From positions 176,577-240,576 of the forward strand of contig NZ_JQKI01000005.1 in the NCBI RefSeq assembly GCF_000745965.1: DNA of 64,000 bases. The letters are read 5' to 3'. Positions 1-64,000 of this stretch are shown in pieces. A program made the position numbers and the translations under genes. The notes under the pieces were generated by a model. That model ran no database searches. It was not told the origin of the DNA and saw only the letters and a program-made list of their open reading frames with translations. The DNA comes from Edaphobacter aggregans DSM 19364 (GTDB taxonomy: Bacteria; Acidobacteriota; Terriglobia; Terriglobales; Acidobacteriaceae). Position 1 is the first letter of the stretch. The number at the start of each line of letters is the position of its first letter.

Positions 1-179
1 AGGCGAAGGGCTTCACGGTCGACCGCCGCAAGATCGCGCTGGACGATCCGCTGAAGTCGCTCGGCGAGTACCACGTTCCGGTGAAGCTGCACCGCGAGGT
101 GACGGCTCACGTGAAGGTGACGGTCAAGGGCGACCAGCCTGAGGCCGAGGCTGTTTCGGCTGCCGCCGAAGCAGAGTAA
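1..179 (+). CDS. rplI: 50S ribosomal protein L9, C-terminal part
   Basis: The reading frame enters from the left edge (first full codon at base 3) and ends at TAA 177-179, giving 59 residues. The sequence AKGFTVDRRKIALDDPLKSL followed by GEYHVPVKLHREV is the C-terminal domain of bacterial L9, the protein that binds 23S rRNA near the L1 stalk. The tail is extended and Ala/Glu-rich (EAEAVSAAAEAE), which is common in this protein. Only the 3' part is in the window. A strong hairpin terminator follows directly, so L9 is probably the last gene of its operon. Confidence 0.93.
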   Translation, partial: AKGFTVDRRKIALDDPLKSLGEYHVPVKLHREVTAHVKVTVKGDQPEAEAVSAAAEAE

Positions 180-206
180 TCACCCTCAACCCCAGAGGTT
201 CAGAAG

Positions 207-254
207 CACCCGGTTGTGAAGGCTCAGGCCTTCGCGCCGGGTGTTTTCGTTTTG
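207..254 (+). terminator. Intrinsic terminator after rplI
   Basis: CACCCGG (207-213) pairs with CCGGGTG (237-243), and an inner GAAGGC/GCCTTC stem lies between them. The T-rich stretch TTTTCGTTTT follows. It sits 28 bases after the L9 stop codon. Confidence 0.88.
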
Positions 255-290
255 CCCCTCCCCCTCCCCCTCCCCCTCCCCCTCCCCCTT
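255..290 (+). repeat. Hexanucleotide repeat, CCCCCT x about 6
   Basis: A perfect period-6 tract with T at 259, 265, 271, 277, 283 and 289. It is strongly strand-asymmetric and lies just after the rplI terminator. It is non-coding and is probably variable in copy number. Confidence 0.9.
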
Positions 291-296
291 TAATTT

Positions 297-380
297 GCAA
301 GATATTGAATTAGAACGACTTGCGGGATGGGTTCGATGCAAAATATTGATTGCACATGGGTTATGGGCCAAAATATTGAA
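297..380 (+). repeat. Three direct copies of a CAARATATTGA motif
   Basis: GCAAGATATTGAAT (297-310), GCAAAATATTGAT (338-350) and CCAAAATATTGAA (368-380) lie in an AT-rich patch of the 477-bp gap between rplI and the methyltransferase gene. Related TGCAAAATATT-like words occur in the opposite orientation just before purD (about 52287-52350). This may be a multi-copy operator or a dispersed repeat; the sequence alone cannot decide. Nothing else in 381-640 looks coding. Confidence 0.6.
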
Positions 381-656
381 ATTAAAAGGGTTATAGTGAT
401 CGGAAGGCAGCGGACACCCGTTGGGCTGCGTTCCTTTTTCGATCTAGTTCTATTGTAGAAAAATCGACGGTAATTAGTCGGCGCTTTTGCGCGATTTATT
501 AATTGGCGCAGAAGTCGTTGCTTACGTTAGGTTTGTAGCGAACACCTGGCCGTTCGGGCGGTGTCGGGCCCCTTGACAGACTTTTCCGAGAAAGTGAGCG
601 CGAAGAGGCGCTGCTTCGCGTGGAGCGAAGCGTGACCTGCGCTCTGGAGGCATGTT

Positions 657-1679
657 TTGACGACACAGGCGGGTCCGACTCCGGACCACATTCTGCAGAC
701 TGGATTCGCGTTCTGGGAGTCGAAGGCGCTGTTGAGCGCGGTGGAGATGGGTGTATTTACCGAGCTGGCAGATGGGCCGCAGCAGTTCGACAAGCTGGCG
801 GGGAGGCTGGGGCTGCATCAGCGCTCGGCGCGGGACTTTCTGGACACGCTGGTTGCGCTGGGCTTTCTGAGGCGCACCGACGACACCTACTCCAACACCG
901 AGGAGACGGACCTGTATCTGGACAGGCGCAAGCCGAACTATATCGGCGGCATGCTGGAGATGACGAACGCGCGGCTGTACCGCTTCTGGGGCAACCTGAC
1001 CGAGGCACTGCGCACGGGACGGCTGCAGAACGAGGCGAAGCACGGTGAGGCTCCGTTCTTCGAGGCTCTGTATGCGGATCCGGCGCGGCTGCGTGGGTTT
1101 CTGAAGGCGATGTCGGGACTGAGCCATGAGGCGAACATCGCGATTGCGAAGCAGTTTCCTTGGGCGAAGTACAAGACGTTTGCCGACGTGGGAACGGCGC
1201 AGGGAGACCTGGCGACGCAGATTGCACTTGCGAATCCGCACCTGACGGGCATCGGGTTCGACCTGCCGGAGTGCGGGCCGATCTTCGAGGAGTACGTCGA
1301 GGCCAATGGCGTGAGCGACCGCGTGCGGTTTCAGCCGGGAAGCTTCTTTACCGACCCGATGCCCGCCGTGGACGTGATCACGATGGGGCACATTCTGCAC
1401 GACTGGAACCTGGACGAGAAGAAGATGCTGGTGAAGAAGGCCTTCGATGCCCTGCCCTCCGGTGGCGCACTGGTCGTGTACGACGCGATCATCGACGACG
1501 ACCGCTCGAAGAACTCGTTTGGCCTGATGATGAGCCTGAATATGCTGATTGAGACGGAGGGCGGCTTCGACTACACGGGCGCCGACTGCATGGGATGGAT
1601 GAAGGAGGCGGGCTTCGCGGAGTGCTACGTGGAGCACCTGGTGGGGCCGGACTCGATGGTGGTGGGGGTGAAGGGGTAG
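657..1679 (+). CDS. SAM-dependent O-methyltransferase (family 2)
   Basis: A 340-residue class I methyltransferase with the layout of the dimeric O-methyltransferase family (hydroxyneurosporene/caffeate-type). An N-terminal winged-helix dimerisation region (about 1-90, [19 protein letters not shown]) precedes the SAM-binding core with motif [13 protein letters not shown] (about 175-186). [13 protein letters not shown] and [15 protein letters not shown] correspond to the post-motif catalytic and motif III region. The TTG start at 657 is chosen because GGAGG (646-650) lies 6 bases upstream; the ATG at 652 runs into an immediate stop. The methyl acceptor cannot be read from the sequence. It is a single gene followed by a convergent gene. 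Confidence 0.88.
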
Positions 1680-1694
1680 CGCGGTGGGGCCCAA

Positions 1695-2225
1695 CTAGTC
1701 GAGCGAGTCGATGATCTGCTCGACGACATCGGCCCAGCGTTTTTCTGTCTCTTCGCAGAGGTCGTCGAGGGCGTTGATGGCGGAGGCGGAGACGCCCTTG
1801 CTGCGGAGGTACTTCTTGAGGACGGCGATGTCGCCGCTGATCTGGTCCATGCTGCTGTGCTGGGCGGTGGTGAGGCGCTCGCGGATGGCTTCGACGTCGA
1901 TGGCGGGCTTGGCGGGTTTGGCCGGCGGGCGCGGGGTGGGACGGTTGAGGAAGTCGAGATCGGCGATGGAGACGCGGAAGCGCTCGATGTTAGTGCCTTC
2001 GAGGTGGAGGTCGACCTGGGTGCCGGAGAGGCTGACGCGGGAGACGGTATAGACGGTGTCGGACTGAGGGAAGGTGACCTTGTCGCCGACGCTGGGCGGC
2101 GGGGGTTTGTCTTCGCGGGAGGATCCGCTCTGCGGTCTCTGCGAGAGCGCCTGGGCGAGGCGCTCTTCGACGCTCCGGGTGGGTTCGACGGGCTTCTTTT
2201 TACGGGGCTGTCTCGATTTCGCCAT
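1695..2225 (-). CDS. Conserved hypothetical protein, charged
   Basis: A 176-residue soluble protein with no signal peptide. A basic N-terminus (MAKSRQPRKKKP) leads into a Pro-rich linker, then a short beta-rich segment (SVGDKVTFPQSDTVYTVSRV, about 45-95) resembling a small SH3/KOW-like barrel, a second Pro/Lys linker, and a helical C-terminal part (about 115-176) with regular heptad-like spacing. I do not recognise the family; the basic tail could bind nucleic acid, but that is inference. It converges on the methyltransferase with a 15-bp gap. Confidence 0.7.
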   Translation of the reverse strand: MAKSRQPRKKKPVEPTRSVEERLAQALSQRPQSGSSREDKPPPPSVGDKVTFPQSDTVYTVSRVSLSGTQVDLHLEGTNIERFRVSIADLDFLNRPTPRPPAKPAKPAIDVEAIRERLTTAQHSSMDQISGDIAVLKKYLRSKGVSASAINALDDLCEETEKRWADVVEQIIDSLD

Positions 2226-2550
2226 TCTGAATGAGCTTATCAGCGACAGGAGGTTTCGCAGGTGCCGAGATCCTGTAAACCCAGGCCTCAGAAGCGAGAC
2301 ACTTCGACAGGCTCAAGGCAGGGCCCTGGGGCACCCGCTTTTGTGGCGGCGCGGGTTGGGGGTCTGGGGAGCAATGGAACAGTGAACCGACTTAAGGATT
2401 CACATGCCGGCTGGTTTGGTCAGGATTCGTTTGCGGTTCGGAGTGGTCGCAGTTCGCCCCGAACGACGGCGCTATCCCGATAAAGCCTTATCGGGCGAGG
2501 AGAATCCTTTTCCGGGCAAAGAGATATGTCTCACTCGCCATCGCGTGAAC
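2226..2550. other. Gene-less stretch with repeat fragments
   Basis: No convincing gene. It holds a fragment acttcgacaggctcaaggc (about 2299-2317), a ggggcacccgc piece typical of the dispersed repeats of this genome, and the left arm (2358-2396) of the 38-bp inverted repeat that brackets the next gene. Confidence 0.6.
2358..2396 (+). repeat. Left arm of a 38-bp inverted repeat
   Basis: Contains gagcaatggaacagtgaacc and ends in cttaag. Its reverse complement recurs at 3470-3507 with 36 of 38 bases identical. The two arms bracket about 1.07 kb containing one secreted-protein gene. Confidence 0.85.
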
Positions 2551-3264
2551 CTAGGGATTCAACTGATACGAGTTGGCAAGATCGTCGTTGACCACAATCG
2601 CAAGCCCGTTGCTGTTCATCTGGAGGTCTTGCGTGAGCGTACGCGTGGAAAACTGCCAACCGGACGGCAGCCTCAGCTCGCTCGCCAGATTGGGCAAATC
2701 TTTATACATGAGTGTCGTGTCCACAATTTGTGCATAGGACTGCATGACATACTCGTTCCCCAAAGGGTCCGTCAAAATGAAAATGGGCTGACCTGCCTTG
2801 TAGACAAAAATGGTATCGCGCTGCACTTGGTTGGGCACATAAAACTGATTGCCAACTGTGGGTGTGCCAGTGGGGGTGACGATTATACCGCGCAGTCCCA
2901 TCTCGATAGTGCCGAACGTGAAGGTCTCGCCCGTGGTGGTACTGCCGGACGCTTGGATTTCATCCATCACCCAATGGCGCGGTCCATTGAGTTGAGCGGA
3001 TTGAGACCCAAACTCTCGATTCACTTCGCCTTCGGTGATTTGGGACCATTGTCCGCGTGGGCATCTATTGAAAGTTAGCGTGTTGTAGACATAGGTGGTT
3101 GTTATGGATCCTGTCACGACCGATGGAATAATTTCACAATAGCGAACGTCGCGCAGGTTGTTGGTGTCAGTGGAGCCTGCTGCGGCTGGAGCCGCGCGGC
3201 CGATGAGGAGTGCCACGAACGCACAGACGAGAACCGGCCGGAGTAGAAATCTGATGAGCTTCAT
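2551..3264 (-). CDS. Secreted protein of unknown function
   Basis: 237 residues. The N-terminus MKLIRFLLRPVLVCAFVALL followed by GRAAPAAAG is a clear Sec signal peptide with cleavage likely after AAA-G (about residue 30). The mature part is beta-rich, with many Thr/Gly/Asn residues and two cysteines (YCEII, NRCPRG) that could form a disulfide. No catalytic motif is recognised. The gene lies between the arms of a 38-bp inverted repeat (2358-2396 and 3470-3507) and is visibly less GC-rich than its neighbours, which suggests acquisition. ATG at 3264 has a GGAGA-type site just upstream. Confidence 0.75.
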   Translation of the reverse strand: MKLIRFLLRPVLVCAFVALLIGRAAPAAAGSTDTNNLRDVRYCEIIPSVVTGSITTTYVYNTLTFNRCPRGQWSQITEGEVNREFGSQSAQLNGPRHWVMDEIQASGSTTTGETFTFGTIEMGLRGIIVTPTGTPTVGNQFYVPNQVQRDTIFVYKAGQPIFILTDPLGNEYVMQSYAQIVDTTLMYKDLPNLASELRLPSGWQFSTRTLTQDLQMNSNGLAIVVNDDLANSYQLNP

Positions 3265-3469
3265 TGCGTCTCCTTTCTACTTGGGGAAGCAGGAAGTGAT
3301 ACGTTGGGCGCATTCTAGGCGCGATGGTGCGGTTCTGACAAATGCAACGGGTCAATTTCGGTATGAATAACTGGTTTGTTGAATCAAAAGGTTTCATTTT
3401 CTGCCGTCCTGGCGAGTTGCCAAAACACTAGTCGCATTCAACTCATGCCCTTTTTGCGGGGGAAATCAG

Positions 3470-3507
3470 CTTAAGTTGGTTCACTGTTCCATTGCTCCCC
3501 GGACCCC
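3470..3507 (-). repeat. Right arm of the 38-bp inverted repeat
   Basis: The reverse complement of 3470-3507 matches 2359-2396 at 36 of 38 positions. It ends 6 bases from the stop codon of the ABC permease gene. The rest of 3265-3469 appears empty apart from a likely promoter region for the secreted protein. Confidence 0.85.
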
Positions 3508-3512
3508 GGTTG

Positions 3513-4814
3513 CTACTCGTATTTGAGGGTCTCGACCGGGTCCAGGCGCGCGGCGCGGTTGGCGGGAAGGGTTCCGAAGAGGACTCCGACGAGGACGGAG
3601 GTTCCGAGCGCGACGACGGCGGACCAGGCGGAGACGGGAATCTTGAACGGCGTGAGGAAGCTGACGGAGAGCGGGATGGCGAGGCCGAGGAGGGTTCCGA
3701 CGAGTCCGCCCGAGAGCGAGAGGAAGACGGCCTCGGTGAGGAACTGGAGGCGTATCTCGTGGCTGGTGGCTCCGAGGGCCTTGCGGATGCCGATCTCGCG
3801 GAGGCGCGCCTGCACATTGGCGAGCATGGAGTTCATGATGCCGACACCGGAGACGATGAGAGTGATGGCCGCCGCCAGCGTGAGCACGATGGTGAGCATG
3901 GTGGCGATCTGCGCCATGACGCTGAGCACCTGCGTGAGATTGAAGGCGATGTAGACGGAGGTGGGCCGGTGGCGGCTCTTGATGACGTCGAGGATCTCCT
4001 GCGAGGCGGGGATGACGAGCGAGGCGTCCTTCATGGTGAAGAAGATCTGTTTGATGGTGTTGGTACCGGTGAAGTAGCGCGCGACCTCGTAGGGGATGAG
4101 GATGGTCTGTTCGGAGATTTCAGACGTGCCGAAGGTCTCGACGCGCTCCTTGAAGACGCCGATGATGACGAAGGGGATACCGGATATGGTGATGGAGCGG
4201 CCGATGGCGGCGCGGTCGCTCCCGAAGAGGGCGCGGGCGAAGGGCTCGACCATGACAGCGACCTTGGTGTGGGAGCGGGCGTCCTGATCGTCGAAGAAGC
4301 GGCCGGCGAGGATGGCGAGGTTGCGGACCTCTTTGTACTGGGGGGAGACGCCGAGGAGCATGGTCTCCTTGACGATGCCGCCGCCCATGGAGACGCGGTC
4401 GTGGAACTCGAGCATGGGGGAGGAGGCGATGATGCCGGGGACCTGCTCCATGACGGCGGCCATGTCATCGCGGGTCATGAAGTCGGGGGTGGAGGTGTTG
4501 TCGGGCCCGACGCGGTCGCCGCCGTTGTACTGCATCTCGATCATGTTGGGGCCGATGGAGGAGATGAGGTTGAGGGCGTAGTCCTTGCCGGTGAGGCCGA
4601 GGGTGTAGACGAGGATGATGGAGGCCGAACCGATGATCATGCCGATCATGGTCAGCACGAAGCGGACCTTGCTCGCCTTGAAGGAGTCGATGGCGAGCTT
4701 GACGACCTCGCTGAACATCATGGTGGAGCGGGCGCTCGCGAGGGTGCGCTCGAAGGAGGAGGTAATCCTTCCTTTGTGGGAGCTGGCGGGTTTGGGGAGA
4801 TTGGCGGTCGCCAT
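3513..4814 (-). CDS. ABC transporter permease, MacB/FtsX type
   Basis: 433 residues. Order: cytoplasmic N-terminus, TM1 at about 50-72 (VRFVLTMIGMIIGSASIILV), a large periplasmic MacB core domain (about 75-290), then three TM helices forming the FtsX domain (about 305-425). The hallmark of the family, VQARLREIGIRKALGATSHEI, follows TM2. MacB-type permeases act as mechanotransmitters, exporting substrates or moving lipoproteins rather than acting as simple channels. No ATPase gene is adjacent, so the partner must be encoded elsewhere. ATG 4814 is preceded by AGGGA at suitable spacing; an internal MMFSEVV start (residue 32) is possible. Confidence 0.88.
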   Translation of the reverse strand: MATANLPKPASSHKGRITSSFERTLASARSTMMFSEVVKLAIDSFKASKVRFVLTMIGMIIGSASIILVYTLGLTGKDYALNLISSIGPNMIEMQYNGGDRVGPDNTSTPDFMTRDDMAAVMEQVPGIIASSPMLEFHDRVSMGGGIVKETMLLGVSPQYKEVRNLAILAGRFFDDQDARSHTKVAVMVEPFARALFGSDRAAIGRSITISGIPFVIIGVFKERVETFGTSEISEQTILIPYEVARYFTGTNTIKQIFFTMKDASLVIPASQEILDVIKSRHRPTSVYIAFNLTQVLSVMAQIATMLTIVLTLAAAITLIVSGVGIMNSMLANVQARLREIGIRKALGATSHEIRLQFLTEAVFLSLSGGLVGTLLGLAIPLSVSFLTPFKIPVSAWSAVVALGTSVLVGVLFGTLPANRAARLDPVETLKYE

Positions 4815-4910
4815 GGGCTGTCCCTGAGATTAGACGCTCTCCAGTATCGCAGTGGTGCGGGAGTTTGCGCTATAGCGGCCGGGCGGGAGTGGTAAATACC
4901 CCGATCTGGC

Positions 4911-7400
4911 TCAGTCGACGACGCGGCCGAGCGCGAGGACCGTGTGCGGCTGGCGCGGGTGGGGTAGTCCGCGGAAGAGGACTGCCGCGATTGCCGCGAT
5001 TGCCGCAATGCACAGCAGCGGGAGAGGATAGCCGAATCGCGCAAAGGCGCCTCCGGCGAGCATGGCCGCAAGCGCCTGTGAGGCCGACATCACCAGATTG
5101 TTCGACGCGGCTGCGCCTTCGCGCTGGTCCTTCGGGACGCGGTCCATCAGGAGGCTGTAGAGGCCGGGCTCGTTCATCCACTGGAAGGCGGTGAAGGCCA
5201 TGTAGCCGAGCGCGGCGGCAAGCGGACTGTGAATCGCCGCGAGCACGCAGAGGAACGCCGCTGCGGCGAGCTGGGTGCAGACGATGCCGTTGACCAGTCC
5301 CAGGCGCCGGAAGAGCAGTGGAGCCGCGAGGACGGCGACAACCTGCGTGATCTGCGAAGCCGAGAAGGCGTTGCCGATCTGCGGCAGCGGCATGTGCATG
5401 TGCTCGGCGAAGTAGACGTTGGCGAACGGGCTGAACGAGCCGGTGACGAGTCCCCACACCGCGATGGCGGGAAGATAGCGAAGAAGGAATGGCGACAGGA
5501 AGGAGGGCTTCGCCTGTGCGGGCACAGCGTTGGCCCGCTCGAAGGTGAGCCGCGATGCGGGCCAGAGTCCTACGGCGACGAGAGCGCAGGAGAGCAGAAG
5601 CACGAGGCGCAGAGGATCGGCGGAGTGCAGCGCGGAGCCAGGGATCGTGTGCTGCGCGAGCCATCCGGGAAGCCTGCCTCCGACGAAGCCGCCGAGCGCG
5701 GCGACGCCGATGCCGAGCGCGAAGACGAGCGAGAAGGCGGAGGGACGCTGGCGCTCAGAGGTCATCCGCGCGACCGCGGGCGAGAGACAGACGGCCCAGG
5801 TGGAGAGTGTGAGTCCGGAGAGGAACGCGAGCGCCAGCTGCATGGGCAGGGCCAGCAGTAGCGCTCGTGCTGAGAAGACAAGGACAGCGAGAAGAAATGC
5901 TGCAAGCAGTGCAGTGCGCAGGCCGAATCGCCGCGCAAACCTTCCGGCGGGAATGGCGCCGGTAAAGCTGCCGGCCGCCATCGCGCTGGCGATCAGGCCC
6001 AGAGTCTTTTCGGTGTAGCCGTGGCCGATGAGAAAGAGATTGAAGAGAAAGAAGTAGATGGAGAGGCCGAGGTCGAAGAAGAACGACGCCCCAAGAAAGA
6101 CCCAGAAGCGGCGCTCCAGACGGTGCCGCGAGAGTCGCCACCGGATGCCGCGTGCGAGCGTCGACGCGTCCATGCGCAAGTGAGCAAGGCCGCGCGAAGC
6201 GAGATACGAGAGATAGCGGCCATACCGATGCACGCCCTTCCGATCGACCAGCTTTTTGTCCCACGCTACCACCCGATACGAACTCAGGCGTGTCGTGATC
6301 TGCGGGAGAAAGGAGCGCCGGAGCAGAGCCAGCTTCTTCTTCGGCTCGTCAAGCAGTGTGAGGTGCAGCCACACCGAGTCCTTGTTGGGGCCGAACATGC
6401 CTTCGAAGGCCGACCAGGTAAAGTGCGACAGCCACTCCGTCTGCTCCTGTGGCAGCGCCGCAATCTCGTCCTCCACCACGGGATGCAGATCGCATCGAAA
6501 CCACGCCGCCGCGTGAAAGAAGGCGATCGCCTCCTTCGCGCGCAGCGATGCGGAGTGCATGGCCTTCCAGCTCTCCCAGAAGGCGTCGTCGCCGGCGTGC
6601 GCGTCGAGAAAGGTGGCCAGCTCGTAGACGTGATGCACGATGCGATCCTGCAGCAGCAGGTTGCGCGCGATGTGAAGCGCAAGGTGTCCCAGGTGATCGG
6701 CGGGGCTGAGCGCGGAGAACTCGAGTCCGTCGAGGACGCGGCGCGTCCGTCGCGCGAAGAACCTCTCCGTCTCCGGAAGGGCAAGCAGCGATACAGGCTC
6801 GTTCCACAGGCAGTAGTGCAGCTCGATGGAGAGAGGCATCGTGGGATCGAAGTGGTTTCCCTGCCACCGCCAGTCTCCGAGGCGGATCATCGTGGGCGAG
6901 TGGTCGGCATTGCGGGTATCCGTCTGCTGATCGGGTCGATAGCCGATGGCCTCGAGCGCGGACTGCGCGAGCGCCATCTGCTCCGCACGACAAACGAAGT
7001 CGAGATCGGACTGCTGTCGCAGCCGGGGGTCGGCGACGTACTCCGGGGCCTGCGTGAATCCTTTGATGACGATGTGCTCGACACCGGCCTCGTCCAGCGC
7101 GTAGGCGGCCTCGCGGTAGGTGGCCTTGACGCGCTCGAACCGCAGCGCGTTGTCGGTGGTGTTCCGCTCGAGCTGCTCGGCCACCCACGCGGGGGCTCCG
7201 TCCACCCGGAGCTGTGCCAGTGGAAACGTGAGGTGCGCGAGCTCGCAGAACTGGAGCAGAGAGCGCCACTCGCTATCGGACAGGCTTCGCAGGCTCTCGG
7301 TCTCTGCTCCGCGAAACTGCAGCGCGGCAAGAAGCGCGGCGACCTCGCGCGGGACTCGCGCGGCAAGCGCTTCGTGCGTGCTGGGATAAGGCTTCGACAA
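4911..7400 (-). CDS. Nucleotidyltransferase-MFS transporter fusion
   Basis: 829 residues in one frame. Residues 1 to about 400 match the NTP_transf_5 type of nucleotidyltransferase-fold protein: VEHIVIKGFTQAPEY (K113-G114) and RLRQQSDLDFVC (D132, D134) are the expected nucleotide/metal-binding motifs, followed by a helical region. From about 430 (RFWVFLGASFFFDLGLSIYF) to the end is a major facilitator with about 12 TM helices; the cytoplasmic motif appears as RFARRFGLRT. The TTG start at 7400 has AAGG 7 bases upstream and lies 4 bases after the kinase-like gene stop. Proteins of the N-terminal family often accompany HPr-kinase-like proteins in RiPP/lasso-peptide loci; that same pairing is seen here, but no precursor peptide, PqqD or B protein is visible. 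Substrate unknown. Confidence 0.82.
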   Translation of the reverse strand: MSKPYPSTHEALAARVPREVAALLAALQFRGAETESLRSLSDSEWRSLLQFCELAHLTFPLAQLRVDGAPAWVAEQLERNTTDNALRFERVKATYREAAYALDEAGVEHIVIKGFTQAPEYVADPRLRQQSDLDFVCRAEQMALAQSALEAIGYRPDQQTDTRNADHSPTMIRLGDWRWQGNHFDPTMPLSIELHYCLWNEPVSLLALPETERFFARRTRRVLDGLEFSALSPADHLGHLALHIARNLLLQDRIVHHVYELATFLDAHAGDDAFWESWKAMHSASLRAKEAIAFFHAAAWFRCDLHPVVEDEIAALPQEQTEWLSHFTWSAFEGMFGPNKDSVWLHLTLLDEPKKKLALLRRSFLPQITTRLSSYRVVAWDKKLVDRKGVHRYGRYLSYLASRGLAHLRMDASTLARGIRWRLSRHRLERRFWVFLGASFFFDLGLSIYFFLFNLFLIGHGYTEKTLGLIASAMAAGSFTGAIPAGRFARRFGLRTALLAAFLLAVLVFSARALLLALPMQLALAFLSGLTLSTWAVCLSPAVARMTSERQRPSAFSLVFALGIGVAALGGFVGGRLPGWLAQHTIPGSALHSADPLRLVLLLSCALVAVGLWPASRLTFERANAVPAQAKPSFLSPFLLRYLPAIAVWGLVTGSFSPFANVYFAEHMHMPLPQIGNAFSASQITQVVAVLAAPLLFRRLGLVNGIVCTQLAAAAFLCVLAAIHSPLAAALGYMAFTAFQWMNEPGLYSLLMDRVPKDQREGAAASNNLVMSASQALAAMLAGGAFARFGYPLPLLCIAAIAAIAAVLFRGLPHPRQPHTVLALGRVVD

Positions 7401-7404
7401 AAGA

Positions 7405-8466
7405 CTACCTTCTCGTTAGCGCAAGCTCTTCCAGCCGTTCGACGGCCCAGTCGAGATCGGTGTAGCGCAGCTCAAAGACCTGGACGCCGACGAGGTTCCT
7501 CACCACGGCCTCGTGGTCGGCTGCGCCTGCACTCAGCAACGACGTCTGCAGAAACCAGCGCAACGCGGCCTCGCGAGAGAACGGATGAAGGCCCGGTGTC
7601 GCGGCGTTACGGCGATTGAGGAAGACGATGTACTCCACGCGTGTCGAATCGCTTGTGGTCAGCTCGGGAAACTCAAGCGTGGAGACTTCAATGGAGGGTT
7701 TGCCTGCGGCGCGCGGCGTGATGGAGCGGCCCTCGAGCTCGGGAAAGAGCTGAACACCGGAGTCGCGGAAGCGAATCTGATGCGAGTTTCCGACGACGAG
7801 GCGGTCGTCGCGATCGAGCGGAAGATAGCTGGCGTCGTCGCTGATGTAGGTCCAGCCGGAGCGTGCGCCGGCAAAGGCGAGCGACGATTTCCCGGCGCCG
7901 GAGTCGCCGCAGAGCAGCATGCCGCGCCCATAGGGAGCGACGCAGGCCGCATGCAGCGCCGTCGCGCGCAGCGTGGAGAGCATCCCCAGGACCGCGGCCT
8001 CCAGAAAGTGATAGCGCAGATAGAGCGGCGATTCGGCGGTGGCACGCGTGACCCATCCGAAGGCGAAGCCGCGCCTGAGATCGCAGGCGATGAAGTTGCG
8101 CGGGTCGGCCACGATGGTCAACAGGTGCTCGCGCACACGGCATACAGGAGTAGGCGGGTCGGCTGTATCGGACTCATCTTCGGCGACGCCGAGCTCGAGC
8201 CGCAGCGGAGGGTGATCGAACTGCGGGCGAAACATGCGCCAGCTCTGTTCGGCGGCGGCAAGCACGGCCGCGGAGTTGGTTGTAATCTCGACGGGAAAGC
8301 CCAGAGGGAAGAACGTGGCACGCAGCGGCAGATCTGCATTCGAAAGGACTGGATTCGAGAGGACCGGATTCGAAAGGATCGGGTTCGTTCCCGGTGTCTC
8401 GGCCCGGGCGATCAGGCTGGCTTTTGCATCCTGCATGGACATGCTTCCTTGAGTGGAGGGGCTCAT
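7405..8466 (-). CDS. HPr kinase/phosphorylase-like (HprK-like) protein
   Basis: 353 residues from the chosen start. The C-terminal half has the HprK-type fold: ATALHAACVAPYGRG, then Walker A GDSGAGKSS (about 187-195), then TYISDDASYL, and later GKPSIEV and VEYIVFLNRR. This resembles the stand-alone serine-kinase-like proteins found beside NTP_transf_5 genes, not a sugar-PTS HPr kinase; no PTS gene is near. The start is ATG 8466, overlapping the preceding stop as TAATG. An internal ATG at 8442 with AAGGA upstream is an alternative. A longer frame to 8751 only shadows the cytochrome gene. Residues 28-43 are a three-fold NP(I/V)LS repeat encoded by a 15-bp tandem repeat. Confidence 0.82.
   Translation of the reverse strand: MSPSTQGSMSMQDAKASLIARAETPGTNPILSNPVLSNPVLSNADLPLRATFFPLGFPVEITTNSAAVLAAAEQSWRMFRPQFDHPPLRLELGVAEDESDTADPPTPVCRVREHLLTIVADPRNFIACDLRRGFAFGWVTRATAESPLYLRYHFLEAAVLGMLSTLRATALHAACVAPYGRGMLLCGDSGAGKSSLAFAGARSGWTYISDDASYLPLDRDDRLVVGNSHQIRFRDSGVQLFPELEGRSITPRAAGKPSIEVSTLEFPELTTSDSTRVEYIVFLNRRNAATPGLHPFSREAALRWFLQTSLLSAGAADHEAVVRNLVGVQVFELRYTDLDWAVERLEELALTRR
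8339..8383 (+). repeat. 15-bp tandem repeat x3 inside the HprK-like gene
   Basis: Units TTCGAAAGGACTGGA, TTCGAGAGGACCGGA and TTCGAAAGGATCGGG. On the coding (minus) strand they give an in-frame NPILS-NPVLS-NPVLS linker. Copy-number change would preserve frame. Confidence 0.9.
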
Positions 8467-8957
8467 TACTTTGCATACTCCTCGCCGGAGTAGGCGCGCG
8501 GCTCTCCGAGGCTTCCTGCCGGAGGCAGGTGACGCAGATAGACGACGATGGTCCACATGTCGTCGTCGCTCAGAATTCCCTTGGACGCGGGCATTCCCGA
8601 CGGCGAGATTCCGTTCTCGATGATCCACTTCAGCTGTCCGTCGGTGTAGCGCTGCACATCGTCGGAGGCGAGCGACGGAAGCGGCGGCGACATGTTCTTC
8701 GCGAAGGGAACGCCGGTATTCTGTGCGTCGCGGCCATGACAGACGACGCAATAAAAGCCGAAGGCAACCTTGCCGGCCTCGATCGTCTCCGCCGATGCCT
8801 TAATCGGATTCGTGTCCTTTTTCCCCCCAACCGTCACGTTGTGCTTGGTCCACTCCAGGATGGCTGTCTCCGCTTTTCCCGCCGGCGCGACCTTGCATCC
8901 CGCAAAGGGAAGACAGAGCAAGCATGCGGGAATGGCGATGAGAGCTCTCCAGTGCAT
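8466..8957 (-). CDS. Lipoprotein c-type cytochrome
   Basis: 163 residues. MHWRALIAIPACLLCLPFAGC is a lipoprotein signal with lipobox LPFAGC, so the protein should be membrane-anchored and periplasmic. A single haem-binding motif FYCVVCHGRD lies at about residue 70, and the axial Met is likely in the SGMPASKG region. ATG 8957 is chosen because AAGGAG lies 8 bases upstream; a longer frame overlaps the upstream gene. It is part of a six-gene minus-strand run, 5 bp after the cupredoxin gene and overlapping the HprK-like gene by one base. Role inferred: electron carrier between the CuA protein and an unidentified partner. Confidence 0.87.
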   Translation of the reverse strand: MHWRALIAIPACLLCLPFAGCKVAPAGKAETAILEWTKHNVTVGGKKDTNPIKASAETIEAGKVAFGFYCVVCHGRDAQNTGVPFAKNMSPPLPSLASDDVQRYTDGQLKWIIENGISPSGMPASKGILSDDDMWTIVVYLRHLPPAGSLGEPRAYSGEEYAK

Positions 8958-8962
8958 TCGTA

Positions 8963-9316
8963 CTACTCCTTTACGTGAACCGTCAACTTCATGGAGCCGT
9001 GACCGCTGCCGCAGAACCGGCCGCACTTGCCTTGAAAGTCACCGACCTTATCGGGCGTCACCGTCACCTCTTGGTCGTGTCCCTTCGAGACCTCGCGGTT
9101 GACGCCAAGCTCTTTGATTACGAGGCTGTGCGCGACGTCCTCGGAGACCAGTTTCAGGGTCACCGTCTCGCCTTTTTGCAGCGTGATCTCAGCGGGCTCA
9201 AACGAAAAACGCCGTGCGTGAATCTCGATCGTGCGGCCTGTTTCCTGTGCGTTCCCGGTGTGAAGTAGGCCAGTTCCGCCCAGTACCGCAAGGGTCAACG
9301 CCATCATCCATTGCAT
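8963..9316 (-). CDS. CuA-type cupredoxin (COX2-like), exported
   Basis: 117 residues with a signal peptide (MQWMMALTLAVLGGTGLLHT). The mature domain resembles the soluble CuA domain of cytochrome oxidase subunit II: EITLQKGETVTLKL, VAHSLVIKELG (His ligand), and FQGKCGRFCGSGHGSM, which gives the Cys-x3-Cys-x3-His-x2-Met set of the binuclear CuA centre. There is no transmembrane hairpin and no oxidase subunit I nearby, so this is a stand-alone periplasmic CuA carrier. It lies between two cytochrome c genes, suggesting a small periplasmic electron-transfer chain. Confidence 0.88.
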   Translation of the reverse strand: MQWMMALTLAVLGGTGLLHTGNAQETGRTIEIHARRFSFEPAEITLQKGETVTLKLVSEDVAHSLVIKELGVNREVSKGHDQEVTVTPDKVGDFQGKCGRFCGSGHGSMKLTVHVKE

Positions 9317-9371
9317 CGAAATACTCCTTCTCCATTGGTGTCGTTCTTGTTTGTGCTGCCGCAGCGCCGGC

Positions 9372-9668
9372 TTAAGGCGCCATGAACTTCAGCAGCAGAA
9401 TCTCGTCCTCGCGCGAGAGCCGCGCCCGCGCGCGCATGTGCATGATGATCGTTCCCGTGGTCCTCTGCGAGATGCTCATCGGCGGCCTGTGGCAGCGTCC
9501 GCAGTTCGCCTGGAAGACGTCGTCGCCCGTGCGCTCCACATTTTGTTGCTTCGACTGCGTCGTATCCTGCTTGGCCGTCTTTGCATCCGCCTGCGGCTTC
9601 GAAGCGGCGAGCCCGATGCTGCCTGAGACCAGCGCAACCATCAACATGAAGAGCAGATAGCGTTTCAT
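9372..9668 (-). CDS. Small periplasmic cytochrome c
   Basis: 98 residues from ATG 9668 (MKRYLLFMLMVALVSGSIGLA, Sec signal). The haem motif NCGRCHRPP lies mid-protein, with Met residues near the C-terminus (TTGTIIMHMRAR) as possible axial ligand. The linker between signal and haem domain is Lys/Gln/Thr-rich (about 28-50). The start codon overlaps the stop of the upstream barrel gene (ATGA type), indicating translational coupling. Confidence 0.85.
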   Translation of the reverse strand: MKRYLLFMLMVALVSGSIGLAASKPQADAKTAKQDTTQSKQQNVERTGDDVFQANCGRCHRPPMSISQRTTGTIIMHMRARARLSREDEILLLKFMAP

Positions 9669-10741
9669 TTCTTTCTCCCCGGCCACAGCGGAAACTGAAA
9701 GCGATAGGTGAAGCCGACGTTCCAGATGTTGGCGTTTCTCTGCGAACTGAAGGTTCTTCCGTAGCTGGAGATGAAGCGAATATCGTCGCGGAAGTAGTAG
9801 TTGAGGCCGAAGTCGAATCGCTGCGTGTCGATGCGCGGCAGGCTGTTGCCTCCGCCGTTCAAGGGAAAGAACTGCTGCATGCGGCCGACGACCTGGGTGC
9901 GCTGCACGAAGCGCGGAACCGGCAGCTGGGTGAAGTTATAGGCGGTCTCCAGCCAGTAGCCGCGACCGTTGTAGCTGGTGTCGAACTCGGCCTTCAGATC
10001 GATCGGTACCTTTGGCGGCTGCCAGGAGACGTAGGCCGCGACGCTGTTGATGTTGCGGGATTCGAGGAAGCGCTGATACGACGTGCCGATCTCGAGCCGC
10101 TTCTTCGGCAGAAAGATGCTGGTGTCGCCGCCCGCCGCGCGTGCTGACTGCAGCTGCTCGATGTTGCTGTGCGCGGAGACGTACGCCGTGTACTGGATGG
10201 AATAGGACGGTCGCTGAACCACGACGCCGCGCAGCATGTAGCCATCGCCTGATCCACTGGTGCGCGTGCCGATGGCCGTGGTGATCGGCGCGTCCTGCAG
10301 GTTCTTGATCCAGATGGGCTGCAGCCGCTCGTTGTAGATGCCAAAGGGCAACAGGTAACGCCCCACGACCACGGTGAGATGCGTGTCCGCCAGCCAGTCG
10401 AGCTGCGCGTACTCCACGTTCTTGAAGACCTGGCCCTTGAACGGACCATCGGGCTGCGGGTTGCGCTGAAAGAAGCCGGTGAAGTCGGTGCGCGATTCGA
10501 GCAGAACGTGCGAGCCGAACGGCACCAGCAGCACTGGATTGATCAGCGGCGACAGCGTGGTTACACCGCCGTTGACGTTGTGCACATAGCCGAAGCCTCC
10601 GGAGATGACCGGAACGTATCCGGCATGATCGTCCCGCACGTCTGACGACGAGCTCTGCGAGTGCAGGGGAGCGCACAGTGCGAGGCACAGTGCGGTAACC
10701 CCAGCGGGGCGAAGAAGTGCGCGTTGTCTCTTCCTAAGCAC
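9665..10741 (-). CDS. Outer-membrane beta-barrel (porin-like) protein
   Basis: 358 residues. A signal peptide (about 1-28, cleavage near LHSQ-SSS) is followed by alternating hydrophobic/aromatic strands typical of a barrel, for example HLTVVVGRYLLPFGIYNE and FDFGLNYYFRDDIRFISSYG, and a final strand close to the C-terminus (NVGFTYRFQFPLW). GRYLLPFGIYNERL resembles putative porins of the phosphate-selective O/P type. It is the first gene of the six-gene run, and the next gene starts inside its stop codon. It may be an outer-membrane partner of the cytochrome/cupredoxin set; substrate unknown. The promoter must lie in 10742-10927, shared with the divergent TonB receptor. Confidence 0.8.
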   Translation of the reverse strand: MLRKRQRALLRPAGVTALCLALCAPLHSQSSSSDVRDDHAGYVPVISGGFGYVHNVNGGVTTLSPLINPVLLVPFGSHVLLESRTDFTGFFQRNPQPDGPFKGQVFKNVEYAQLDWLADTHLTVVVGRYLLPFGIYNERLQPIWIKNLQDAPITTAIGTRTSGSGDGYMLRGVVVQRPSYSIQYTAYVSAHSNIEQLQSARAAGGDTSIFLPKKRLEIGTSYQRFLESRNINSVAAYVSWQPPKVPIDLKAEFDTSYNGRGYWLETAYNFTQLPVPRFVQRTQVVGRMQQFFPLNGGGNSLPRIDTQRFDFGLNYYFRDDIRFISSYGRTFSSQRNANIWNVGFTYRFQFPLWPGRKK

Positions 10742-10927
10742 GAGCCGAGTATAGGAAGCCGCGTCGCAGCGCTTGTCACCGATTCGTCACCGCATTGTCA
10801 AATGCTTCTTAACGTGGGCTTTTCACCGAAAGAATGACGTCGCCTTGACAAATTGCTGACAAATGGCGTTGTGGCGCTGGTCGATAATCGCTCTCGACGA
10901 CACACTCGAGTCATCAAGGACCAGGCC

Positions 10928-13900
10928 ATGAGATCTCCGGTCTTTACTCGATTCCGCATCGTTGTTCTTGTTCCGCTCACGATTGAGCTCACGTTCGCGG
11001 TTCATCAACTTCGAGCGCAGACACCGGGGACCGGCGCGATTGCCGGCACCGTCGTCGATCCCACCGGAGCGGTCATCGTGGCCGCGAAGGTCGAGGTCGT
11101 CCACGACGGAACTCAGGCGAGGCGCTCTGCCATCACTTCGCCCGAAGGGGCGTTTCGCGTCCCGCTGCTGCAGCCGGGCAGCTACTCGGTGGCGATTGCG
11201 GCGCCGGGCTTTCAGATCAGAGAACTGCATGGGGTGAGCGTCGTCGGCAGTGAGACCGCGACGCTCGTGACGAAGCTCGCCATCGGCTCCGCGGGCGAGA
11301 ACATCGAGGTCAGCGGCATCGCCGAGCTGGCCCAGACGGAGGGCTCGACGCTCGGCCGCGCAATCGATCAGAAGACCATCCAGGCGCTGCCGCTGGCGAA
11401 TCGCAACTACACGCAGATTCTCGCGCTGTCGCCGGGCGTCGTCGTCGAGCTTCCCAGCGCCACCGCCCTCGGCCGCAATACGCAGAACGTCTCCTCCAAT
11501 GGCAACAAGACCACGGCCAACAATATTCAGTTCAATGGAATCGACGCCAACAACCTCGCGCTGAACTCCGCCTCAGGCTACCAGTCCGAAGTCGGCACCG
11601 CCATTCCAGCGCCCGACACCATCGACGAGTTCAAGGTGCAGACCACGGGCTTCGATGCAGGATACGGCCGTGGCGCAGGCGCAAACGTCGACTTCATCAG
11701 CAGGTCAGGCGGCAACCGCTTTCACGGCACGCTCTGGGAGTTTCTGCGCAACGACGCCCTGAACGCAAACAACTTCTTCGCCAAGCGCAACGGGCAGGAT
11801 CGTCCCGTCCTGAAGCAGAACCAGTTCGGCGGATCGATCGGCGGACCGATTCGCAAGGACACGCTGTTCTTCTTTGGCGCGTATCAGGGTTCGACGCAGC
11901 GCAACGGCGGTTCCAGCCTGTCGCTCGTCACCGCGATTCTGCCGCAGCTCACCGACGACCGCTCGGCGCGCACGCTGGGCGCGCAGTTCTGCCCGGAGAA
12001 TCATCCCGGCAACGCCGGCTATCTTACCTTCGTCGGTGGCAACCAGATTCGTTGCGATGGATCGAACATCAACCCATCCGCACTCGGCCTGCTGAACTTC
12101 AAGTTTGCGAATGGGCAGTACGCGATTCCCAGCCCGCAGACGCTGCGACCCAGCGCTCCCGATCAGCTGCCCATCGGCGAGTCGACGTTCTCGATTCCTG
12201 CAAAGTACCGTGAGGACCAATACACCGGGAACATCGATTCGATTCTCTCCTCGAGGAACCAGCTCTCCGGCCGCTTCTTCTACTCGCGCGCCACCACCGA
12301 CGAGCCGTTCTCGCCCTTCGGCGCCAACGTGCCCGGATGGGGCACCAACGAGCTCGATCAGAACACGATGTTCGTTCTGTCGGACACGCACGTCTTCCGT
12401 CCCTCGCTGGTCAACGTCGCTCGCTTTGGCTACATGCGGTTCGACGGCTTCTCCGTGATCGCGCAGCCCATCAACGCAGCCGACGTCGGCATGGCGACAC
12501 CTTCGGGGCTACCGCAGACGCCGGGGCTCGCCATCAACGGCCTCTTCACCATCGGCACGGCAGGCCAGCCCTTCTACTGGCAGAACACCAACTCCTACAT
12601 CTGGCAGGACACGGTCTCGCTGACGCGCGGCGCGCACAATCTCCGCTTCGGCGCAGAGGTGAAGCGCCACCACGTTGATGTCAACGTCCCCTACGTCAGC
12701 GACGGCTTCCTCTTTCTGCTCAGCCTTCCCGACTTTCTGCTCGGACAGAGCGCCGCGCAGAATGGCAGCAGCATCAGCAACGTCTACTCCTCCACCGGAT
12801 CGTCGGGAATCTTCCGCAAGGCGGAGCGCTACAACGATCTCGCGGGCTTCGTGCAGGATGACTTCCGGTTCCGCCCGTGGCTGACGATCAACGCCGGCCT
12901 GCGCTACGAGATCTTCGGCGCGCCCTCCGACACGCTGGGCCGCCTGCCTACGTTCGACCCCACCATCGCCTCGCCTTCCGCTCCACCAACCGGAACGCTG
13001 AGCGGCTTCGTCCTTCCGGGAAACTACACGGGGCCTCTGCCGAACGGCGTCCTCAAGTCATCGCACGACGGCCTGTGGCCCACGCGATTTACGGACATCT
13101 CTCCGCGCATCGGCTTTGCCGCGCGGCTGCCGGGAAGCCGTCTCACCGTGCTTCGCGGCGGCTATGGCATCTACTACAACCGCATGTCCGGCAATCTCGC
13201 CGAGCAGACCGTCGGCCAGCCTCCCTTCTCCTTCAAGCAGTCCCTGCAGGCCGTGCAGAACGCAGGAGCGACCTTGCAGAACCCCTACAGTCCCACGCTT
13301 CCGCCCACCTCCGCGTTCCCCATCTTCCTCCCGCGCGTGCCCGGCGGCACGTTGTCGCTGGCAGCCATCTCGCCGCACCTCGTCGATCCCTACGTGCAGC
13401 AGTACAACCTCAACGTCCAACATGAGTTCACGCAGAATCTGCTGATGGAGCTTGGCTACTCCGGCGCGAAGTCCACGCACATCCCCGGCTGCTACCAGTT
13501 CAACCAGGCTCTGCTGGCGAGCCCTTCAAATCCCGTGAACGGCGAGACGACGAACACCGTCGAGAACGTCGTCGAGCGGCTGCCCTTCACCGGCATCGCG
13601 CAGGGCTCCTACATCTGCCAGACCAGCTTCAACTCCAGCTACAACGCGCTGCAGACGAGCCTCACCAAGCGGCTGTCGCACGGGCTGCAGTTTCTCGCCA
13701 GCTACACGTGGTCCAAGAATCTGGACTCGCTCAGCGGCTCGGGAGGACTGTCAAACTTCGAGCTTGGGTTTGTTACGAACGACCAGACGAATCCGCGGCA
13801 GGCGCGCGGGCTCAACGACTTCGACCGCGCGCAGCGCTTCGTCCTCAGCCTGGTGTACACGACGCCTGCGCTGTCTGCTGCGCCGCGCGCGCTGCGCCTT

Positions 13901-14377
13901 GCCGCCTCCAACTGGCTCGTCTCGACCGTCGCGACCGCGCAGTCGGGATCGCCGCTCACGGTTCTTGATACGGCCGCCGGCAGCGTCTACGGCAATCTCT
14001 CCGGCTTCATGCGCGCGGAGTGCACGGGCGCGAACCCCGCGTCAGGCGGCTCGTTGTTCACGCGCATCAACGGCTACTACAACCCCGATGCCTTCACCTC
14101 CGCGCCAGTCATCGGCGACGGCACGGGCTTCGGCAACTGCGGCGTCGGCATCCTGCGCGGGCCTCACCAGCGCAATATCGACATCGCGCTCGAGCGCTCG
14201 TTTCCGATTCGCGACTGGAGTTCGCTGAAGTTCCGCGCCGAGTTCTTCAACTTCACCAACACGGCGAACTTCGGAAATCCGATCAATGATGTACAGGCGG
14301 GCGCCGCGTTTGGACTGATCACCTCGACCACCACCAATCCGCGCATCATTCAGTTCGCGCTGAAGTACTCGTTCTAG
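10928..14377 (+). CDS. TonB-dependent receptor, Oar-type with CarboxypepD_reg domain
   Basis: 1149 residues. Signal peptide ([19 protein letters not shown], cleavage near LRAQ-TPG), then a carboxypeptidase-regulatory-like beta-sandwich (about 33-120: [17 protein letters not shown] ... LQPGSYSV), a plug domain (about 130-250) and a long barrel ending in the terminal aromatic LKYSF. This architecture is strongly amplified in Acidobacteriaceae and is thought to import large or complex carbohydrates, although Oar itself serves other roles. ATG 10928 is chosen because AAGGA (10916-10920) lies 7 bases upstream and the signal peptide then starts properly; the frame is open to 10853. TTGACA at 10845-10850 is a plausible -35. 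Its stop overlaps the convergent gudD stop. Confidence 0.9.
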
Positions 14378-15708
14378 CAGAGGCAAGGGCGCTTCGGGTT
14401 GAAGGTCCACCCGGAGCGCAGGTACTGCATCGCCATCGCATCGTTGCGAGCGCCGAGGCCTTCCTTGAGATACAACTGGTGCGCCGCCTCCACCTGCTCC
14501 ATGTCGAGCTCGATGCCCAGGCCCGGACGCTCAGGAACAGCGATACGGCCGCCGATGATCTTCAGCGGCTCGCGTGTCAACCGCTGTCCGTCCTGCCAAA
14601 TCCAATGTGTATCGATTGCGGTTACATTTCCCGGAGCGGCGGCGGCAACATGCGTAAACATCGCCAGCGAGACATCGAAGTGATTGTTCGAGTGCGAGCC
14701 CCAGGTGAGTCCCCACTCGCGGCAGAACTGCGCCACACGCACCGATCCCTGCATCGTCCAGAAGTGCGGATCGGCGAGAGGAATATCGACGGCGTGAATC
14801 TCCGCGGCGTAACGAAGCTGCTGCCAGTCTGTCGCGATCATGTTGGTCGCGGTCGGCAGGCCGGTGGCGCGACGAAACTCCGCCATCACCTCGCGGCCGG
14901 AGAAGCCACGCTCCGCCCCGCAAGGGTCTTCGGCGTAGGCGAGCACGTTTTGTTTTCCAGCGCACAGGCGCACCGCCTCTTCGAGTGACCACGCTCCATT
15001 GGGGTCGAGCGTGATCCGCGCGCCGGGGAAGCGCTCGGCGAGCGCTGCTGTGACCTCCATCTCGGCAGCGCCGGCCAGCACGCCGCCCTTCAGCTTAAAG
15101 TCGTTGAACCCATATCGCGCCTGCGCTGCCTCGGCGAGTCGCAGCACAGCGTCCGCCGTCAGCGCCTCTTCGTTGCGCAACCGCAGCCACTCATCACTAG
15201 CTCGGTCTTCGCTTCGGTACGCAATCGGCGTCTTCTTTCTATCGCCGAGGAAGAACAGATACCCCAGTGCCTCCACGCTTGCGCGCTGCTGCCCTTCGCC
15301 CAGCAGCTCCGCCACCGGAACACCGAGAAACTGCCCGAGCAGATCGAGCATCGCCGCTTCAATCGCCGTCACGACGTGCACAGTCGTGCGCAGGTCGAAG
15401 GTCTGCTGGCCACGTCCCTCCGTATCGTGACCGGCGAACCGCTCGCGCACCGCACGCAGCGTTCGCTGGTAGCGGCCGATGTGCTCGCCTTCGACCAGTG
15501 GCCTCGACTCCTCAAGCACCTTGCGAATCTTCTCGCCCCCGGGAACCTCGCCGACGCCGGTGCGGCCGGTGCTGTCGGTGAGGATCATGAGGTTGCGCGT
15601 GAAGTACGGCGCATGCGCTCCGCTCAGGTTCAGCAGCATCGAATCCTCGCCCGCCACCGGAACGACGCGCATCGAACGCACCTGCGGCGATCCCAAAATC
15701 TCCGTCAC
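14374..15708 (-). CDS. gudD: Glucarate dehydratase
   Basis: 444 residues, enolase superfamily (mandelate racemase/glucarate dehydratase branch). It converts D-glucarate (and often L-idarate) to 5-dehydro-4-deoxyglucarate. Visible marks: N-terminal capping domain with [20 protein letters not shown]; the catalytic KxK as FNDFKLKGG; metal ligands in [17 protein letters not shown] and ATNMIATDW; and the general-base loop [10 protein letters not shown]. Length matches E. coli GudD (446). It is the last gene of a gudD-gudP-kdgD set read leftward; its start overlaps the transporter stop. Confidence 0.95.
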
Positions 15709-17072
15709 GCCGCACCCCCAGCAGGTTCAGGAAGCTTCAGATCTACGCGTTTGATCTCGCCTACAATCGGTAGATAGGCGACGATCGCCATCAGCGCCGT
15801 CGCGACGACGAAGATGAGCGCGTCGTTGAACGAGCCTGTGCGCTTCACGATGTAGCCGATGATGATAGGCGTCGTGATCCCGGCGAGGTTGCCGATGAGG
15901 TTGAACAGGCCGCCGTTGACGCCGATCAGCGGCTTCGGCGACGTGTCGGCGATTACGGTCCAGCCGAGCGCGCCAAACCCTTTGCCGAAGAAGGCGAGCG
16001 ACATCAGCACCATGACGACCCACTGCGCGCTGGCGTAGTTGCATCCGATCATCGTCACCGAGAGCAGCATTCCTGTCACGATTGGCACCTTCCGCGCGAG
16101 GGTTAGCGAGTGGCCGGACTGCAGGAGCTTGTCCGAGACTACGCCGCCGAGGATGCCGCCGATGAAGCCACACAGCGCAGGCAGCGCCGCCATCACGCCC
16201 ACCTTCAGGATCGACATGTGCCGCGCCTGGCTGAGGTAGACAGGAAACCATGTGAGGAAGAACCAGGTCAGTGTGGTAATGCAGTACTGACCGATGTAGA
16301 TGCCTACGAGCATTCGGTTGCTGAGCAGCATGCGGATCGCTGCCCATGTGAGCCTCGGCGCGCGCTGGGCGGAGCTGGTGCCGGGGTCGATATTCACCAG
16401 GCCGCCGCCCTGCTCGATGTGATCGATCTCGCGCTGATTGATGCGCGGATGGCTCTTGACGCCGTGGATCATCTTCGCCCAGAGCAGGCTCAGCAACAGG
16501 GCCAGTCCGCCGAGGAACCAGAAACACTCCTTCCATCCCCAGCGGTTGGTGATCCAGCCGAGGATCGGGGCGAAGAGCACGAGCGAGAAGTATTGTGATG
16601 CGTTGAAGATTGCTGAAGCGCGTCCGCGCTCCGCGGTCGGGAACCAGCTGGCGACGATACGGCCGTTCCCGGGAAAGACCGGCGACTGCGCGAGACCGGA
16701 GAGCAGGCGGAGACAAAAGATGACGACGAAGGCCGCGGTAGCGGGAAGGAATCCTGCGAAGCCAGCGAGGATCGCGCACAACGACCAACACACGATGCTG
16801 GTTCCGTAGACTCGTTTCGAGCCGAAGCGGTCGAGCAGACCGCCGGCCGGCAGCTGGGCGACGACGTAGGCCCAGCTGAAACCGGAGAAGAGGTAGCCGA
16901 GCCGAACGGCGTCCATGTGCAGGTCACTTGAGAAGGCGATACCCGCGATAGAGAGCATTACGCGATCGCCGTAGCTGAACGAGCTGGCGACAAACAGCAT
17001 CAGCACGATCAGGTAGCGCACATGCGTTGCGCGCTGTTCCTGCGCCAACGCCGCACCCGGACCTGTCGCCAT
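15705..17072 (-). CDS. gudP: MFS glucarate/galactarate-type transporter
   Basis: 455 residues with 12 predicted TM helices. The N-terminal MFS signature is [20 protein letters not shown] followed by [27 protein letters not shown] and [15 protein letters not shown] are typical of the anion:cation (phthalate/hexarate) symporter family that includes E. coli GudP. It should bring glucarate across the inner membrane in symport with protons. The gene overlaps gudD downstream by 4 bases and shares its start base with the kdgD stop. Assignment to glucarate rests on family plus neighbours. Confidence 0.88.
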
Positions 17073-17986
17073 CAGCCGCGGTCTCCGATCAGCTTCGCCA
17101 GCTCCTGAAGCTCCGCGTCGCTCAGGTCGACCAGCGGCGAACGCACCGGTCCCGCAGGACGTCCCACCGCCTTCATCCCCGCCTTTACGATCGAGACCGC
17201 ATATCCCTTGCGGCGGTTGCGAATCGCGATATACGGAAGCACGAACTCGCGCAGATCAGCGTATACGCGCTCACGGTCGCGCCTGCGCACGGCCGCATAG
17301 AACTCCTGCGCGAACTTCGGCAGAAAGTTGAAGATCGCCGACGAGTACGTCGTCACGCCCATCTCGAGATACGGCAGCGCGAAGGTCTCCGCCGTCGGCA
17401 GGCCGCCGATATACGTCAGCCGGTCGCCCATGCGCGCGTAGATGCGCGTCATCAGCTCGATGTCGCCGTAGCCGTCCTTGAAACCGATCAGGTTCGGGCA
17501 GCGCTCGCACAGCTGCTCCAGCGTGCGCTCGTCCATGATGGCGTTGTCGCGGTTGTAGAAGATGACGCCAAGCTTCGTCGAACGGCACACCGCCTCGGCG
17601 TGCGCCAGCAGACCCGCCTGCTCGGAGTTCACGAGATACGGCGGCAGCAGCAGAATGCCATCCGCGCCCGCGTCCTCAGCGGCCTTCGCGAACTCCTTCG
17701 CCATCGCCGTGCCGTACCCGCAGCCCGCCAGCACCGGAACGCGCCCCGCGATCTCGCTGACCGCAGCCCGCACTACCGCGCCGAACTCGCCCAGCGTCAG
17801 TGAGAAGAACTCTCCCGTACCGCCCGCGGCAAACAATCCCGCAGGATCGTGCTCCACCAGCCACGCAATGTGCTCGCGATAACGGACCTCGTCAAACGCC
17901 TGCTCGCTCGTAAAATGCGTCACCGGGAACGAGAGAAGGCCCTCGCCAATTCTCTTTCCCTGCTCCATCGGACTCAGCTTCGACAT
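17072..17986 (-). CDS. kdgD: 5-dehydro-4-deoxyglucarate dehydratase
   Basis: 304 residues, DHDPS/NAL-type TIM barrel. It dehydrates and decarboxylates 5-dehydro-4-deoxyglucarate to 2,5-dioxopentanoate. Evidence: [10 protein letters not shown] at the N-terminus, [12 protein letters not shown] (substrate carboxylate loop), [10 protein letters not shown] (catalytic Tyr region) and [12 protein letters not shown], where the Lys is the Schiff-base residue. Length matches the family. The semialdehyde dehydrogenase needed to reach 2-oxoglutarate is not in this window. First gene of the glucarate operon. Confidence 0.94.
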
Positions 17987-18111
17987 CCTGCGTTCCCAGC
18001 CCCCGAAATAACGTTCCCCAAACTATATCGCACGCCAGTGAGCGCGTGATGCGTCTTCGCGCTCGCTGCGCGCAGTGACTTTCGCTATGTGAAATCCTGC
18101 CTGCCCGCGCA

Positions 18112-18654
18112 TTACTTCTCGCTGCTGGGCGGCGCAATTCCCTTCAGCAGCAGATACAGCGCCAGCGTCGCGTACTGCTCGTTATCGTGCGATACCGTCC
18201 CCCACACCAGGCCCACGCGCGAGCGCCTTCCCTGCCCAAACGGAAACAGGTCCTGCAGGTTCCCACTCGTCAGCGAGGTGAACGCTGTGTCGCACTCCTT
18301 GAAGGAGGCCTTGAGCGCCGCGACGATCGCCGCCTTGTCCGCGGTCTCCGCAGGAACCTTCGGCAGCGAGGCCTCCGCCTTGCCGTTCACCGCGCCGCAG
18401 CTTCTGAACTGAGCCTCACTGATGTGGTTCAGAACGCGCGCGTAGGTCCTGATATCCGCGACCGGCTTGTAGCTGTAGTTCGCGGCTGGCATCTTATCGG
18501 CCGACTTCAAAATGTTCTCCTTCACGCCCGCATAACTCCGCTGCACCTCGGCCACCGCTCCAACCTGCCCTGCCGGGGGAGCCGGCGCCTGCGCCATCGC
18601 CGCTCCACTCGCCATCATCAACGCCGCACCACACGCCACAAACATCTGCCGCAT
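18112..18654 (-). CDS. Exported DinB-like protein
   Basis: 180 residues. MRQMFVACGAALMMASGAAMA is a Sec signal peptide (cleavage AMA-QAP). The rest looks like a DinB/YfiT four-helix bundle: YKPVADIRTYARVLNHISEAQF carries the first His, and WGTVSHDNEQYATLALYL the later His of the usual metal triad. Exported DinB-like proteins are common in Acidobacteriaceae; function unknown. Between this gene and kdgD (17987-18111) only a short gap is seen. Confidence 0.82.
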   Translation of the reverse strand: MRQMFVACGAALMMASGAAMAQAPAPPAGQVGAVAEVQRSYAGVKENILKSADKMPAANYSYKPVADIRTYARVLNHISEAQFRSCGAVNGKAEASLPKVPAETADKAAIVAALKASFKECDTAFTSLTSGNLQDLFPFGQGRRSRVGLVWGTVSHDNEQYATLALYLLLKGIAPPSSEK

Positions 18655-18826
18655 TCGTTCTCTCCTTCACGCAACTTCACCAACAGACTAGCTGCCCGCC
18701 ACTTGGCCCACAATCCACTACCTGGTTCCCTTGCTTCTCACGTCGATTACATCTGCTTATGAGAAATAACTACTTTGAGGGATCTCCTAAGCCGCCGCTC
18801 CGTCTAACCTCACATATAGGAAAGTT

Positions 18827-19783
18827 ATGGAATCGCGTTCCAACACTCGCATCATCCTCTGGCTAGCGGCCGCGCTCTTCGCGCTCTTCATCGCCTTCCA
18901 GCTGGTTCAGCCGCGGCTCGTTAATCCTCCCGTGACGGCTGAGCTCGCTGCGCCGCCCGAGGTCAAGCGCATCCTCAAGACCTCCTGCTACAACTGCCAC
19001 TCCAACGAGACGCAGCTGCTCTGGTACGACCGCATCGCGCCAGCATCCTGGCTTGTCGCAAGCGACGTCTACCAGGCGCGCAAGCACCTCAACTTCTCCG
19101 AGATCGGCAAACTTCCCGCCGCGCAGCAGAAGGCCGCGCTCTACGAGGCCGTCAACATGATCCAGCTCGGCGCAATGCCCCTACCCAGCTACACGATGCT
19201 CCACCCGCAGGCCCACGTCTCGTTTGGAGACCTCGCGGTCCTCAAGAACTACCTCAATCCTCCAGCCCCCACGCTCGCTCCCGACGAGGCCGCAAAGACC
19301 GCCGCCGACGCGCAGTACGAGCACTTAATTCACGCCGGAGCCGCACCCCTCACCGTCGAGCCCGCGCCCAACGGCGTCCCCTACATTCCCGGCTACAAGG
19401 ACTGGAAGGTCCTCAGCACCACCAACCGCTTCGACAACAAGACCCTGCGCGTCATCTTCGGCAACGACGTCGCGATGAAGGCCATCGCCGAGCACCACAC
19501 CAATCCCTGGCCCGACGGAACCACCTTCGCCAAGACCGCATGGTTCCAGCAGATCGATGCGAATGGGGACACTAAAACCGGAGCCTTCTTTCAGGTCGAG
19601 TTCATGATCAAGGACGCACACAAGTACGCCTCGACCGAAGGCTGGGGCTTCGCACGTTGGCGCGGAGCTGACCTGAAGCCCTACGGCAAGGACGCCGCCT
19701 TCACCAACGAGTGCACCGGCTGCCACGCGCCCCTTCGCCACAACGACTACGTCTACAGCTTCCCGCTGGAGGGCCAGCAATGA
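18827..19783 (+). CDS. Haem-binding domain / cytochrome P460-type protein
   Basis: 318 residues, anchored by an N-terminal TM/signal (IILWLAAALFALFIAFQLV). The first domain (about 35-150) is the haem-binding type with CYNCHSNETQLLWYDRIAPASW. The second (about 170-315) is P460-like with a second haem motif NECTGCHAPLRHNDYVY near the end. It is likely a periplasmic dihaem protein; a redox role is inferred. ATG 18827 has only a weak AAAG upstream. The stop overlaps the start of the next gene, so the two are coupled. Confidence 0.85.
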   Translation: MESRSNTRIILWLAAALFALFIAFQLVQPRLVNPPVTAELAAPPEVKRILKTSCYNCHSNETQLLWYDRIAPASWLVASDVYQARKHLNFSEIGKLPAAQQKAALYEAVNMIQLGAMPLPSYTMLHPQAHVSFGDLAVLKNYLNPPAPTLAPDEAAKTAADAQYEHLIHAGAAPLTVEPAPNGVPYIPGYKDWKVLSTTNRFDNKTLRVIFGNDVAMKAIAEHHTNPWPDGTTFAKTAWFQQIDANGDTKTGAFFQVEFMIKDAHKYASTEGWGFARWRGADLKPYGKDAAFTNECTGCHAPLRHNDYVYSFPLEGQQ

Positions 19784-20268
19784 CGCCGCGCATGAAAGCT
19801 CTCGTCATCATCGCCGCAGCAGCGCTGCTTCCCCTCGCAGGCTGCACCAGCAAGCCCACCGCGTCCACCGTCAACACAGAGGCCTTGCTCACCGGCAAGC
19901 TTCCCTACAACCCGCTCGCATGGAAGGTCGTCACGTCGTGGGTCAACGAGCGCAACGGCACCATGTCCACGCTCTACGGCAACGACGTCGCCGTCCAGTA
20001 CGCGCGCTCCAACTCCGCGCACGCCTATCCCGCAGGCTCCGTGCTCGCACTCGTCACCTGGGCGCAGCGCGACGATCCGCACTGGTTCGGCGCAAAGATC
20101 CCCTCCGCTCCGCAGTCGGTCGAGTTCGTCCTCGTCCCGTCCTCGCCTGCAGCCAGCTCGTCGTATCAGCGCTACCAGGGCTCGCCGCTCGCTCTCTCGC
20201 CTGCGACCGGCGCAGACGCCGCACGCATCGACTATCTCATCACGCAGCGCGCCGCCGTCATGCCTTAG
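19780..20268 (+). CDS. P460-like lipoprotein
   Basis: 162 residues from ATG 19780, which overlaps the upstream TGA. MKALVIIAAAALLPLAGC is a lipoprotein signal (lipobox LAGC). WKVVTSWVNERNGTMSTLYG followed by NDVAVQYA resembles the part of the preceding protein that reads WKVLSTTNRFDNKTLRVIFG, so this looks like a haem-less, shortened paralogue of the P460 module; no CxxCH is present. Its 3' end overlaps the convergent EamA gene by 11 bases. Confidence 0.78.
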   Translation: MTPRMKALVIIAAAALLPLAGCTSKPTASTVNTEALLTGKLPYNPLAWKVVTSWVNERNGTMSTLYGNDVAVQYARSNSAHAYPAGSVLALVTWAQRDDPHWFGAKIPSAPQSVEFVLVPSSPAASSSYQRYQGSPLALSPATGADAARIDYLITQRAAVMP

Positions 20269-21190
20269 CCGGCTTGCTGCTCTTGCGCAGGATCAGAAAC
20301 ACGCTGACCAGCACCAGCGCGGCCCCTGCGATGCTGTGCGCCGTAATCGTCTCGCCCGCGGCAAAATAGCCGAGGGCCACCGCCACCACCGGGTTCACAT
20401 ACGCATAGCTCGACACCGTGCTCGCCGGCATCCTTCCCAACAGCCACACATACGCCGTGAACGCCAGCAGAGATCCGCACACGATCAGATAAGCCAGCGC
20501 CAGCGCAGCGTCACGCGACACGTGCGGCCACGGGCGCAGCTCACCGAAGGCCGCCGACAACAACAGCAGCACCGCGCCACCGATCATCATCGCGCCGCCT
20601 GAGGTCACCGCACGCGACTCCGGCAGCACCATCCTGCGGCTTAGCACCGTGCCCAGGCACCATCCCGCCGCCCCCACCAAGGTCGCGACGCACGGAACGA
20701 TCGGCAGATGCTGATGCGGGTCCGGCAACAGCAGCACGCCCACACCGCAGAACCCCAGCAGCACGGCACCAATCAGGCTCCAGCGAAACGGCTGCATGCG
20801 AAACACCAGCATCTCGAACGCGATCGTCATCAGCGGAACCGTCGCCGCCAGCACCGCCGCAATCCCCGAGGGCACATACTTCTCCGCCCAGAACAGCGGA
20901 CCATAGTCCACCACAAACATCAGCACGCCCATCAGCGCCAAGTTGCGCCACTGCTCGCGCGTCGGCCGCGCCGCACCCCTCACCCACATCCACCCAAACA
21001 GGATCGCTCCGGCAAGAAACATCCGCGTCCCTGCGGCAAACAGCGGAGGCACCTCATGCACCGCGACGCGTATCGCGAGGAACGTCGTCCCCCACAGAAT
21101 GTAGATCGCGAGAAACGCCAGCACCACGCGCCCGTCGAAGCGCCTCGCCCGCCTCTCGCCCCTCACGACCTCCGCCGCTGCCTCTCCCAT
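20258..21190 (-). CDS. EamA/DMT family transporter
   Basis: 310 residues and 10 TM helices in two EamA repeats (about 20-155 and 165-300). The motif IYILWGTTFLAIRVAVHEVPP and the paired ...YAYVNPVVAVALGYFAAGE are characteristic of the YedA-like subgroup of drug/metabolite exporters. Substrate unknown; family members export amino acids or metabolites. Confidence 0.88.
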   Translation of the reverse strand: MGEAAAEVVRGERRARRFDGRVVLAFLAIYILWGTTFLAIRVAVHEVPPLFAAGTRMFLAGAILFGWMWVRGAARPTREQWRNLALMGVLMFVVDYGPLFWAEKYVPSGIAAVLAATVPLMTIAFEMLVFRMQPFRWSLIGAVLLGFCGVGVLLLPDPHQHLPIVPCVATLVGAAGWCLGTVLSRRMVLPESRAVTSGGAMMIGGAVLLLLSAAFGELRPWPHVSRDAALALAYLIVCGSLLAFTAYVWLLGRMPASTVSSYAYVNPVVAVALGYFAAGETITAHSIAGAALVLVSVFLILRKSSKPAKA

Positions 21191-21279
21191 AGCTGCCTCT
21201 ACTCTACCGATGAACTATCCTGTAGAAGACACATCTTCGCGAGGCCCGCGCGGCCGTCGTCACAAAAGGAACCATTCTC

Positions 21280-22377
21280 TTGCCATTGAACTGTGGAATC
21301 GTCGGCCTGCCCAACGTGGGCAAGTCCACCATCTTCAACGCGCTCACCTCGGCCAAGGCCCAGGCGGCGAACTATCCCTTCTGCACCATCGACCCGAACA
21401 CCGGCACCGTCACCGTGCCCGACGCCCGTCTCGACCAGATCACCAAGCTCGTCGTGCCCAACCGCACCGTCCCCACGACGATGGAGTTCATCGACATCGC
21501 CGGCCTGGTCGAAGGCGCCAGCAAGGGCGAGGGCCTCGGCAACCAGTTCCTCGGCCACATCCGCGCCACCGACGCCGTCTGTCACGTCGTCCGCTGCTTC
21601 GACGACCCCGAGGTCGTCCACGTCGCCGGCTCCATCAATCCGCTGCACGACATCGACATCATCAACACAGAGCTTCTGCTCGCCGATCTCGACACCGTCG
21701 AGAAGCGCGCCCAGCGCGTCGAAAAGCTCGCCCGCAACACCCAGGACGCGAAGATCAAGGCCGAAGCCTCCGCCGTCGCCAAGCTCAAGGCCACGCTCGA
21801 GGCCGGCAAGCCCGCACGCATCGCCGACCTCACCGACGACGAGCGCATCGCCGCGCGCGAGCTCTTCCTCATCACCATGAAGCCGCAGCTCTACGTCGCG
21901 AACGTCGACGAGGCCGGCCTCACCAACGGCAACCCCTACACCGGGGCCGTCGAAAAACGCGCCGCCGAAGAGAACGCGCAGGTCGTCCGCATCTGCGGAG
22001 CGCTCGAAGCCGAGATCGCCCAGCTCGACCCCGCCGAGCGCACCGAGTTCCTCGAGTCCGTCGGCCTCCACGAGCCCGGCCTCAACCGCCTCATCCACTC
22101 GGCCTACCGCCTGCTCGACCTGATCACCTACTTTACCTCAGGCGTCCAGGAGGTCCGCGCCTGGACGATCAAGCGCGGCACCAAAGCGCCGGGCGCGGCA
22201 GGCGTCATCCACTCCGACTTCGAGCGCGGCTTCATCAAGGCCGACTGCTACTCCTGCGATGACCTCTTCAAATACGGCAGCGAACAGGCCGTCAAAGAAA
22301 AAGGCCTCCTCCGCTCCGAAGGCAAGGAGTACGTCGTCAAGGACGGCGACATCCTCTTCTTCAAGTTCAACGTCTAG
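21280..22377 (+). CDS. ychF: Redox-regulated ATPase/GTPase YchF (OLA1 family)
   Basis: 365 residues. G1 motif GLPNVGKST (residues 9-17), TMEFIDIAG (G3), a central coiled-coil insertion (EKRAQRVEKLARNTQDAKIK), and a C-terminal TGS domain with GAAGVIHSDFERGFIKADCY. The YchF proteins bind ribosomes and prefer ATP over GTP. The TTG start at 21280 is supported by AAAAGGA 9 bases upstream and by homology to the family N-terminus. The last 51 bases recur, degenerate, at 23224-23274, and a partial copy of the tail follows the stop directly at 22378-22398. Confidence 0.95.
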   Translation: MPLNCGIVGLPNVGKSTIFNALTSAKAQAANYPFCTIDPNTGTVTVPDARLDQITKLVVPNRTVPTTMEFIDIAGLVEGASKGEGLGNQFLGHIRATDAVCHVVRCFDDPEVVHVAGSINPLHDIDIINTELLLADLDTVEKRAQRVEKLARNTQDAKIKAEASAVAKLKATLEAGKPARIADLTDDERIAARELFLITMKPQLYVANVDEAGLTNGNPYTGAVEKRAAEENAQVVRICGALEAEIAQLDPAERTEFLESVGLHEPGLNRLIHSAYRLLDLITYFTSGVQEVRAWTIKRGTKAPGAAGVIHSDFERGFIKADCYSCDDLFKYGSEQAVKEKGLLRSEGKEYVVKDGDILFFKFNV

Positions 22378-22455
22378 TACTTGAAGTTTAACGTCTGGCA
22401 GGCGCGTAGGCCCGTCACTCTAGTGTGCTGGTTTGGCGGGCCATCCCCCCCTGCG

Positions 22456-23193
22456 CTAAAAGTAGTCCCACCTACCGCCTGCAGCCCTTCGTGGGTGATG
22501 TTCGTGATATTTCATCACGTTCTCCTCCCAGTCATCGTAGGTTCCTTCCTTCAGGTTGTTCTCTAACTGTCCAGGGCCGCTGCCAAGGGCGTCCATCACG
22601 AGCGTCTGCTTCTTTGCGACGACGACAGGCGCAGCGTTCGACTGAACAACTGCGCTTCCGGAAAAGACTGCTAACTCCGCCGCTGAATCGAAGAAGCTCA
22701 ATCGTAGATGCGTCGACCGGTTGACAGTAATCTTTCTACTGCCAACGATCAACGTAAAGTCGTTGTTTTTGGTGTCCTGAAGGTTCACATAAATCGTCCC
22801 CACATCTAATCGGATCGCTGAGGACTGCGCGCCTGTGCTACGCAGCACAAGTCGTGGAAATCGAACGCTTGTAGACGGAGTCAGCCGCAGCCTGCTCGTG
22901 TCGTCGAACTCGACCTCCGCATAACCGTCAGCCGTTAACAGCTTCAATCCCTCAACAACGGGCATATTACGCATGGCGACTTCAACTCCGCGTCCACGCC
23001 CACGGTCGAGACCTACTTGCCCTCTGGCATTGCTGAGCCTGACGATCCGCACATGGGAGTCGCCCGCGCCCAATCCCTTTTGGGCATCTGCGTTCTCTTC
23101 ATGGTGGACAGACGCATTTTGCGCAGCTTCCTGGCCAACAGAAACCGGCAGCAATGTCGTCATGCAAAGCAGAAGCCGTAGCAAGCTGGTCAT
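22456..23193 (-). CDS. FecR-domain protein, copy 1
   Basis: 245 residues with a signal peptide (MTSLLRLLLCMTTLLPVSVG). The beta-helical FecR-like domain spans about 45-205 (HVRIVRLSNARGQVGLDRG ... ADGYAEVEFDD ... VGTIYVNLQ ... ELAVFSGSAVVQ). It is a paralogue of the next gene with conserved motifs throughout, but is less GC-rich and lacks the C-terminal YDPNDPSFYG tail. It lies between ychF and a fossil copy of the ychF tail, so it belongs to a tandem-duplicated block. Unlike classical FecR it has no TM helix and no sigma-factor partner nearby. Confidence 0.85.
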   Translation of the reverse strand: MTSLLRLLLCMTTLLPVSVGQEAAQNASVHHEENADAQKGLGAGDSHVRIVRLSNARGQVGLDRGRGRGVEVAMRNMPVVEGLKLLTADGYAEVEFDDTSRLRLTPSTSVRFPRLVLRSTGAQSSAIRLDVGTIYVNLQDTKNNDFTLIVGSRKITVNRSTHLRLSFFDSAAELAVFSGSAVVQSNAAPVVVAKKQTLVMDALGSGPGQLENNLKEGTYDDWEENVMKYHEHHPRRAAGGRWDYF

Positions 23194-23223
23194 TCAGGTT
23201 GCCTGGTTTTTTCGATCACAGCC

Positions 23224-23274
23224 GACTACGTCGTCAAGGACGGCGATATCATGTTCTTCAAGTTCAACGTGTAA
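23224..23274 (+). pseudogene. Fossil duplicate of the ychF 3' end
   Basis: Sixteen codons plus stop read DYVVKDGDIMFFKFNV, against EYVVKDGDILFFKFNV at the real ychF end (22327-22377). 45 of 51 bases are identical. There is no upstream frame or start. It lies between the two FecR-domain genes and marks a tandem duplication of (ychF tail + fecR). Confidence 0.9.
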
Positions 23275-23295
23275 ACGCGAAGCGCCACGCGCCTC

Positions 23296-24117
23296 TCATT
23301 TCCAGCCCCCCCCAATCGCGCTCCAGCCGTAGAAACTCGGATCATTCGGATCATATCTATAGCCACCCTCGAGCGAGTTACCCTTCGCGTACCGGTCGTG
23401 ATACTTCTGCGCGACCTTGTCCCAGCCGTCGTAGGGAGCCTCTTCCACCTTCTTCGTCAGCTCACCCTGGCTGTGGGTATCCGCAACGTCTACCGACAGC
23501 GTCTGCTTCTTTCCCACCATCACCGGAGCCGTGCTCCCATCCACCGTCACGTTGCCGGAGAAGACCGCCACCTCCGCCTTCGTGCCGTCCAGCTCGAGCC
23601 GCATATGTGTCGCGGGCTGCACCTCCATCCTCCGGCCCCCTCCGGCCACCACCGTGAACTCATCGGCCTTCGTCTTCTCGCGGCTCACATACACCGTCCC
23701 GCGGTCCACCCTCACCATCGTCGCCTTCGCGCCCGTCGCGCGCGTCACCAACTGCGAGAACTTCACTACCGTCCCCGGCCCCAGACGCATCGTGCTGCCG
23801 TCTTCAAACTCCACCTCGGCGTAACCCGCGCCGTCCGCCGTGCCCAGCAGCATGCCCTCCACGATCGGCATATTCTGCGTCGCCTGCTCCATGCCACGCC
23901 CCGCGCCGCGATCCATCCCCACCTTGCCCTGCGCATGACTCAGCCGCACGATCCTCACGTGCCTATCCCCGAGCAGCTTCGTCCCCAGCGGATCCGGAGC
24001 AGCGGACGCCCCCGTCTTCTCCGCCGTAGGCTCCGTGACAGCCTGTTTCGTCGTCTGCGCAGCAGACCCCGCCGCCAACGCCACAGCCAAAACGCTCAAC
24101 CCAGCCAGTCTGTTCAT
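23296..24117 (-). CDS. FecR-domain protein, copy 2
   Basis: 273 residues from ATG 24117 (MNRLAGLSVLAVALAAGSAA, signal peptide). FecR-like domain about 55-215: HVRIVRLSHAQGKVGMDRGA, AGYAEVEFEDGSTMRLGPG, RGTVYVSREKTKADEFTVVA, AEVAVFSGNVTV. The C-terminal tail is rich in Tyr/Asp/Pro (YRYDPNDPSFYGWS). Such soluble exported FecR-like proteins are common in Acidobacteria; function unknown. It is the better-preserved member of the pair, with host-like GC. The frame is open upstream to 24147 but the signal peptide fixes the start. Confidence 0.86.
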   Translation of the reverse strand: MNRLAGLSVLAVALAAGSAAQTTKQAVTEPTAEKTGASAAPDPLGTKLLGDRHVRIVRLSHAQGKVGMDRGAGRGMEQATQNMPIVEGMLLGTADGAGYAEVEFEDGSTMRLGPGTVVKFSQLVTRATGAKATMVRVDRGTVYVSREKTKADEFTVVAGGGRRMEVQPATHMRLELDGTKAEVAVFSGNVTVDGSTAPVMVGKKQTLSVDVADTHSQGELTKKVEEAPYDGWDKVAQKYHDRYAKGNSLEGGYRYDPNDPSFYGWSAIGGGWK

Positions 24118-24241
24118 AGCCGCCTCGCAGCGACCCAAAGTATACACCCACTCTACGTTGACCGTTCGTCTAAGTTCCCATCTTTCTGATGGATGCCGTA
24201 CGCAAACGGAACGGCTCGGCGAGGTAATCGATTACGTTGCG

Positions 24242-25093
24242 CTACGCGTCCTTCTCGATCACAGCCTCGGGCCGCTGCGCATACTCCGCCCACGAGCCAT
24301 CATAAAGGCTCACCTGCGTCGCCCCGGCAATCTCAAGCCCCAGCGCGATCACCGCAGCCGTCACGCCCGACCCGCACGTCGTCGTCACCGGCTGATCGAG
24401 CCTCACGCCCTTCCCCGCAAAGATCTCCCGCAGACCTTCCGGGTCCTTCATGCGGCCGCCCTCGGCCAGCTCTGTAAACGGAACCGAAGTCGCCCCCGGC
24501 ATATGCCCCGAGCTGATCCCCGCCCGCGGCTCCGGAGCCGTCCCCACAAACCGACCTGCCGAGCGCGCGTCCAGAATCTGTATCGTCTCTTGAGTCCGCC
24601 GCGCGATCATCCCCTGCACCTGCCCGAAGTCCCTCACGGCATCGCGATCCAGCCGCGCAGTGAAGCTCGCCGACTCGCGCTTCACCTCGCCCGACTCCAC
24701 CGGAAGCCCCGCCTCCACCCACGCCGGCAGGCCGCCGTCCAACACATAGACCTCTTTCGCCCCAAACGTCCGCAGCATCCACCACGCGCGCGGCGCCGAG
24801 AACACACCCACCTGCTCGTAGACCACGATCGTCATCCCGTCGCCCATGCCCATCTCCGACATGCTCCGCGAGAACTCCTCCTCCGTCGGCAACATATGCG
24901 GCAGCGAGGTCGCATGATCCGAGAGCTCGTCGATGTCGAAGAACACCGCGCCCGGAATATGCCCCTCCCGATACCGCGCCCGCGTATCCACCGGAGGAGT
25001 CACCCCCACCGGAGGAAGCGTTGCGTCCAGAACGACGACACCCGGATCTTTGAGACGGTCCCTAAGCCACAACATCGAGACAAGAGGATTCAT
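24242..25093 (-). CDS. sseA: 3-mercaptopyruvate/thiosulfate sulfurtransferase
   Basis: 283 residues, two rhodanese domains. The N-terminal inactive domain contains ATLPPVGVTPPVDTRARYRE and GHIPGAVFFDID; the C-terminal active domain has DARSAGRFVG and the active-site loop TTTCGSGVTAAVIAL. The CGSGVT form is typical of 3-mercaptopyruvate sulfurtransferases rather than thiosulfate-preferring rhodaneses. It transfers sulfur to cyanide or thiol acceptors. Length fits the family. Confidence 0.92.
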   Translation of the reverse strand: MNPLVSMLWLRDRLKDPGVVVLDATLPPVGVTPPVDTRARYREGHIPGAVFFDIDELSDHATSLPHMLPTEEEFSRSMSEMGMGDGMTIVVYEQVGVFSAPRAWWMLRTFGAKEVYVLDGGLPAWVEAGLPVESGEVKRESASFTARLDRDAVRDFGQVQGMIARRTQETIQILDARSAGRFVGTAPEPRAGISSGHMPGATSVPFTELAEGGRMKDPEGLREIFAGKGVRLDQPVTTTCGSGVTAAVIALGLEIAGATQVSLYDGSWAEYAQRPEAVIEKDA

Positions 25094-25241
25094 GCAACCA
25101 GCTTACAGAACGAGATGCTCCACGTCCGGGAAGATGCTGTCAAGTGCCGGAACGCCAGTGAGGTGGGGTGTACCCTCATGTTCCGGTCCGAAGATCCGCG
25201 CCAATCTCCTCTTCACTTATCTAGACTGAAAGAGGACAGCA

Positions 25242-26438
25242 ATGAAGAAAAAACTACGCATCGGAATCCTCTTCGGCGGACGCTCGGGAGAGCACGAGGT
25301 CTCGCTCCTCTCCGCCGCCTCCATCCTCAAGGCCATCGACAAGAAGAAGTACGACGTCGTCCCCATCGGAATCACGCGCGAGGGCCGCTGGGTCACCGCC
25401 GATGACGCCCACGCCTTGCTCACAGGCTCGCAGCCGCCCGAGAACCCGCGCCTCGCCGGCGATCCTGAGGCCACCCCCACCGCCGCGGTCATCAAACGCG
25501 GCGAGGCCATCATCGTCCCGCCCGTGCCAGCCGAGTCGCTCCAGCCGCTCGAACTCCACGCCGCCGCCGAGCTCTCCCCGGCACGCCCAGCACTCGCGCT
25601 CGACGTCGTCTTCCCCGTCCTGCACGGGACGTTTGGTGAAGACGGAACGATTCAAGGGCTGTTTGAGCTCGCCGACATCGCCTACGTCGGCTCCGGTGTC
25701 CTCGGCTCCGCCGCCGGCATGGATAAGGCCGCCATGAAGAAGCTCTTCGCCGCCGAGGGCCTTCCCCAGACGCCCTACCTCGCCGTGCTGCGCAGCGTGT
25801 GGCGGGGCAACCCGAAGGCCGCGACCAAAAAGATTGAGACCGCGCTCCGTTACCCGCTCTTCGTGAAGCCCGCGAACCTCGGCTCCTCCGTCGGAATCAG
25901 CAAGGTCCACGACCGCAGCGAGCTCGCCGCCGCTATGGACCTCGCCGCCAGCTTCGACCGCAAGCTCGTCATCGAGCAGGGCGTCGGCGGCCCCGGCGCG
26001 AAGCCCCGCGAGCTCGAGGTCGCCGTCCTCGGCAACGACTCGCCCGAAGCAAGCGTCGTCGGCGAGATCGTCCCCGGCTCCGAGTTCTACGACTACGAGG
26101 CCAAGTACCTCTCCGACGCGAGCGTGCCCATCATCCCGGCCAAACTCACCGCCGCCGAGTCCAAGCAGATCCGCCAGATGGCCATCGAAGCCTTCAAAGC
26201 CTGCGACTGCTCCGGCCTCGCAAGAGTCGACTTCCTGATGGAACCCGCAAAGGGAAAGACCAAGCCCCGCATCTACCTCAACGAGATCAACACGCTCCCC
26301 GGCTTCACCAGCATCAGCATGTACCCCAAGCTCTGGCAGGCCACCGGCCTCCCCTACAAGCAGCTCATCGACCGCCTCATCCAGCTCGCCGTCGAACGCC
26401 ATCGGGAAAAGCACCAAACCCGGTTCACCCGCGTCTAA
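25242..26438 (+). CDS. ddl: D-alanine--D-alanine ligase
   Basis: 398 residues, ATP-grasp. LRIGILFGGRSGEHEVSLLSA is the N-terminal Ddl signature; FPVLHGTFGEDGTIQGLFEL is Ddl signature 1; LFVKPANLGSSVGISKV and YLNEINTLPGFTSISMYPKL are the ATP- and product-binding segments. It makes the D-Ala-D-Ala dipeptide for peptidoglycan. Slightly longer than E. coli DdlB because of an insertion at about 55-100. GAGGA lies just upstream of ATG 25242. Confidence 0.96.
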   Translation: MKKKLRIGILFGGRSGEHEVSLLSAASILKAIDKKKYDVVPIGITREGRWVTADDAHALLTGSQPPENPRLAGDPEATPTAAVIKRGEAIIVPPVPAESLQPLELHAAAELSPARPALALDVVFPVLHGTFGEDGTIQGLFELADIAYVGSGVLGSAAGMDKAAMKKLFAAEGLPQTPYLAVLRSVWRGNPKAATKKIETALRYPLFVKPANLGSSVGISKVHDRSELAAAMDLAASFDRKLVIEQGVGGPGAKPRELEVAVLGNDSPEASVVGEIVPGSEFYDYEAKYLSDASVPIIPAKLTAAESKQIRQMAIEAFKACDCSGLARVDFLMEPAKGKTKPRIYLNEINTLPGFTSISMYPKLWQATGLPYKQLIDRLIQLAVERHREKHQTRFTRV

Positions 26439-26486
26439 AACTTCAGACGCCGGGCCAACACCACTCAAGAAGCCTCGGGAGCAGCA

Positions 26487-27110
26487 GTGGACACCATCGG
26501 TCGGCCAGTCGCTCAACCCGTTCGCAGCCCGGTATCCGCCGCAGCGTCGTTCGCGCTGCACGCCTTGGTTTTCTCTGTCCTGCTCTATCACGGCCGCCAC
26601 TGGATCGCACCCATCCGCTATCCCGGCACCGCGCAGGGCCACAACATCGTCCTCAACTACCTGCCCGGACGCGCCCCCGCCGTCGCACCGCCGCCCAGAG
26701 CGCAGCCAATCGAGACAAAGAGCACCCTTGCTCTCAAAAAACCTGAACCGACGACGCCGACCCAGACGTCGCCCAACCGCAACTCACCAGCCTCGGATCA
26801 TCCCGACTCCGCCAGCGGAGCTGACGCACTCGGCTCCGGCAACATCAGCATCGCGCTCGCAAAATATTTCCCGCGCCCCAAACCCGATCTCACAAAGCTC
26901 CCGAGCGGCACCAGGTGCGATGTCATCCTCGACATCACCATCGACGAGAACGGCCGCATCTCGGACCTCAAGCTGATCAAAGGCGTCGAGCAATCCGTCG
27001 ACGAGGTCGTCATCGCCACCGTGCGCAGCTGGACCTTCAACCCCGCCAACCGCGACGGCCAGCCCGTAGCCAGCGAGCAGGAGCTCCGCTTCCACTACGA
27101 AAAGGGCTGA
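26487..27110 (+). CDS. TonB-family energy-transducer-like protein
   Basis: 207 residues. One N-terminal TM (about 17-35, AASFALHALVFSVLLYHG), a Pro/Thr-rich periplasmic spacer (about 50-110), and a C-terminal TonB domain (about 120-207: CDVILDITIDENGRISDLKL ... VIATVRSWTFNPANRDG). It could energise one of the many TonB receptors of this organism. The GTG start at 26487 has GGGAG upstream. The gene lies 48 bp after ddl and converges on ilvA with only 3 bp between stops. Confidence 0.84.
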   Translation: MDTIGRPVAQPVRSPVSAAASFALHALVFSVLLYHGRHWIAPIRYPGTAQGHNIVLNYLPGRAPAVAPPPRAQPIETKSTLALKKPEPTTPTQTSPNRNSPASDHPDSASGADALGSGNISIALAKYFPRPKPDLTKLPSGTRCDVILDITIDENGRISDLKLIKGVEQSVDEVVIATVRSWTFNPANRDGQPVASEQELRFHYEKG

Positions 27111-27113
27111 GCG

Positions 27114-28355
27114 TCAGATCACGCGGCTGTACACATAGCCGCCGTCATCAAGCGCCGCCAGCAGCTCCTGCACCTGCTCCGGGCCGCGCGTCTCGAGCGT
27201 AATGTCGATCGTCGTGTCGCCCAGGTTCACGCCGTAGTACGCGCGGTTGTAGAGCGTGTCCACGATGTTCGCACGATGCTGCGCGATCAGCTTTGTGAGC
27301 TCGGCCAGCGCGCCCGGCTTGTCCAGCAGGTGAATCCGCAGGCGGATCATGCGGCCGTCCTGCACCAGGCCGCGCTCGATGATGCGGCTCAGCAACGTGA
27401 CGTCGATGTTGCCGCCGCCGATCACCACTGCCGTGCGCAAGCCATCGAGCGACGTCTTCTTCTGGATCAGCGCCGCCAGCCCCGCCGCGCCCGCGCCCTC
27501 GGCCAGCGTCTTCTCGCGCTCGAGCAGTGTGAGGATGGCCGACGCGATCTCGTCCTCGTCGACCGTCACAATCTCATCGACGTAGCGCTCGACCACCGGC
27601 AGCGTCACCTCGCCCGCGCGACGCACCGCAATGCCATCCGCAATCGTTGTCCCCGGAGGAATCGTCACCGGCTGATGCTGCTCCACTGCAACCGCCATCG
27701 AGGGCAGCCGCGACGTCTGCACGCCAACGACCCTGATCGATGGGTTCGACTCCTTGATCGCGCACGCCACACCGCCGATCAGCCCGCCGCCGCCGACCGG
27801 AACCACGACTGCCTCGAGCCCCGGGACCTGCTCGAGCAGCTCGAGGCCAATCGTTCCCTGGCCCGCCATCACCGCCGGATCGTCGAACGGATGGATGAAG
27901 GTCATCTCCTGCGCCGCGCAGATGCGGCGAGCCTCTTCGTACGCCTCGTCGTAGTTCGCGCCGTGCAGCACGACCTCAGCGCCGAAGCCGCGCGTCGCCG
28001 TGACCTTGACCAGCGGAGTCGCGAGCGGCATCACGATCAGCGCGCGAATCCCGCGCTTGGTCGCGTGATACGCCACCCCCTGCGCATGATTGCCCGCGCT
28101 CGCCGCCACCACGCCGCGCCCGGCCTGCTCCGGAGTCAGCAGCGCAATACGGTTCAGCGCGCCGCGCTCCTTGAACGAGCCCGTCATCTGCAGGTTCTCG
28201 AGTTTCAGATAAACCTGCTGCCCGGTCAGCGCCGACAGCATCTGCGAGTACGCGCACGGCGAACAGTAGATCGCCCCGCGCAGCCGCTCGCGCGCAGCTT
28301 CCACATCGGCCAGGCTGATCATCATGTCGCTCACCACTCGCTCCGTCGTGCTCAA
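27114..28355 (-). CDS. ilvA: Threonine ammonia-lyase (threonine dehydratase)
   Basis: 413 residues, PLP-dependent fold type II with C-terminal ACT domain. LENLQMTGSFKERGALNRI contains the PLP lysine; VVPVGGGGLIGG is the phosphate-binding glycine loop; the ACT domain spans about 325-413. It converts threonine to 2-oxobutyrate for isoleucine synthesis. The single ACT domain resembles the shorter TdcB/IlvA form. The TTG start at 28355 is supported by AAGGAG exactly 7 bases upstream. It is the distal gene of the aromatic operon, 21 bp after tyrA. Confidence 0.93.
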   Translation of the reverse strand: MSTTERVVSDMMISLADVEAARERLRGAIYCSPCAYSQMLSALTGQQVYLKLENLQMTGSFKERGALNRIALLTPEQAGRGVVAASAGNHAQGVAYHATKRGIRALIVMPLATPLVKVTATRGFGAEVVLHGANYDEAYEEARRICAAQEMTFIHPFDDPAVMAGQGTIGLELLEQVPGLEAVVVPVGGGGLIGGVACAIKESNPSIRVVGVQTSRLPSMAVAVEQHQPVTIPPGTTIADGIAVRRAGEVTLPVVERYVDEIVTVDEDEIASAILTLLEREKTLAEGAGAAGLAALIQKKTSLDGLRTAVVIGGGNIDVTLLSRIIERGLVQDGRMIRLRIHLLDKPGALAELTKLIAQHRANIVDTLYNRAYYGVNLGDTTIDITLETRGPEQVQELLAALDDGGYVYSRVI

Positions 28356-28376
28356 AACTCCACTCCTTCTAAAACA

Positions 28377-29234
28377 TCACCGCCGCGAGCGAAACTTATT
28401 CGCCAGCGAAAACTCATCGCGCAGTCCCGGAGTCCGCAGGTTCTCCCGCACATGCCCCAGCCGCTGCTCCAGCGCCAGCAGCGTGTCGGCAATCGAATCC
28501 GTGTTCGTCAGTGCGACATCGCGCCACATGCTGTACGGACTTGCGCCCAGCCGCGTCGTCTCCCGCAGCGCGCGTCCGCCGATCGCCGCAATCTCCGGCG
28601 CGTCGCCAAACCTCTCCTCCAACAGCGCCGCCAGCGCCGTCGAGAGCATCTGCGGCAGGTGGCTCACCCACGCGCACATCTCGTCATGCCGCGCCGCGTC
28701 CATATCCAGCGTGCGCGCGCCGAAGAAGCCCACCCAGCTCCGCCACTCCCTCTCGCTCGGCGTGGGCTCCGCTGTGGCCGGGGTGAACAACCACATCGCG
28801 TCGCTGAACAGCGTGCCCTCGGCCAACAACGCGCCGCCCGACTCCTTGCCCGCCATCGGGTGCCCGGGCAGAAACACCGCCTGCCCCTCGCCGCCGTACA
28901 GCTTCCTCGCCAGCCCCAGGATCTCGAGCTTCGTGCTGCCCACATCCGTCACCAGCTGCCCGGCTCTCATCACGCCGGACAGGTGCTGCATCCAGTCCTT
29001 GATCGCGAGCACAGGAACGGCGAGCACCACCGCGTCGGCCTCCCGCGCAAGCTCGAGCGCGCCCCGCTGATGGTCCGCAATGTCGTCGATCGCGCCCATC
29101 TCCTGCGCTGCGCGAAGCTCCAGCAGGCTCTGATCCCAGCCGTCGATGCGGCCCGCAAACCCGGCAGCACGCAGAGCAAGGCCGACCGACGATCCGATCA
29201 GCCCTGTCCCGACGATGAGTACACGCTCCATCAC
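28377..29234 (-). CDS. tyrA: Prephenate dehydrogenase
   Basis: 285 residues. The N-terminal Rossmann motif VLIVGTGLIGSSVGLAL is followed by LAVPVLAIKDWMQHL, DVGSTKLEIL and PGHPMAGKESGG, the substrate-site block of TyrA. The C-terminal helical domain spans about 170-285. There is no fused chorismate mutase (that activity is the separate gene at 30339) and no ACT domain. It oxidatively decarboxylates prephenate to 4-hydroxyphenylpyruvate for tyrosine. The gene starts 12 bp after aroF. Confidence 0.94.
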   Translation of the reverse strand: MMERVLIVGTGLIGSSVGLALRAAGFAGRIDGWDQSLLELRAAQEMGAIDDIADHQRGALELAREADAVVLAVPVLAIKDWMQHLSGVMRAGQLVTDVGSTKLEILGLARKLYGGEGQAVFLPGHPMAGKESGGALLAEGTLFSDAMWLFTPATAEPTPSEREWRSWVGFFGARTLDMDAARHDEMCAWVSHLPQMLSTALAALLEERFGDAPEIAAIGGRALRETTRLGASPYSMWRDVALTNTDSIADTLLALEQRLGHVRENLRTPGLRDEFSLANKFRSRR

Positions 29235-29246
29235 GCCTGCCGCTCC

Positions 29247-30266
29247 CTATGCCACCGACCGCCCGACCACCGGCGCCAGCTGCTTCAGCTGGGCCACCAG
29301 CTTCTCCAGCTGGTCAGGATACATGCTCTGCGCGCCGTCGCTCATTGCCTTGTCCGGATTCGGGTGCATCTCCATCAGCAGTCCGTCCGCGCCCGCAGCA
29401 ACAGCGGCCAGCGCCATCGGAGGAACCAGGTCGCGAATCCCAACGCCGTGCGAAGGATCGCCCAGCACCGGAAGATGCGTCAGCTTCTTCAGCACCGGAA
29501 TCGCCGAGATGTCCATCGTGTTACGCGTGTACGTCTCGTACGTGCGGATGCCGCGCTCGCACAGCATCAGGTCGTAGTTGCCGCCCGAGAGGATGTACTC
29601 CGCCGACAGCAGAACCTCTTCGATCGTCGCCGAGATGCCGCGCTTCAGCAGGCACGGCTTGCGAATGTGCCCAAGCTCGCGCAGCAAATTGAAGTTCTGC
29701 ATGTTGCGCGCGCCGATCTGGAAGCAGTCGATGTACGGCAGCATCAGCTCGATCTGCGAGATCTCCATCACCTCGGTGATCACCAGCAGACCCGTCTCAT
29801 CGGCCACATCGCGCAGCAGCTTCAGGCCCTCAAGCCCCATGCCCTGGAAGCTGTACGGCGAGCTGCGCGGCTTGAACGCTCCACCGCGCAGGAACTTTCC
29901 TCCCGCCGCGGCCACCTGCTTCGCACTCAGCAAAATCTGATCGCGCGACTCCACCGAGCACGGCCCGGCCATCACGACAACGTCCTTGCCGCCCACAACG
30001 ACACCATTGGGGAACCTGACCTTCGTGCCCTCGGGCCGGAAGTTGCGCCCCGCAAGCTTATACGGCGACGAGATTCGGTACGCCTCATGCACGCCGGCGA
30101 GAACTTTGAACTCCTCCACCTCAAAGTGGTCCGGGGTTCCCACGCCGGCCAGAATCGTCTGCGCGGCTCCCGTGGTCCGGTGGACGTTGAAGCCGAGCTC
30201 GACCATCCGCTCAATTACAAGCTGAATATTCTCCTCTGTTGCCGTACCCTGCATCGCTACGATCAT
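29247..30266 (-). CDS. aroF: 3-deoxy-7-phosphoheptulonate synthase (DAHP synthase, type Ib)
   Basis: 339 residues from ATG 30266, matching the start and length of Thermotoga-type DAHP synthases (MIVAMQGTATEENI). An N-terminal ferredoxin-like regulatory domain (about 1-65) precedes the TIM barrel: VVMAGPCSVESRDQI, KFLRGGAFKPRSSPYSFQG, CLLKRGISATIEEVLLSAEY, CERGIRTYE, PVLGDPSHGVG. The enzyme condenses PEP and erythrose-4-phosphate, the first step of the shikimate pathway. The frame is open upstream to a TTG at 30311 that adds a non-homologous leader. Confidence 0.95.
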   Translation of the reverse strand: MIVAMQGTATEENIQLVIERMVELGFNVHRTTGAAQTILAGVGTPDHFEVEEFKVLAGVHEAYRISSPYKLAGRNFRPEGTKVRFPNGVVVGGKDVVVMAGPCSVESRDQILLSAKQVAAAGGKFLRGGAFKPRSSPYSFQGMGLEGLKLLRDVADETGLLVITEVMEISQIELMLPYIDCFQIGARNMQNFNLLRELGHIRKPCLLKRGISATIEEVLLSAEYILSGGNYDLMLCERGIRTYETYTRNTMDISAIPVLKKLTHLPVLGDPSHGVGIRDLVPPMALAAVAAGADGLLMEMHPNPDKAMSDGAQSMYPDQLEKLVAQLKQLAPVVGRSVA

Positions 30267-30338
30267 CGTCTTCGTCTTCACTTTCTCTCGTGGAACTGAA
30301 ATGAATTTCAAACTCTGTGTGCCGCCACTTCCGCCCGT

Positions 30339-30602
30339 CTAGTCGTGATGCCTCTGTAGAGCGCGCATCACATCGATGATCCGCTCATACACATCGACGA
30401 TCTCGACATCCGACAACGGCCCGGGATTCGCGCGGCGGACGTGATCGAAGACGTCCTTCTCGCGCTGCGGCTCATACACCGGAAGGTTGGCCTTCTGCTT
30501 GAGCTCGCCGATAGCCCGCGCGGCCGCCGCCCGCTGGTTGATAAGGCGAACAATCTGTTCGTCCAGCTCATCGATCTTCCGCCGCCAGTCAGCAATCTCC
30601 AT
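30339..30602 (-). CDS. aroQ: Monofunctional chorismate mutase (AroQ type)
   Basis: 87 residues, all-helical AroQ fold: WRRKIDELDEQIVRLINQRA, then REKDVFDHVRRANPGPLSD and YERIIDVMRALQRH. It converts chorismate to prephenate, feeding TyrA two genes downstream. ATG 30602 is chosen because GAGGA lies about 7 bases upstream and the family starts here; the frame is open much further upstream through non-coding repeat sequence. It lies 191 bp after trpA, a gap filled by a dispersed repeat. Confidence 0.93.
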   Translation of the reverse strand: MEIADWRRKIDELDEQIVRLINQRAAAARAIGELKQKANLPVYEPQREKDVFDHVRRANPGPLSDVEIVDVYERIIDVMRALQRHHD

Positions 30603-30742
30603 CGAATGTCCTCGCATCGCAGCGGGCCTCGCTGCACGTTTTCGGGTGTATGTCTCATGATAACTGCCGGTCTCGCGACGTCCGGCACTCTCAACTGCCA
30701 TCGGTGCAGCCAAAGGCGGCGAAGCTCCGTGAAGCCGGGTGC

Positions 30743-30768
30743 CCCACATCTCGACTTTGAGATGTGGG
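30743..30768. repeat. Dispersed hairpin repeat within the trp operon
   Basis: CCCACATCTC (30743-30752) and GAGATGTGGG (30759-30768) form a perfect 10-bp stem with a 6-base loop, inside a block gccgggtgccccacatctcg... that continues to the trpA stop. The same stem recurs at 63491-63516 with one loop change. It occupies the trpA-aroQ gap. Confidence 0.88.
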
Positions 30769-30793
30769 TTCGCAGGATGCATGGGTGTCCCAT

Positions 30794-31945
30794 TCATGCG
30801 CGCAACCCCGCAACAAACCTGCCCACCGCAGCAGCCGCCTGCTCTGGAGCGGTCTTCTCGATCAACTGCACAATCGCCGAGCCGACAACAGCCGCATCGG
30901 CAAACTCACCCACAGCCTTCACGTGCTCGGGAGTAGAGATGCCGAAGCCCACCGCAACCGGCAGCTTCGTGAACTGTCGCAGCCGCCCTACTAACTCAGC
31001 CGCATCACCCGCAACGTTTTGCTGCGTTCCCGTAATTCCTAAGCGCGAGATCGCATAGACAAAACCCTCGGACGCTGCAGCAATCGCCTTCAACCGCGCA
31101 TCCGTGCTCGTCGGTGCCGCCAGAAACACCGGAGCCAGCCCGTTCGCATGCATCGCCCACAGATACTCACCAGCTTCTTCGACGATCATGTCCGTCAACA
31201 GAACGCCGTCGACTCCGGCATCCGCCGCAGCCGCACAAAAGCTCTGCATGCCGGCTACAGGCTCAAGCAAAATCGGCCTGGCTTTGCGCGCCGCCTCCTT
31301 GAAGGCCATGGAACCAGCAATCTTGAACGCCATCTCGTTGGAGTCGATTTCGTGATAGCTCGCATCCTTGAGCGAGACTTTGATATCGACCATCTCGTTT
31401 CCAGCGAGGACGCCTCCCTTCATCGCTTCCTGGATTCCTTCGTTGATTGCCCTGATGTATTCCTCAGGAATCGTGCCTGCTTTGATGTCGCTCGAGAACT
31501 CATATCCCTTTCCCGACCGGTTCGGCTCGATGCGAATGTCTGCATGACCAAAGTTGCCCTTCCCACCAGTCTGTCTTACATATCTGCCTTTTCCCTCAGC
31601 AGCCGTTATAATCGTTTCGCGATAATTCGCCTTCAACTTACCCATCCGAATAACCGGATTCAGGTAAGAAAAGAGAACTAAGCCGCAGGTAGGCCGAGCC
31701 TTGCGAAGCTCCTTCGCCACCTCAAGCACATCCGTCAGCCGCACACCCTTTGCCACCGCACGCTCACTCGCACGCTGAATCACCGGCCCATCGGCCAGCG
31801 GATCGCTGAACGGCACGCCAAGCTCAATCACATCCGCGCCGTTATCTATAGCGGCCAGCGCAATATCGCGCGTCGTTGCAAGATCAGGATCACCCGCGGT
31901 GAGGTAAACCACAATTCCCGGCTTCTTCTTGAACTCAATCGCCAT
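30794..31945 (-). CDS. trpA: Tryptophan synthase alpha chain with an internal EF-G domain IV insertion
   Basis: 383 residues, about 128 more than a normal TrpA. Residues 1-102 and 232-383 are an ordinary TrpA TIM barrel: VIELGVPFSDPLADGPVIQ keeps the catalytic Glu and Asp (E. coli Glu49/Asp60 equivalents), and SRLGITG, VAVGFGIST and VVGSAIVQLIE are the phosphate-binding segments. Between SYLNPVIRMG and SFCAAAADAGVDGV lies residues 103 to about 231, a whole EF-G domain IV. The frame is uninterrupted. The gene lies 10 bp after trpB. The enzyme should cleave indole-3-glycerol phosphate to indole; whether the inserted domain allows TrpB docking is unknown. Confidence 0.93.
   Translation of the reverse strand: MAIEFKKKPGIVVYLTAGDPDLATTRDIALAAIDNGADVIELGVPFSDPLADGPVIQRASERAVAKGVRLTDVLEVAKELRKARPTCGLVLFSYLNPVIRMGKLKANYRETIITAAEGKGRYVRQTGGKGNFGHADIRIEPNRSGKGYEFSSDIKAGTIPEEYIRAINEGIQEAMKGGVLAGNEMVDIKVSLKDASYHEIDSNEMAFKIAGSMAFKEAARKARPILLEPVAGMQSFCAAAADAGVDGVLLTDMIVEEAGEYLWAMHANGLAPVFLAAPTSTDARLKAIAAASEGFVYAISRLGITGTQQNVAGDAAELVGRLRQFTKLPVAVGFGISTPEHVKAVGEFADAAVVGSAIVQLIEKTAPEQAAAAVGRFVAGLRA
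31253..31639 (-). other. In-frame EF-G domain IV segment inside trpA
   Basis: Encodes about 128 residues with EF-G domain IV landmarks in order: ANYRETI, YVRQTGGKGNFGHADIRIEP (with the conserved tip His), GYEFSSDIKAGTIPEEYI, GIQEAMKGGVLAG, VDIKVSLKDASYHEIDS, NEMAFKIAGSMAFKEAAR and PILLEPV. It ends where EF-G domain V would begin. My hand count over 31261-31620 is 190 G+C of 360 (53%), against 153 of 240 (64%) in sampled trpA flanks (30841-30900, 31681-31860). Codons such as AGA and ATA appear here. Confidence 0.93.
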
Positions 31946-31955
31946 CTCTCTCGAC

Positions 31956-33257
31956 TTAGCCTTTCGCTGACTCGCTGACTTGCTGACTTGCTGACTCGCT
32001 TCCCTTCAGGCTCAACTCCCGCGAAAGAATCCCCATATCCTTATCCCCGCGCCCCGAAAGATTCACCATCAGCACATCCTTCTTCCCCATCGTCGGAGCC
32101 AGCCGAATCGCCTCCGCCACCGCATGCGCGCTCTCGAGCGCCGGAAGAATCCCCTCTGTCCGCGCCAGCGTGACGGTCGCCTTCAAAGCATCCGCATCCG
32201 TGCACGACGTATACGTCGCGCGCCCCGAGTCATGCAACATCGCATGCTCCGGCCCTACACTCGCGTAGTCCAGTCCCGCCGACACCGAGTGCGTCGCCGC
32301 AATCTGCCCCGCGTCATCCTGCAACACGTAGCTGTACGTCCCCTGCAGCACACCCGGAATGCCGCCGCCAATCTTCATGAAGCGCGCCGCATGTTCTCCC
32401 AGCGCCGTCCCACGCCCACCGGCCTCGACACCGATCAGCTGCACATTCGCATCGTTCAGAAACTCGTAGAACGCTCCAATCGCATTCGACCCACCACCCA
32501 CACACGCAACCACGGCAGTCGGCAGCTTGCCCTCATGCTCCATGATCTGCCGCTTCGCCTCCTTGCTGATGACGCGATGAAAGTCGCGCACCATCGTCGG
32601 GTAAGGATGCGCCCCCAGCGCCGAGCCCAGGATGTAGAACGTCGTCCGCACATTCGTCACCCAGTCGCGCATCGCCTCGGAGATCGCATCCTTCAACGTC
32701 GCCGAGCCCGCGCTCACGCCGCGCACCTCCGCGCCCAGCAGCCGCATTCGGTAGACGTTCAGCTCCTGACGGCGCATGTCCTCCTCGCCCATGTAGACCA
32801 CGCACTCCATGCCCAGCAGAGCGCACACCGTCGCGGTCGCCACGCCATGCTGTCCCGCGCCCGTCTCGGCGATGATGCGCTGCTTGCCCATGCGCCGCGC
32901 CAGCAGCCCCTGCCCCAGCGCGTTGTTGATCTTGTGCGCCCCCGTGTGCAGCAGGTCCTCGCGCTTCAGATAGATCTTCGCGCCGCCCAGTTGCTCGCTC
33001 AGCCGCTTCGCAAAGTACAGCGGAGTAGGCCGCCCGCAATAATCCTTCAGCAGCCCCGCCAGCTCCGCCTGAAACGCCTCGTCCTTCTGGGCCTCCGCGT
33101 ACGCCGCCTCCAGCTCCTCGAGCGCGGCCATCAGCGTCTCCGGCACATATCGCCCGCCGTACGCCCCGAACCGCCCCGCCCCCGACCGTAACGGGCCTGC
33201 CGGACTCACCATCGCCGCCGTCGTTCCACCTGTTGCCCCGCCTGTCGCCGTGCCCAT
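31956..33257 (-). CDS. trpB: Tryptophan synthase beta chain
   Basis: 433 residues, PLP fold type [21 protein letters not shown] opens the conserved core; [19 protein letters not shown] carries the PLP lysine; [15 protein letters not shown] is the substrate loop; [12 protein letters not shown] binds PLP phosphate; the C-terminal core ends in [12 protein letters not shown]. It condenses indole with serine. ATG 33257 is preferred (AGGAG 5-6 bases upstream) over an in-frame TTG at 33281. The Gly/Thr-rich N-terminal extension (about 25 residues) and the [14 protein letters not shown] tail are extra to the family; the tail is encoded by an 8-bp tandem repeat. First structural gene after the attenuator. 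Confidence 0.96.
31967..31998 (+). repeat. 8-bp tandem repeat x4 at the trpB 3' end
   Basis: CTGACTCG, CTGACTTG, CTGACTTG, CTGACTCG, inside the last 15 codons of trpB. The unit is not a multiple of three, so loss or gain of one unit would change the TrpB C-terminus and shift its stop relative to the trpA start 10 bases downstream. Confidence 0.9.
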
Positions 33258-33279
33258 ATCCGCTCCTGCGCTCAACCCC

Positions 33280-33410
33280 AAAAAGCAAAAACCGCAACCT
33301 TGTCGGTCGCGGCTCGTGTGGATGTCGAATCTTGTCTGAACTTCAGCTTATTCAGCTAATCCCTCAGAAGACCCTACTCCGCCGGAGCCGCTACCGGATA
33401 CCAGTAGCGG
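33280..33410 (-). promoter_or_regulatory. Transcription attenuator upstream of trpB
   Basis: On the minus strand, in transcript order: segments 1 and 2 CCGCTAC (33410-33404) and GTAGCGG (33394-33388) form a hairpin overlapping the leader peptide Tyr/Trp codons. Segment 2 extended, GGTAGCGGCTC (33395-33385), is complementary at 10 of 11 bases to segment 3 GAGCCGCGACC (33315-33305). Segment 3 CCGCGACC (33312-33305) pairs over 8 bp (one G-U) with segment 4 GGTTGCGG (33299-33292), followed by TTTTTGCTTTTT (33291-33280). The terminator ends 22 bases before the trpB ATG. This is the mutually exclusive anti-/terminator layout of translation-coupled attenuation. Confidence 0.88.
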
Positions 33411-33448
33411 TAAATAAAGCTAATAAATCGGCTGGAGTGAAAGATCAT
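33374..33448 (-). CDS. Aromatic-amino-acid leader peptide
   Basis: 24 residues from ATG 33448 to TAG 33376-33374; an in-frame ATG at 33457 would add MSK. The centre reads RFISFIYRYWYP: three Phe (residues 3, 8, 11), three Tyr (13, 15, 17) and one Trp (16) in 24 residues. The Tyr-Arg-Tyr-Trp-Tyr codons lie in the 5' arm and loop of the first attenuator hairpin. The codon content matches the products of the operon it precedes (trpBA, DAHP synthase, chorismate mutase, tyrA). The Shine-Dalgarno is weak. TTGCGA-18-TATCTT just upstream is a possible promoter, which would make the 5' leader very short. Confidence 0.85.
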   Translation of the reverse strand: MIFHSSRFISFIYRYWYPVAAPAE

Positions 33449-33552
33449 CTTGCTCATCAAGATACACGGTTCCCCCACCCCATCGCAAGCTGTCCCGGCA
33501 AAAATGCAGCCCTTCTGTCAATCGACTACCGTAACGTCAGGAGCCGATCACC

Positions 33553-34437
33553 ATGGAATTCAGACAGCTGCGATCCTTTCTCGCCGTGGCTCGCACGCTC
33601 AACTTCAGCCGTGCCGCACGCGAGCTGCATCTCTCGCAGCCCGCCCTCAGCACGCAGATCAAAGCCCTCGAGGAGGATCTCGGCGCCGCGCTGCTTGAAC
33701 GAAACAAACGCACTGTCAGACTCACCCGCGCAGGCGAAGGCTTCCTGGTCGATGCACAGCTTCTGCTCGACAACGCCGTCCAGGCGCAGCGCCGCGCTCA
33801 CCGCTTTGCCTCCGGCGAGGCTGGCCACCTCCGCATCGCCTTCGTCGCCAGCGCCACCGCACAGCTGGTGCCTGCCATCACTCTCGCCTTCCGCACCCGA
33901 TATCCGCACGCCTCCTTCGAGCTCAAGAACCTTCCCACCGTCGTGCAGGTTGAGGCCCTCGAAGCCCACACCCTCGACGTCGGCTTCGTACGCCTGCCCC
34001 TCACCGCACCAAAGCTCGTCATCACTCCCCTCCACTCCGAGCCTTTCGCGATCGTCGTCTCCAAAAGCCATAGGCTCGCGCGCGAAAAGCGTCTTACCGT
34101 CGCCCACCTTGCCGGCGAGCCCTTCATCGCCTACGGCCAGCGCTGGGCGCCGGAGTTCTACCAGACCTGGACCGGTATCTGCCGTAACGCCAGTTTCACT
34201 CCGGTCATCGTGCAGGAGGCCGCCGAGATGGACACCGCGATCTCTCTCGTAGCCGCCGGCATGGGCGTCGCCATCCTGCCCGAAGGCGTGGCCAGGCGCG
34301 GCCACAAGACGCTTCGCGTCATTCCTCTCCTTCGAGAGAAGATCCGTTCGCACATCGGCATCGCCGTAGCCCGCGACACCTCCGACCCGCTTTGCCAAAA
34401 TCTCATCGCCCTCGCAAAGAAGGTCACGAAGCGCTGA
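33553..34437 (+). CDS. LysR-family transcriptional regulator
   Basis: 294 residues. N-terminal winged helix MEFRQLRSFLAVARTLNFSR followed by LHLSQPALSTQIKALEEDLG; C-terminal two-lobed effector domain about 90-290 of the BenM/CatM/CbbR-like type (GHLRIAFVASATAQLVPAIT). ATG 33553 has AGGAG 9 bases upstream. It is divergent from the trp operon (295-bp shared region) and upstream of the oxalate decarboxylase-like gene; either could be its target. Effector unknown. Confidence 0.92.
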   Translation: MEFRQLRSFLAVARTLNFSRAARELHLSQPALSTQIKALEEDLGAALLERNKRTVRLTRAGEGFLVDAQLLLDNAVQAQRRAHRFASGEAGHLRIAFVASATAQLVPAITLAFRTRYPHASFELKNLPTVVQVEALEAHTLDVGFVRLPLTAPKLVITPLHSEPFAIVVSKSHRLAREKRLTVAHLAGEPFIAYGQRWAPEFYQTWTGICRNASFTPVIVQEAAEMDTAISLVAAGMGVAILPEGVARRGHKTLRVIPLLREKIRSHIGIAVARDTSDPLCQNLIALAKKVTKR

Positions 34438-34490
34438 TCAAACAGAACAGTTATCTGAAATTTCGATTACTGTCTTCGAAAATTACAATT

Positions 34491-34508
34491 GGATTGATAG
34501 ATCAATCC
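34491..34508. promoter_or_regulatory. 18-bp perfect palindrome, candidate operator of the bicupin gene
   Basis: GGATTGAT-AG-ATCAATCC lies 37 bases before the gene start, with TTTAAT (34514-34519) as a possible -10 just after it. The position over the -35 region suits a regulator site; the neighbouring LysR protein is an obvious candidate but the spacing is not a strict T-N11-A box. Confidence 0.6.
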
Positions 34509-34544
34509 GAACCTTTAATAAGAGTGGACACCAGGACATGACAG

Positions 34545-35807
34545 ATGATCTCGACAGCACAATCCGAACAGCCCGGCATTAACCGGCGCTCATTTCTGGG
34601 AGCTGCAGCAGCGGCCTTGAGCGCAAGCGCCATCATGGCTCCGGACGCGTTTGCGCAGAGCCGCGAACAGATTCGCAAAGGCACCGCCAATCACTCCGCC
34701 GACAATCCCGGACCGGTCAACAAGGCTCTGCAGGCCGAGAACAACAGCTCCAACACTCCGCCCGACACCGACCACGGCGACGTCTCCCCCTTCTGGTACT
34801 CCTTTGAGCTCTCGCACCGTCGCATCCAGGACGGCGGCTGGACCCGCCAGGTCACCCAGAAGGACCTCCCTGACTCGAAGGATCTCGCCGGCGTCAATAT
34901 GCGCCTTACCGCCGGCAGCTACCGCGAACTGCACTGGCACACCGCGAACGAGTGGGCGTTCATGCTCTACGGCTCCGCCCGCATCACTGTACTCAACACC
35001 GACGGAACCATCTTCATCGACGATGTCCACGCAGGCGACCTCTGGTTTTTTCCCAGAGGCTTACCGCACTCCATCCAGGGCCTCGGCCCCGATGGCTGCG
35101 AGTTCCTTCTCGTCTTCGACCAGGGCACCTTCTCCGAATACCAGACCTTCCTCCTCTCCGACTGGGTCGCCCACACTCCCCCATCCATCCTCGAGAAGAA
35201 CTTCATGCTCCCCGCCAGCGCCATCCGCAAGCTGCCCGACGACGAAGAGTACATCTTTCCCGGAACCGTCCCCGGCCCGCTCGAGGACGACAAGCGAGCC
35301 GTCGGCGGTGCTGCCGTCGAATCGAAGATCTCCTATAGCTTTCGCATGCAGTCCATGAAGCCCACCTTTGAGGACGCAGGCGGAAGCGTGCGCATCGTCG
35401 ACTCCACCAACTTCCCTGCGGCAAAGACCATCACCGCCGCGCTCGTCACCATCAAGCCCGGAGCGCTCCGCGAGATGCACTGGCACCCCAACGCCTCCGA
35501 GTGGCAGTACTGGATCCGGGGCTCAGGACGCATGACCGTCTTCGTCTCCTCCGAGAAGGCCCGCACCATGAGCTTCAACGCCAACGACGTCGGCTACGTG
35601 CCCGCCGTCGCCGGACACTACGTCGAAAACACCGGAACCGAGGACGTCGTCTTCCTCGAGATGTTCAAGAGCGACGTCTTCTCCGACGTCTCTCTCAACC
35701 AGTGGATCCGCCGCCTGCCAAACCTAATGGTCAGGGAGCATCTCCACCTCGACTCCTCCGAGATCGGTCGCATCCCCGACGCCAAAGACCCCATCCTGCC
35801 GAGATGA
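34545..35807 (+). CDS. oxdC: Oxalate decarboxylase-like bicupin, Tat-exported
   Basis: 420 residues with a twin-arginine signal (NRRSFLGAAAAALSASAIMA). Two cupin domains: the first has Mn ligands in YRELHWHTANEW and GLPHSIQ; the second in LREMHWHPNASEWQYW and VAGHYVENTG. The lid between strands reads GTFSEYQTFLLSDWVAHTP, where Bacillus OxdC has the SENST lid. The catalytic lid Glu is kept, but the residues around it differ. Expected reaction: oxalate to formate plus CO2; oxalate oxidase or a related acid is possible. AGGA lies upstream of ATG 34545. Confidence 0.88.
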   Translation: MISTAQSEQPGINRRSFLGAAAAALSASAIMAPDAFAQSREQIRKGTANHSADNPGPVNKALQAENNSSNTPPDTDHGDVSPFWYSFELSHRRIQDGGWTRQVTQKDLPDSKDLAGVNMRLTAGSYRELHWHTANEWAFMLYGSARITVLNTDGTIFIDDVHAGDLWFFPRGLPHSIQGLGPDGCEFLLVFDQGTFSEYQTFLLSDWVAHTPPSILEKNFMLPASAIRKLPDDEEYIFPGTVPGPLEDDKRAVGGAAVESKISYSFRMQSMKPTFEDAGGSVRIVDSTNFPAAKTITAALVTIKPGALREMHWHPNASEWQYWIRGSGRMTVFVSSEKARTMSFNANDVGYVPAVAGHYVENTGTEDVVFLEMFKSDVFSDVSLNQWIRRLPNLMVREHLHLDSSEIGRIPDAKDPILPR

Positions 35808-35828
35808 TGCCCTCCACCCTGTTCGGCT

Positions 35829-35871
35829 GGGAAGCAATCGCCGCGTTCAATCCACCGGCGATTGCTTTCCC
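35829..35871. terminator. Long stem-loop after the bicupin gene
   Basis: GGGAAGCAATCGCC (35829-35842) pairs with GGCGATTGCTTTCCC (35857-35871), nearly perfect over 14 bp, 20 bases after the stop. No T tract follows, so it may be a factor-dependent terminator or mRNA-protecting hairpin. Confidence 0.6.
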
Positions 35872-35915
35872 GGTTGGAGGGTGAGCGATAGGCCTGCTCT
35901 ATCGCTCCATCCTCA

Positions 35916-36056
35916 TCAGTCCACCCGCGACCGGCCCCAGCTGAACCGCTTCGCAAAGTACAGCGGAGTAGGCCGCCCGGAATAATCCTTCAACAGCCCC
36001 GCCAGCTCAGCCTGGAACGCCGCGTCGTCCTTCGCCTGCGCATAAGCAGAAATCAT
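35916..36056 (-). pseudogene. Chimeric mini-ORF: trpB fragment joined to the tail of the 38062 barrel gene
   Basis: A 46-codon open frame (ATG 36056 to TGA 35916). Its first part, [20 protein letters not shown] then [12 protein letters not shown], copies TrpB; its end, FSWGRSRVD, copies the C-terminus of the protein encoded at 38062-38859. At DNA level 35946-35979 is identical to 33003-33036 (34 nt) and 35918-35948 is identical to 38064-38094 (31 nt), meeting at a shared CCG. It is a rearrangement scar; function is not expected. Confidence 0.85.
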
Positions 36057-36122
36057 CTTGTCCTCAAAGACACATGGCAGGGCAGCGCTCTGCAAGTATC
36101 AGTGTTTGTGAGAGCGACAGCC

Positions 36123-36467
36123 TCAATCAAATTTGCTCTTTTGGCTGGCTAACTGTCGGCGGTTATCTTTAACGGCAATTCGAACTGCATCGAGAAAAAA
36201 TATGCCAATTCCATATGCCAGAGAATTAACCGCCAAGTACGCACTCCAACGGATCCAGTCGTTAGCCTCAATTGCCGACCCAGCCGCTAGTCCTGGTAAC
36301 AGCGCTGATATGAAGAATGGCTTAGGCATCATCGGCTTGTCTCGGTACGGTATCAGCCAGCTAAAAAACATGGAGGCGGCCGAGAGAATCAGGGTTATCC
36401 CCAGCCCCCCGGTCAAATATAGGACTACTCGTCGCCTTATAAAGCAAGGGGTCTTGAAGATCTCCAT
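36123..36467 (-). CDS. Small membrane protein, unknown
   Basis: 114 residues with three probable TM segments (about 15-36 VLYLTGGLGITLILSAASMF, 48-65, 75-100). It lies in an AT-rich patch (about 36060-36520) unlike its surroundings, next to the chimeric scar, which suggests foreign origin. No family recognised. ATG 36467 has AGGCGG further upstream but no strong site, so the start is uncertain. Confidence 0.55.
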   Translation of the reverse strand: MEIFKTPCFIRRRVVLYLTGGLGITLILSAASMFFSWLIPYRDKPMMPKPFFISALLPGLAAGSAIEANDWIRWSAYLAVNSLAYGIGIFFLDAVRIAVKDNRRQLASQKSKFD

Positions 36468-36514
36468 CCGAGTCCGCCTAAGTGTTCCGAATCGCTATTA
36501 TGAGCCGTCATCGT

Positions 36515-37975
36515 TCAAGGCTCCAGTACAAACTTCCGTATCGCAATCTGCGCCCCCGTCGTAGCCCGCGCCGGAGCCGAGTGCACCACCACCGTAATCT
36601 CATCGAACATCACACCATCCATCGCCGCCGGCACTGGAAACCGCAGCCGCTCCTCCGGCGGACTCCCCGTCGCCGGCCCCCGCAGACTCACCCGCTGTTC
36701 GCTCGAAGGAATCACCGCCGTACCCAGATAGTGCGGAGCCTGCGCCGCGGCCACCGCATTCACCCTTGCCTTCTCCGACCTGTCATCAGCCTTCTTCCGC
36801 ACCCAAAGCTCCAGCGCAATCGTCCCCTCGCGACGATCGCCATTCTGCACCACCAGGTCCATCGCGCTGCAGCACCCCAGGTCCATCGGCGTGTCCAACT
36901 TCTGGTGAGCCTCCATCAGCAGCGGATATCGATCCGACGACCGTATCGTCGTCTTCAGCGTGCTTCCCTTCACCACCTTCGCCGTCGGTCGCGGCTGCTT
37001 GTCCGGCGCCTTGAAGAACCAGTACTGTCCGTCAAACGGAATCTCCATCGGCTCGGCGATCTTCACGCCGAACGTCGGCACCAGCTCGCGCTTCACCGGC
37101 AGCGAGATCTTCTTATGCTCATCGCTCAACGGCAGCAGGATGATCCCCACATAGCCCTCGCTGTTCTGCGGCTGCGCACTGGAAGCTGCTTCGGCTACTC
37201 GCGGCCGGGGCGTCCCATGAAGCAATCGAAACGGCGCCACCCGCAGGTACGGCAGCAGCGCAATTACCGTAAACACAAACGCAGCCGCCGTAAGCCAGAC
37301 CTGTCGCGGCCGCGAGATCATCGGTCCCATACCCGCATCGACTCTCGTCTTCTGTGTCGCCCTCCATCCCAGCACAGCAGCACACACACCCACCGCCACC
37401 GAGGCCAGCGTGAACCGCCGTGCCGCCATCAACGCTACAGCCGCTTCAACCAGCACCGCCAGCAGAAACGAAGGAAGAATCATCCGCCGGAACGCCCCCG
37501 CCTCAAACTGAAACCCGACGCCATGCACCGGACTCTGCAACTCGCCCGGCACCTCGGCCGCGGCCTCCACATCGCATCGCTTCAAAAAGATGCCAAGGAT
37601 CGCCAGGCACACGCATCCGGCCAGCAGCATCAGCAGCGACCACGTCTCCACAAACAGCACCCATGCCGGAATCCACAGCGCCGCCAGACACGCCGCCCGT
37701 ACCACCGGTGTCGCCAGCCGTCGACCTCCCGGAACCGCGCTCGCGCAGATCGTGCGCACCACGAATCCGCACACCATCACCGCCACGAGCAGCAGCGACG
37801 CCGCGAGCAACACCGCTCCAAATCTGGGAAGCGTCCCACGCCGCAGCCACGAGCAAACAAAGTCCAGCACCCACGCCGCGACAATGATGCCGGGAATCAT
37901 CGGCCACACCGGAGCGCGCGCCGCCGCCACTGGGCTCACTCCGGCACTCGTCTGCGACTCCGCACGCTGCGCCAT
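36515..37975 (-). CDS. Multi-spanning membrane protein, unknown
   Basis: 486 residues from ATG 37975 (MAQRAESQTSAGVSP, with AGAGGG upstream). About eight hydrophobic segments fill residues 25-260 (for example GAVLLAASLLLVAVMVCGFV and ACLAALWIPAWVLFVETWSL); the C-terminal 220 residues are a soluble, beta-rich domain (EGYVGIILLPLSDEHKKISL ... FDGQYWFFKAPDKQPRP). No catalytic motif is seen. The frame is open upstream to 38245, but that part only shadows the neighbouring gene. Possibly linked to the barrel gene 86 bp upstream. Confidence 0.78.
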   Translation of the reverse strand: MAQRAESQTSAGVSPVAAARAPVWPMIPGIIVAAWVLDFVCSWLRRGTLPRFGAVLLAASLLLVAVMVCGFVVRTICASAVPGGRRLATPVVRAACLAALWIPAWVLFVETWSLLMLLAGCVCLAILGIFLKRCDVEAAAEVPGELQSPVHGVGFQFEAGAFRRMILPSFLLAVLVEAAVALMAARRFTLASVAVGVCAAVLGWRATQKTRVDAGMGPMISRPRQVWLTAAAFVFTVIALLPYLRVAPFRLLHGTPRPRVAEAASSAQPQNSEGYVGIILLPLSDEHKKISLPVKRELVPTFGVKIAEPMEIPFDGQYWFFKAPDKQPRPTAKVVKGSTLKTTIRSSDRYPLLMEAHQKLDTPMDLGCCSAMDLVVQNGDRREGTIALELWVRKKADDRSEKARVNAVAAAQAPHYLGTAVIPSSEQRVSLRGPATGSPPEERLRFPVPAAMDGVMFDEITVVVHSAPARATTGAQIAIRKFVLEP

Positions 37976-38061
37976 GCGAACCCTCTCCGATGTCGCAAGA
38001 AGAATCGCACAGAATGCGTCGCATCCCCGCCTGCCGCAGCAAATATTTTTTTGCGCGCCTG

Positions 38062-38859
38062 CTAGTCCACCCGCGACCGGCCCCAGCTGAACCGCCGCCC
38101 CACAATCGCCTTCACGATCAGGTGGTCCGTCGAAGCCGTCGCCCCCACCCCCACGCCGAAGTTCAGCTCCCACTTCGGCGAGACGTTCAGGTCCGTCACC
38201 GCGAAGATCTGCTGCTGCTGGTCGTGCAGCGCATCGAACGACCACACCCGCCCGAACGCCCCGTAGTACTCAAACCCACCCGAGATCTTCTTCGTGAAGT
38301 CGTACCCCACCTTCGCCGCCGGCGCAAAGCCCACGCCCTGCTTCGTGTCCGGCCCATGCCACGTCCGCTCCAGCGCCGGGTTCACCGCGAAGTACCACCG
38401 CCCGATCGACTTGTCCACGATCGGTCGTATCTCCCACGTCCACGTATCCGGCGAGTACTGCGACCTCTGGTACCCCACCTCCGTCGAAAGGCTCACCCCC
38501 ACCGGCCAGTGCCACGAGTCCGGCACGCGCACCCGCGGCCGTATATGGTCGCCCACCCACTGCACCCCATGCCCGTCCTGCCAGCTCGTGAAGACATAGA
38601 AGCCCACCTCCGACCAGCTGTTCAGTCCCTGCGTGATCTCCAGCGTCTCGTGCAGCTGATGGTTCGTCGGATACGTCCCGTCGTCGGTCTTCGTCGAGCC
38701 CTTCGGCGTAAAGTTCGAGTGAATCTCCACCATCGTCGACTTCGGAGCCACCGTGTCCGACCCGTATACCTGAATCTCGTAATTGCCCTGCGCCCGCGCG
38801 CAGACCGCGCCCAGCAGAACAATCCATGCCATCAAACGGTGCAGCCTGTATCGTCGCAA
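38062..38859 (-). CDS. Outer-membrane beta-barrel protein, unknown
   Basis: 265 residues. Signal peptide (about 1-24, cleavage ARA-QGN) and a strand pattern with alternating residues and many aromatics (EVGFYVFTSWQDG, EVGYQRSQYSPDTWTWEIRP, KVGYDFTKKISGGFEYYGAF), characteristic of transporter-like outer-membrane barrels. The C-terminal strand [19 protein letters not shown] is unusual in ending on hydrophilic residues; a copy of its last 31 bases occurs at 35918-35948. It lies downstream of the multicopper oxidase on the same strand (27-bp gap), so the two may be co-transcribed. Confidence 0.8.
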   Translation of the reverse strand: MRRYRLHRLMAWIVLLGAVCARAQGNYEIQVYGSDTVAPKSTMVEIHSNFTPKGSTKTDDGTYPTNHQLHETLEITQGLNSWSEVGFYVFTSWQDGHGVQWVGDHIRPRVRVPDSWHWPVGVSLSTEVGYQRSQYSPDTWTWEIRPIVDKSIGRWYFAVNPALERTWHGPDTKQGVGFAPAAKVGYDFTKKISGGFEYYGAFGRVWSFDALHDQQQQIFAVTDLNVSPKWELNFGVGVGATASTDHLIVKAIVGRRFSWGRSRVD

Positions 38860-38886
38860 AGCGTCTTCCCTTAGCCCTTTTCCGAG

Positions 38887-40251
38887 TCAGGAGCACCGGA
38901 ATAGCATCATGAAGCCCATGTCCATGTGGTCCTGCTGATGACAGTGAAACAGTGAAAGCCCCGGCGCATTCGCCGTGAACTCCACCTCTGCCTCCGTCCC
39001 TGCCTTCACTAAAACCGTATCCTTCATGACCCCGCGCGTCTCTCGCCCGGCCATCTTCTTCAGCTCAAACGTGTGGCGATGCAAATGCACCGGATGGTCG
39101 TCCATGCTCTTGTTCCGAAACACGAGGCGGTAGCGCTGCCCCTGGCGCAGCGCCACCGTCTCGGTATCGGGGAACGACTTTCCATTGATCATCCAGCGGT
39201 CCATCGCTCCATGCCCTGCAAACTTCGACTCAAAGACCAATGGGATCGAAGTCACATTAACCGGCGCTGAAGGCACCGCCGCACCATCCTGCGGCGCACT
39301 CGCGCCAAATTGCAGATAATCCCAGTCGAGCGTCTGCGGCTGCTGCCACACCGGCTTGCCCGTGCGCCCCGCATACTCCACCACCATCCCCATTCCCGCG
39401 GCCATCACGCTCCTGCGGACCTCGCCCAGCGCCCACACCCCGGGGTTATCCATCACCAACTCGGCCGACACACGCTCCGCCGGCGAGAGATGCAGCATCG
39501 ACACCTCGCACGGTGTCGGCACCGCACTTCCATCCAGCGTCACCACGCGAAACTTATGCCCCGTCATCGCAATCCAGTGCGGGTCCGTCGCGCTCGTGTT
39601 CACCACGTGCAGCAGCACACGCTGCCCCTGCTTCACCCTCAGCGGCTCGCCAAACCCCAGCCTCTTCCCGTTGATCGTCGAGTGGCGATACACCGGGCTC
39701 ATCGATCCGTCATCGCTCCCCACCATCACGCCGTCCCAGTCGTGCAGCGCCAGAAAGACCTCCTGGTCATACCGCGCCGGATTCTCCCTCGGCTCCACCA
39801 GCAGAAACCCATGCAGCCCCGTGTACAGCCCGCGCTTCAGGTCGTGCCCCGCCATCACATGCGTGTGATACCACCGAAACCCCGCCGGATACGGCGTAAA
39901 TGTGTACCGCGCGCTAGCGCCCGCCGCAATGTGCGGCGTCCCCTCCTCCATCGCGCCGTCGACCTCCGGCGGAAGAAACAACCCATGCCAATGAACGACC
40001 TCATCGTCCTCGCTGCGGTTGGCCACCTCCACCGTCACCGGCACGCCCTCCTTCATCCGCAGCACCGCCCCCGGAACCTGCCCGTTGTACGCCATCGTCT
40101 TCACGAACTTCTTCGGCGCAACCTCCAGCGAATACGGCGCAATCGTCAGCGAATAATCCGCCGCCGCCAGCGCAAGCGCCTTGCCCACCATGGACGCGCC
40201 CGCTGCCACGCCCGCCAAACCTAAAAATCTACGTCGGGAGACCACCGCCAA
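38887..40251 (-). CDS. Tat-exported multicopper oxidase
   Basis: 454 residues. Tat signal VSRRRFLGLAGVAAGASM. All four copper motifs are visible: VHWHGLF, WYHTHVM, DDHPVHLHRHTFEL and SLFHCHQQDHMDMGFM. The last carries the type 1 Cys, His and Met with the HCH type 2/3 cluster. The three-cupredoxin layout resembles CueO/CopA-like oxidases, but there is no long Met-rich insert; GHDLKRGLYTG and the Met-rich ends (MAAGMGMVVEY, MDMGFMM) leave copper or manganese oxidation as well as phenol oxidation possible. Confidence 0.92.
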   Translation of the reverse strand: MAVVSRRRFLGLAGVAAGASMVGKALALAAADYSLTIAPYSLEVAPKKFVKTMAYNGQVPGAVLRMKEGVPVTVEVANRSEDDEVVHWHGLFLPPEVDGAMEEGTPHIAAGASARYTFTPYPAGFRWYHTHVMAGHDLKRGLYTGLHGFLLVEPRENPARYDQEVFLALHDWDGVMVGSDDGSMSPVYRHSTINGKRLGFGEPLRVKQGQRVLLHVVNTSATDPHWIAMTGHKFRVVTLDGSAVPTPCEVSMLHLSPAERVSAELVMDNPGVWALGEVRRSVMAAGMGMVVEYAGRTGKPVWQQPQTLDWDYLQFGASAPQDGAAVPSAPVNVTSIPLVFESKFAGHGAMDRWMINGKSFPDTETVALRQGQRYRLVFRNKSMDDHPVHLHRHTFELKKMAGRETRGVMKDTVLVKAGTEAEVEFTANAPGLSLFHCHQQDHMDMGFMMLFRCS

Positions 40252-40426
40252 ATTCTAAACCCGCAACAGGCAACCCCGGCGCGCCTGCCAACCATCGCGA
40301 CATTGGCAATCGAACGGTTCTCAGGCAACCATTTCTCCGGTTGTCGAAATTAATCTTTCGCCGCGCGGCCAGCCCACCACAGGCGGCATGCAATCCAACG
40401 TTCTCAGGAAACGAACGGAGGATATC

Positions 40427-40792
40427 ATGAAACTCCGAAACACGGCCGCTTTTGCAACACTCGGCACCATCCTCTCCCTCCCCCTCTCGCTCGCAGCGCA
40501 GGACTACGCCCTTCTCCAGCGCGTCTCCCAGTCCCAGTCTCAGTCCGCGCATGATCGCGCCGAGCGTGAGCAGACCGAGAAGGACCACCGCAACCACACC
40601 GGCGCCAAGATCGTCGGAGGCTCCGCCGCCGGAGGTGCCATCATCGGCGGACTCGCCGGAGGCGGTAAAGGCGCGCTCATCGGCGGCGCCGCAGGCGCAG
40701 GCGGAGGAGCCATCGCCAACAAAGTCCGCAAAGATAAAGCCGTAAAGAAGCGCGAGCAGCAGCAACAGCGTGAGTACGACCATCGCGAATAA
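40427..40792 (+). CDS. Exported glycine-zipper protein
   Basis: 121 residues from ATG 40427 (CGGAGG site just upstream). Signal peptide MKLRNTAAFATLGTILSLPL; a Gln/Ser and charged helix (QSQSQSAHDRAEREQTEKDH); then a glycine zipper of GxxxG type (KIVGGSAAGGAIIGGLAGGG, about 60-95); then a Lys/Arg/Gln tail. Glycine-zipper proteins often insert in the outer membrane or in envelope stress layers; function unknown. The preceding 40252-40426 is intergenic. Confidence 0.8.
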   Translation: MKLRNTAAFATLGTILSLPLSLAAQDYALLQRVSQSQSQSAHDRAEREQTEKDHRNHTGAKIVGGSAAGGAIIGGLAGGGKGALIGGAAGAGGGAIANKVRKDKAVKKREQQQQREYDHRE

Positions 40793-40902
40793 CGCGCCAA
40801 GAGAGGACCGCATGGCAATCTACAGCAACACGATGCTCGGAAATGTGAATGCGCGCGTTCGCGTCAGGGGAGAAGTTAGGGCGACCGCGTGCTCAGCGGG
40901 TG

Positions 40903-43332
40903 CTATATCTTTTGCACCCGCTGGACCTCCCGAACACCAGGCACACGCCGCAGCCGCTCCACCAGACGGTTCAGGTGCCGCACGTCCACCGTCTCGATCA
41001 CAAAGTCCACCACCGCCATCCCATCCCCGGCGGCCTTCGAATCCACGCTTCGAATATTTGTGTCGTCATCCGAGATGATCGCCGTAAACTCCTTCAACAT
41101 CCCCGTGCGGTCCTCGCAGATCACCGTCAGCTTCACCGGATACGTCTGCGCCTTCGCCACCCCTCGCTCCGCCGGCGTCGGCGCCCACTCCACCTGAATC
41201 CTCCGGTCCGACTCATACAGCAGGTTCTGCACATTCGGACAGCTCCGCGCGTGCACCGCCACACCCTTGCCTCGCGTCACGTAGCCGATAATCTCCTCGC
41301 CGCGAATCGGATTACAACATCGCGCGCGATACACCAGCAGATCGTCCTGCCCCTCCACCTGCAGCGACTCCGAGCCCCTGCCGAAGAAGACGCGCTTCAC
41401 CGCCTCCGACATCTGGCCGATCGTGTTCCCTACGGTTCCCGGCTCAGGGTGCGCGGGCTCCGGAACCATCGTCGAGCCCGGCTCCAGCTTGTTCAGCACC
41501 TGCCGCGACGAGTACTTCCCAAACCCCACCGCCGCCAGCAGCTCCGCCTCGCTCGTCATGCCGTACTCGGTCGCTACGCGGTCGTAGTCCGCCGTCGTGA
41601 ACTTATGCAGCGACAGCTTGAACTTCCTCGCCTCGCGGTCCAGCAGCTTGCGCCCGATCTCCATCGCGCGCTGCCGCTGATGCTCGTTCAGCCAGTGCTT
41701 GATCTTGTTGCGAGCCTTGCTGCTCTTCGTAAAACTCAGCCAGTCGCGGCTCGGAGTATGCCCTGCCTGCGTCGTGATCTCAACGATGTCGCCGTTCTTC
41801 AGCTTCGTCCGCAGCGGAACGATGCGCCCATTCACCTTCGCCCCGACTGTCGTGTTCCCCACCTCGGTGTGGATCGCATACGCGAAGTCCACCGGGCTCG
41901 CGTCTTTCGGCAGAACAACAACCTTGCCTTTGGGAGTGAACGTGTAGACCTCCTCCGGGTACAGGTCGATCTTCAGCGTCGACATGAACTCGTTGGGGTC
42001 GGACATCTCCCTCTGCCACTCCATCAGCTGCCGCACCCACGCCAGCCTCTGCTCGTCCTTCGCGCTGACGTTGTCGTCCGCCTTGTACTTCCAGTGCGCC
42101 GCGATGCCCTCCTCCGCGACGCGGTGCATATCCTCCGTGCGAATCTGCACTTCGAACTGGTGCCCACCCTCCGCGATCAGCGTCGTATGCAGCGACTGAT
42201 AGAGATTCGGCCGCGGCATCGCAATAAAGTCCTTGATGCGCCCCGGCACCGGCCTCCATATCGAGTGCAGCAGCCCCAGCAGCGCATAGCAGTCCTGCAC
42301 CGTCTGCGTGATCACCCGGATCGCCAGCAGGTCGTACACCTGGTCCACCGGAATCTTCTGGTCCTGCAGCTTCTGCTGGATCGAATAAAGCCGCTTGATC
42401 CTCCACTCCACGCGCCCCGGAATCTTGAACTCGCGCAACTTCTCTTCCATGCGCGTCACAATCTTCTTCAGGAACTCCTCGCCCGCACCGCGCAGCGCCT
42501 CCACCTCATGCGACAGCTGCTCGTATGCAAATTCGTCCGTGTACCGAAACGCCAGGTCCTCCAACTCGCCGCGCAGCTTGCCCATGCCCAGCCGGTGCGC
42601 CAGCGGAGCGTAGATCTCCAGCGTCTCTCGTGCTATCTTCTGCTGCTTCTCCGGCTTCAGGTGTTCCAGCGTCCGCATGTTGTGCAGCCGGTCCGCCAGC
42701 TTGATGATCACCACGCGAACATCCGTCACCATCGCCAGCAGCATCTTGCGGATGTTCTCCGCCTGGTGGTCCTCGCGATTCGCAAACTTGATCTTGTCCA
42801 GCTTCGTCACGCCCTCGACGATGTGCGCCACCTGCTCGCCGAACTTCTTCCCAATCTCCTCCGAGCTGACGTCCGTGTCCTCCACGGCGTCATGCAGCAG
42901 CCCCGCCGCAATCGCCGTCGAGTCCATCTTCAGCTCCGCCAGCACCTGACCCACCTCCAGCGGATGGATCACATACGGCTCGCCGCTCGCCCTCTTCTGC
43001 CCCTCATGCTGCTGCAAACAAAACGCCCACGCCTTGCGAATGATCTCCAGATCATCCGCCGGCCGGTTCGCATGCACCGTGTCCAGCAGCCTCTTAAACT
43101 TTTCGTCGATGGTCCTGACATCGCTCTCAGACAACCCCGCCAGGCGCGACGCCGAGGACTCCCAGGACTTCCCCTCCGGCGCAGACACCTCCGCACCCGA
43201 AGCAGCCCCTCCAATCTCAGCCGGTGGAGTCACGTTCAACTCGACACCCGCATCGGTAACTGGATTCAGCGGCTGGCTCTCAGGTTTGTCCTGCATCCCT
43301 GGCTTCGTCGAGGCCGGGTGAGCGATTGCCAT
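40903..43332 (-). CDS. spoT: Bifunctional (p)ppGpp synthetase/hydrolase RelA/SpoT
   Basis: 809 residues with the full long-RSH order: HD hydrolase (about 95-245; GEPYVIHPLEVGQVLAEL and AAGLLHDAVEDTDV), synthetase (about 310-425; YSIQQKL, VYDLLAIRVI, YQSLHTTLI, FEVQIRTEDMHRVAEEG), TGS (about 465-530; YTFTPKGKVVVLPKDASPVD), helical/zinc-finger region (YRARCCNPIRGEEIIGYVTRG) and C-terminal ACT (about 725-800). It controls the stringent response. Residues 1-65 are a non-conserved Pro/Glu-rich extension. The HD catalytic HD pair is intact, so it should both make and degrade (p)ppGpp. Confidence 0.95.
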   Translation of the reverse strand: MAIAHPASTKPGMQDKPESQPLNPVTDAGVELNVTPPAEIGGAASGAEVSAPEGKSWESSASRLAGLSESDVRTIDEKFKRLLDTVHANRPADDLEIIRKAWAFCLQQHEGQKRASGEPYVIHPLEVGQVLAELKMDSTAIAAGLLHDAVEDTDVSSEEIGKKFGEQVAHIVEGVTKLDKIKFANREDHQAENIRKMLLAMVTDVRVVIIKLADRLHNMRTLEHLKPEKQQKIARETLEIYAPLAHRLGMGKLRGELEDLAFRYTDEFAYEQLSHEVEALRGAGEEFLKKIVTRMEEKLREFKIPGRVEWRIKRLYSIQQKLQDQKIPVDQVYDLLAIRVITQTVQDCYALLGLLHSIWRPVPGRIKDFIAMPRPNLYQSLHTTLIAEGGHQFEVQIRTEDMHRVAEEGIAAHWKYKADDNVSAKDEQRLAWVRQLMEWQREMSDPNEFMSTLKIDLYPEEVYTFTPKGKVVVLPKDASPVDFAYAIHTEVGNTTVGAKVNGRIVPLRTKLKNGDIVEITTQAGHTPSRDWLSFTKSSKARNKIKHWLNEHQRQRAMEIGRKLLDREARKFKLSLHKFTTADYDRVATEYGMTSEAELLAAVGFGKYSSRQVLNKLEPGSTMVPEPAHPEPGTVGNTIGQMSEAVKRVFFGRGSESLQVEGQDDLLVYRARCCNPIRGEEIIGYVTRGKGVAVHARSCPNVQNLLYESDRRIQVEWAPTPAERGVAKAQTYPVKLTVICEDRTGMLKEFTAIISDDDTNIRSVDSKAAGDGMAVVDFVIETVDVRHLNRLVERLRRVPGVREVQRVQKI

Positions 43333-43367
43333 AGTTCATTATAGGCCGCGACGCAAACTTCGGCCCG

Positions 43368-45067
<1,700 letters not shown>

Positions 45068-45708
45068 AAGTTCTGACTCCCTGTTGTACCGTCCACGCGC
45101 CTTGAACGCTAACATGGGTAGGCGTGTAAAAGACATAGTAATGAGGTGGATAAGTGCCATTACCACCTACGCCATTCTCATGGCGTAGGTACATTTTTTT
45201 CCACGACCTTCAGCTATGGAGGCGACGGCTACGCACTCGTGGTTTCCTTCACTGACTCACATAATGCGTCGCATCCTGCACCAAGACATTTCCTGCAGAC
45301 TCGCGTACCTAGTCATCGCACACACCTCACGCACAGAATGTCCTTCAGCTCAGCCTCACCAGCCTAAACCCGCCCCAGATATCCGTCATGCTCCCGATAT
45401 CCGTCATTCTGAGCGAAGCGAAGAATCCCAGTAGTTCTTCCGGCCGATCGAAAATGACCGCCATCACAATGTTCGTTCCAAATCGAAGCCGGGTGCCGGG
45501 TGCCCCATTCATGCAGCTTCATCGCATGAGTGGGACAATCGCGCGAAAAGCGAGATCCGCCTTATAACTCGATCACCACCACCTCACGCACAAAACCCCC
45601 GCGACAACTTGGGCTGAAGCGCCGCGAGGGCTCAAGATTCTAAGCCCTGGAGGACGATAGAATCTTGAACCCACTATAGACAACACACCGCACGTTAGCC
45701 CAGAGAAA
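45068..45708. other. Gene-less stretch with dispersed repeats
   Basis: No gene is supported. Contains a partial tandem gatatccgtcat (45378-45410), the dispersed word gtcattctgagcgaagcgaa (from 45403; also at 63333), and a block gccgggtgccgggtgcccca ... gcgcgaaaagcgagatccgcc (about 45490-45562), related to copies at 30730, 48950 and 63480. Confidence 0.7.
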
Positions 45709-48594
45709 TTATCCCTTCGCCGCCAGCCGCCGCAGAACGTACTCGAGAATGCCGCCGTTCTGGTAGTAGAGAATCTCCTGAGGCGTATCGATCCGCACCG
45801 TCGCGCAGAACTCCGTCGTCTTCCCGCGGTCCGACTCGGCAAACACAGCGATCTGCTTGCCGTTCGCAAACTTACCGTCGAGCATCGCCTTCAGCTCGCC
45901 CGGCTCGCCCACGCGGAAGACCTCCTCGCCGGTCAGCCCGAGGGACTCGACATTCTGCCCCGGCAAGAACTGCAGCGGCAGAATCCCCATCCCCACCAGG
46001 TTCGAGCGGTGAATCCTCTCGTAGCTCTCCGCGATCACAAACCGGATGCCCAACAGCCGCGGTCCCTTCGCCGCCCAGTCCCTCGACGAGCCCGACCCAT
46101 ACTCCTTGCCCGCAAGAATCGCCAGCGAAGTCCCCCGCTTCGCATACTCGACGGAGGCGTCGTAGATCGACATCGGCACATCGTCCGGAAGCAGGCGCGT
46201 CACGCCGCCCTCCGTCCCCGGAGCAAGCTTGTTCCGCAGCCGCACATTCGCAAACGTGCCGCGCACCATCACCTCATGGTTGCCGCGGCGCGAACCATAG
46301 CTGTTGAAGTCCGCAGGCTTCACCCCATTCTCCGTCAGGTACTTGCCCGCCGGGCCGTTCAGCTTGATCGACCCCGCCGGCGAGATGTGGTCCGTCGTCA
46401 CCGAGTCGCCCAGAACCGCCAGCACCCTCGCCCCGTAGATGTCCTCCACCGGCTCCGGCTCCTGCTTCATGCCGTCGAAGTAAGGCGCCTTGCGGATGTA
46501 CGTCGAGTCCGCCTCCCACCCGTACGTCTTGCCCTCCGGGAACTGCAGCCCGCGCCAGTTCTGGTCGCCCTCCGTCACGCGGCTGTACTCCTCGTGGAAC
46601 ATCGACGAGTCGATCGAAGCTCCCACCGCATCCGCAACCTCCTGCTGGGTCGGCCAGATGTCGCGCAGGAACACCGGCTGCCCATCGTGGCCCTTGCCCA
46701 GCGCGTCCTTCTCGAAGTCGTGCCCGATGTGCCCCGCCAGCGCATACGCCACCACCAGCGGAGGGCTCATCAGGTAGTTCGCCCTCACCTCCGGCGAGAT
46801 GCGCCCCTCAAAGTTCCGATTGCCCGACAGCACCGAGACCGCAACCAGCCCATGGTCCTCGATCGCCTTCGACACATCCGTCGGCAGCGGCCCTGAGTTG
46901 CCGATGCACGTCGTGCATCCATATCCCACAACCTGGAAGCGCAGCGCGTCCAGATAAGGCATCAGCCCAGCCTTCTCGTAATAATCGGTGACCACGCGCG
47001 AACCCGGAGCCAGCGACGTCTTCACCCACGGCGGAGTGTTCAGTCCCTTCTCCACCGCCTTCTTCGCCAGCAATCCAGCCGCCAGCATCACGTAAGGATT
47101 CGACGTATTCGTGCAGCTCGTGATCGCCGCAATGACAATCGAGCCATGAACCAGATACGGCTCCGGATCCATGCCAAACCGGCTGCGAATCGAGACCGCC
47201 GGAGCATCCAGCGCCCCGCTGTTCAGTGTAGTCACCGGAACCTCCGGAGCAACCACCACCGGAGCCGGCGCACCCACCGGGCTCGTCACATCGCCCGTCA
47301 GCGAGGCGTGCCCGCCCTCGCCCTCCCAGCGAACCAGCTGCCGCACCGACTGCCCCTTCGCATTCGGCCCCAGCAGCGACGGAAGCTGCTGCCTGAAGCT
47401 CTCCCCTGCCTTCGAGAGCGCCACGCGATCCTGCGGCCGCTTCGGCCCCGCCACGCTCGGCTCCACCGTACTCAGATCCAACGCAATCGTCGCCGAGTAC
47501 TCCGCCTCAGCCGCGTCCGCCGTGTGGAACATCCCCTGCTCCTTGTAGTACGTCTCCACCAGAGCGATCTGCTCTTCCGGACGCCCCGTCAGCCGCAGAT
47601 AGCGCAGCGTCTCCGCGTCCACCGGGAAGATGCCGCACGTCGCCCCATACTCCGGAGCCATGTTCGCAATCGTCGCGCGATCCGCCAGCGGCAGCTCGCT
47701 CACACCCGGCCCGTAGAACTCCACAAACTTGCCCACCACACCAAGCTTGCGCAACATCTCCGTCACGGTCAGCACCAAATCCGTCGCCGTCGTGCCTTCC
47801 TTCAGCTTGCCCGTCAGCTTGAAGCCCACCACCTGCGGCACCAGCATGCTCACCGGCTGGCCCAGCATCGCCGCCTCAGCCTCGATGCCTCCCACACCCC
47901 ATCCCAGCACGCCCAGGCCATTAATCATCGTCGTGTGCGAGTCCGTCCCCACCAGCGTGTCCGGATACGCCACGCCGTCCTCCGTCGTGAACACCACCCG
48001 CGCTAGGTGCTCCAGATTCACCTGATGACAAATCCCCATCCCAGGAGGCACCGCCGAAAAGTTCCGAAACGCCGTCTGCCCCCACTTCAGAAACGCATAC
48101 CGCTCGCGATTGCGCTGAAACTCGAGAGCAGCATTCAGGTCATACGCCCGCTTCGTTCCAAACTCGTCCACCTGCACCGAGTGGTCGATCACCAGCTCCG
48201 CCGGCTGCAGCGGATTGATCCTCTCCGGATCGCCGCCCAGCTGCTTCATCGCATCCCTCATCGCCGCAAGGTCGACGATCGCCGGAACTCCCGTGAAGTC
48301 CTGCATCAGCACACGCGCGGGCATGTACGCAATCTCGCGCGAGGGCTCCGCCTTCGGGTCCCACTTCGCCAGAAACTTGATATCGTCCGCCGTCACGCTC
48401 GCGCCGTCCTCATGGCGCAGCAGGTTCTCCAGCAGGATCCGCAGCGAAAACGGCAGCCGCGAAAGGTTCACGCCTTCGCTCTTCAAAGCATCCAGCCGGT
48501 AGATCGTATAGCTCTTCGCGCCCGACTTCAGCGTCGCCTTACTCTTGTAGGTATCAGGACGGGAGGAATCAGAAACAGTCTGTGTCGTCGACAT
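45709..48594 (-). CDS. acnA: Aconitate hydratase A
   Basis: 961 residues, AcnA/IRP1-type. The 4Fe-4S cysteines are in [16 protein letters not shown] and [14 protein letters not shown]; other landmarks are [58 protein letters not shown] and the swivel-domain arginine in [15 protein letters not shown]. It interconverts citrate and isocitrate in the TCA cycle. It is longer than E. coli AcnA (891) because of a Pro/Ala-rich insertion at about 415-460 ([20 protein letters not shown]). A single gene flanked by repeats. Confidence 0.97.
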
Positions 48595-49201
48595 CGTTTA
48601 TCTCCAAAGGAAGCGCTCATCACGCGCTGGTTGAAGGGCCTCGCTGCACCAGCAGCCGGTCCGACAGGAAAAATCCTAACAACTCTCAGAAGGGAATGGC
48701 CTGCGACGCTCCATCAGCGCCCACGGTCCGGGCGGCCATGGCGAAAGCGCTTCAGCAATGGCGAACGTCCTTCCATCGCCAATAATTCTACGACTGCCCA
48801 TACGCCAGCTCAACTCCGCCACCCCACCACAAAAGCGTCATCGTTCTTCAAAAGCGTCATCGCTAACCTGAAGCCGTCATCGCGACAAGACCCTGAGCAA
48901 GCGAAACGCGTCGAACGGGGAGTGGAGAGCCCGCTGCATTTTTTGCCGGGGTACCCCATTCATGGGCGCAGTCTAATCGCGACATGAGTGGACCATCGCG
49001 CAAAAACGCGATCCGCCTCTGGGTACGCCAAGCCTTCAGGCTTGGCCCTCTCCCCACACAAACGGAAAGGGGGCTTCAGCCCCTGGGGTATGCTTCTTTT
49101 TCCGGCACTCCCACCAAAGGATCACCCATCCGCCACCCTGCCATGAAAGAATCGCATCTCATATTAAGGAATGGTGTTCTAAACACCAGGAGCACGACGC
49201 A
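48595..49201. other. Gene-less stretch with dispersed repeats
   Basis: No convincing gene. It holds three spaced copies of a (a)agcgtcatcg word (about 48831-48892), a ccccattcatgggcgcag ... gcgcaaaaacgcgatccgcc block (48953-49017), then the family hairpin tctgggtacgccaagccttc with aggcttggccctctcccc (49018-49056) ending in ggggtatgc (about 49085-49093). The promoter of the next gene should lie in 49100-49195. Confidence 0.7.
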
Positions 49202-51187
49202 ATGACCCCGCAAGTCAAAACAAGAAGGATCCTCCCCCTCCTCTCCCTCGGCCTCCTCCTCACTACCTTCACCGGCTGCCACAACGACCTCTCCGACCAC
49301 GTCTCCGCCGCCGAAGCCCAGCAGCCCCAACAGCCCCAGCAGAGCGACCCCAACGACGACCCCGCCGCCGCGAACATGGCCCCCGTCACCGGCGACGACC
49401 CCATCGCCCAGGCCGCCCCGCAGGGCTCTCCCGGCCAGCCCCAGCAAGCCCCGCCCCGCTCCTCCACCGTCCCCAACGAGAGCATCCAGCGCGCCCAGGA
49501 GTACAAAGACACCGGTGCCCAGCAAGGCGTGCCGCCCCCCGACCAGCAAGACGCCCAGCAGCCCTCCCCCAACCAAAACCAGCAACCCTACGATCAGGCC
49601 CAGGAGCAGCCCGATCAGCAGCAAATGGACCAGCAGCAGCCCGCCGACGAACAGGAGCAGCAGACCTACAACGACGACCAGCAGCAGACCTACAACGACA
49701 ATGGCCAGCCCCTCTCCCCCAGCGAGCAAACCTCCCTCGACGAGCTCTCCGCCAACCAGCCCCCGCCCCAGCTCCCCGCCTACGAGCAGCCCCCCGCCCC
49801 TGAGCCCAACTACCTCTGGACCCCCGGCTACTGGGGATACGCCCCCGCCGGATACTACTGGGTTCCCGGAGTCTGGGTCGCCGCCCCCTGGCCCGGAGCA
49901 CTCTGGACCCCCGGCTACTGGGGCTTCTACCGTAACCACTATCGCTTCCATCACGGCTACTGGGGCCGCTACGTCGGCTTCTACGGCGGAATCAACTACG
50001 GCTTCGGCTACCCCGGCTACGGCTTCTGGGGAGGCTACTGGCGCGGCCCGCACTTCTGCTATAACCGCGCCGTCACCCGCGTCAACGTAGCCCGCGTCAC
50101 CAACGTCTACGACCGGACCGTCTACCTCAATCGCAGCTACGTCAACACCACCCGCGTCGCCTACAACGGCGGCCCCCGCGGCGTCCGCGTCCAGCCCCGC
50201 CCGGCCGAGATGGCCGCAATCCGCCAGCCCCACCTCGCGCCCATGCAGACCCAGCTAGCCATCCGCCAGCAGGCCCTCCAGAACCGCCAGCAGTTCTACA
50301 ACGCCAACCGCGGACGCCCCGCCAACATTGTCGCCTCACAGCCCATCCCCGCCGACCGTGGCATCCATAACCCCATCGCCCGCCCCATGCCCGGGGCCCA
50401 GCGCGGATACACCGCCCAACCCGGATACACAGCGCAACCCGGATACACCACACGACCCGGATACACCACACGACCCGGATCCGCAGCCCAGGCCGGATCC
50501 GCGACGCAGCCCGGATTCACTCCGCCCGCCCAGTCCCAACCCCGCCCAGACGGATACCAGCAGCAGCGTTCGGGCCAATACCAGCAGCAACAGCCCACCG
50601 AATACCAGTCCCGGCCCGCACAGCCCGGCTACGCCCGCCCCATCCAGCAGCAGCCCACGCAAACCGGCCAGCCCAGCTTCCAGTACGGCCGCCCCGCCAA
50701 CCCCAACCAGCCCGCCTACCCCAACCGATCCGGCCAGCCCGGTATCCAGCAGCAGCAACCCAACCAGCCCTACGTCCGCCCCGGCCCGCCGCCTGGCCAG
50801 CCCTACCTTCGCCCCACGCCGCAGCCCATCCAGCCCTACGCCCGGCCCGCGCAGCCCATCCAGCAGCCCGTCGCTCAACCCCAGAACCGGCCCGAGTACC
50901 AGTCCCGCCCGGCCCCTGTAAACCCCACCCCGCAGCCCATCCAGCCGCGGCCCCAGCAGTTCTACCGCTCCACCCCCGAACCCCGCCCCGCCCCACAGGC
51001 CCAGCCGCAGCCACGCCCGGCCCCGCAATACCAGCCGCGCCCCATGCCCGAGTCACGCCCAGCCCCCCAACCCCGCAGCTTCCAGCAACCCTATCAGCCG
51101 CGCCCCTACTCCCCGCCACCCCAACCCCACATGCAGGGAGGAGGAGGCGGTGATGCTCGCGGAGGCGGCGGCAACCCCCATCGCTAG
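49202..51187 (+). CDS. YXWGXW-repeat lipoprotein, Pro/Gln-rich
   Basis: 661 residues. Signal with lipobox LLLTTFTGC (cleavage before Cys25). Residues 30-200 are Gln/Pro-rich and low complexity. Then comes a cluster of YXWGXW-type motifs (LWTPGYWGYAPAGYYWVPGV, PGALWTPGYWGFYRNHYRFH, HGYWGRYVGFYGG), followed by a basic region (about 280-390) and a very long Pro/Gln/Tyr-rich tail with degenerate repeats of 6 residues (GYTAQP/GYTTRP). The protein is likely surface- or periplasm-exposed, possibly amyloid-like or wall-interacting; function unknown. Confidence 0.85.
   Translation: MTPQVKTRRILPLLSLGLLLTTFTGCHNDLSDHVSAAEAQQPQQPQQSDPNDDPAAANMAPVTGDDPIAQAAPQGSPGQPQQAPPRSSTVPNESIQRAQEYKDTGAQQGVPPPDQQDAQQPSPNQNQQPYDQAQEQPDQQQMDQQQPADEQEQQTYNDDQQQTYNDNGQPLSPSEQTSLDELSANQPPPQLPAYEQPPAPEPNYLWTPGYWGYAPAGYYWVPGVWVAAPWPGALWTPGYWGFYRNHYRFHHGYWGRYVGFYGGINYGFGYPGYGFWGGYWRGPHFCYNRAVTRVNVARVTNVYDRTVYLNRSYVNTTRVAYNGGPRGVRVQPRPAEMAAIRQPHLAPMQTQLAIRQQALQNRQQFYNANRGRPANIVASQPIPADRGIHNPIARPMPGAQRGYTAQPGYTAQPGYTTRPGYTTRPGSAAQAGSATQPGFTPPAQSQPRPDGYQQQRSGQYQQQQPTEYQSRPAQPGYARPIQQQPTQTGQPSFQYGRPANPNQPAYPNRSGQPGIQQQQPNQPYVRPGPPPGQPYLRPTPQPIQPYARPAQPIQQPVAQPQNRPEYQSRPAPVNPTPQPIQPRPQQFYRSTPEPRPAPQAQPQPRPAPQYQPRPMPESRPAPQPRSFQQPYQPRPYSPPPQPHMQGGGGGDARGGGGNPHR
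50404..50511 (+). repeat. 18-bp tandem repeat x6 in the YXWGXW gene
   Basis: Units such as GGATACACCGCCCAACCC, GGATACACCACACGACCC and GGATCCGCGACGCAGCCC; units 3 and 4 are identical. They encode the GY/S-T/A-x-x-P hexapeptide and keep frame. Confidence 0.9.
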
Positions 51188-52373
51188 CCTGCCAGGAGGC
51201 GTCCAATCGCCCGCAATGAAGGGCTTCCGGTGAGAAGCTTGCAGGCTGGTTCATTTCTCGACAGTTTTGCGATGCCCAGTACTGCGCGCAACACCCTCGA
51301 GAAGTTGGTTCCGGACCGTTGGAGTGTCCTCCAGGGCTCCGCAACGAGTCAACCCAATGAGGTCGGACTGCCCATGGGTTTCTTCATCGAGGTAGTACGT
51401 TATACGAGATAGCAACGTTTGCCGATTGTTAGGTGTTCTGGAGCGAAGTTATCCTGCTCGCTGCGTTCTCCTCGAAAAGGGTGAACCCGGAAAACATGTC
51501 AGGATTTCCAATGAGTTGAGCTCTTAAGCACCTCAAGCAGTTTTACAGTGTCAAACTCACCTTGTCCGTAGCCCTCGTCTGCGTAAGTTCCGTCCGTTGG
51601 CTGAGTGGAAAGAGCCTCCACACGCAGGATGTGAATGGCGCCGTGCCCAAGTTCCATTGGTGTGGTGCGACACGATTCGGGGCTTGCCGACTTCTGATCC
51701 ACAAACTGCGCAAGAGCAGAGGCAGAACTATGACGAACAGAGGCAGGAGGCGTGCGGCGTTCATTGCGGCCAGTCTATCGCTGAAACTGAGTTGCAAGCA
51801 CGTGAGTTCCTCATTGATATATCGCCGGGCATCAGGGATTACCAAAATCAGTAACGGCGTGGCGTGTGCCGACCATTGGCGCGAAAAGCACAAACCGCCT
51901 CTGGGTACGCCGAGCCTTCAGGCTTGGCCCTCTAAGACCCCAAAAGAAGAAAAGAAACCGCCCGCGAAGCGCGCGTACCGCTCTGCCGAAGGCAAGCTTT
52001 CCCAGCGAGCAAAGCTCGCTGAATCCAAAGACCGGAGCGAAGCGACCGGGATACTCATCGAAAAACCCCAGCAAAATCCCATATCAATACCCCTGAAACT
52101 GCCCCCAAACCCACAACCCAAACCCCCACAAGCACTTACACCCAAAAAACAATCTTCCCAAAAGCGCCGATTTACCCCCTCCACTTTGTTAATCTGGAAG
52201 AGTAGACAAGAAAACGGCGATCAGCCCTCATTACCACCAGAGCTAACCCTTTTCGAATCTATAGTTTGACAAACTAACCCCTTTGTTTCGAATATTTTGC
52301 ACCCTTAGTCCCCGACTAAACCATGCAAAATCGATACTTTGCACAAAACATAGGGGAGGGGGGAGCAAGGCAA
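51188..52373. other. 1.2-kb stretch without a supported gene
   Basis: Longest gap in the window. It contains one copy of the tctgggtacgccgagccttc hairpin repeat (about 51898-51934), a block with short palindromes such as agcgagcaaagctcgct (52003-52019), and an AT-rich purD upstream region with a TTGACA (52267-52272) and two TGCAAAATATT/AATATTTTGCA-like words (52287-52350). Weak minus-strand frames at 51499-51702 and 51543-51893 may be remnants of one small exported protein, but I cannot support a gene. Confidence 0.6.
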
Positions 52374-53657
52374 ATGAAAGTTCTCGTCATCGGAGGAGGC
52401 GGCCGCGAGCACGCCATCATCTGGTCGCTCAAGCAGTCCCCCGAAGTCACCGAGATCGTCGCCGCCCCCGGCAACGGAGGTATCGCCGCCCTCGCCCGCT
52501 GCTCTCCCGTCGACACCAACAACCTGCATCAGATGGTCAACCTCGCCGCCATCGAGCGGCCCGACCTCACCGTCGTCGGCCCCGAGGTCCCGCTTGCCCT
52601 CGGACTAGTCGATGAGCTCCAGAAACGCAAACTCCGCGTCTTCGGCCCCACCAGGGACGCCGCGCAACTGGAATCCTCGAAGGCCTTCGCCAAGGCCTTC
52701 ATGCAGCGCCACCAAATCCCCACCGCCGAGCACGCCCTCTGCACCACGCTCGACGACGTCCGCACCCAACTGGCCCGCTTCACCGTCCCCGTGGTCGTCA
52801 AAGCCTCCGGACTAGCCGCCGGCAAAGGCGTCGTCATCTGCAACACCCATCTCGAGGCCGAGCGCACCGCCGCCGAGATGTTCTCCGGAGTCCTTCTCGG
52901 CACCGCCGAAACCGAGGTCGTCCTCGAGGAGTTCCTCACCGGCGAAGAGGTCTCCTTCTTCGCCCTCTGCGACGGCCGCCGAGCCATTCCCATCGCCGCC
53001 GCCCAGGACCACAAGCGCGTCGGCGAGGGCGACGCCGGCCCCAACACCGGCGGAATGGGAGCCTACTCGACCGACGGCCTCCTGACGCCCGCGATGCGCC
53101 AGTGGATCACCCACAACATCGCGCAAAAAACCGTCGAAGGCATGGCCTCCGAACGCACTCCATTCAAAGGAATCCTCTTCATCGGCCTCATGATGACGCC
53201 GCGCGGCCCCATGGTCCTCGAGTTCAACACGCGCTGGGGCGATCCCGAGACCGAGGCCATCGTCCTCCGCCTCGAGACCCCGATCCTCGACCTCTTCAAC
53301 GCCACCATCGACCAGACCGCCGACTCGCTCGTCGTCCGCCTCAAACCCGGAGCCAGCGCAACCGTCATCGCCGCCAGCGGAGGCTACCCCGGCAAGTACG
53401 CCTCCGGAAAACTCATCACCGGCCTTGAACCAAACGAAGCCCAAAACGAAGCCGACAAAGAAGACGTAGTCATCTTCCACGCCGGAACCGCCCTCAAGGA
53501 CGGAAACCTGGTCACCGCCGGAGGCCGAGTTCTCGCCGTCTCCGCCGCCGCAGACGATCTCCGCACCGCGCTCGACCGCATCTACACCCGCATGGCAACG
53601 ATCAGTTTCGAAGGAATGCACTACCGCCGCGACATCGGCTGGCGCGCGCTGAAGTAA
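52374..53657 (+). CDS. purD: Phosphoribosylamine--glycine ligase
   Basis: 427 residues from ATG 52374 (GGGGGAG upstream). ATP-grasp fold: MKVLVIGGGGREHAIIWSL, VGPEVPLALGLVD, PVVVKASGLAAGKGVVI, VVLEEFLTGEEVSFFALCDG, GDAGPNTGGMGAYS and LEFNTRWGDPETEAIVLRL. It makes glycinamide ribonucleotide, step 2 of purine synthesis. The frame is open 17 codons upstream but the family starts at MKVL. It is separated from purF/purL further along, which are on the other strand. Confidence 0.96.
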   Translation: MKVLVIGGGGREHAIIWSLKQSPEVTEIVAAPGNGGIAALARCSPVDTNNLHQMVNLAAIERPDLTVVGPEVPLALGLVDELQKRKLRVFGPTRDAAQLESSKAFAKAFMQRHQIPTAEHALCTTLDDVRTQLARFTVPVVVKASGLAAGKGVVICNTHLEAERTAAEMFSGVLLGTAETEVVLEEFLTGEEVSFFALCDGRRAIPIAAAQDHKRVGEGDAGPNTGGMGAYSTDGLLTPAMRQWITHNIAQKTVEGMASERTPFKGILFIGLMMTPRGPMVLEFNTRWGDPETEAIVLRLETPILDLFNATIDQTADSLVVRLKPGASATVIAASGGYPGKYASGKLITGLEPNEAQNEADKEDVVIFHAGTALKDGNLVTAGGRVLAVSAAADDLRTALDRIYTRMATISFEGMHYRRDIGWRALK

Positions 53658-53723
53658 CCTTTGACGCGCCAACTGGCTCTGATAGCCTGTTTGGACCATA
53701 ACGACTTATTCAAGAGGTGGAGC

Positions 53724-54911
53724 GTGAACCTGGCGCGCATCGGGATGGTATCTGAGGGGAATGCGTCGGTTTCCGAGACCGTGTTCTCCGGCACCGCCAA
53801 GAGGATGTTCCTGTCTCTGCAGCAGATGGGCCATGAGATGGTCCCCGTCGACGCCTCCATGAACCGATGGGAGCGCGGAATGGCCGCCCTCGCCAGCCTC
53901 TCGCCCGACCGCGCGCGATGGCGCTCCAGGTTTCGTTACGGAAACGCAGTTTCCCGTCTCCGAACCGCATCTGCACTCCGTTCCATGAAGGGCGCGGGGA
54001 ATGGCGCGGAGCCCGACGTGCTCCTCCAGATCGGAGCCGCCTACGATCCTCCCGGAGACCTTCCCTACGCCGTCTACTGCGACTGGAACATGGCACTCGA
54101 TGTCGTGGAGGCGAAGGACGGTCACTCGCGCGGCCTCAGCGTCAGAGAGCTCGAGAACATAGGACGCGAGCACGCGCGTCGCTACCGCAACGCCGCGCTC
54201 GTCTTCACCATCTCCGAGCGGCTGCGCCAGTCGTTCATCGAGCTCTATGGCCTCTCCCCGGAGAAGGTCAGGACCGCCTATGCCGGTCCCAACTTTGACC
54301 TGCGCCTGATCGATGAAAAACTCGAACAGCCAAAGACAAAGGCCGCGCCGACCGTCCTCTTCATCGCCAAGGAGTTCAAACGCAAGGGCGGAGATGTCGT
54401 CGCCGCGGCCTTCACGAAGCTCCAGTCGTCGATGACCTCCGCAAGGCTCGTCTTCGCGGGCGCCGCAACGCTCCCCGCCGAGCTGTCCGGACTAAGCAAC
54501 ATTACACACCTCGGTCTGCTCGACAAATCGGACCCCGCGCAGCTTCAGCGCCTCCTCGACGCATACCGGCAGGCGGATGTCCTCGTGCTGCCCTCCAATC
54601 ACGATCCTTTCCCGACGGTGATTCGCGAGGCCATGTTCTTCGGCCTGCCCTGCGTCGCTTCGAATATCTGGGCGATGCCCGAGATGATCGTCGACGGTTC
54701 GACCGGCTTCCTGATCGAGCCCGGCGATCCGGAAGCTCTCTGTAAACGCCTGGAGCTGCTGCTGGGCAATCCAGACCTGCGCGCCCGTCTGGGTCAAGCT
54801 GCCCGCTCGCTCGCCGATACAAAGTTTTCCTGGTCGTCCGTTGGGCAGGTTCTGCATGAGGGCCTGCAGGATATTTACAGAAAGGCGGAACGCACAGAAT
54901 GTATGTCCTGA
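53724..54911 (+). CDS. Glycosyltransferase, GT4-like
   Basis: 395 residues from GTG 53724 (AGAGGTGGA just upstream; the alternative TTG at 53661 adds a non-conserved leader overlapping the purD end). GT-B fold: an N-terminal acceptor domain and a C-terminal donor domain with PTVLFIAKEFKRKGGDVVAA, ADVLVLPSNHDPFPTVIREA, MFFGLPCVASNIWAMPEMI and GSTGFLIEPGDPEAL (the E-x7-E region). Probably adds a sugar to an envelope polysaccharide or lipid. It overlaps the small ORF that follows. Confidence 0.9.
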   Translation: MNLARIGMVSEGNASVSETVFSGTAKRMFLSLQQMGHEMVPVDASMNRWERGMAALASLSPDRARWRSRFRYGNAVSRLRTASALRSMKGAGNGAEPDVLLQIGAAYDPPGDLPYAVYCDWNMALDVVEAKDGHSRGLSVRELENIGREHARRYRNAALVFTISERLRQSFIELYGLSPEKVRTAYAGPNFDLRLIDEKLEQPKTKAAPTVLFIAKEFKRKGGDVVAAAFTKLQSSMTSARLVFAGAATLPAELSGLSNITHLGLLDKSDPAQLQRLLDAYRQADVLVLPSNHDPFPTVIREAMFFGLPCVASNIWAMPEMIVDGSTGFLIEPGDPEALCKRLELLLGNPDLRARLGQAARSLADTKFSWSSVGQVLHEGLQDIYRKAERTECMS

Positions 54912-55024
54912 ATTTTGCGCTTATCGCTGCAGGCCTCCTGTATCTTGGTTGGCAATTTATTCAGCGGGAGGTCACAAAACTTGAAGCAGAATGGATCCGG
55001 CAGGCCGCCGAGGAGACAGAGTAG
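54899..55024 (+). CDS. 41-residue single-TM protein
   Basis: ATG 54899 to TAG 55022-55024, overlapping the glycosyltransferase stop. MYVLNFALIAAGLLYLGWQF is one TM helix, followed by a charged amphipathic helix (IQREVTKLEAEWIRQAAEE). The preceding AAGGCGGA is a plausible ribosome site. Too short for standard gene callers. The clean TM-plus-helix pattern and the overlap suggest a real coupled membrane microprotein, possibly helping the glycosyltransferase; unproven. Confidence 0.55.
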   Translation: MYVLNFALIAAGLLYLGWQFIQREVTKLEAEWIRQAAEETE

Positions 55025-55059
55025 GCTGCAGGGTCGATCCGTGACGCACCTGGCAGCGC

Positions 55060-55551
55060 TCAGCCCCAGGTCATCTCCATCGGCAGATAATCGCCCGGGC
55101 CTTCGATCGTATGCCCATGCTGCCGTACCAGCGTCCCCAGCTGCGCATAGTGGCGCTGGCTGTGCAGCAGCGCGTGAAACAACATCGTCTTCAACGAAGC
55201 CTTGGCCGCGCCGCTGCGCGTCTTGAACTCCATCGTCTTCTCCCAGTCGAGATCGGCCGCAAGCGCCTGGCGATAGAGCACAATCGCACGGTCATGCGTC
55301 ACGTAGATGTTCTCAACCGTGTCGTACAGGATCTCCGCGTAATCCGTCTCCGGAGCACCCGCGAGCCGCTCCGCAAAACGCAGCTCGACCGCAACAATAT
55401 GCTGCAGCATCTCAGCCACCGTCGACGTCTGCGCAATATCGCACGACACCCAAAGCAGCTCCGGATGCTCGCCCAGCAGCTTGCGCCACGCCGCGCTCGT
55501 CGCCTCGTTCCAGCGCAAAACCTCTTCAGCAGTAAGAACTGGCTGCCTCAT
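55060..55551 (-). CDS. DinB-family protein
   Basis: 163 residues from ATG 55551 (GGAGG 4-5 bases upstream). Four-helix bundle with likely metal-binding His: VAEMLQHIVAVELRFAERL, and MLFHALLHSQRHYAQLGTLV. Cytoplasmic, unlike the DinB-like protein at 18112. DinB/YfiT proteins include thiol-transferases and metal-dependent hydrolases; the reaction is unknown. Its frame extends upstream into the divergent gene, which is not credible. Confidence 0.85.
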   Translation of the reverse strand: MRQPVLTAEEVLRWNEATSAAWRKLLGEHPELLWVSCDIAQTSTVAEMLQHIVAVELRFAERLAGAPETDYAEILYDTVENIYVTHDRAIVLYRQALAADLDWEKTMEFKTRSGAAKASLKTMLFHALLHSQRHYAQLGTLVRQHGHTIEGPGDYLPMEMTWG

Positions 55552-55632
55552 CGCGCCTCCTGATCCTTCGCTCGCACGAACGATGCGGGTTCGTTTGACT
55601 CCGCTCGCGCAGGCCGGTAGATTGGCCTCGTC

Positions 55633-56544
55633 ATGAGAAGAGTCTCCGCCCTCCTCCTTCTGCTTGCAACCACTGCGTTCGCCCGGTCCCAGCAACAGCG
55701 GCCAGCCATCACCGGAATCGCCTTCGTCCGCGTCTACGCGAGCGATCCTTCAGCGTCCGCAAACTTCTACGGCAAGACCCTCGGTTACAGCTCCAGCCGC
55801 GCCGGCGATATCACGCGCTACCCCGTCAACGACGCGCAGTGGATCGAGGTCGCACCGCTCCCTTCGCCAGCGCCGCCAACGCGCCTCGCCGCCGTCGCCT
55901 TTACGACCCGCGACGCACGCGCGCTCGAGAAGTACCTCAAAGCGCACTCAGTAGCCATCGTCTCGTCCTTTGGAGGCGATACCGCGGACAAAAACAGCTT
56001 CAGCGTGCACGACCCCGAAGGCAACCTCATCCTCTTCGCCCAGCAGGCAAAGGGCCCCGCGGTTCCGCCCGCAGTTCCCGCGACCGCCGCCTCGCGCCGC
56101 ATCATCCACGCCGGCTTCGTCGTCAGGGACGCAGCCGCTGAGGACCGCTTCTATAAAGACATCCTCGGCTTCCGCGCCAACTGGCATGGCGGCCGCGACG
56201 ACAGCGGGCGCGTCGACTGGTCCAGCGTGCAGGTACCTGAAGGCACCGACTGGCTGGAGTACATGCTCAACGTCAGCCCGGACGCAACGCCGAAGCAGCT
56301 CGGAGGCAGCAACCACATGTCGCTCGGCACCGCGCACATGAACGATGTCGTGGCCACGCTCCAGCGCAATCAGTGCGAAGGCCCAACCTGCACGAAGACT
56401 CAGATGGGCCGCGACGGCAAAGTCCAGCTCAACCTCTACGACCCAGACCTCACCCGCGTCGAGTTCATGGAGTTCAAACCATCCGGCACGACCTGCTGCT
56501 CCGCTATCCTCGGCAAGCTGCCGAGCGAGCAGGAAGACCGCTAG
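55633..56544 (+). CDS. Exported glyoxalase/VOC-fold protein, two domains
   Basis: 303 residues. Signal peptide MRRVSALLLLLATTAFA. Two vicinal-oxygen-chelate modules: about 26-140 (ITGIAFVRVYASDPSASANF ... SFSVHDPEGNLILFAQ) and about 155-285 (IIHAGFVVRDAAAEDRFYKD ... NHMSLGTAHMNDVV ... NLYDPDLTRVEFMEF). His and Glu ligands are present mostly in the second domain. Substrate unknown; common in Acidobacteriaceae. Divergent from the DinB gene. Confidence 0.85.
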   Translation: MRRVSALLLLLATTAFARSQQQRPAITGIAFVRVYASDPSASANFYGKTLGYSSSRAGDITRYPVNDAQWIEVAPLPSPAPPTRLAAVAFTTRDARALEKYLKAHSVAIVSSFGGDTADKNSFSVHDPEGNLILFAQQAKGPAVPPAVPATAASRRIIHAGFVVRDAAAEDRFYKDILGFRANWHGGRDDSGRVDWSSVQVPEGTDWLEYMLNVSPDATPKQLGGSNHMSLGTAHMNDVVATLQRNQCEGPTCTKTQMGRDGKVQLNLYDPDLTRVEFMEFKPSGTTCCSAILGKLPSEQEDR

Positions 56545-56548
56545 CGCG

Positions 56549-58054
56549 TTAGCGAGAGACCACGGCCTCCGCCGGAAGAATCTCCGAGACATCCACCCAG
56601 GCCGTCGGATAGTCGCCCGTGTAGCACGCCGTGCAGAAGTCGCCCGGCGACAGCCCGTCCACCGGCTCGCCCATTGTGCACGAGTGCGTCAACCCCACCA
56701 GTGACAGATACGCCAGCGAGTCCGCTTCGATAAACTCGCGTATCTCCTCGATCGACTTGTTCGCCGCAATCAAATCTTTTTTGCTTGGCGTATCCACGCC
56801 ATAGAAGCAAGGCGAGATCGTCGGCGGACAGGAGATACGCATGTGAACCTCCGTCGCTCCCGCGGCCCGCACCATGCGCACAATCTTCCGCGACGTCGTC
56901 CCGCGAATGATCGAGTCGTCGATCAGGATTACGCGCTTGCCCTCGAGCAGCGCCCGCACCGGATTCAGCTTCATCCTCACGCCGAAGTCGCGCACCCTCT
57001 GCTCCGGCTGAATAAACGTACGCCCCACATAGTGGTTGCGGATCAACCCGAAGTTGAACGGAATCCCCGACTCCGCCGCATAGCCTAGCGCAGCCGTTAC
57101 GCCCGAGTCCGGCACCGGAACCACCAGGTCCGCAGCAACACCCGACTCGCGCGCCAGCTGCCGGCCCATCTCCTCGCGGCTCTTCTGCACCCAGCGCCCA
57201 TAGATCTTCGAGTCGGGCCGCGCAAAGTACACATGCTCGAAGATGCAGCTCGCCTTCGGCACCGCCATCTTTGCGAAGTGCCGCGAGGTCACGCCGTCCT
57301 CCGACACCATCACCAGCTCGCCCGGCTCCACGTCGCGCTCATACTTCGCATGCAGCAGGTCGAACGCGCACGTCTCACTCGCAAACACAAACGTATCCGG
57401 AGCGCCGTTCGCCCCTGAGATGCGCCCCATCGACAGAGGCCGCAGCCCATGCGGATCGCGCGCCGCGAAGATGCGGTTGCGCGTCATCATCACAATCGAG
57501 AACGCGCCCTCCACCTGCGAGAGCGAGTCGGCGATGCAGTCCACCAGCGTCGAAGCCTTCGAGTGCGCAATCAGCTGAATGATGATCTCCGAGTCCGACG
57601 TTGTCTGAAACACAGCCCCATCGCGCTCCAGCCGCTCGCGCGAGTTGCCCAGATTCACCAGGTTGCCGTTATGTGCAATCGCAATCAACCCCCGCGTCGA
57701 CTCCACCGAGATCGGCTGCGCATTCAGCAGAGCCGAATCACCCGTCGTCGAGTAGCGCGTGTGCCCAATCGCCATGTGTCCGGGCAGCTTGGCCAGCACG
57801 TCATCGGTAAAGATCTCCGAGACCAGCCCCATACCCTTCATGTCGTTCACATTCTGCCCATCGGCCGTAGCAATCCCCGCCGACTCCTGCCCGCGATGCT
57901 GCAGCGAGTACAACCCCCAATACGTCATGCGCGCCGCTTCAGGATGGTTGTAAACCGCCATCACCCCGCACTCTTCACGCAGCTTGTCGAACGGAGTCGC
58001 GTCGTCCTGCATGTCCATCACATCGTTCTCGAGAGTAGTGAGTTCGTTGTTCAT
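56549..58054 (-). CDS. purF: Amidophosphoribosyltransferase
   Basis: 501 residues. The catalytic Cys follows a short propeptide ([20 protein letters not shown]); the glutaminase domain has [25 protein letters not shown] and [10 protein letters not shown]; the PRTase domain has [18 protein letters not shown] (PRPP loop). ACPPT-like region: [18 protein letters not shown]. It catalyses the first committed purine step. The start overlaps the purL stop (ATGA), so the two are translated together. Confidence 0.96.
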
Positions 58055-60621
58055 GCCGTGACCAACTCTTCTGCGATCTTCGATTCGAGAGCGCCAGAAT
58101 ATGCGCTATGGAGATCCTCTAACGATGTCCGAATTCGAACTCCATCCTTTTCCATTGCTATCTCTGGAAATACCAGAATTTCAAATTCTTTTTCTGCGGT
58201 GAGACCTATATTCACTGTAGATAAATCTTCAAAACTCTCAACAATCTCTTCGATGCGTGATTGATTGTTTACAGAACAAGTGATCACTGCAACATTCGCT
58301 TGTTCACCAAAGAGCGCACATACCGCAGGTGCATCAGCTATAGGAATAATTTCCGCATTGACTCCCACTGAATTCTTGAGACAGGCACGGGCCAGTGCCA
58401 CCGCTATTCCACCATCCGAGATATCGAAAGCGCTGGTCACAAGCCCCTCAGCTGCGAGTTTAGAAATGCAATTATGGAGTTGCGACTCGCTCTTCACAGA
58501 AATGTACGGTGGAGTCCCCCACATATCTCCAACTAAAGTCTTCGCAAACTCAGACGACCCAAACTCTTTGAGTGCAATCGGGGCGATCTGTCCATATAAC
58601 TCGCCAATGAGCAGGATTACTTCTCCCGGCTTTTGGAAAGCCGAGGGAATGCTCTTCGTCACATCATCAATAATTCCGACAATCCCAACCACCGGAGTCG
58701 GATAGATCCCCACACCCTTCGTCTCGTTATAGAGCGAGACATTCCCGCCCGTAATCGGAGTCCCCAGCACCGTACAAGCCTCGGCAATCCCATCAATCGC
58801 CGCCGACAACTGCGCCATGATCTCCGGCTTCTCCGGATTCCCGAAGTTCAAACAGTTTGTCGCCGACACAGGAGTAGCCCCCGTACACGCCACCTTGCGC
58901 GCCGCCTCGGCCACGGCATGCATCGCGCCCAGCTTCGGATCGAGATAACACCAGCGTCCATTCCCGGCGAGCGCCATCGCCAACCCGCGCTCTCCGCGAA
59001 CCTTCCTATCCCCCTTCGCCGCAGCAAACGCATGCGATGCATCCGGCGCAACCACGGGGTTCGCAGCGTCGAGATTGCCGGTATCCATCGTTGCCTTGCT
59101 CTCCGGCGTCGATCCGGCAATCGCATTCACGATCTTCCCCGTAGCGCTGTAGTCGAAAGCGAGCGGGTCGATGTCGGAGCCGGCACTCGCGCCGGTTCCC
59201 TTAATCCGCATCACGCCGGCCTCGCCGCCCGGCCCCTGCACCGTGTTCGTCTGCACCATCGAGTCGTACTGTTCGTACACCCAGCGCTTGTCGCAGATGT
59301 TCGCACTCGCCAGCAGCTTCTTCAGGTCAGCCGTGTAATCACGCGGCTTCTTCAACTCTTCCAGCACATGCGCCGGAGGATCCTTCGGCACCGGCGGCGT
59401 CCACGTCCCCACCGGCCGGTGATACACCGGAGCATCATCCGTCAGCGACTGGTTCGGAATATCCGCCACCAGCACGCCGCGCTGCGTGATGCGCATCCGC
59501 GGCTCCGCCGTCACTTCGCCCACAATCGAAGCATCCAGCCCCCACTTCGAAAACACATCGAGCACCTCGACCGCGCGCTCCTTGTCGGCCACCAGCAGCA
59601 TGCGCTCCTGCGACTCCGACAGCATGATCTCGTAGCTCGTCATGCCGGTCTCGCGCTGCGGCACGCGGTCAAGCTCAACCGTCAGCCCCAGCCCACCACG
59701 CGCTCCCATCTCGCAGGTCGAGCACGTAAGCCCCGCCGCTCCCATGTCCTGAATCCCCAGCACCGCGCCCGTCGCCATAGCCTCCAGGCAAGCCTCGAGC
59801 AGCAGCTTCTCCATAAACGGATCGCCCATCTGCACGTTCGGTCGCTTCTGCTCCGAGCCCTCGGTGAACTCCTCACTCGCCATCGTCGCGCCGTGAATCC
59901 CATCGCGGCCCGTCTTCGCGCCCACGTAGATCACCGGATTCCCCACGCCCACAGCCTTCGCGTAGAAGATCTCGTCCTTCTTCACCAGCCCCAGCGCAAA
60001 CGCATTCACTAGCGGATTGCCCGAGTAGCAAGGCTCAAATCGCGTCTCGCCGCCGAGATTCGGAACGCCGAAGCAGTTGCCGTATCCCGCCACGCCGTGC
60101 ACCACGCCCGTCACCACCTGGTGATTCTTGCGGCGCAATGCCTCGTCCGACTCACTCTCGTCGAGCGGCCCGAAGCGTAGCGAGTCCATCACGGCCAGCG
60201 GCCGCGCGTTCATCGTAAAGATGTCGCGCAGAATACCGCCCACGCCCGTCGCCGCACCCTGATACGGCTCAATGTAGCTCGGATGATTATGCGACTCGAT
60301 CTTGAACGCACAAGCCCATCCATCGCCCACGTCGATGATGCCCGCATTCTCGCCCGGACCCTGAACCACGCTTCCCGGCCCTGAGGTCCGCTCGCCCTTC
60401 GTTGGCAGCCGCTTCAAATGCACCCGCGACGACTTGTACGAGCAGTGCTCCGACCACATCACCGAAAAAATCCCCAGCTCCGTAAGGCTGGGGATTCGGC
60501 CTAAGGCCTCTTCGATGCGCTTGTACTCGTCCGGGGTAATACTGTGCTGCTTCAGCAACTCGGGAGTTATGGTTGCCGGGGCAGGGATGGCCGGGTGCAA
60601 TTCCTGATGCATTTTAGACAT
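58051..60621 (-). CDS. purL: Phosphoribosylformylglycinamidine synthase II (PurL), mosaic
   Basis: 856 residues. Small-type PurL with two AIRS-like halves: [104 protein letters not shown] and [15 protein letters not shown]. It needs PurQ and PurS, not seen here. An extra segment of about 69 residues (477-545) separates VMRIKGT from [10 protein letters not shown] compared with Bacillus PurL. The last ~210 codons (58051 to about 58690) are AT-rich: 278 G+C of 600 by hand (58081-58680) against 160 of 240 at 59641-59880. The frame remains intact across the switch. Confidence 0.96.
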
Positions 60622-60822
60622 GGCTCGCTACGTTAATTGTACGTGACTTTGCGGCCTGATTACGCCCAGCAATGGTGCACACCATGCCTGCGCGACCTGC
60701 CAGAATAGACTACCTGCCGCACAGCGCTCCCTCATTTCTCCCCCTCCCCGCCCATAAACTGTCATTTCGACCGGAGGCGAAGCCGGAGTGGAGAAACCTG
60801 CTTCTCTACCGCGATGTGCGAC

Positions 60823-61263
60823 TTACACCCCCGTGCTGCCAAACCCTCCCGCACCGCGGGCCGCCTCACCCAGCTCCGCCACCTCTTCAAACTCCGCCTC
60901 GATCCTCCGCACGATCCGCAGCTGCGCGATCCGGTCCCCCGGCCTCACCTCAGCCGCCGCCGCCCCCAGGTTCGTCACCACCACGCGAATCTCCCCGCGA
61001 TACCCCGGATCGATCACGCCCGCGAGCGTCGTCATCCCCTTCAGTGCCAGCCCCGAGCGGTCCTCTACCAGCGCCCCATGCGTCGACGGAAACTCCATCG
61101 CCACGCCCGTCGCAACCCCCACCGTCGACCCCGGCTCAATCACCAGCGCCTCCGACGCATACAAATCCGCCGCCAGATCGCCATACTCCCCCACATGCGC
61201 ATACCGAGGAACCTTCGCCTCCGCAACCAACTTCTTCACCCTAATCCGTACCGCTTCACTCAT
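60823..61263 (-). CDS. dut: dUTP diphosphatase
   Basis: 146 residues, trimeric dUTPase. Motifs in order: DLAADLYASEALVIEPG (motif 1), GALVEDRSGLALKGMTTL (2), AGVIDPGYRGEIRVVVTNLG (3), RPGDRIAQLRIVR (4) and RGAGGFGSTGV (5). It removes dUTP and supplies dUMP. 60622-60822 upstream of it holds a dispersed word tgtcatttcgaccggaggcg (from 60758) and no gene. Confidence 0.95.
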   Translation of the reverse strand: MSEAVRIRVKKLVAEAKVPRYAHVGEYGDLAADLYASEALVIEPGSTVGVATGVAMEFPSTHGALVEDRSGLALKGMTTLAGVIDPGYRGEIRVVVTNLGAAAAEVRPGDRIAQLRIVRRIEAEFEEVAELGEAARGAGGFGSTGV

Positions 61264-61333
61264 TCGACAGTCTTCCTCGCAATCAAAACAACCTCAGGCG
61301 ATCATCGCCGCCCGGCAGACGCCGCGCGCGATC

Positions 61334-62284
61334 CTACGCCAACCCCGTAGACTCCGCCTGCTCCTGCGCGTGATAGCTGCTACGCACCAGCGGCCCCGAC
61401 TCCACATGCTTGAAGCCCATCCCCAGCGCCTCATGCTTCAGGAACGCAAACTCATCCGGCGTGTAGTACCGCGCCATCGGCAGATGATCTCGCGAAGGCC
61501 GCAGATACTGCCCGATCGTCAGAATATCCACCTTGCGGTCCGCCAGATCACGAAACACCGCCAGCAGCTCGTGCATCTCCTCGCCGAGCCCCACGATGAT
61601 GCCCGTCTTTGTCACAATCTGGTCGCCCTCGCGGTCATCGAACATCTCCGCCGCAATCTCCTTCGCGTGCTCCAGAAACCTGAGCGACCTCTCGTAACGC
61701 CCACCCGACTTCGCCACCCGATAAAGCCGCGGCACCGTCTCGATGTTGTGATTCAGAATCTCCGGCCGCACCCCGACCACCAGCCGCAGCGACTCCTCGT
61801 TCCCCTGAAAGTCCGGCGTCAGAATCTCCACGCGGCATCCCGGAGCCTGCGCGCGAATCTCCTTGACGACCTCAACAAACGCCCGCGCCGAGCCAACATT
61901 ATCGTCGTCGCGATTCACGCTAGTGATTACCGCATGGTGCAGCCCAAGCTGCGCCACCGCATACGCCACGCGCCGCGGCTCGTCCTGGTCGATCGGCTCC
62001 GGCCTGCCCTTCGGCACCGCGCAGAACCCGCACCGCCGCGTACACAGATTCCCCAGCATCATGAAGGTCGCGGCCTTCTGGTTCCAGCACTCCCCGATGT
62101 TCGGACACTGCGCACTCTCACACACCGTGTGCAGCTTCAGCTCGCGAGCCATCTTCTTCAGGTTGTGAAACGTCTCCCCCATCGGGGCCTTCGCCTTCAG
62201 CCACACCGGCTTGGGCGCGGGCTTGCGCGGCGAAAGATCAATCTGAACCAGCTCGTCCTGTATCGAAGCAACCGGCGGAGTCAT
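61334..62284 (-). CDS. lipA: Lipoyl synthase
   Basis: 316 residues, radical SAM. The N-terminal auxiliary cluster motif appears as TVCESAQCPNIGECWNQ; the radical SAM CxxxCxxC as LCTRRCGFCAVPKG; the C-terminal serine ligand in SGPLVRSSYHAQEQ. It inserts two sulfurs into octanoyl-carrier protein. Length fits. The start ATG 62284 is followed by MTPPVASIQDEL, a normal variable leader. Confidence 0.96.
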   Translation of the reverse strand: MTPPVASIQDELVQIDLSPRKPAPKPVWLKAKAPMGETFHNLKKMARELKLHTVCESAQCPNIGECWNQKAATFMMLGNLCTRRCGFCAVPKGRPEPIDQDEPRRVAYAVAQLGLHHAVITSVNRDDDNVGSARAFVEVVKEIRAQAPGCRVEILTPDFQGNEESLRLVVGVRPEILNHNIETVPRLYRVAKSGGRYERSLRFLEHAKEIAAEMFDDREGDQIVTKTGIIVGLGEEMHELLAVFRDLADRKVDILTIGQYLRPSRDHLPMARYYTPDEFAFLKHEALGMGFKHVESGPLVRSSYHAQEQAESTGLA

Positions 62285-62363
62285 CTCTTCCAGTGTACCA
62301 ACCCACGCTACCCCGCCGTAGACCTCGCACCTTGCACCTTGTACCTTGTACCTTGGGTACCTT

Positions 62364-62777
62364 TTACCGCAGCCGCTCCCGCACCTCAGTCCGCACCAGG
62401 TACAGAAAGAACACCAGCACCAGCAGCGCGCGAATCAGGAAGAACCCCGTCTTCGTCCGCTCGAAGATGTAAAAATCCCCCGAGCTCAGCAGCAGGCACC
62501 CCGCCGTCACGATCGCCCATCCCCACTTCTTCAGCTGCAGCATCCCGAAGACCCCCGCCGCCATCAGCGTGCACACCGCGAGCACGCTGTACTTCGCCGC
62601 AGCAGTTCCAAACGATCCCCTCAACGCCGCAAACGCGTTCAGGATCGTCATGAAGATCATGAACATCGCGATCCCCGCGATGCCCGGCAGCATCCCCCCG
62701 GCGCGCGCCTGCAGCTTCCGTACCTCAGCCGACTCCAGCTCTCTGAACTCGTGCCCGTCGCTCAACCCCGCCCCCAA
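62364..62777 (-). CDS. Small membrane protein, unknown
   Basis: 137 residues if TTG 62777 is the start; the ribosome site is weak, and an in-frame TTG at 62765 is an alternative. Four TM segments: about 29-49 (GIAGIAMFMIFMTILNAFAA), 63-81, 85-102 and 113-129. A charged N-terminus (HEFRELESAEVRKLQARAG) precedes them. Flanked on both sides by short tandem words of the (cc)ttgtacctcgtacc type (62331-62358 and 62790-62822). Confidence 0.65.
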   Translation of the reverse strand: MGAGLSDGHEFRELESAEVRKLQARAGGMLPGIAGIAMFMIFMTILNAFAALRGSFGTAAAKYSVLAVCTLMAAGVFGMLQLKKWGWAIVTAGCLLLSSGDFYIFERTKTGFFLIRALLVLVFFLYLVRTEVRERLR

Positions 62778-62825
62778 ACTCCCTGCAACCTTGTAGCTCG
62801 TACCTCGTACCTCGTACGTTGCACC

Positions 62826-63173
62826 TCACAAAGTATGCAGATAAGCCAGCAGATCATCCAGCTCCTGCTGGTCGATCACATTTCCCTGTGCCGGCATCAT
62901 ATTCCTTCCGTGCTGAACGGTCGCCGAGACACGCTCATCGTTCGCCGGAGCCCCGCTCGGCATGTACTGCTTCTTGAACACGCCCAGCATCGGAGGCCCA
63001 TTCCGCTTCTGGTCCGTCCGGTCGCTATGACAGGTCACGCAGCGCGCCTGATACACCGCATGCCCATGCATCTCCTGCGCATTCAACTGGTCCACCGGCT
63101 TCGGCGGCGCACTCGTCTTGCATCCGGCGAGAACCCCCGCCATCGCCAACAACAAAACCCTGGATATCTTCAC
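62826..63173 (-). CDS. Lipoprotein cytochrome c
   Basis: 115 residues from GTG 63173 (VKISRVLLLAMAGVLAGC, lipobox LAGC); the frame also reaches a GTG at 63200. The haem motif ARCVTCHSDRTD lies at about 45, and the axial Met is likely in GRNMMPAQGN. It resembles the small haem lipoproteins of acidobacterial respiratory chains. No partner is adjacent. Confidence 0.82.
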   Translation of the reverse strand: MKISRVLLLAMAGVLAGCKTSAPPKPVDQLNAQEMHGHAVYQARCVTCHSDRTDQKRNGPPMLGVFKKQYMPSGAPANDERVSATVQHGRNMMPAQGNVIDQQELDDLLAYLHTL

Positions 63174-63200
63174 CCTTCCATTCTCGCATCCCCCAGCCAC

Positions 63201-63664
63201 GGCACTGCGTCATCCGTACACATCAAGCGTCGCCAACAGCTGTCTGCATGACCAGGATCGTAGCTGGGCCATCTTTGCACCTTGCCTTTGCACCTTGCCT
63301 TTGCACCTGGTCTTTGCGCCTTGTCTTTGCTCGTCATTCTGAGCGAAGCGAAGAATCCCCGTATTTTGCTTTTGCTTTTGCTTTTGCTTTTGCGTTTGCT
63401 TTTGCTTTTGCGTTTGCTTTTGCTTTTGCGTTTGCGTTTGCGTTTGCGTTTGCGTTACGGTCGCTTTTGCCGTGCCCGGGTGCCGGGTGCCCCACATCTC
63501 GACTCTGAGATGTGGGTCCATTCGAACAACGCTCGAACCGTCTCTGGGTACGCCAAGCCTTCAGGCTTGGCCCTCTCCCCAAGCCATTAGAAACATGGGC
63601 TTTAGCCCCCGGGGTATACCTTGATTGCATAACGACGTCGGCTCCGGCCATCGGCAGCGGTTAA
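63201..63664. other. Repeat-filled gap at the right end
   Basis: No gene. In order: imperfect tandem (t)ttgcaccttgcc words (63274-63330), gtcattctgagcgaagcgaa (63333-63359), the ttttgc microsatellite (63364-63453), the gggtgccgggtgcccc block with hairpin cccacatctc/gagatgtggg (63491-63516), and the tctgggtacgccaagccttc repeat with its ggggtatacc end (63541-63620). Confidence 0.8.
63364..63453 (+). repeat. Hexanucleotide microsatellite (T/G)TTTGC x15
   Basis: Fifteen contiguous 6-bp units, TTTTGC and GTTTGC interspersed, with the last units mostly GTTTGC. Non-coding despite open frames on both strands. Confidence 0.92.
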
Positions 63665-64000
63665 GCTTTTTGGCAGGTAAAGGCCAGGGCTCCCGCGTGG
63701 AGGAAGCGGGTCGGCCTGGAGGCCAGCGGCTACAGCCGGTGGTATGAGGAGATGCTGGAAGATCTGGGCATCGAGCTGTGGGTTGGCGATCCGGCGCGGA
63801 TCCGCAAGGCGGCGCCGCGCAAGCAGAAGACGGACCGCAACCATGCCCGTCTGCTGCTGGAGTTACTGGAGGAGAACCGGTTTCCGCGGATCTCCACCCC
63901 AGCAAGCGAAAGACGCGCTTGCCGGGGACCCCGATCTGGGTTCCGGACCGGGCCACGCGCGACCTGCGCCAGTTGCTGATGCATCGCCACCATCTGGTGA
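63665..64000 (+). pseudogene. IS110-family transposase remnant, 5'-truncated and frameshifted
   Basis: The frame begins after TAA 63662-63664 without a start codon. It reads RVGLEASGYSRWYEEMLEDL, ELWVGDPARIRKAAPRKQKT and DRNHARLLLELLEENRFPRI, the DEDD (RuvC-like) catalytic domain of IS110-type transposases. A 40-bp insertion at 63893-63932 shifts the frame; after it the protein resumes in another frame as IWVPDRATRDLRQLLMHRHH to the window edge. It is broken at both points, so inactive. Confidence 0.87.
63893..63932. mobile_element. 40-bp REP-like hairpin insertion with 4-bp target duplication
   Basis: CCCC-A-GCAAGCG (63897-63908) pairs with CGCTTGC-C-GGGG (about 63916-63927) around a short loop. 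GATC at 63889-63892 is repeated at 63933-63936. Removing 63893-63936 restores the transposase reading CGG ATC TGG (R-I-W). It looks like a REP/RAYT-type palindromic unit that inserted into the IS110 gene. Confidence 0.82.

Follow-up and report, generated by a model that had tools for sequence, protein, structure and literature searches.

How the alpha subunit of tryptophan synthase comes to carry a complete domain of elongation factor G (EF-G), and whether that domain serves it, is the question raised by the trpA gene at 30794..31945 (minus strand) of the window, by which we mean the whole 64,000-nucleotide stretch of DNA that was analyzed. The gene, assigned by its frame, Pfam, and NCBIfam, runs from an ATG at 31945 to a stop codon at 30794-30796 and comprises 383 codons plus the stop, with no internal stops, as the first-pass annotation had described. 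In the Pfam scan, Trp_syntA (PF00290) is split in two (261 bits against a cut-off of 27), and the NCBIfam trpA model (TIGR00262) gives 252 bits against a curated cut-off of 102. The N-terminal TrpA part covers residues 1-102 with barrel strands 1-3 (31640..31945, minus strand; Pfam, solved-structure alignment, sequence alignment, and AlphaFold2), and the C-terminal part covers residues 232-383 from helix 3 on (30797..31252, minus strand; Pfam, solved-structure alignment, and AlphaFold2). Between them lies an EF-G domain IV of 129 residues (103-231; 31253..31639, minus strand), complete and contiguous by Pfam and solved-structure alignment. EFG_IV (PF03764) matches residues 107-222 over profile positions 4-120 of 121 (3.6e-40), and residues 475-608 of the solved EF-G 1dar are matched by window-protein residues 100-233. 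The domain call, the limits of the insert, and the remark that it is cut close to EF-G domain limits, all made earlier from the letters, are upheld by these matches. Two of its loops, GGKGNFGH (residues 127-134) and DASYHEIDSNE (residues 194-204), are what we take to be tip loops I and II.

The two TrpA parts join cleanly around the insert. In normal TrpA a single glycine, position 110 of the solved structure 5ey5, is the counterpart of both residue 102 and residue 232; residue 232 also aligns with position 110 of Salmonella TrpA. The site reads NPVIRMG-insert-GMQSFC in the window gene, and plain relatives read, for example, NPVVRMGMKTFC. The equivalents of the catalytic Glu49 and Asp60, which had been reported as present, are E41 and D52 of the N-terminal part by the numbering matched in this analysis, and both are invariant across 46 aligned sequences (alignment A2). 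Both Pfam families are matched by 32/32 members of alignment A1, so the nested architecture is beyond chance. The GTPase domain and EF-G domains II, III, and V are absent from the window protein (Pfam scan, E 1), and the protein is therefore not an EF-G. A tetracycline ribosomal protection protein was rejected (best score of 46 against a model cut-off of 775 bits), as was an intein, since neither scan, Pfam or NCBIfam, yielded a Hedgehog/intein splicing or endonuclease family at E 1. An EF-G domain IV is nested in frame inside the window TrpA, and the earlier view of an acquired domain tolerated by the enzyme is supported.

The gene stands in an ordinary setting. trpB (31956..33281, minus strand) ends 10 bases upstream of trpA and is the sole full-length trpB found in the genome. 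The next gene downstream (30339..30602, minus strand) is presumably a chorismate mutase, followed by what appears from its sequence to be a DAHP synthase gene. A chorismate mutase gene also lies downstream of the chimeric trpA in Bryocella, separated from it by one small additional ORF. About 2.7 kb upstream in the window is an 87-bp trpB fragment (35940-36026, minus strand), 92% identical to the window trpB; the genes between the two are, we assume, of LysR-type and cupin families, and the region resembles a cassette insertion accompanied by a partial duplication. Since the window's assembly is made of 345 contigs with 7.2% contamination, the nested gene might be suspected of being an assembly artefact or a dead gene, and the first-pass annotation had itself raised an artefact and a normal second trpA as grounds for dismissing it. 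A second trpA was looked for in the window's genome and none was found. The same architecture recurs across many separate data sets as well as in a named, cultured strain, and the frame is open and single-copy with its catalytic residues kept. We regard this explanation as next to impossible and already refuted in practice.

Among the best 120 of 8000 scored matches of a protein search, both domains were found together in 32 clusters, window included, so that the family has at least this size. The architecture of the window is shared by 31 further clusters and by one named strain, Bryocella elongata DSM 22489, and the frame is intact in 31 full or nearly full chimera clusters, again with the window included. 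In a scan of named genomes that kept 80 of 240 confirmed loci, the Bryocella strain was the one chimeric case of the 80. Whole-genome searches at E 1e-85 found the chimera in 2/398 genomes of the family (Acidobacteriaceae), in 1/62 of the window's genus, in 1/28 of Bryocella's genus, and in 2/249 of the order (query P0030); the matches were the window's genome, a genome taken as Bryocella (G252), or both. The nr record of Bryocella elongata TrpA (P0121) is 251 residues long and starts inside the EF-G insert, dropping the N-terminal half of TrpA. Because this start is wrong, public annotation conceals the chimera. A query with the Bryocella insert returned its own record and P0031 (2/1024 candidates) and no other insert of this type among the 1024.

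Mobile elements gave no chimera: 45 pattern matches in viral contigs included no relatives, 0/33 matching phage records reached 80% coverage, and 2/376 matching plasmid records reached 80%, but in two pieces spanning about 750 bases, which is too short to hold the insert. Several other candidates were rejected. L101, which by its span looked like a longer chimera, is a plain trpA with an apparent trpA start fragment upstream; no insert was seen in four TrpAs whose open frames are longer (G064, G075, G111, and G138); and three plain TrpAs that one alignment had flagged as carrying an insert (L049, L030, and L112) have frames of 258-273 residues. In L101, a Terriglobus MAG, the apparent degenerate start fragment and two small ORFs, which to us resemble a toxin-antitoxin pair, lie between trpB and trpA (2697-3437). 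Two small ORFs also flank the chimeric trpA of Bryocella (L033:5647-6000 and 7188-7628; GC3 of 60 and 65%), the second presumably resembling an immunity protein. Three MAG contigs labelled Rhodanobacteraceae or Verrucomicrobia carry Acidobacteriaceae-like trpBA (L044, L087, and L102) and are probably wrongly binned or named. Searches of open-access literature, a body outside which lie most subscription papers and all preprints, listed no paper on a TrpA with a nested EF-G domain IV or the like.

The donor of the insert is most likely an Acidobacteriaceae fusA, as judged by the best-matching EF-Gs, which are fusA products of the family for 32/32 inserts (43-78% identity), and by motifs held in common. 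To ten fusA domains from the family, the window insert shows 66-75% identity. Within the window's genus, GSGNYGH and DSNEMAF are present in all 6 fusA genes sampled; the asparagine of the former is found in 94% of the inserts and the latter motif in 19/32. A stand-alone protein of the L170 type was rejected as the donor since its place in the tree is with EF-G, away from the inserts. In a quick tree (91 rows) the 32 inserts stood apart from 59 EF-G domains with a support of 96. A careful tree of 43 rows placed 26 inserts apart from 17 family EF-Gs (99/97) in 200/200 bootstraps. Near copies (P0005, P0006, P0013, P0015, and P0016) and the partial P0028 were left out of the careful trees, of TrpA and of the inserts alike, and the plain TrpA and EF-G rows in them were hand-picked subsets (26 plain TrpAs and 17 EF-Gs).

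In the TrpA trees the chimeras stand on several branches beside plain TrpAs, with Bryocella next to P0122-P0124, P0031 next to L174, P0024 next to L068, and P0030 next to L069. A single clade of chimera hosts is rejected (AU p 1.2e-5, with the first tree seen before the test). The clearest case of insert movement is Bryocella. Its insert and that of P0031 are sisters (100/100), whereas the two hosts are not (AU p 0.0015, run after the first tree had been seen); its flanks are identical to the plain P0122 at 243/253 residues, and the host motif NPVVRIGMDAF stands after the insert. The base composition of Bryocella is also uneven, with a GC3 of 51.5 in the insert against 84.2 and 79.0 in the flanks. 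On the other hand, the identities of insert and flank correlate at r 0.87 over 435 pairs (P0028 and P0048 left out), so much of the descent of insert and host is joint, and for branches other than Bryocella a single ancient gain followed by many clean losses is possible. An insert swap between P0009 and P0018 looked likely by identity and was not significant (AU p 0.195).

The scattered hosts could also mean that domain IV of fusA was captured several times independently at one hot spot. Several different joints are seen, and the same TrpA loop takes other inserts: unrelated ones of 7-24 residues occur in 9/207 readable proteins (P0125, P0129, P0132, P0146, P0151, P0159, P0189, P0202, and P0208; 4/211 proteins were unreadable at the loop and left out). 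Repeated capture conflicts with the branch that sets the 26 inserts against the 17 EF-Gs in 100% of bootstraps, with the like split of 32 inserts and 59 EF-Gs in the quick tree, and with the sister inserts of Bryocella and P0031 in hosts that are not sisters. We therefore consider it very improbable. A foreign base composition, which the first-pass annotation had read in the window insert, is not borne out either. The insert does have a lower GC (52.2%) than the TrpA parts (57.8% and 61.6%) and the window (62.4%), as stated there, though the flank value of 64% does not hold for the parts and was perhaps sampled elsewhere. Its GC3 of 62.8 does not drop relative to the parts (61.8 and 66.4), so the low GC of the window insert reflects the amino acids that it encodes and does not point to foreign DNA.

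The domain can also leave. P0032 and P0033 retain a short head of the insert joined to KEAARKA, and P0034 retains 11 extra residues at the site. In the flanks they share 95.5-96.4% and 98.8% of residues with full chimeras, and about 89% with the best plain TrpA compared. Judged from these alignments, the three proteins represent two types of in-frame deletion that removed the domain in close relatives.

We favor, with some reservation, the reading that TrpA is interrupted at the equivalent of Salmonella alpha 110 by an EF-G domain IV of 129 residues, most likely from an Acidobacteriaceae fusA, which is likely a folded passenger in an enzyme with a predicted intact barrel and has likely spread by trpA recombination. 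A fusA piece would have been captured once in the loop that links strand 3 of the barrel to helix 3, where changes in length may be tolerated, and the ends of the insert would lie close enough together for the barrel still to close. Homologous recombination between trpA alleles would then have spread the insert to further lineages and deleted it from certain ones. The domain would have lost its ribosome work and been kept in frame and folded because the downstream part of TrpA needs it.

AlphaFold2 modelled the window protein with a mean pLDDT of 87.3 and a pTM of 0.68, and the model contains the full eight-stranded TrpA barrel, which superposes on its best structural match, the TrpA 1wdw_E, over 246 residues at 1.5 Å. 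The insert shows strands and helices (block means of 78-97 for residues 111-230), and the first joint is weaker (74 and 63 for the blocks of residues 91-110). The model of the Bryocella protein (84.2) repeats this order of elements, with one additional short helix and strand. The fold-search matches listed for the whole-protein query were filled by TrpA and included no EF-G structures. Both domains are thus predicted to fold, with the insert standing out as its own knob from an enzyme that is normal elsewhere.

The knob would sit close to TrpB, as the first-pass annotation had proposed. Asn104 and Phe107 of TrpA are placed at the alpha-beta interface in PMC8187860; they correspond, by the numbering matched in this analysis, to N96 and I99. 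The insert comes directly after G102, six residues past N96 and three past I99. It might accordingly alter the alpha-beta affinity or the channelling of indole and be kept for that, an explanation to which its place beside the docking loop and the reduced confidence at the first joint lend some weight. The TrpBs of the two hosts also have in common uncommon residues at two positions, M247 and S424, among 99 TrpB rows, some of which are two loci of one genome. Each of these residues recurs in 4/97 other rows from plain-trpA loci, which leaves no clear TrpB co-change with the insert, and N96, P97, and V98 are invariant in A2. The altered docking suggested earlier is not supported by these counts, and we consider a remodelled interface unlikely.

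The sequences of the inserts bear on whether the domain has a function. Against ten fusA domains the window insert has a pN of 0.15-0.22 and a pS of 0.66-0.84 (codon counts without L124, one of the 11 fusA domains picked), over a path that lies partly inside fusA. These values indicate constraint at the protein level, although dS is so close to saturation that the ratio is not a firm one. The Bryocella insert is far less constrained (pN 0.37-0.39, pS saturated). Among 22 shallow inserts, conservation is 0.88 for tip loop I and lower, at 0.72, for tip loop II. In the ten deepest, the tip loops fall to 0.63 and 0.65 against 0.82 for hydrophobic and 0.79 for Gly/Pro positions, by a measure that is harsher where EF-G allows few letters (tips 1.5-1.9, Gly/Pro 1.8, and hydrophobic/polar 2.7-3.9); L170 and L172 were left out of the counts. 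We read this as selection on folding, with the ribosome tip slowly lost.

The domain may instead have been co-opted for a new role of TrpA, for instance tethering tryptophan synthase to ribosomes or making it bind RNA. The frame intact in the 31 clusters, the low pN/pS against fusA, the largely kept tip loop I of shallow inserts, and persistence until the deepest insert pairs reached 33-45% identity would all fit such a role. A low pN and a kept tip loop I are more than an idle passenger strictly needs, and a function in the shallow inserts is possible. The two deletion types in close relatives, the rarity of the chimera within both genera, and the lack of a clear matching TrpB change speak against co-option, and so do the tip residues, the least kept class in deep inserts. 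The last point and the deletions also weaken the earlier idea of a link between tryptophan synthesis and the ribosome. Overall, we consider co-option rather improbable, and we keep the passenger as our preferred reading. If true, a passenger passed between relatives would show how a large foreign domain can lodge in a conserved enzyme. Uninterrupted, full, deleted, and newly received forms of trpA are all present in the data, and because they stand side by side, direct tests of domain entry, fold tolerance, and the change from passenger to function are possible. The chimera, in which a ribosome-probing domain borders the docking loop of a bienzyme familiar from textbooks, also offers a natural means of studying how alpha and beta communicate in tryptophan synthase.

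Other enzymes with nested domains are already known. The window protein resembles TrpA in its full barrel (in the model), its catalytic acids, its single copy, and its place beside trpB, but differs in that a foreign domain separates strand 3 from helix 3. The insert equals the whole contiguous domain IV of EF-G, whereas domains I-III and V are missing from the window protein (Pfam scan) and the tip loops decay in deep inserts. In EF-G a C-terminal helix packs on domain IV, and the insert lacks it. The stand-alone 376-residue ORF L170 (2736-3866, minus strand; genome G033), which has EF-G domains III, IV, and V without the GTPase domain (Pfam), has EFG_IV and the GNYGH and DSN motifs in common with the insert, but it is a separate gene, is 52% identical to the insert, and lies on a long branch with EF-G, apart from the inserts. 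Like an intein, the insert is sporadic, in frame, at one site of a conserved gene, and apparently spreading among relatives; unlike an intein, it gives no sign of splicing and derives from a host gene. A fragment of the host's own fusA may thus, as we tentatively suggest, act as an intein-like passenger without splicing, one that enters, spreads through, and leaves alleles by recombination, always in frame and at one site, and persists through its competence to fold rather than through any catalysis.
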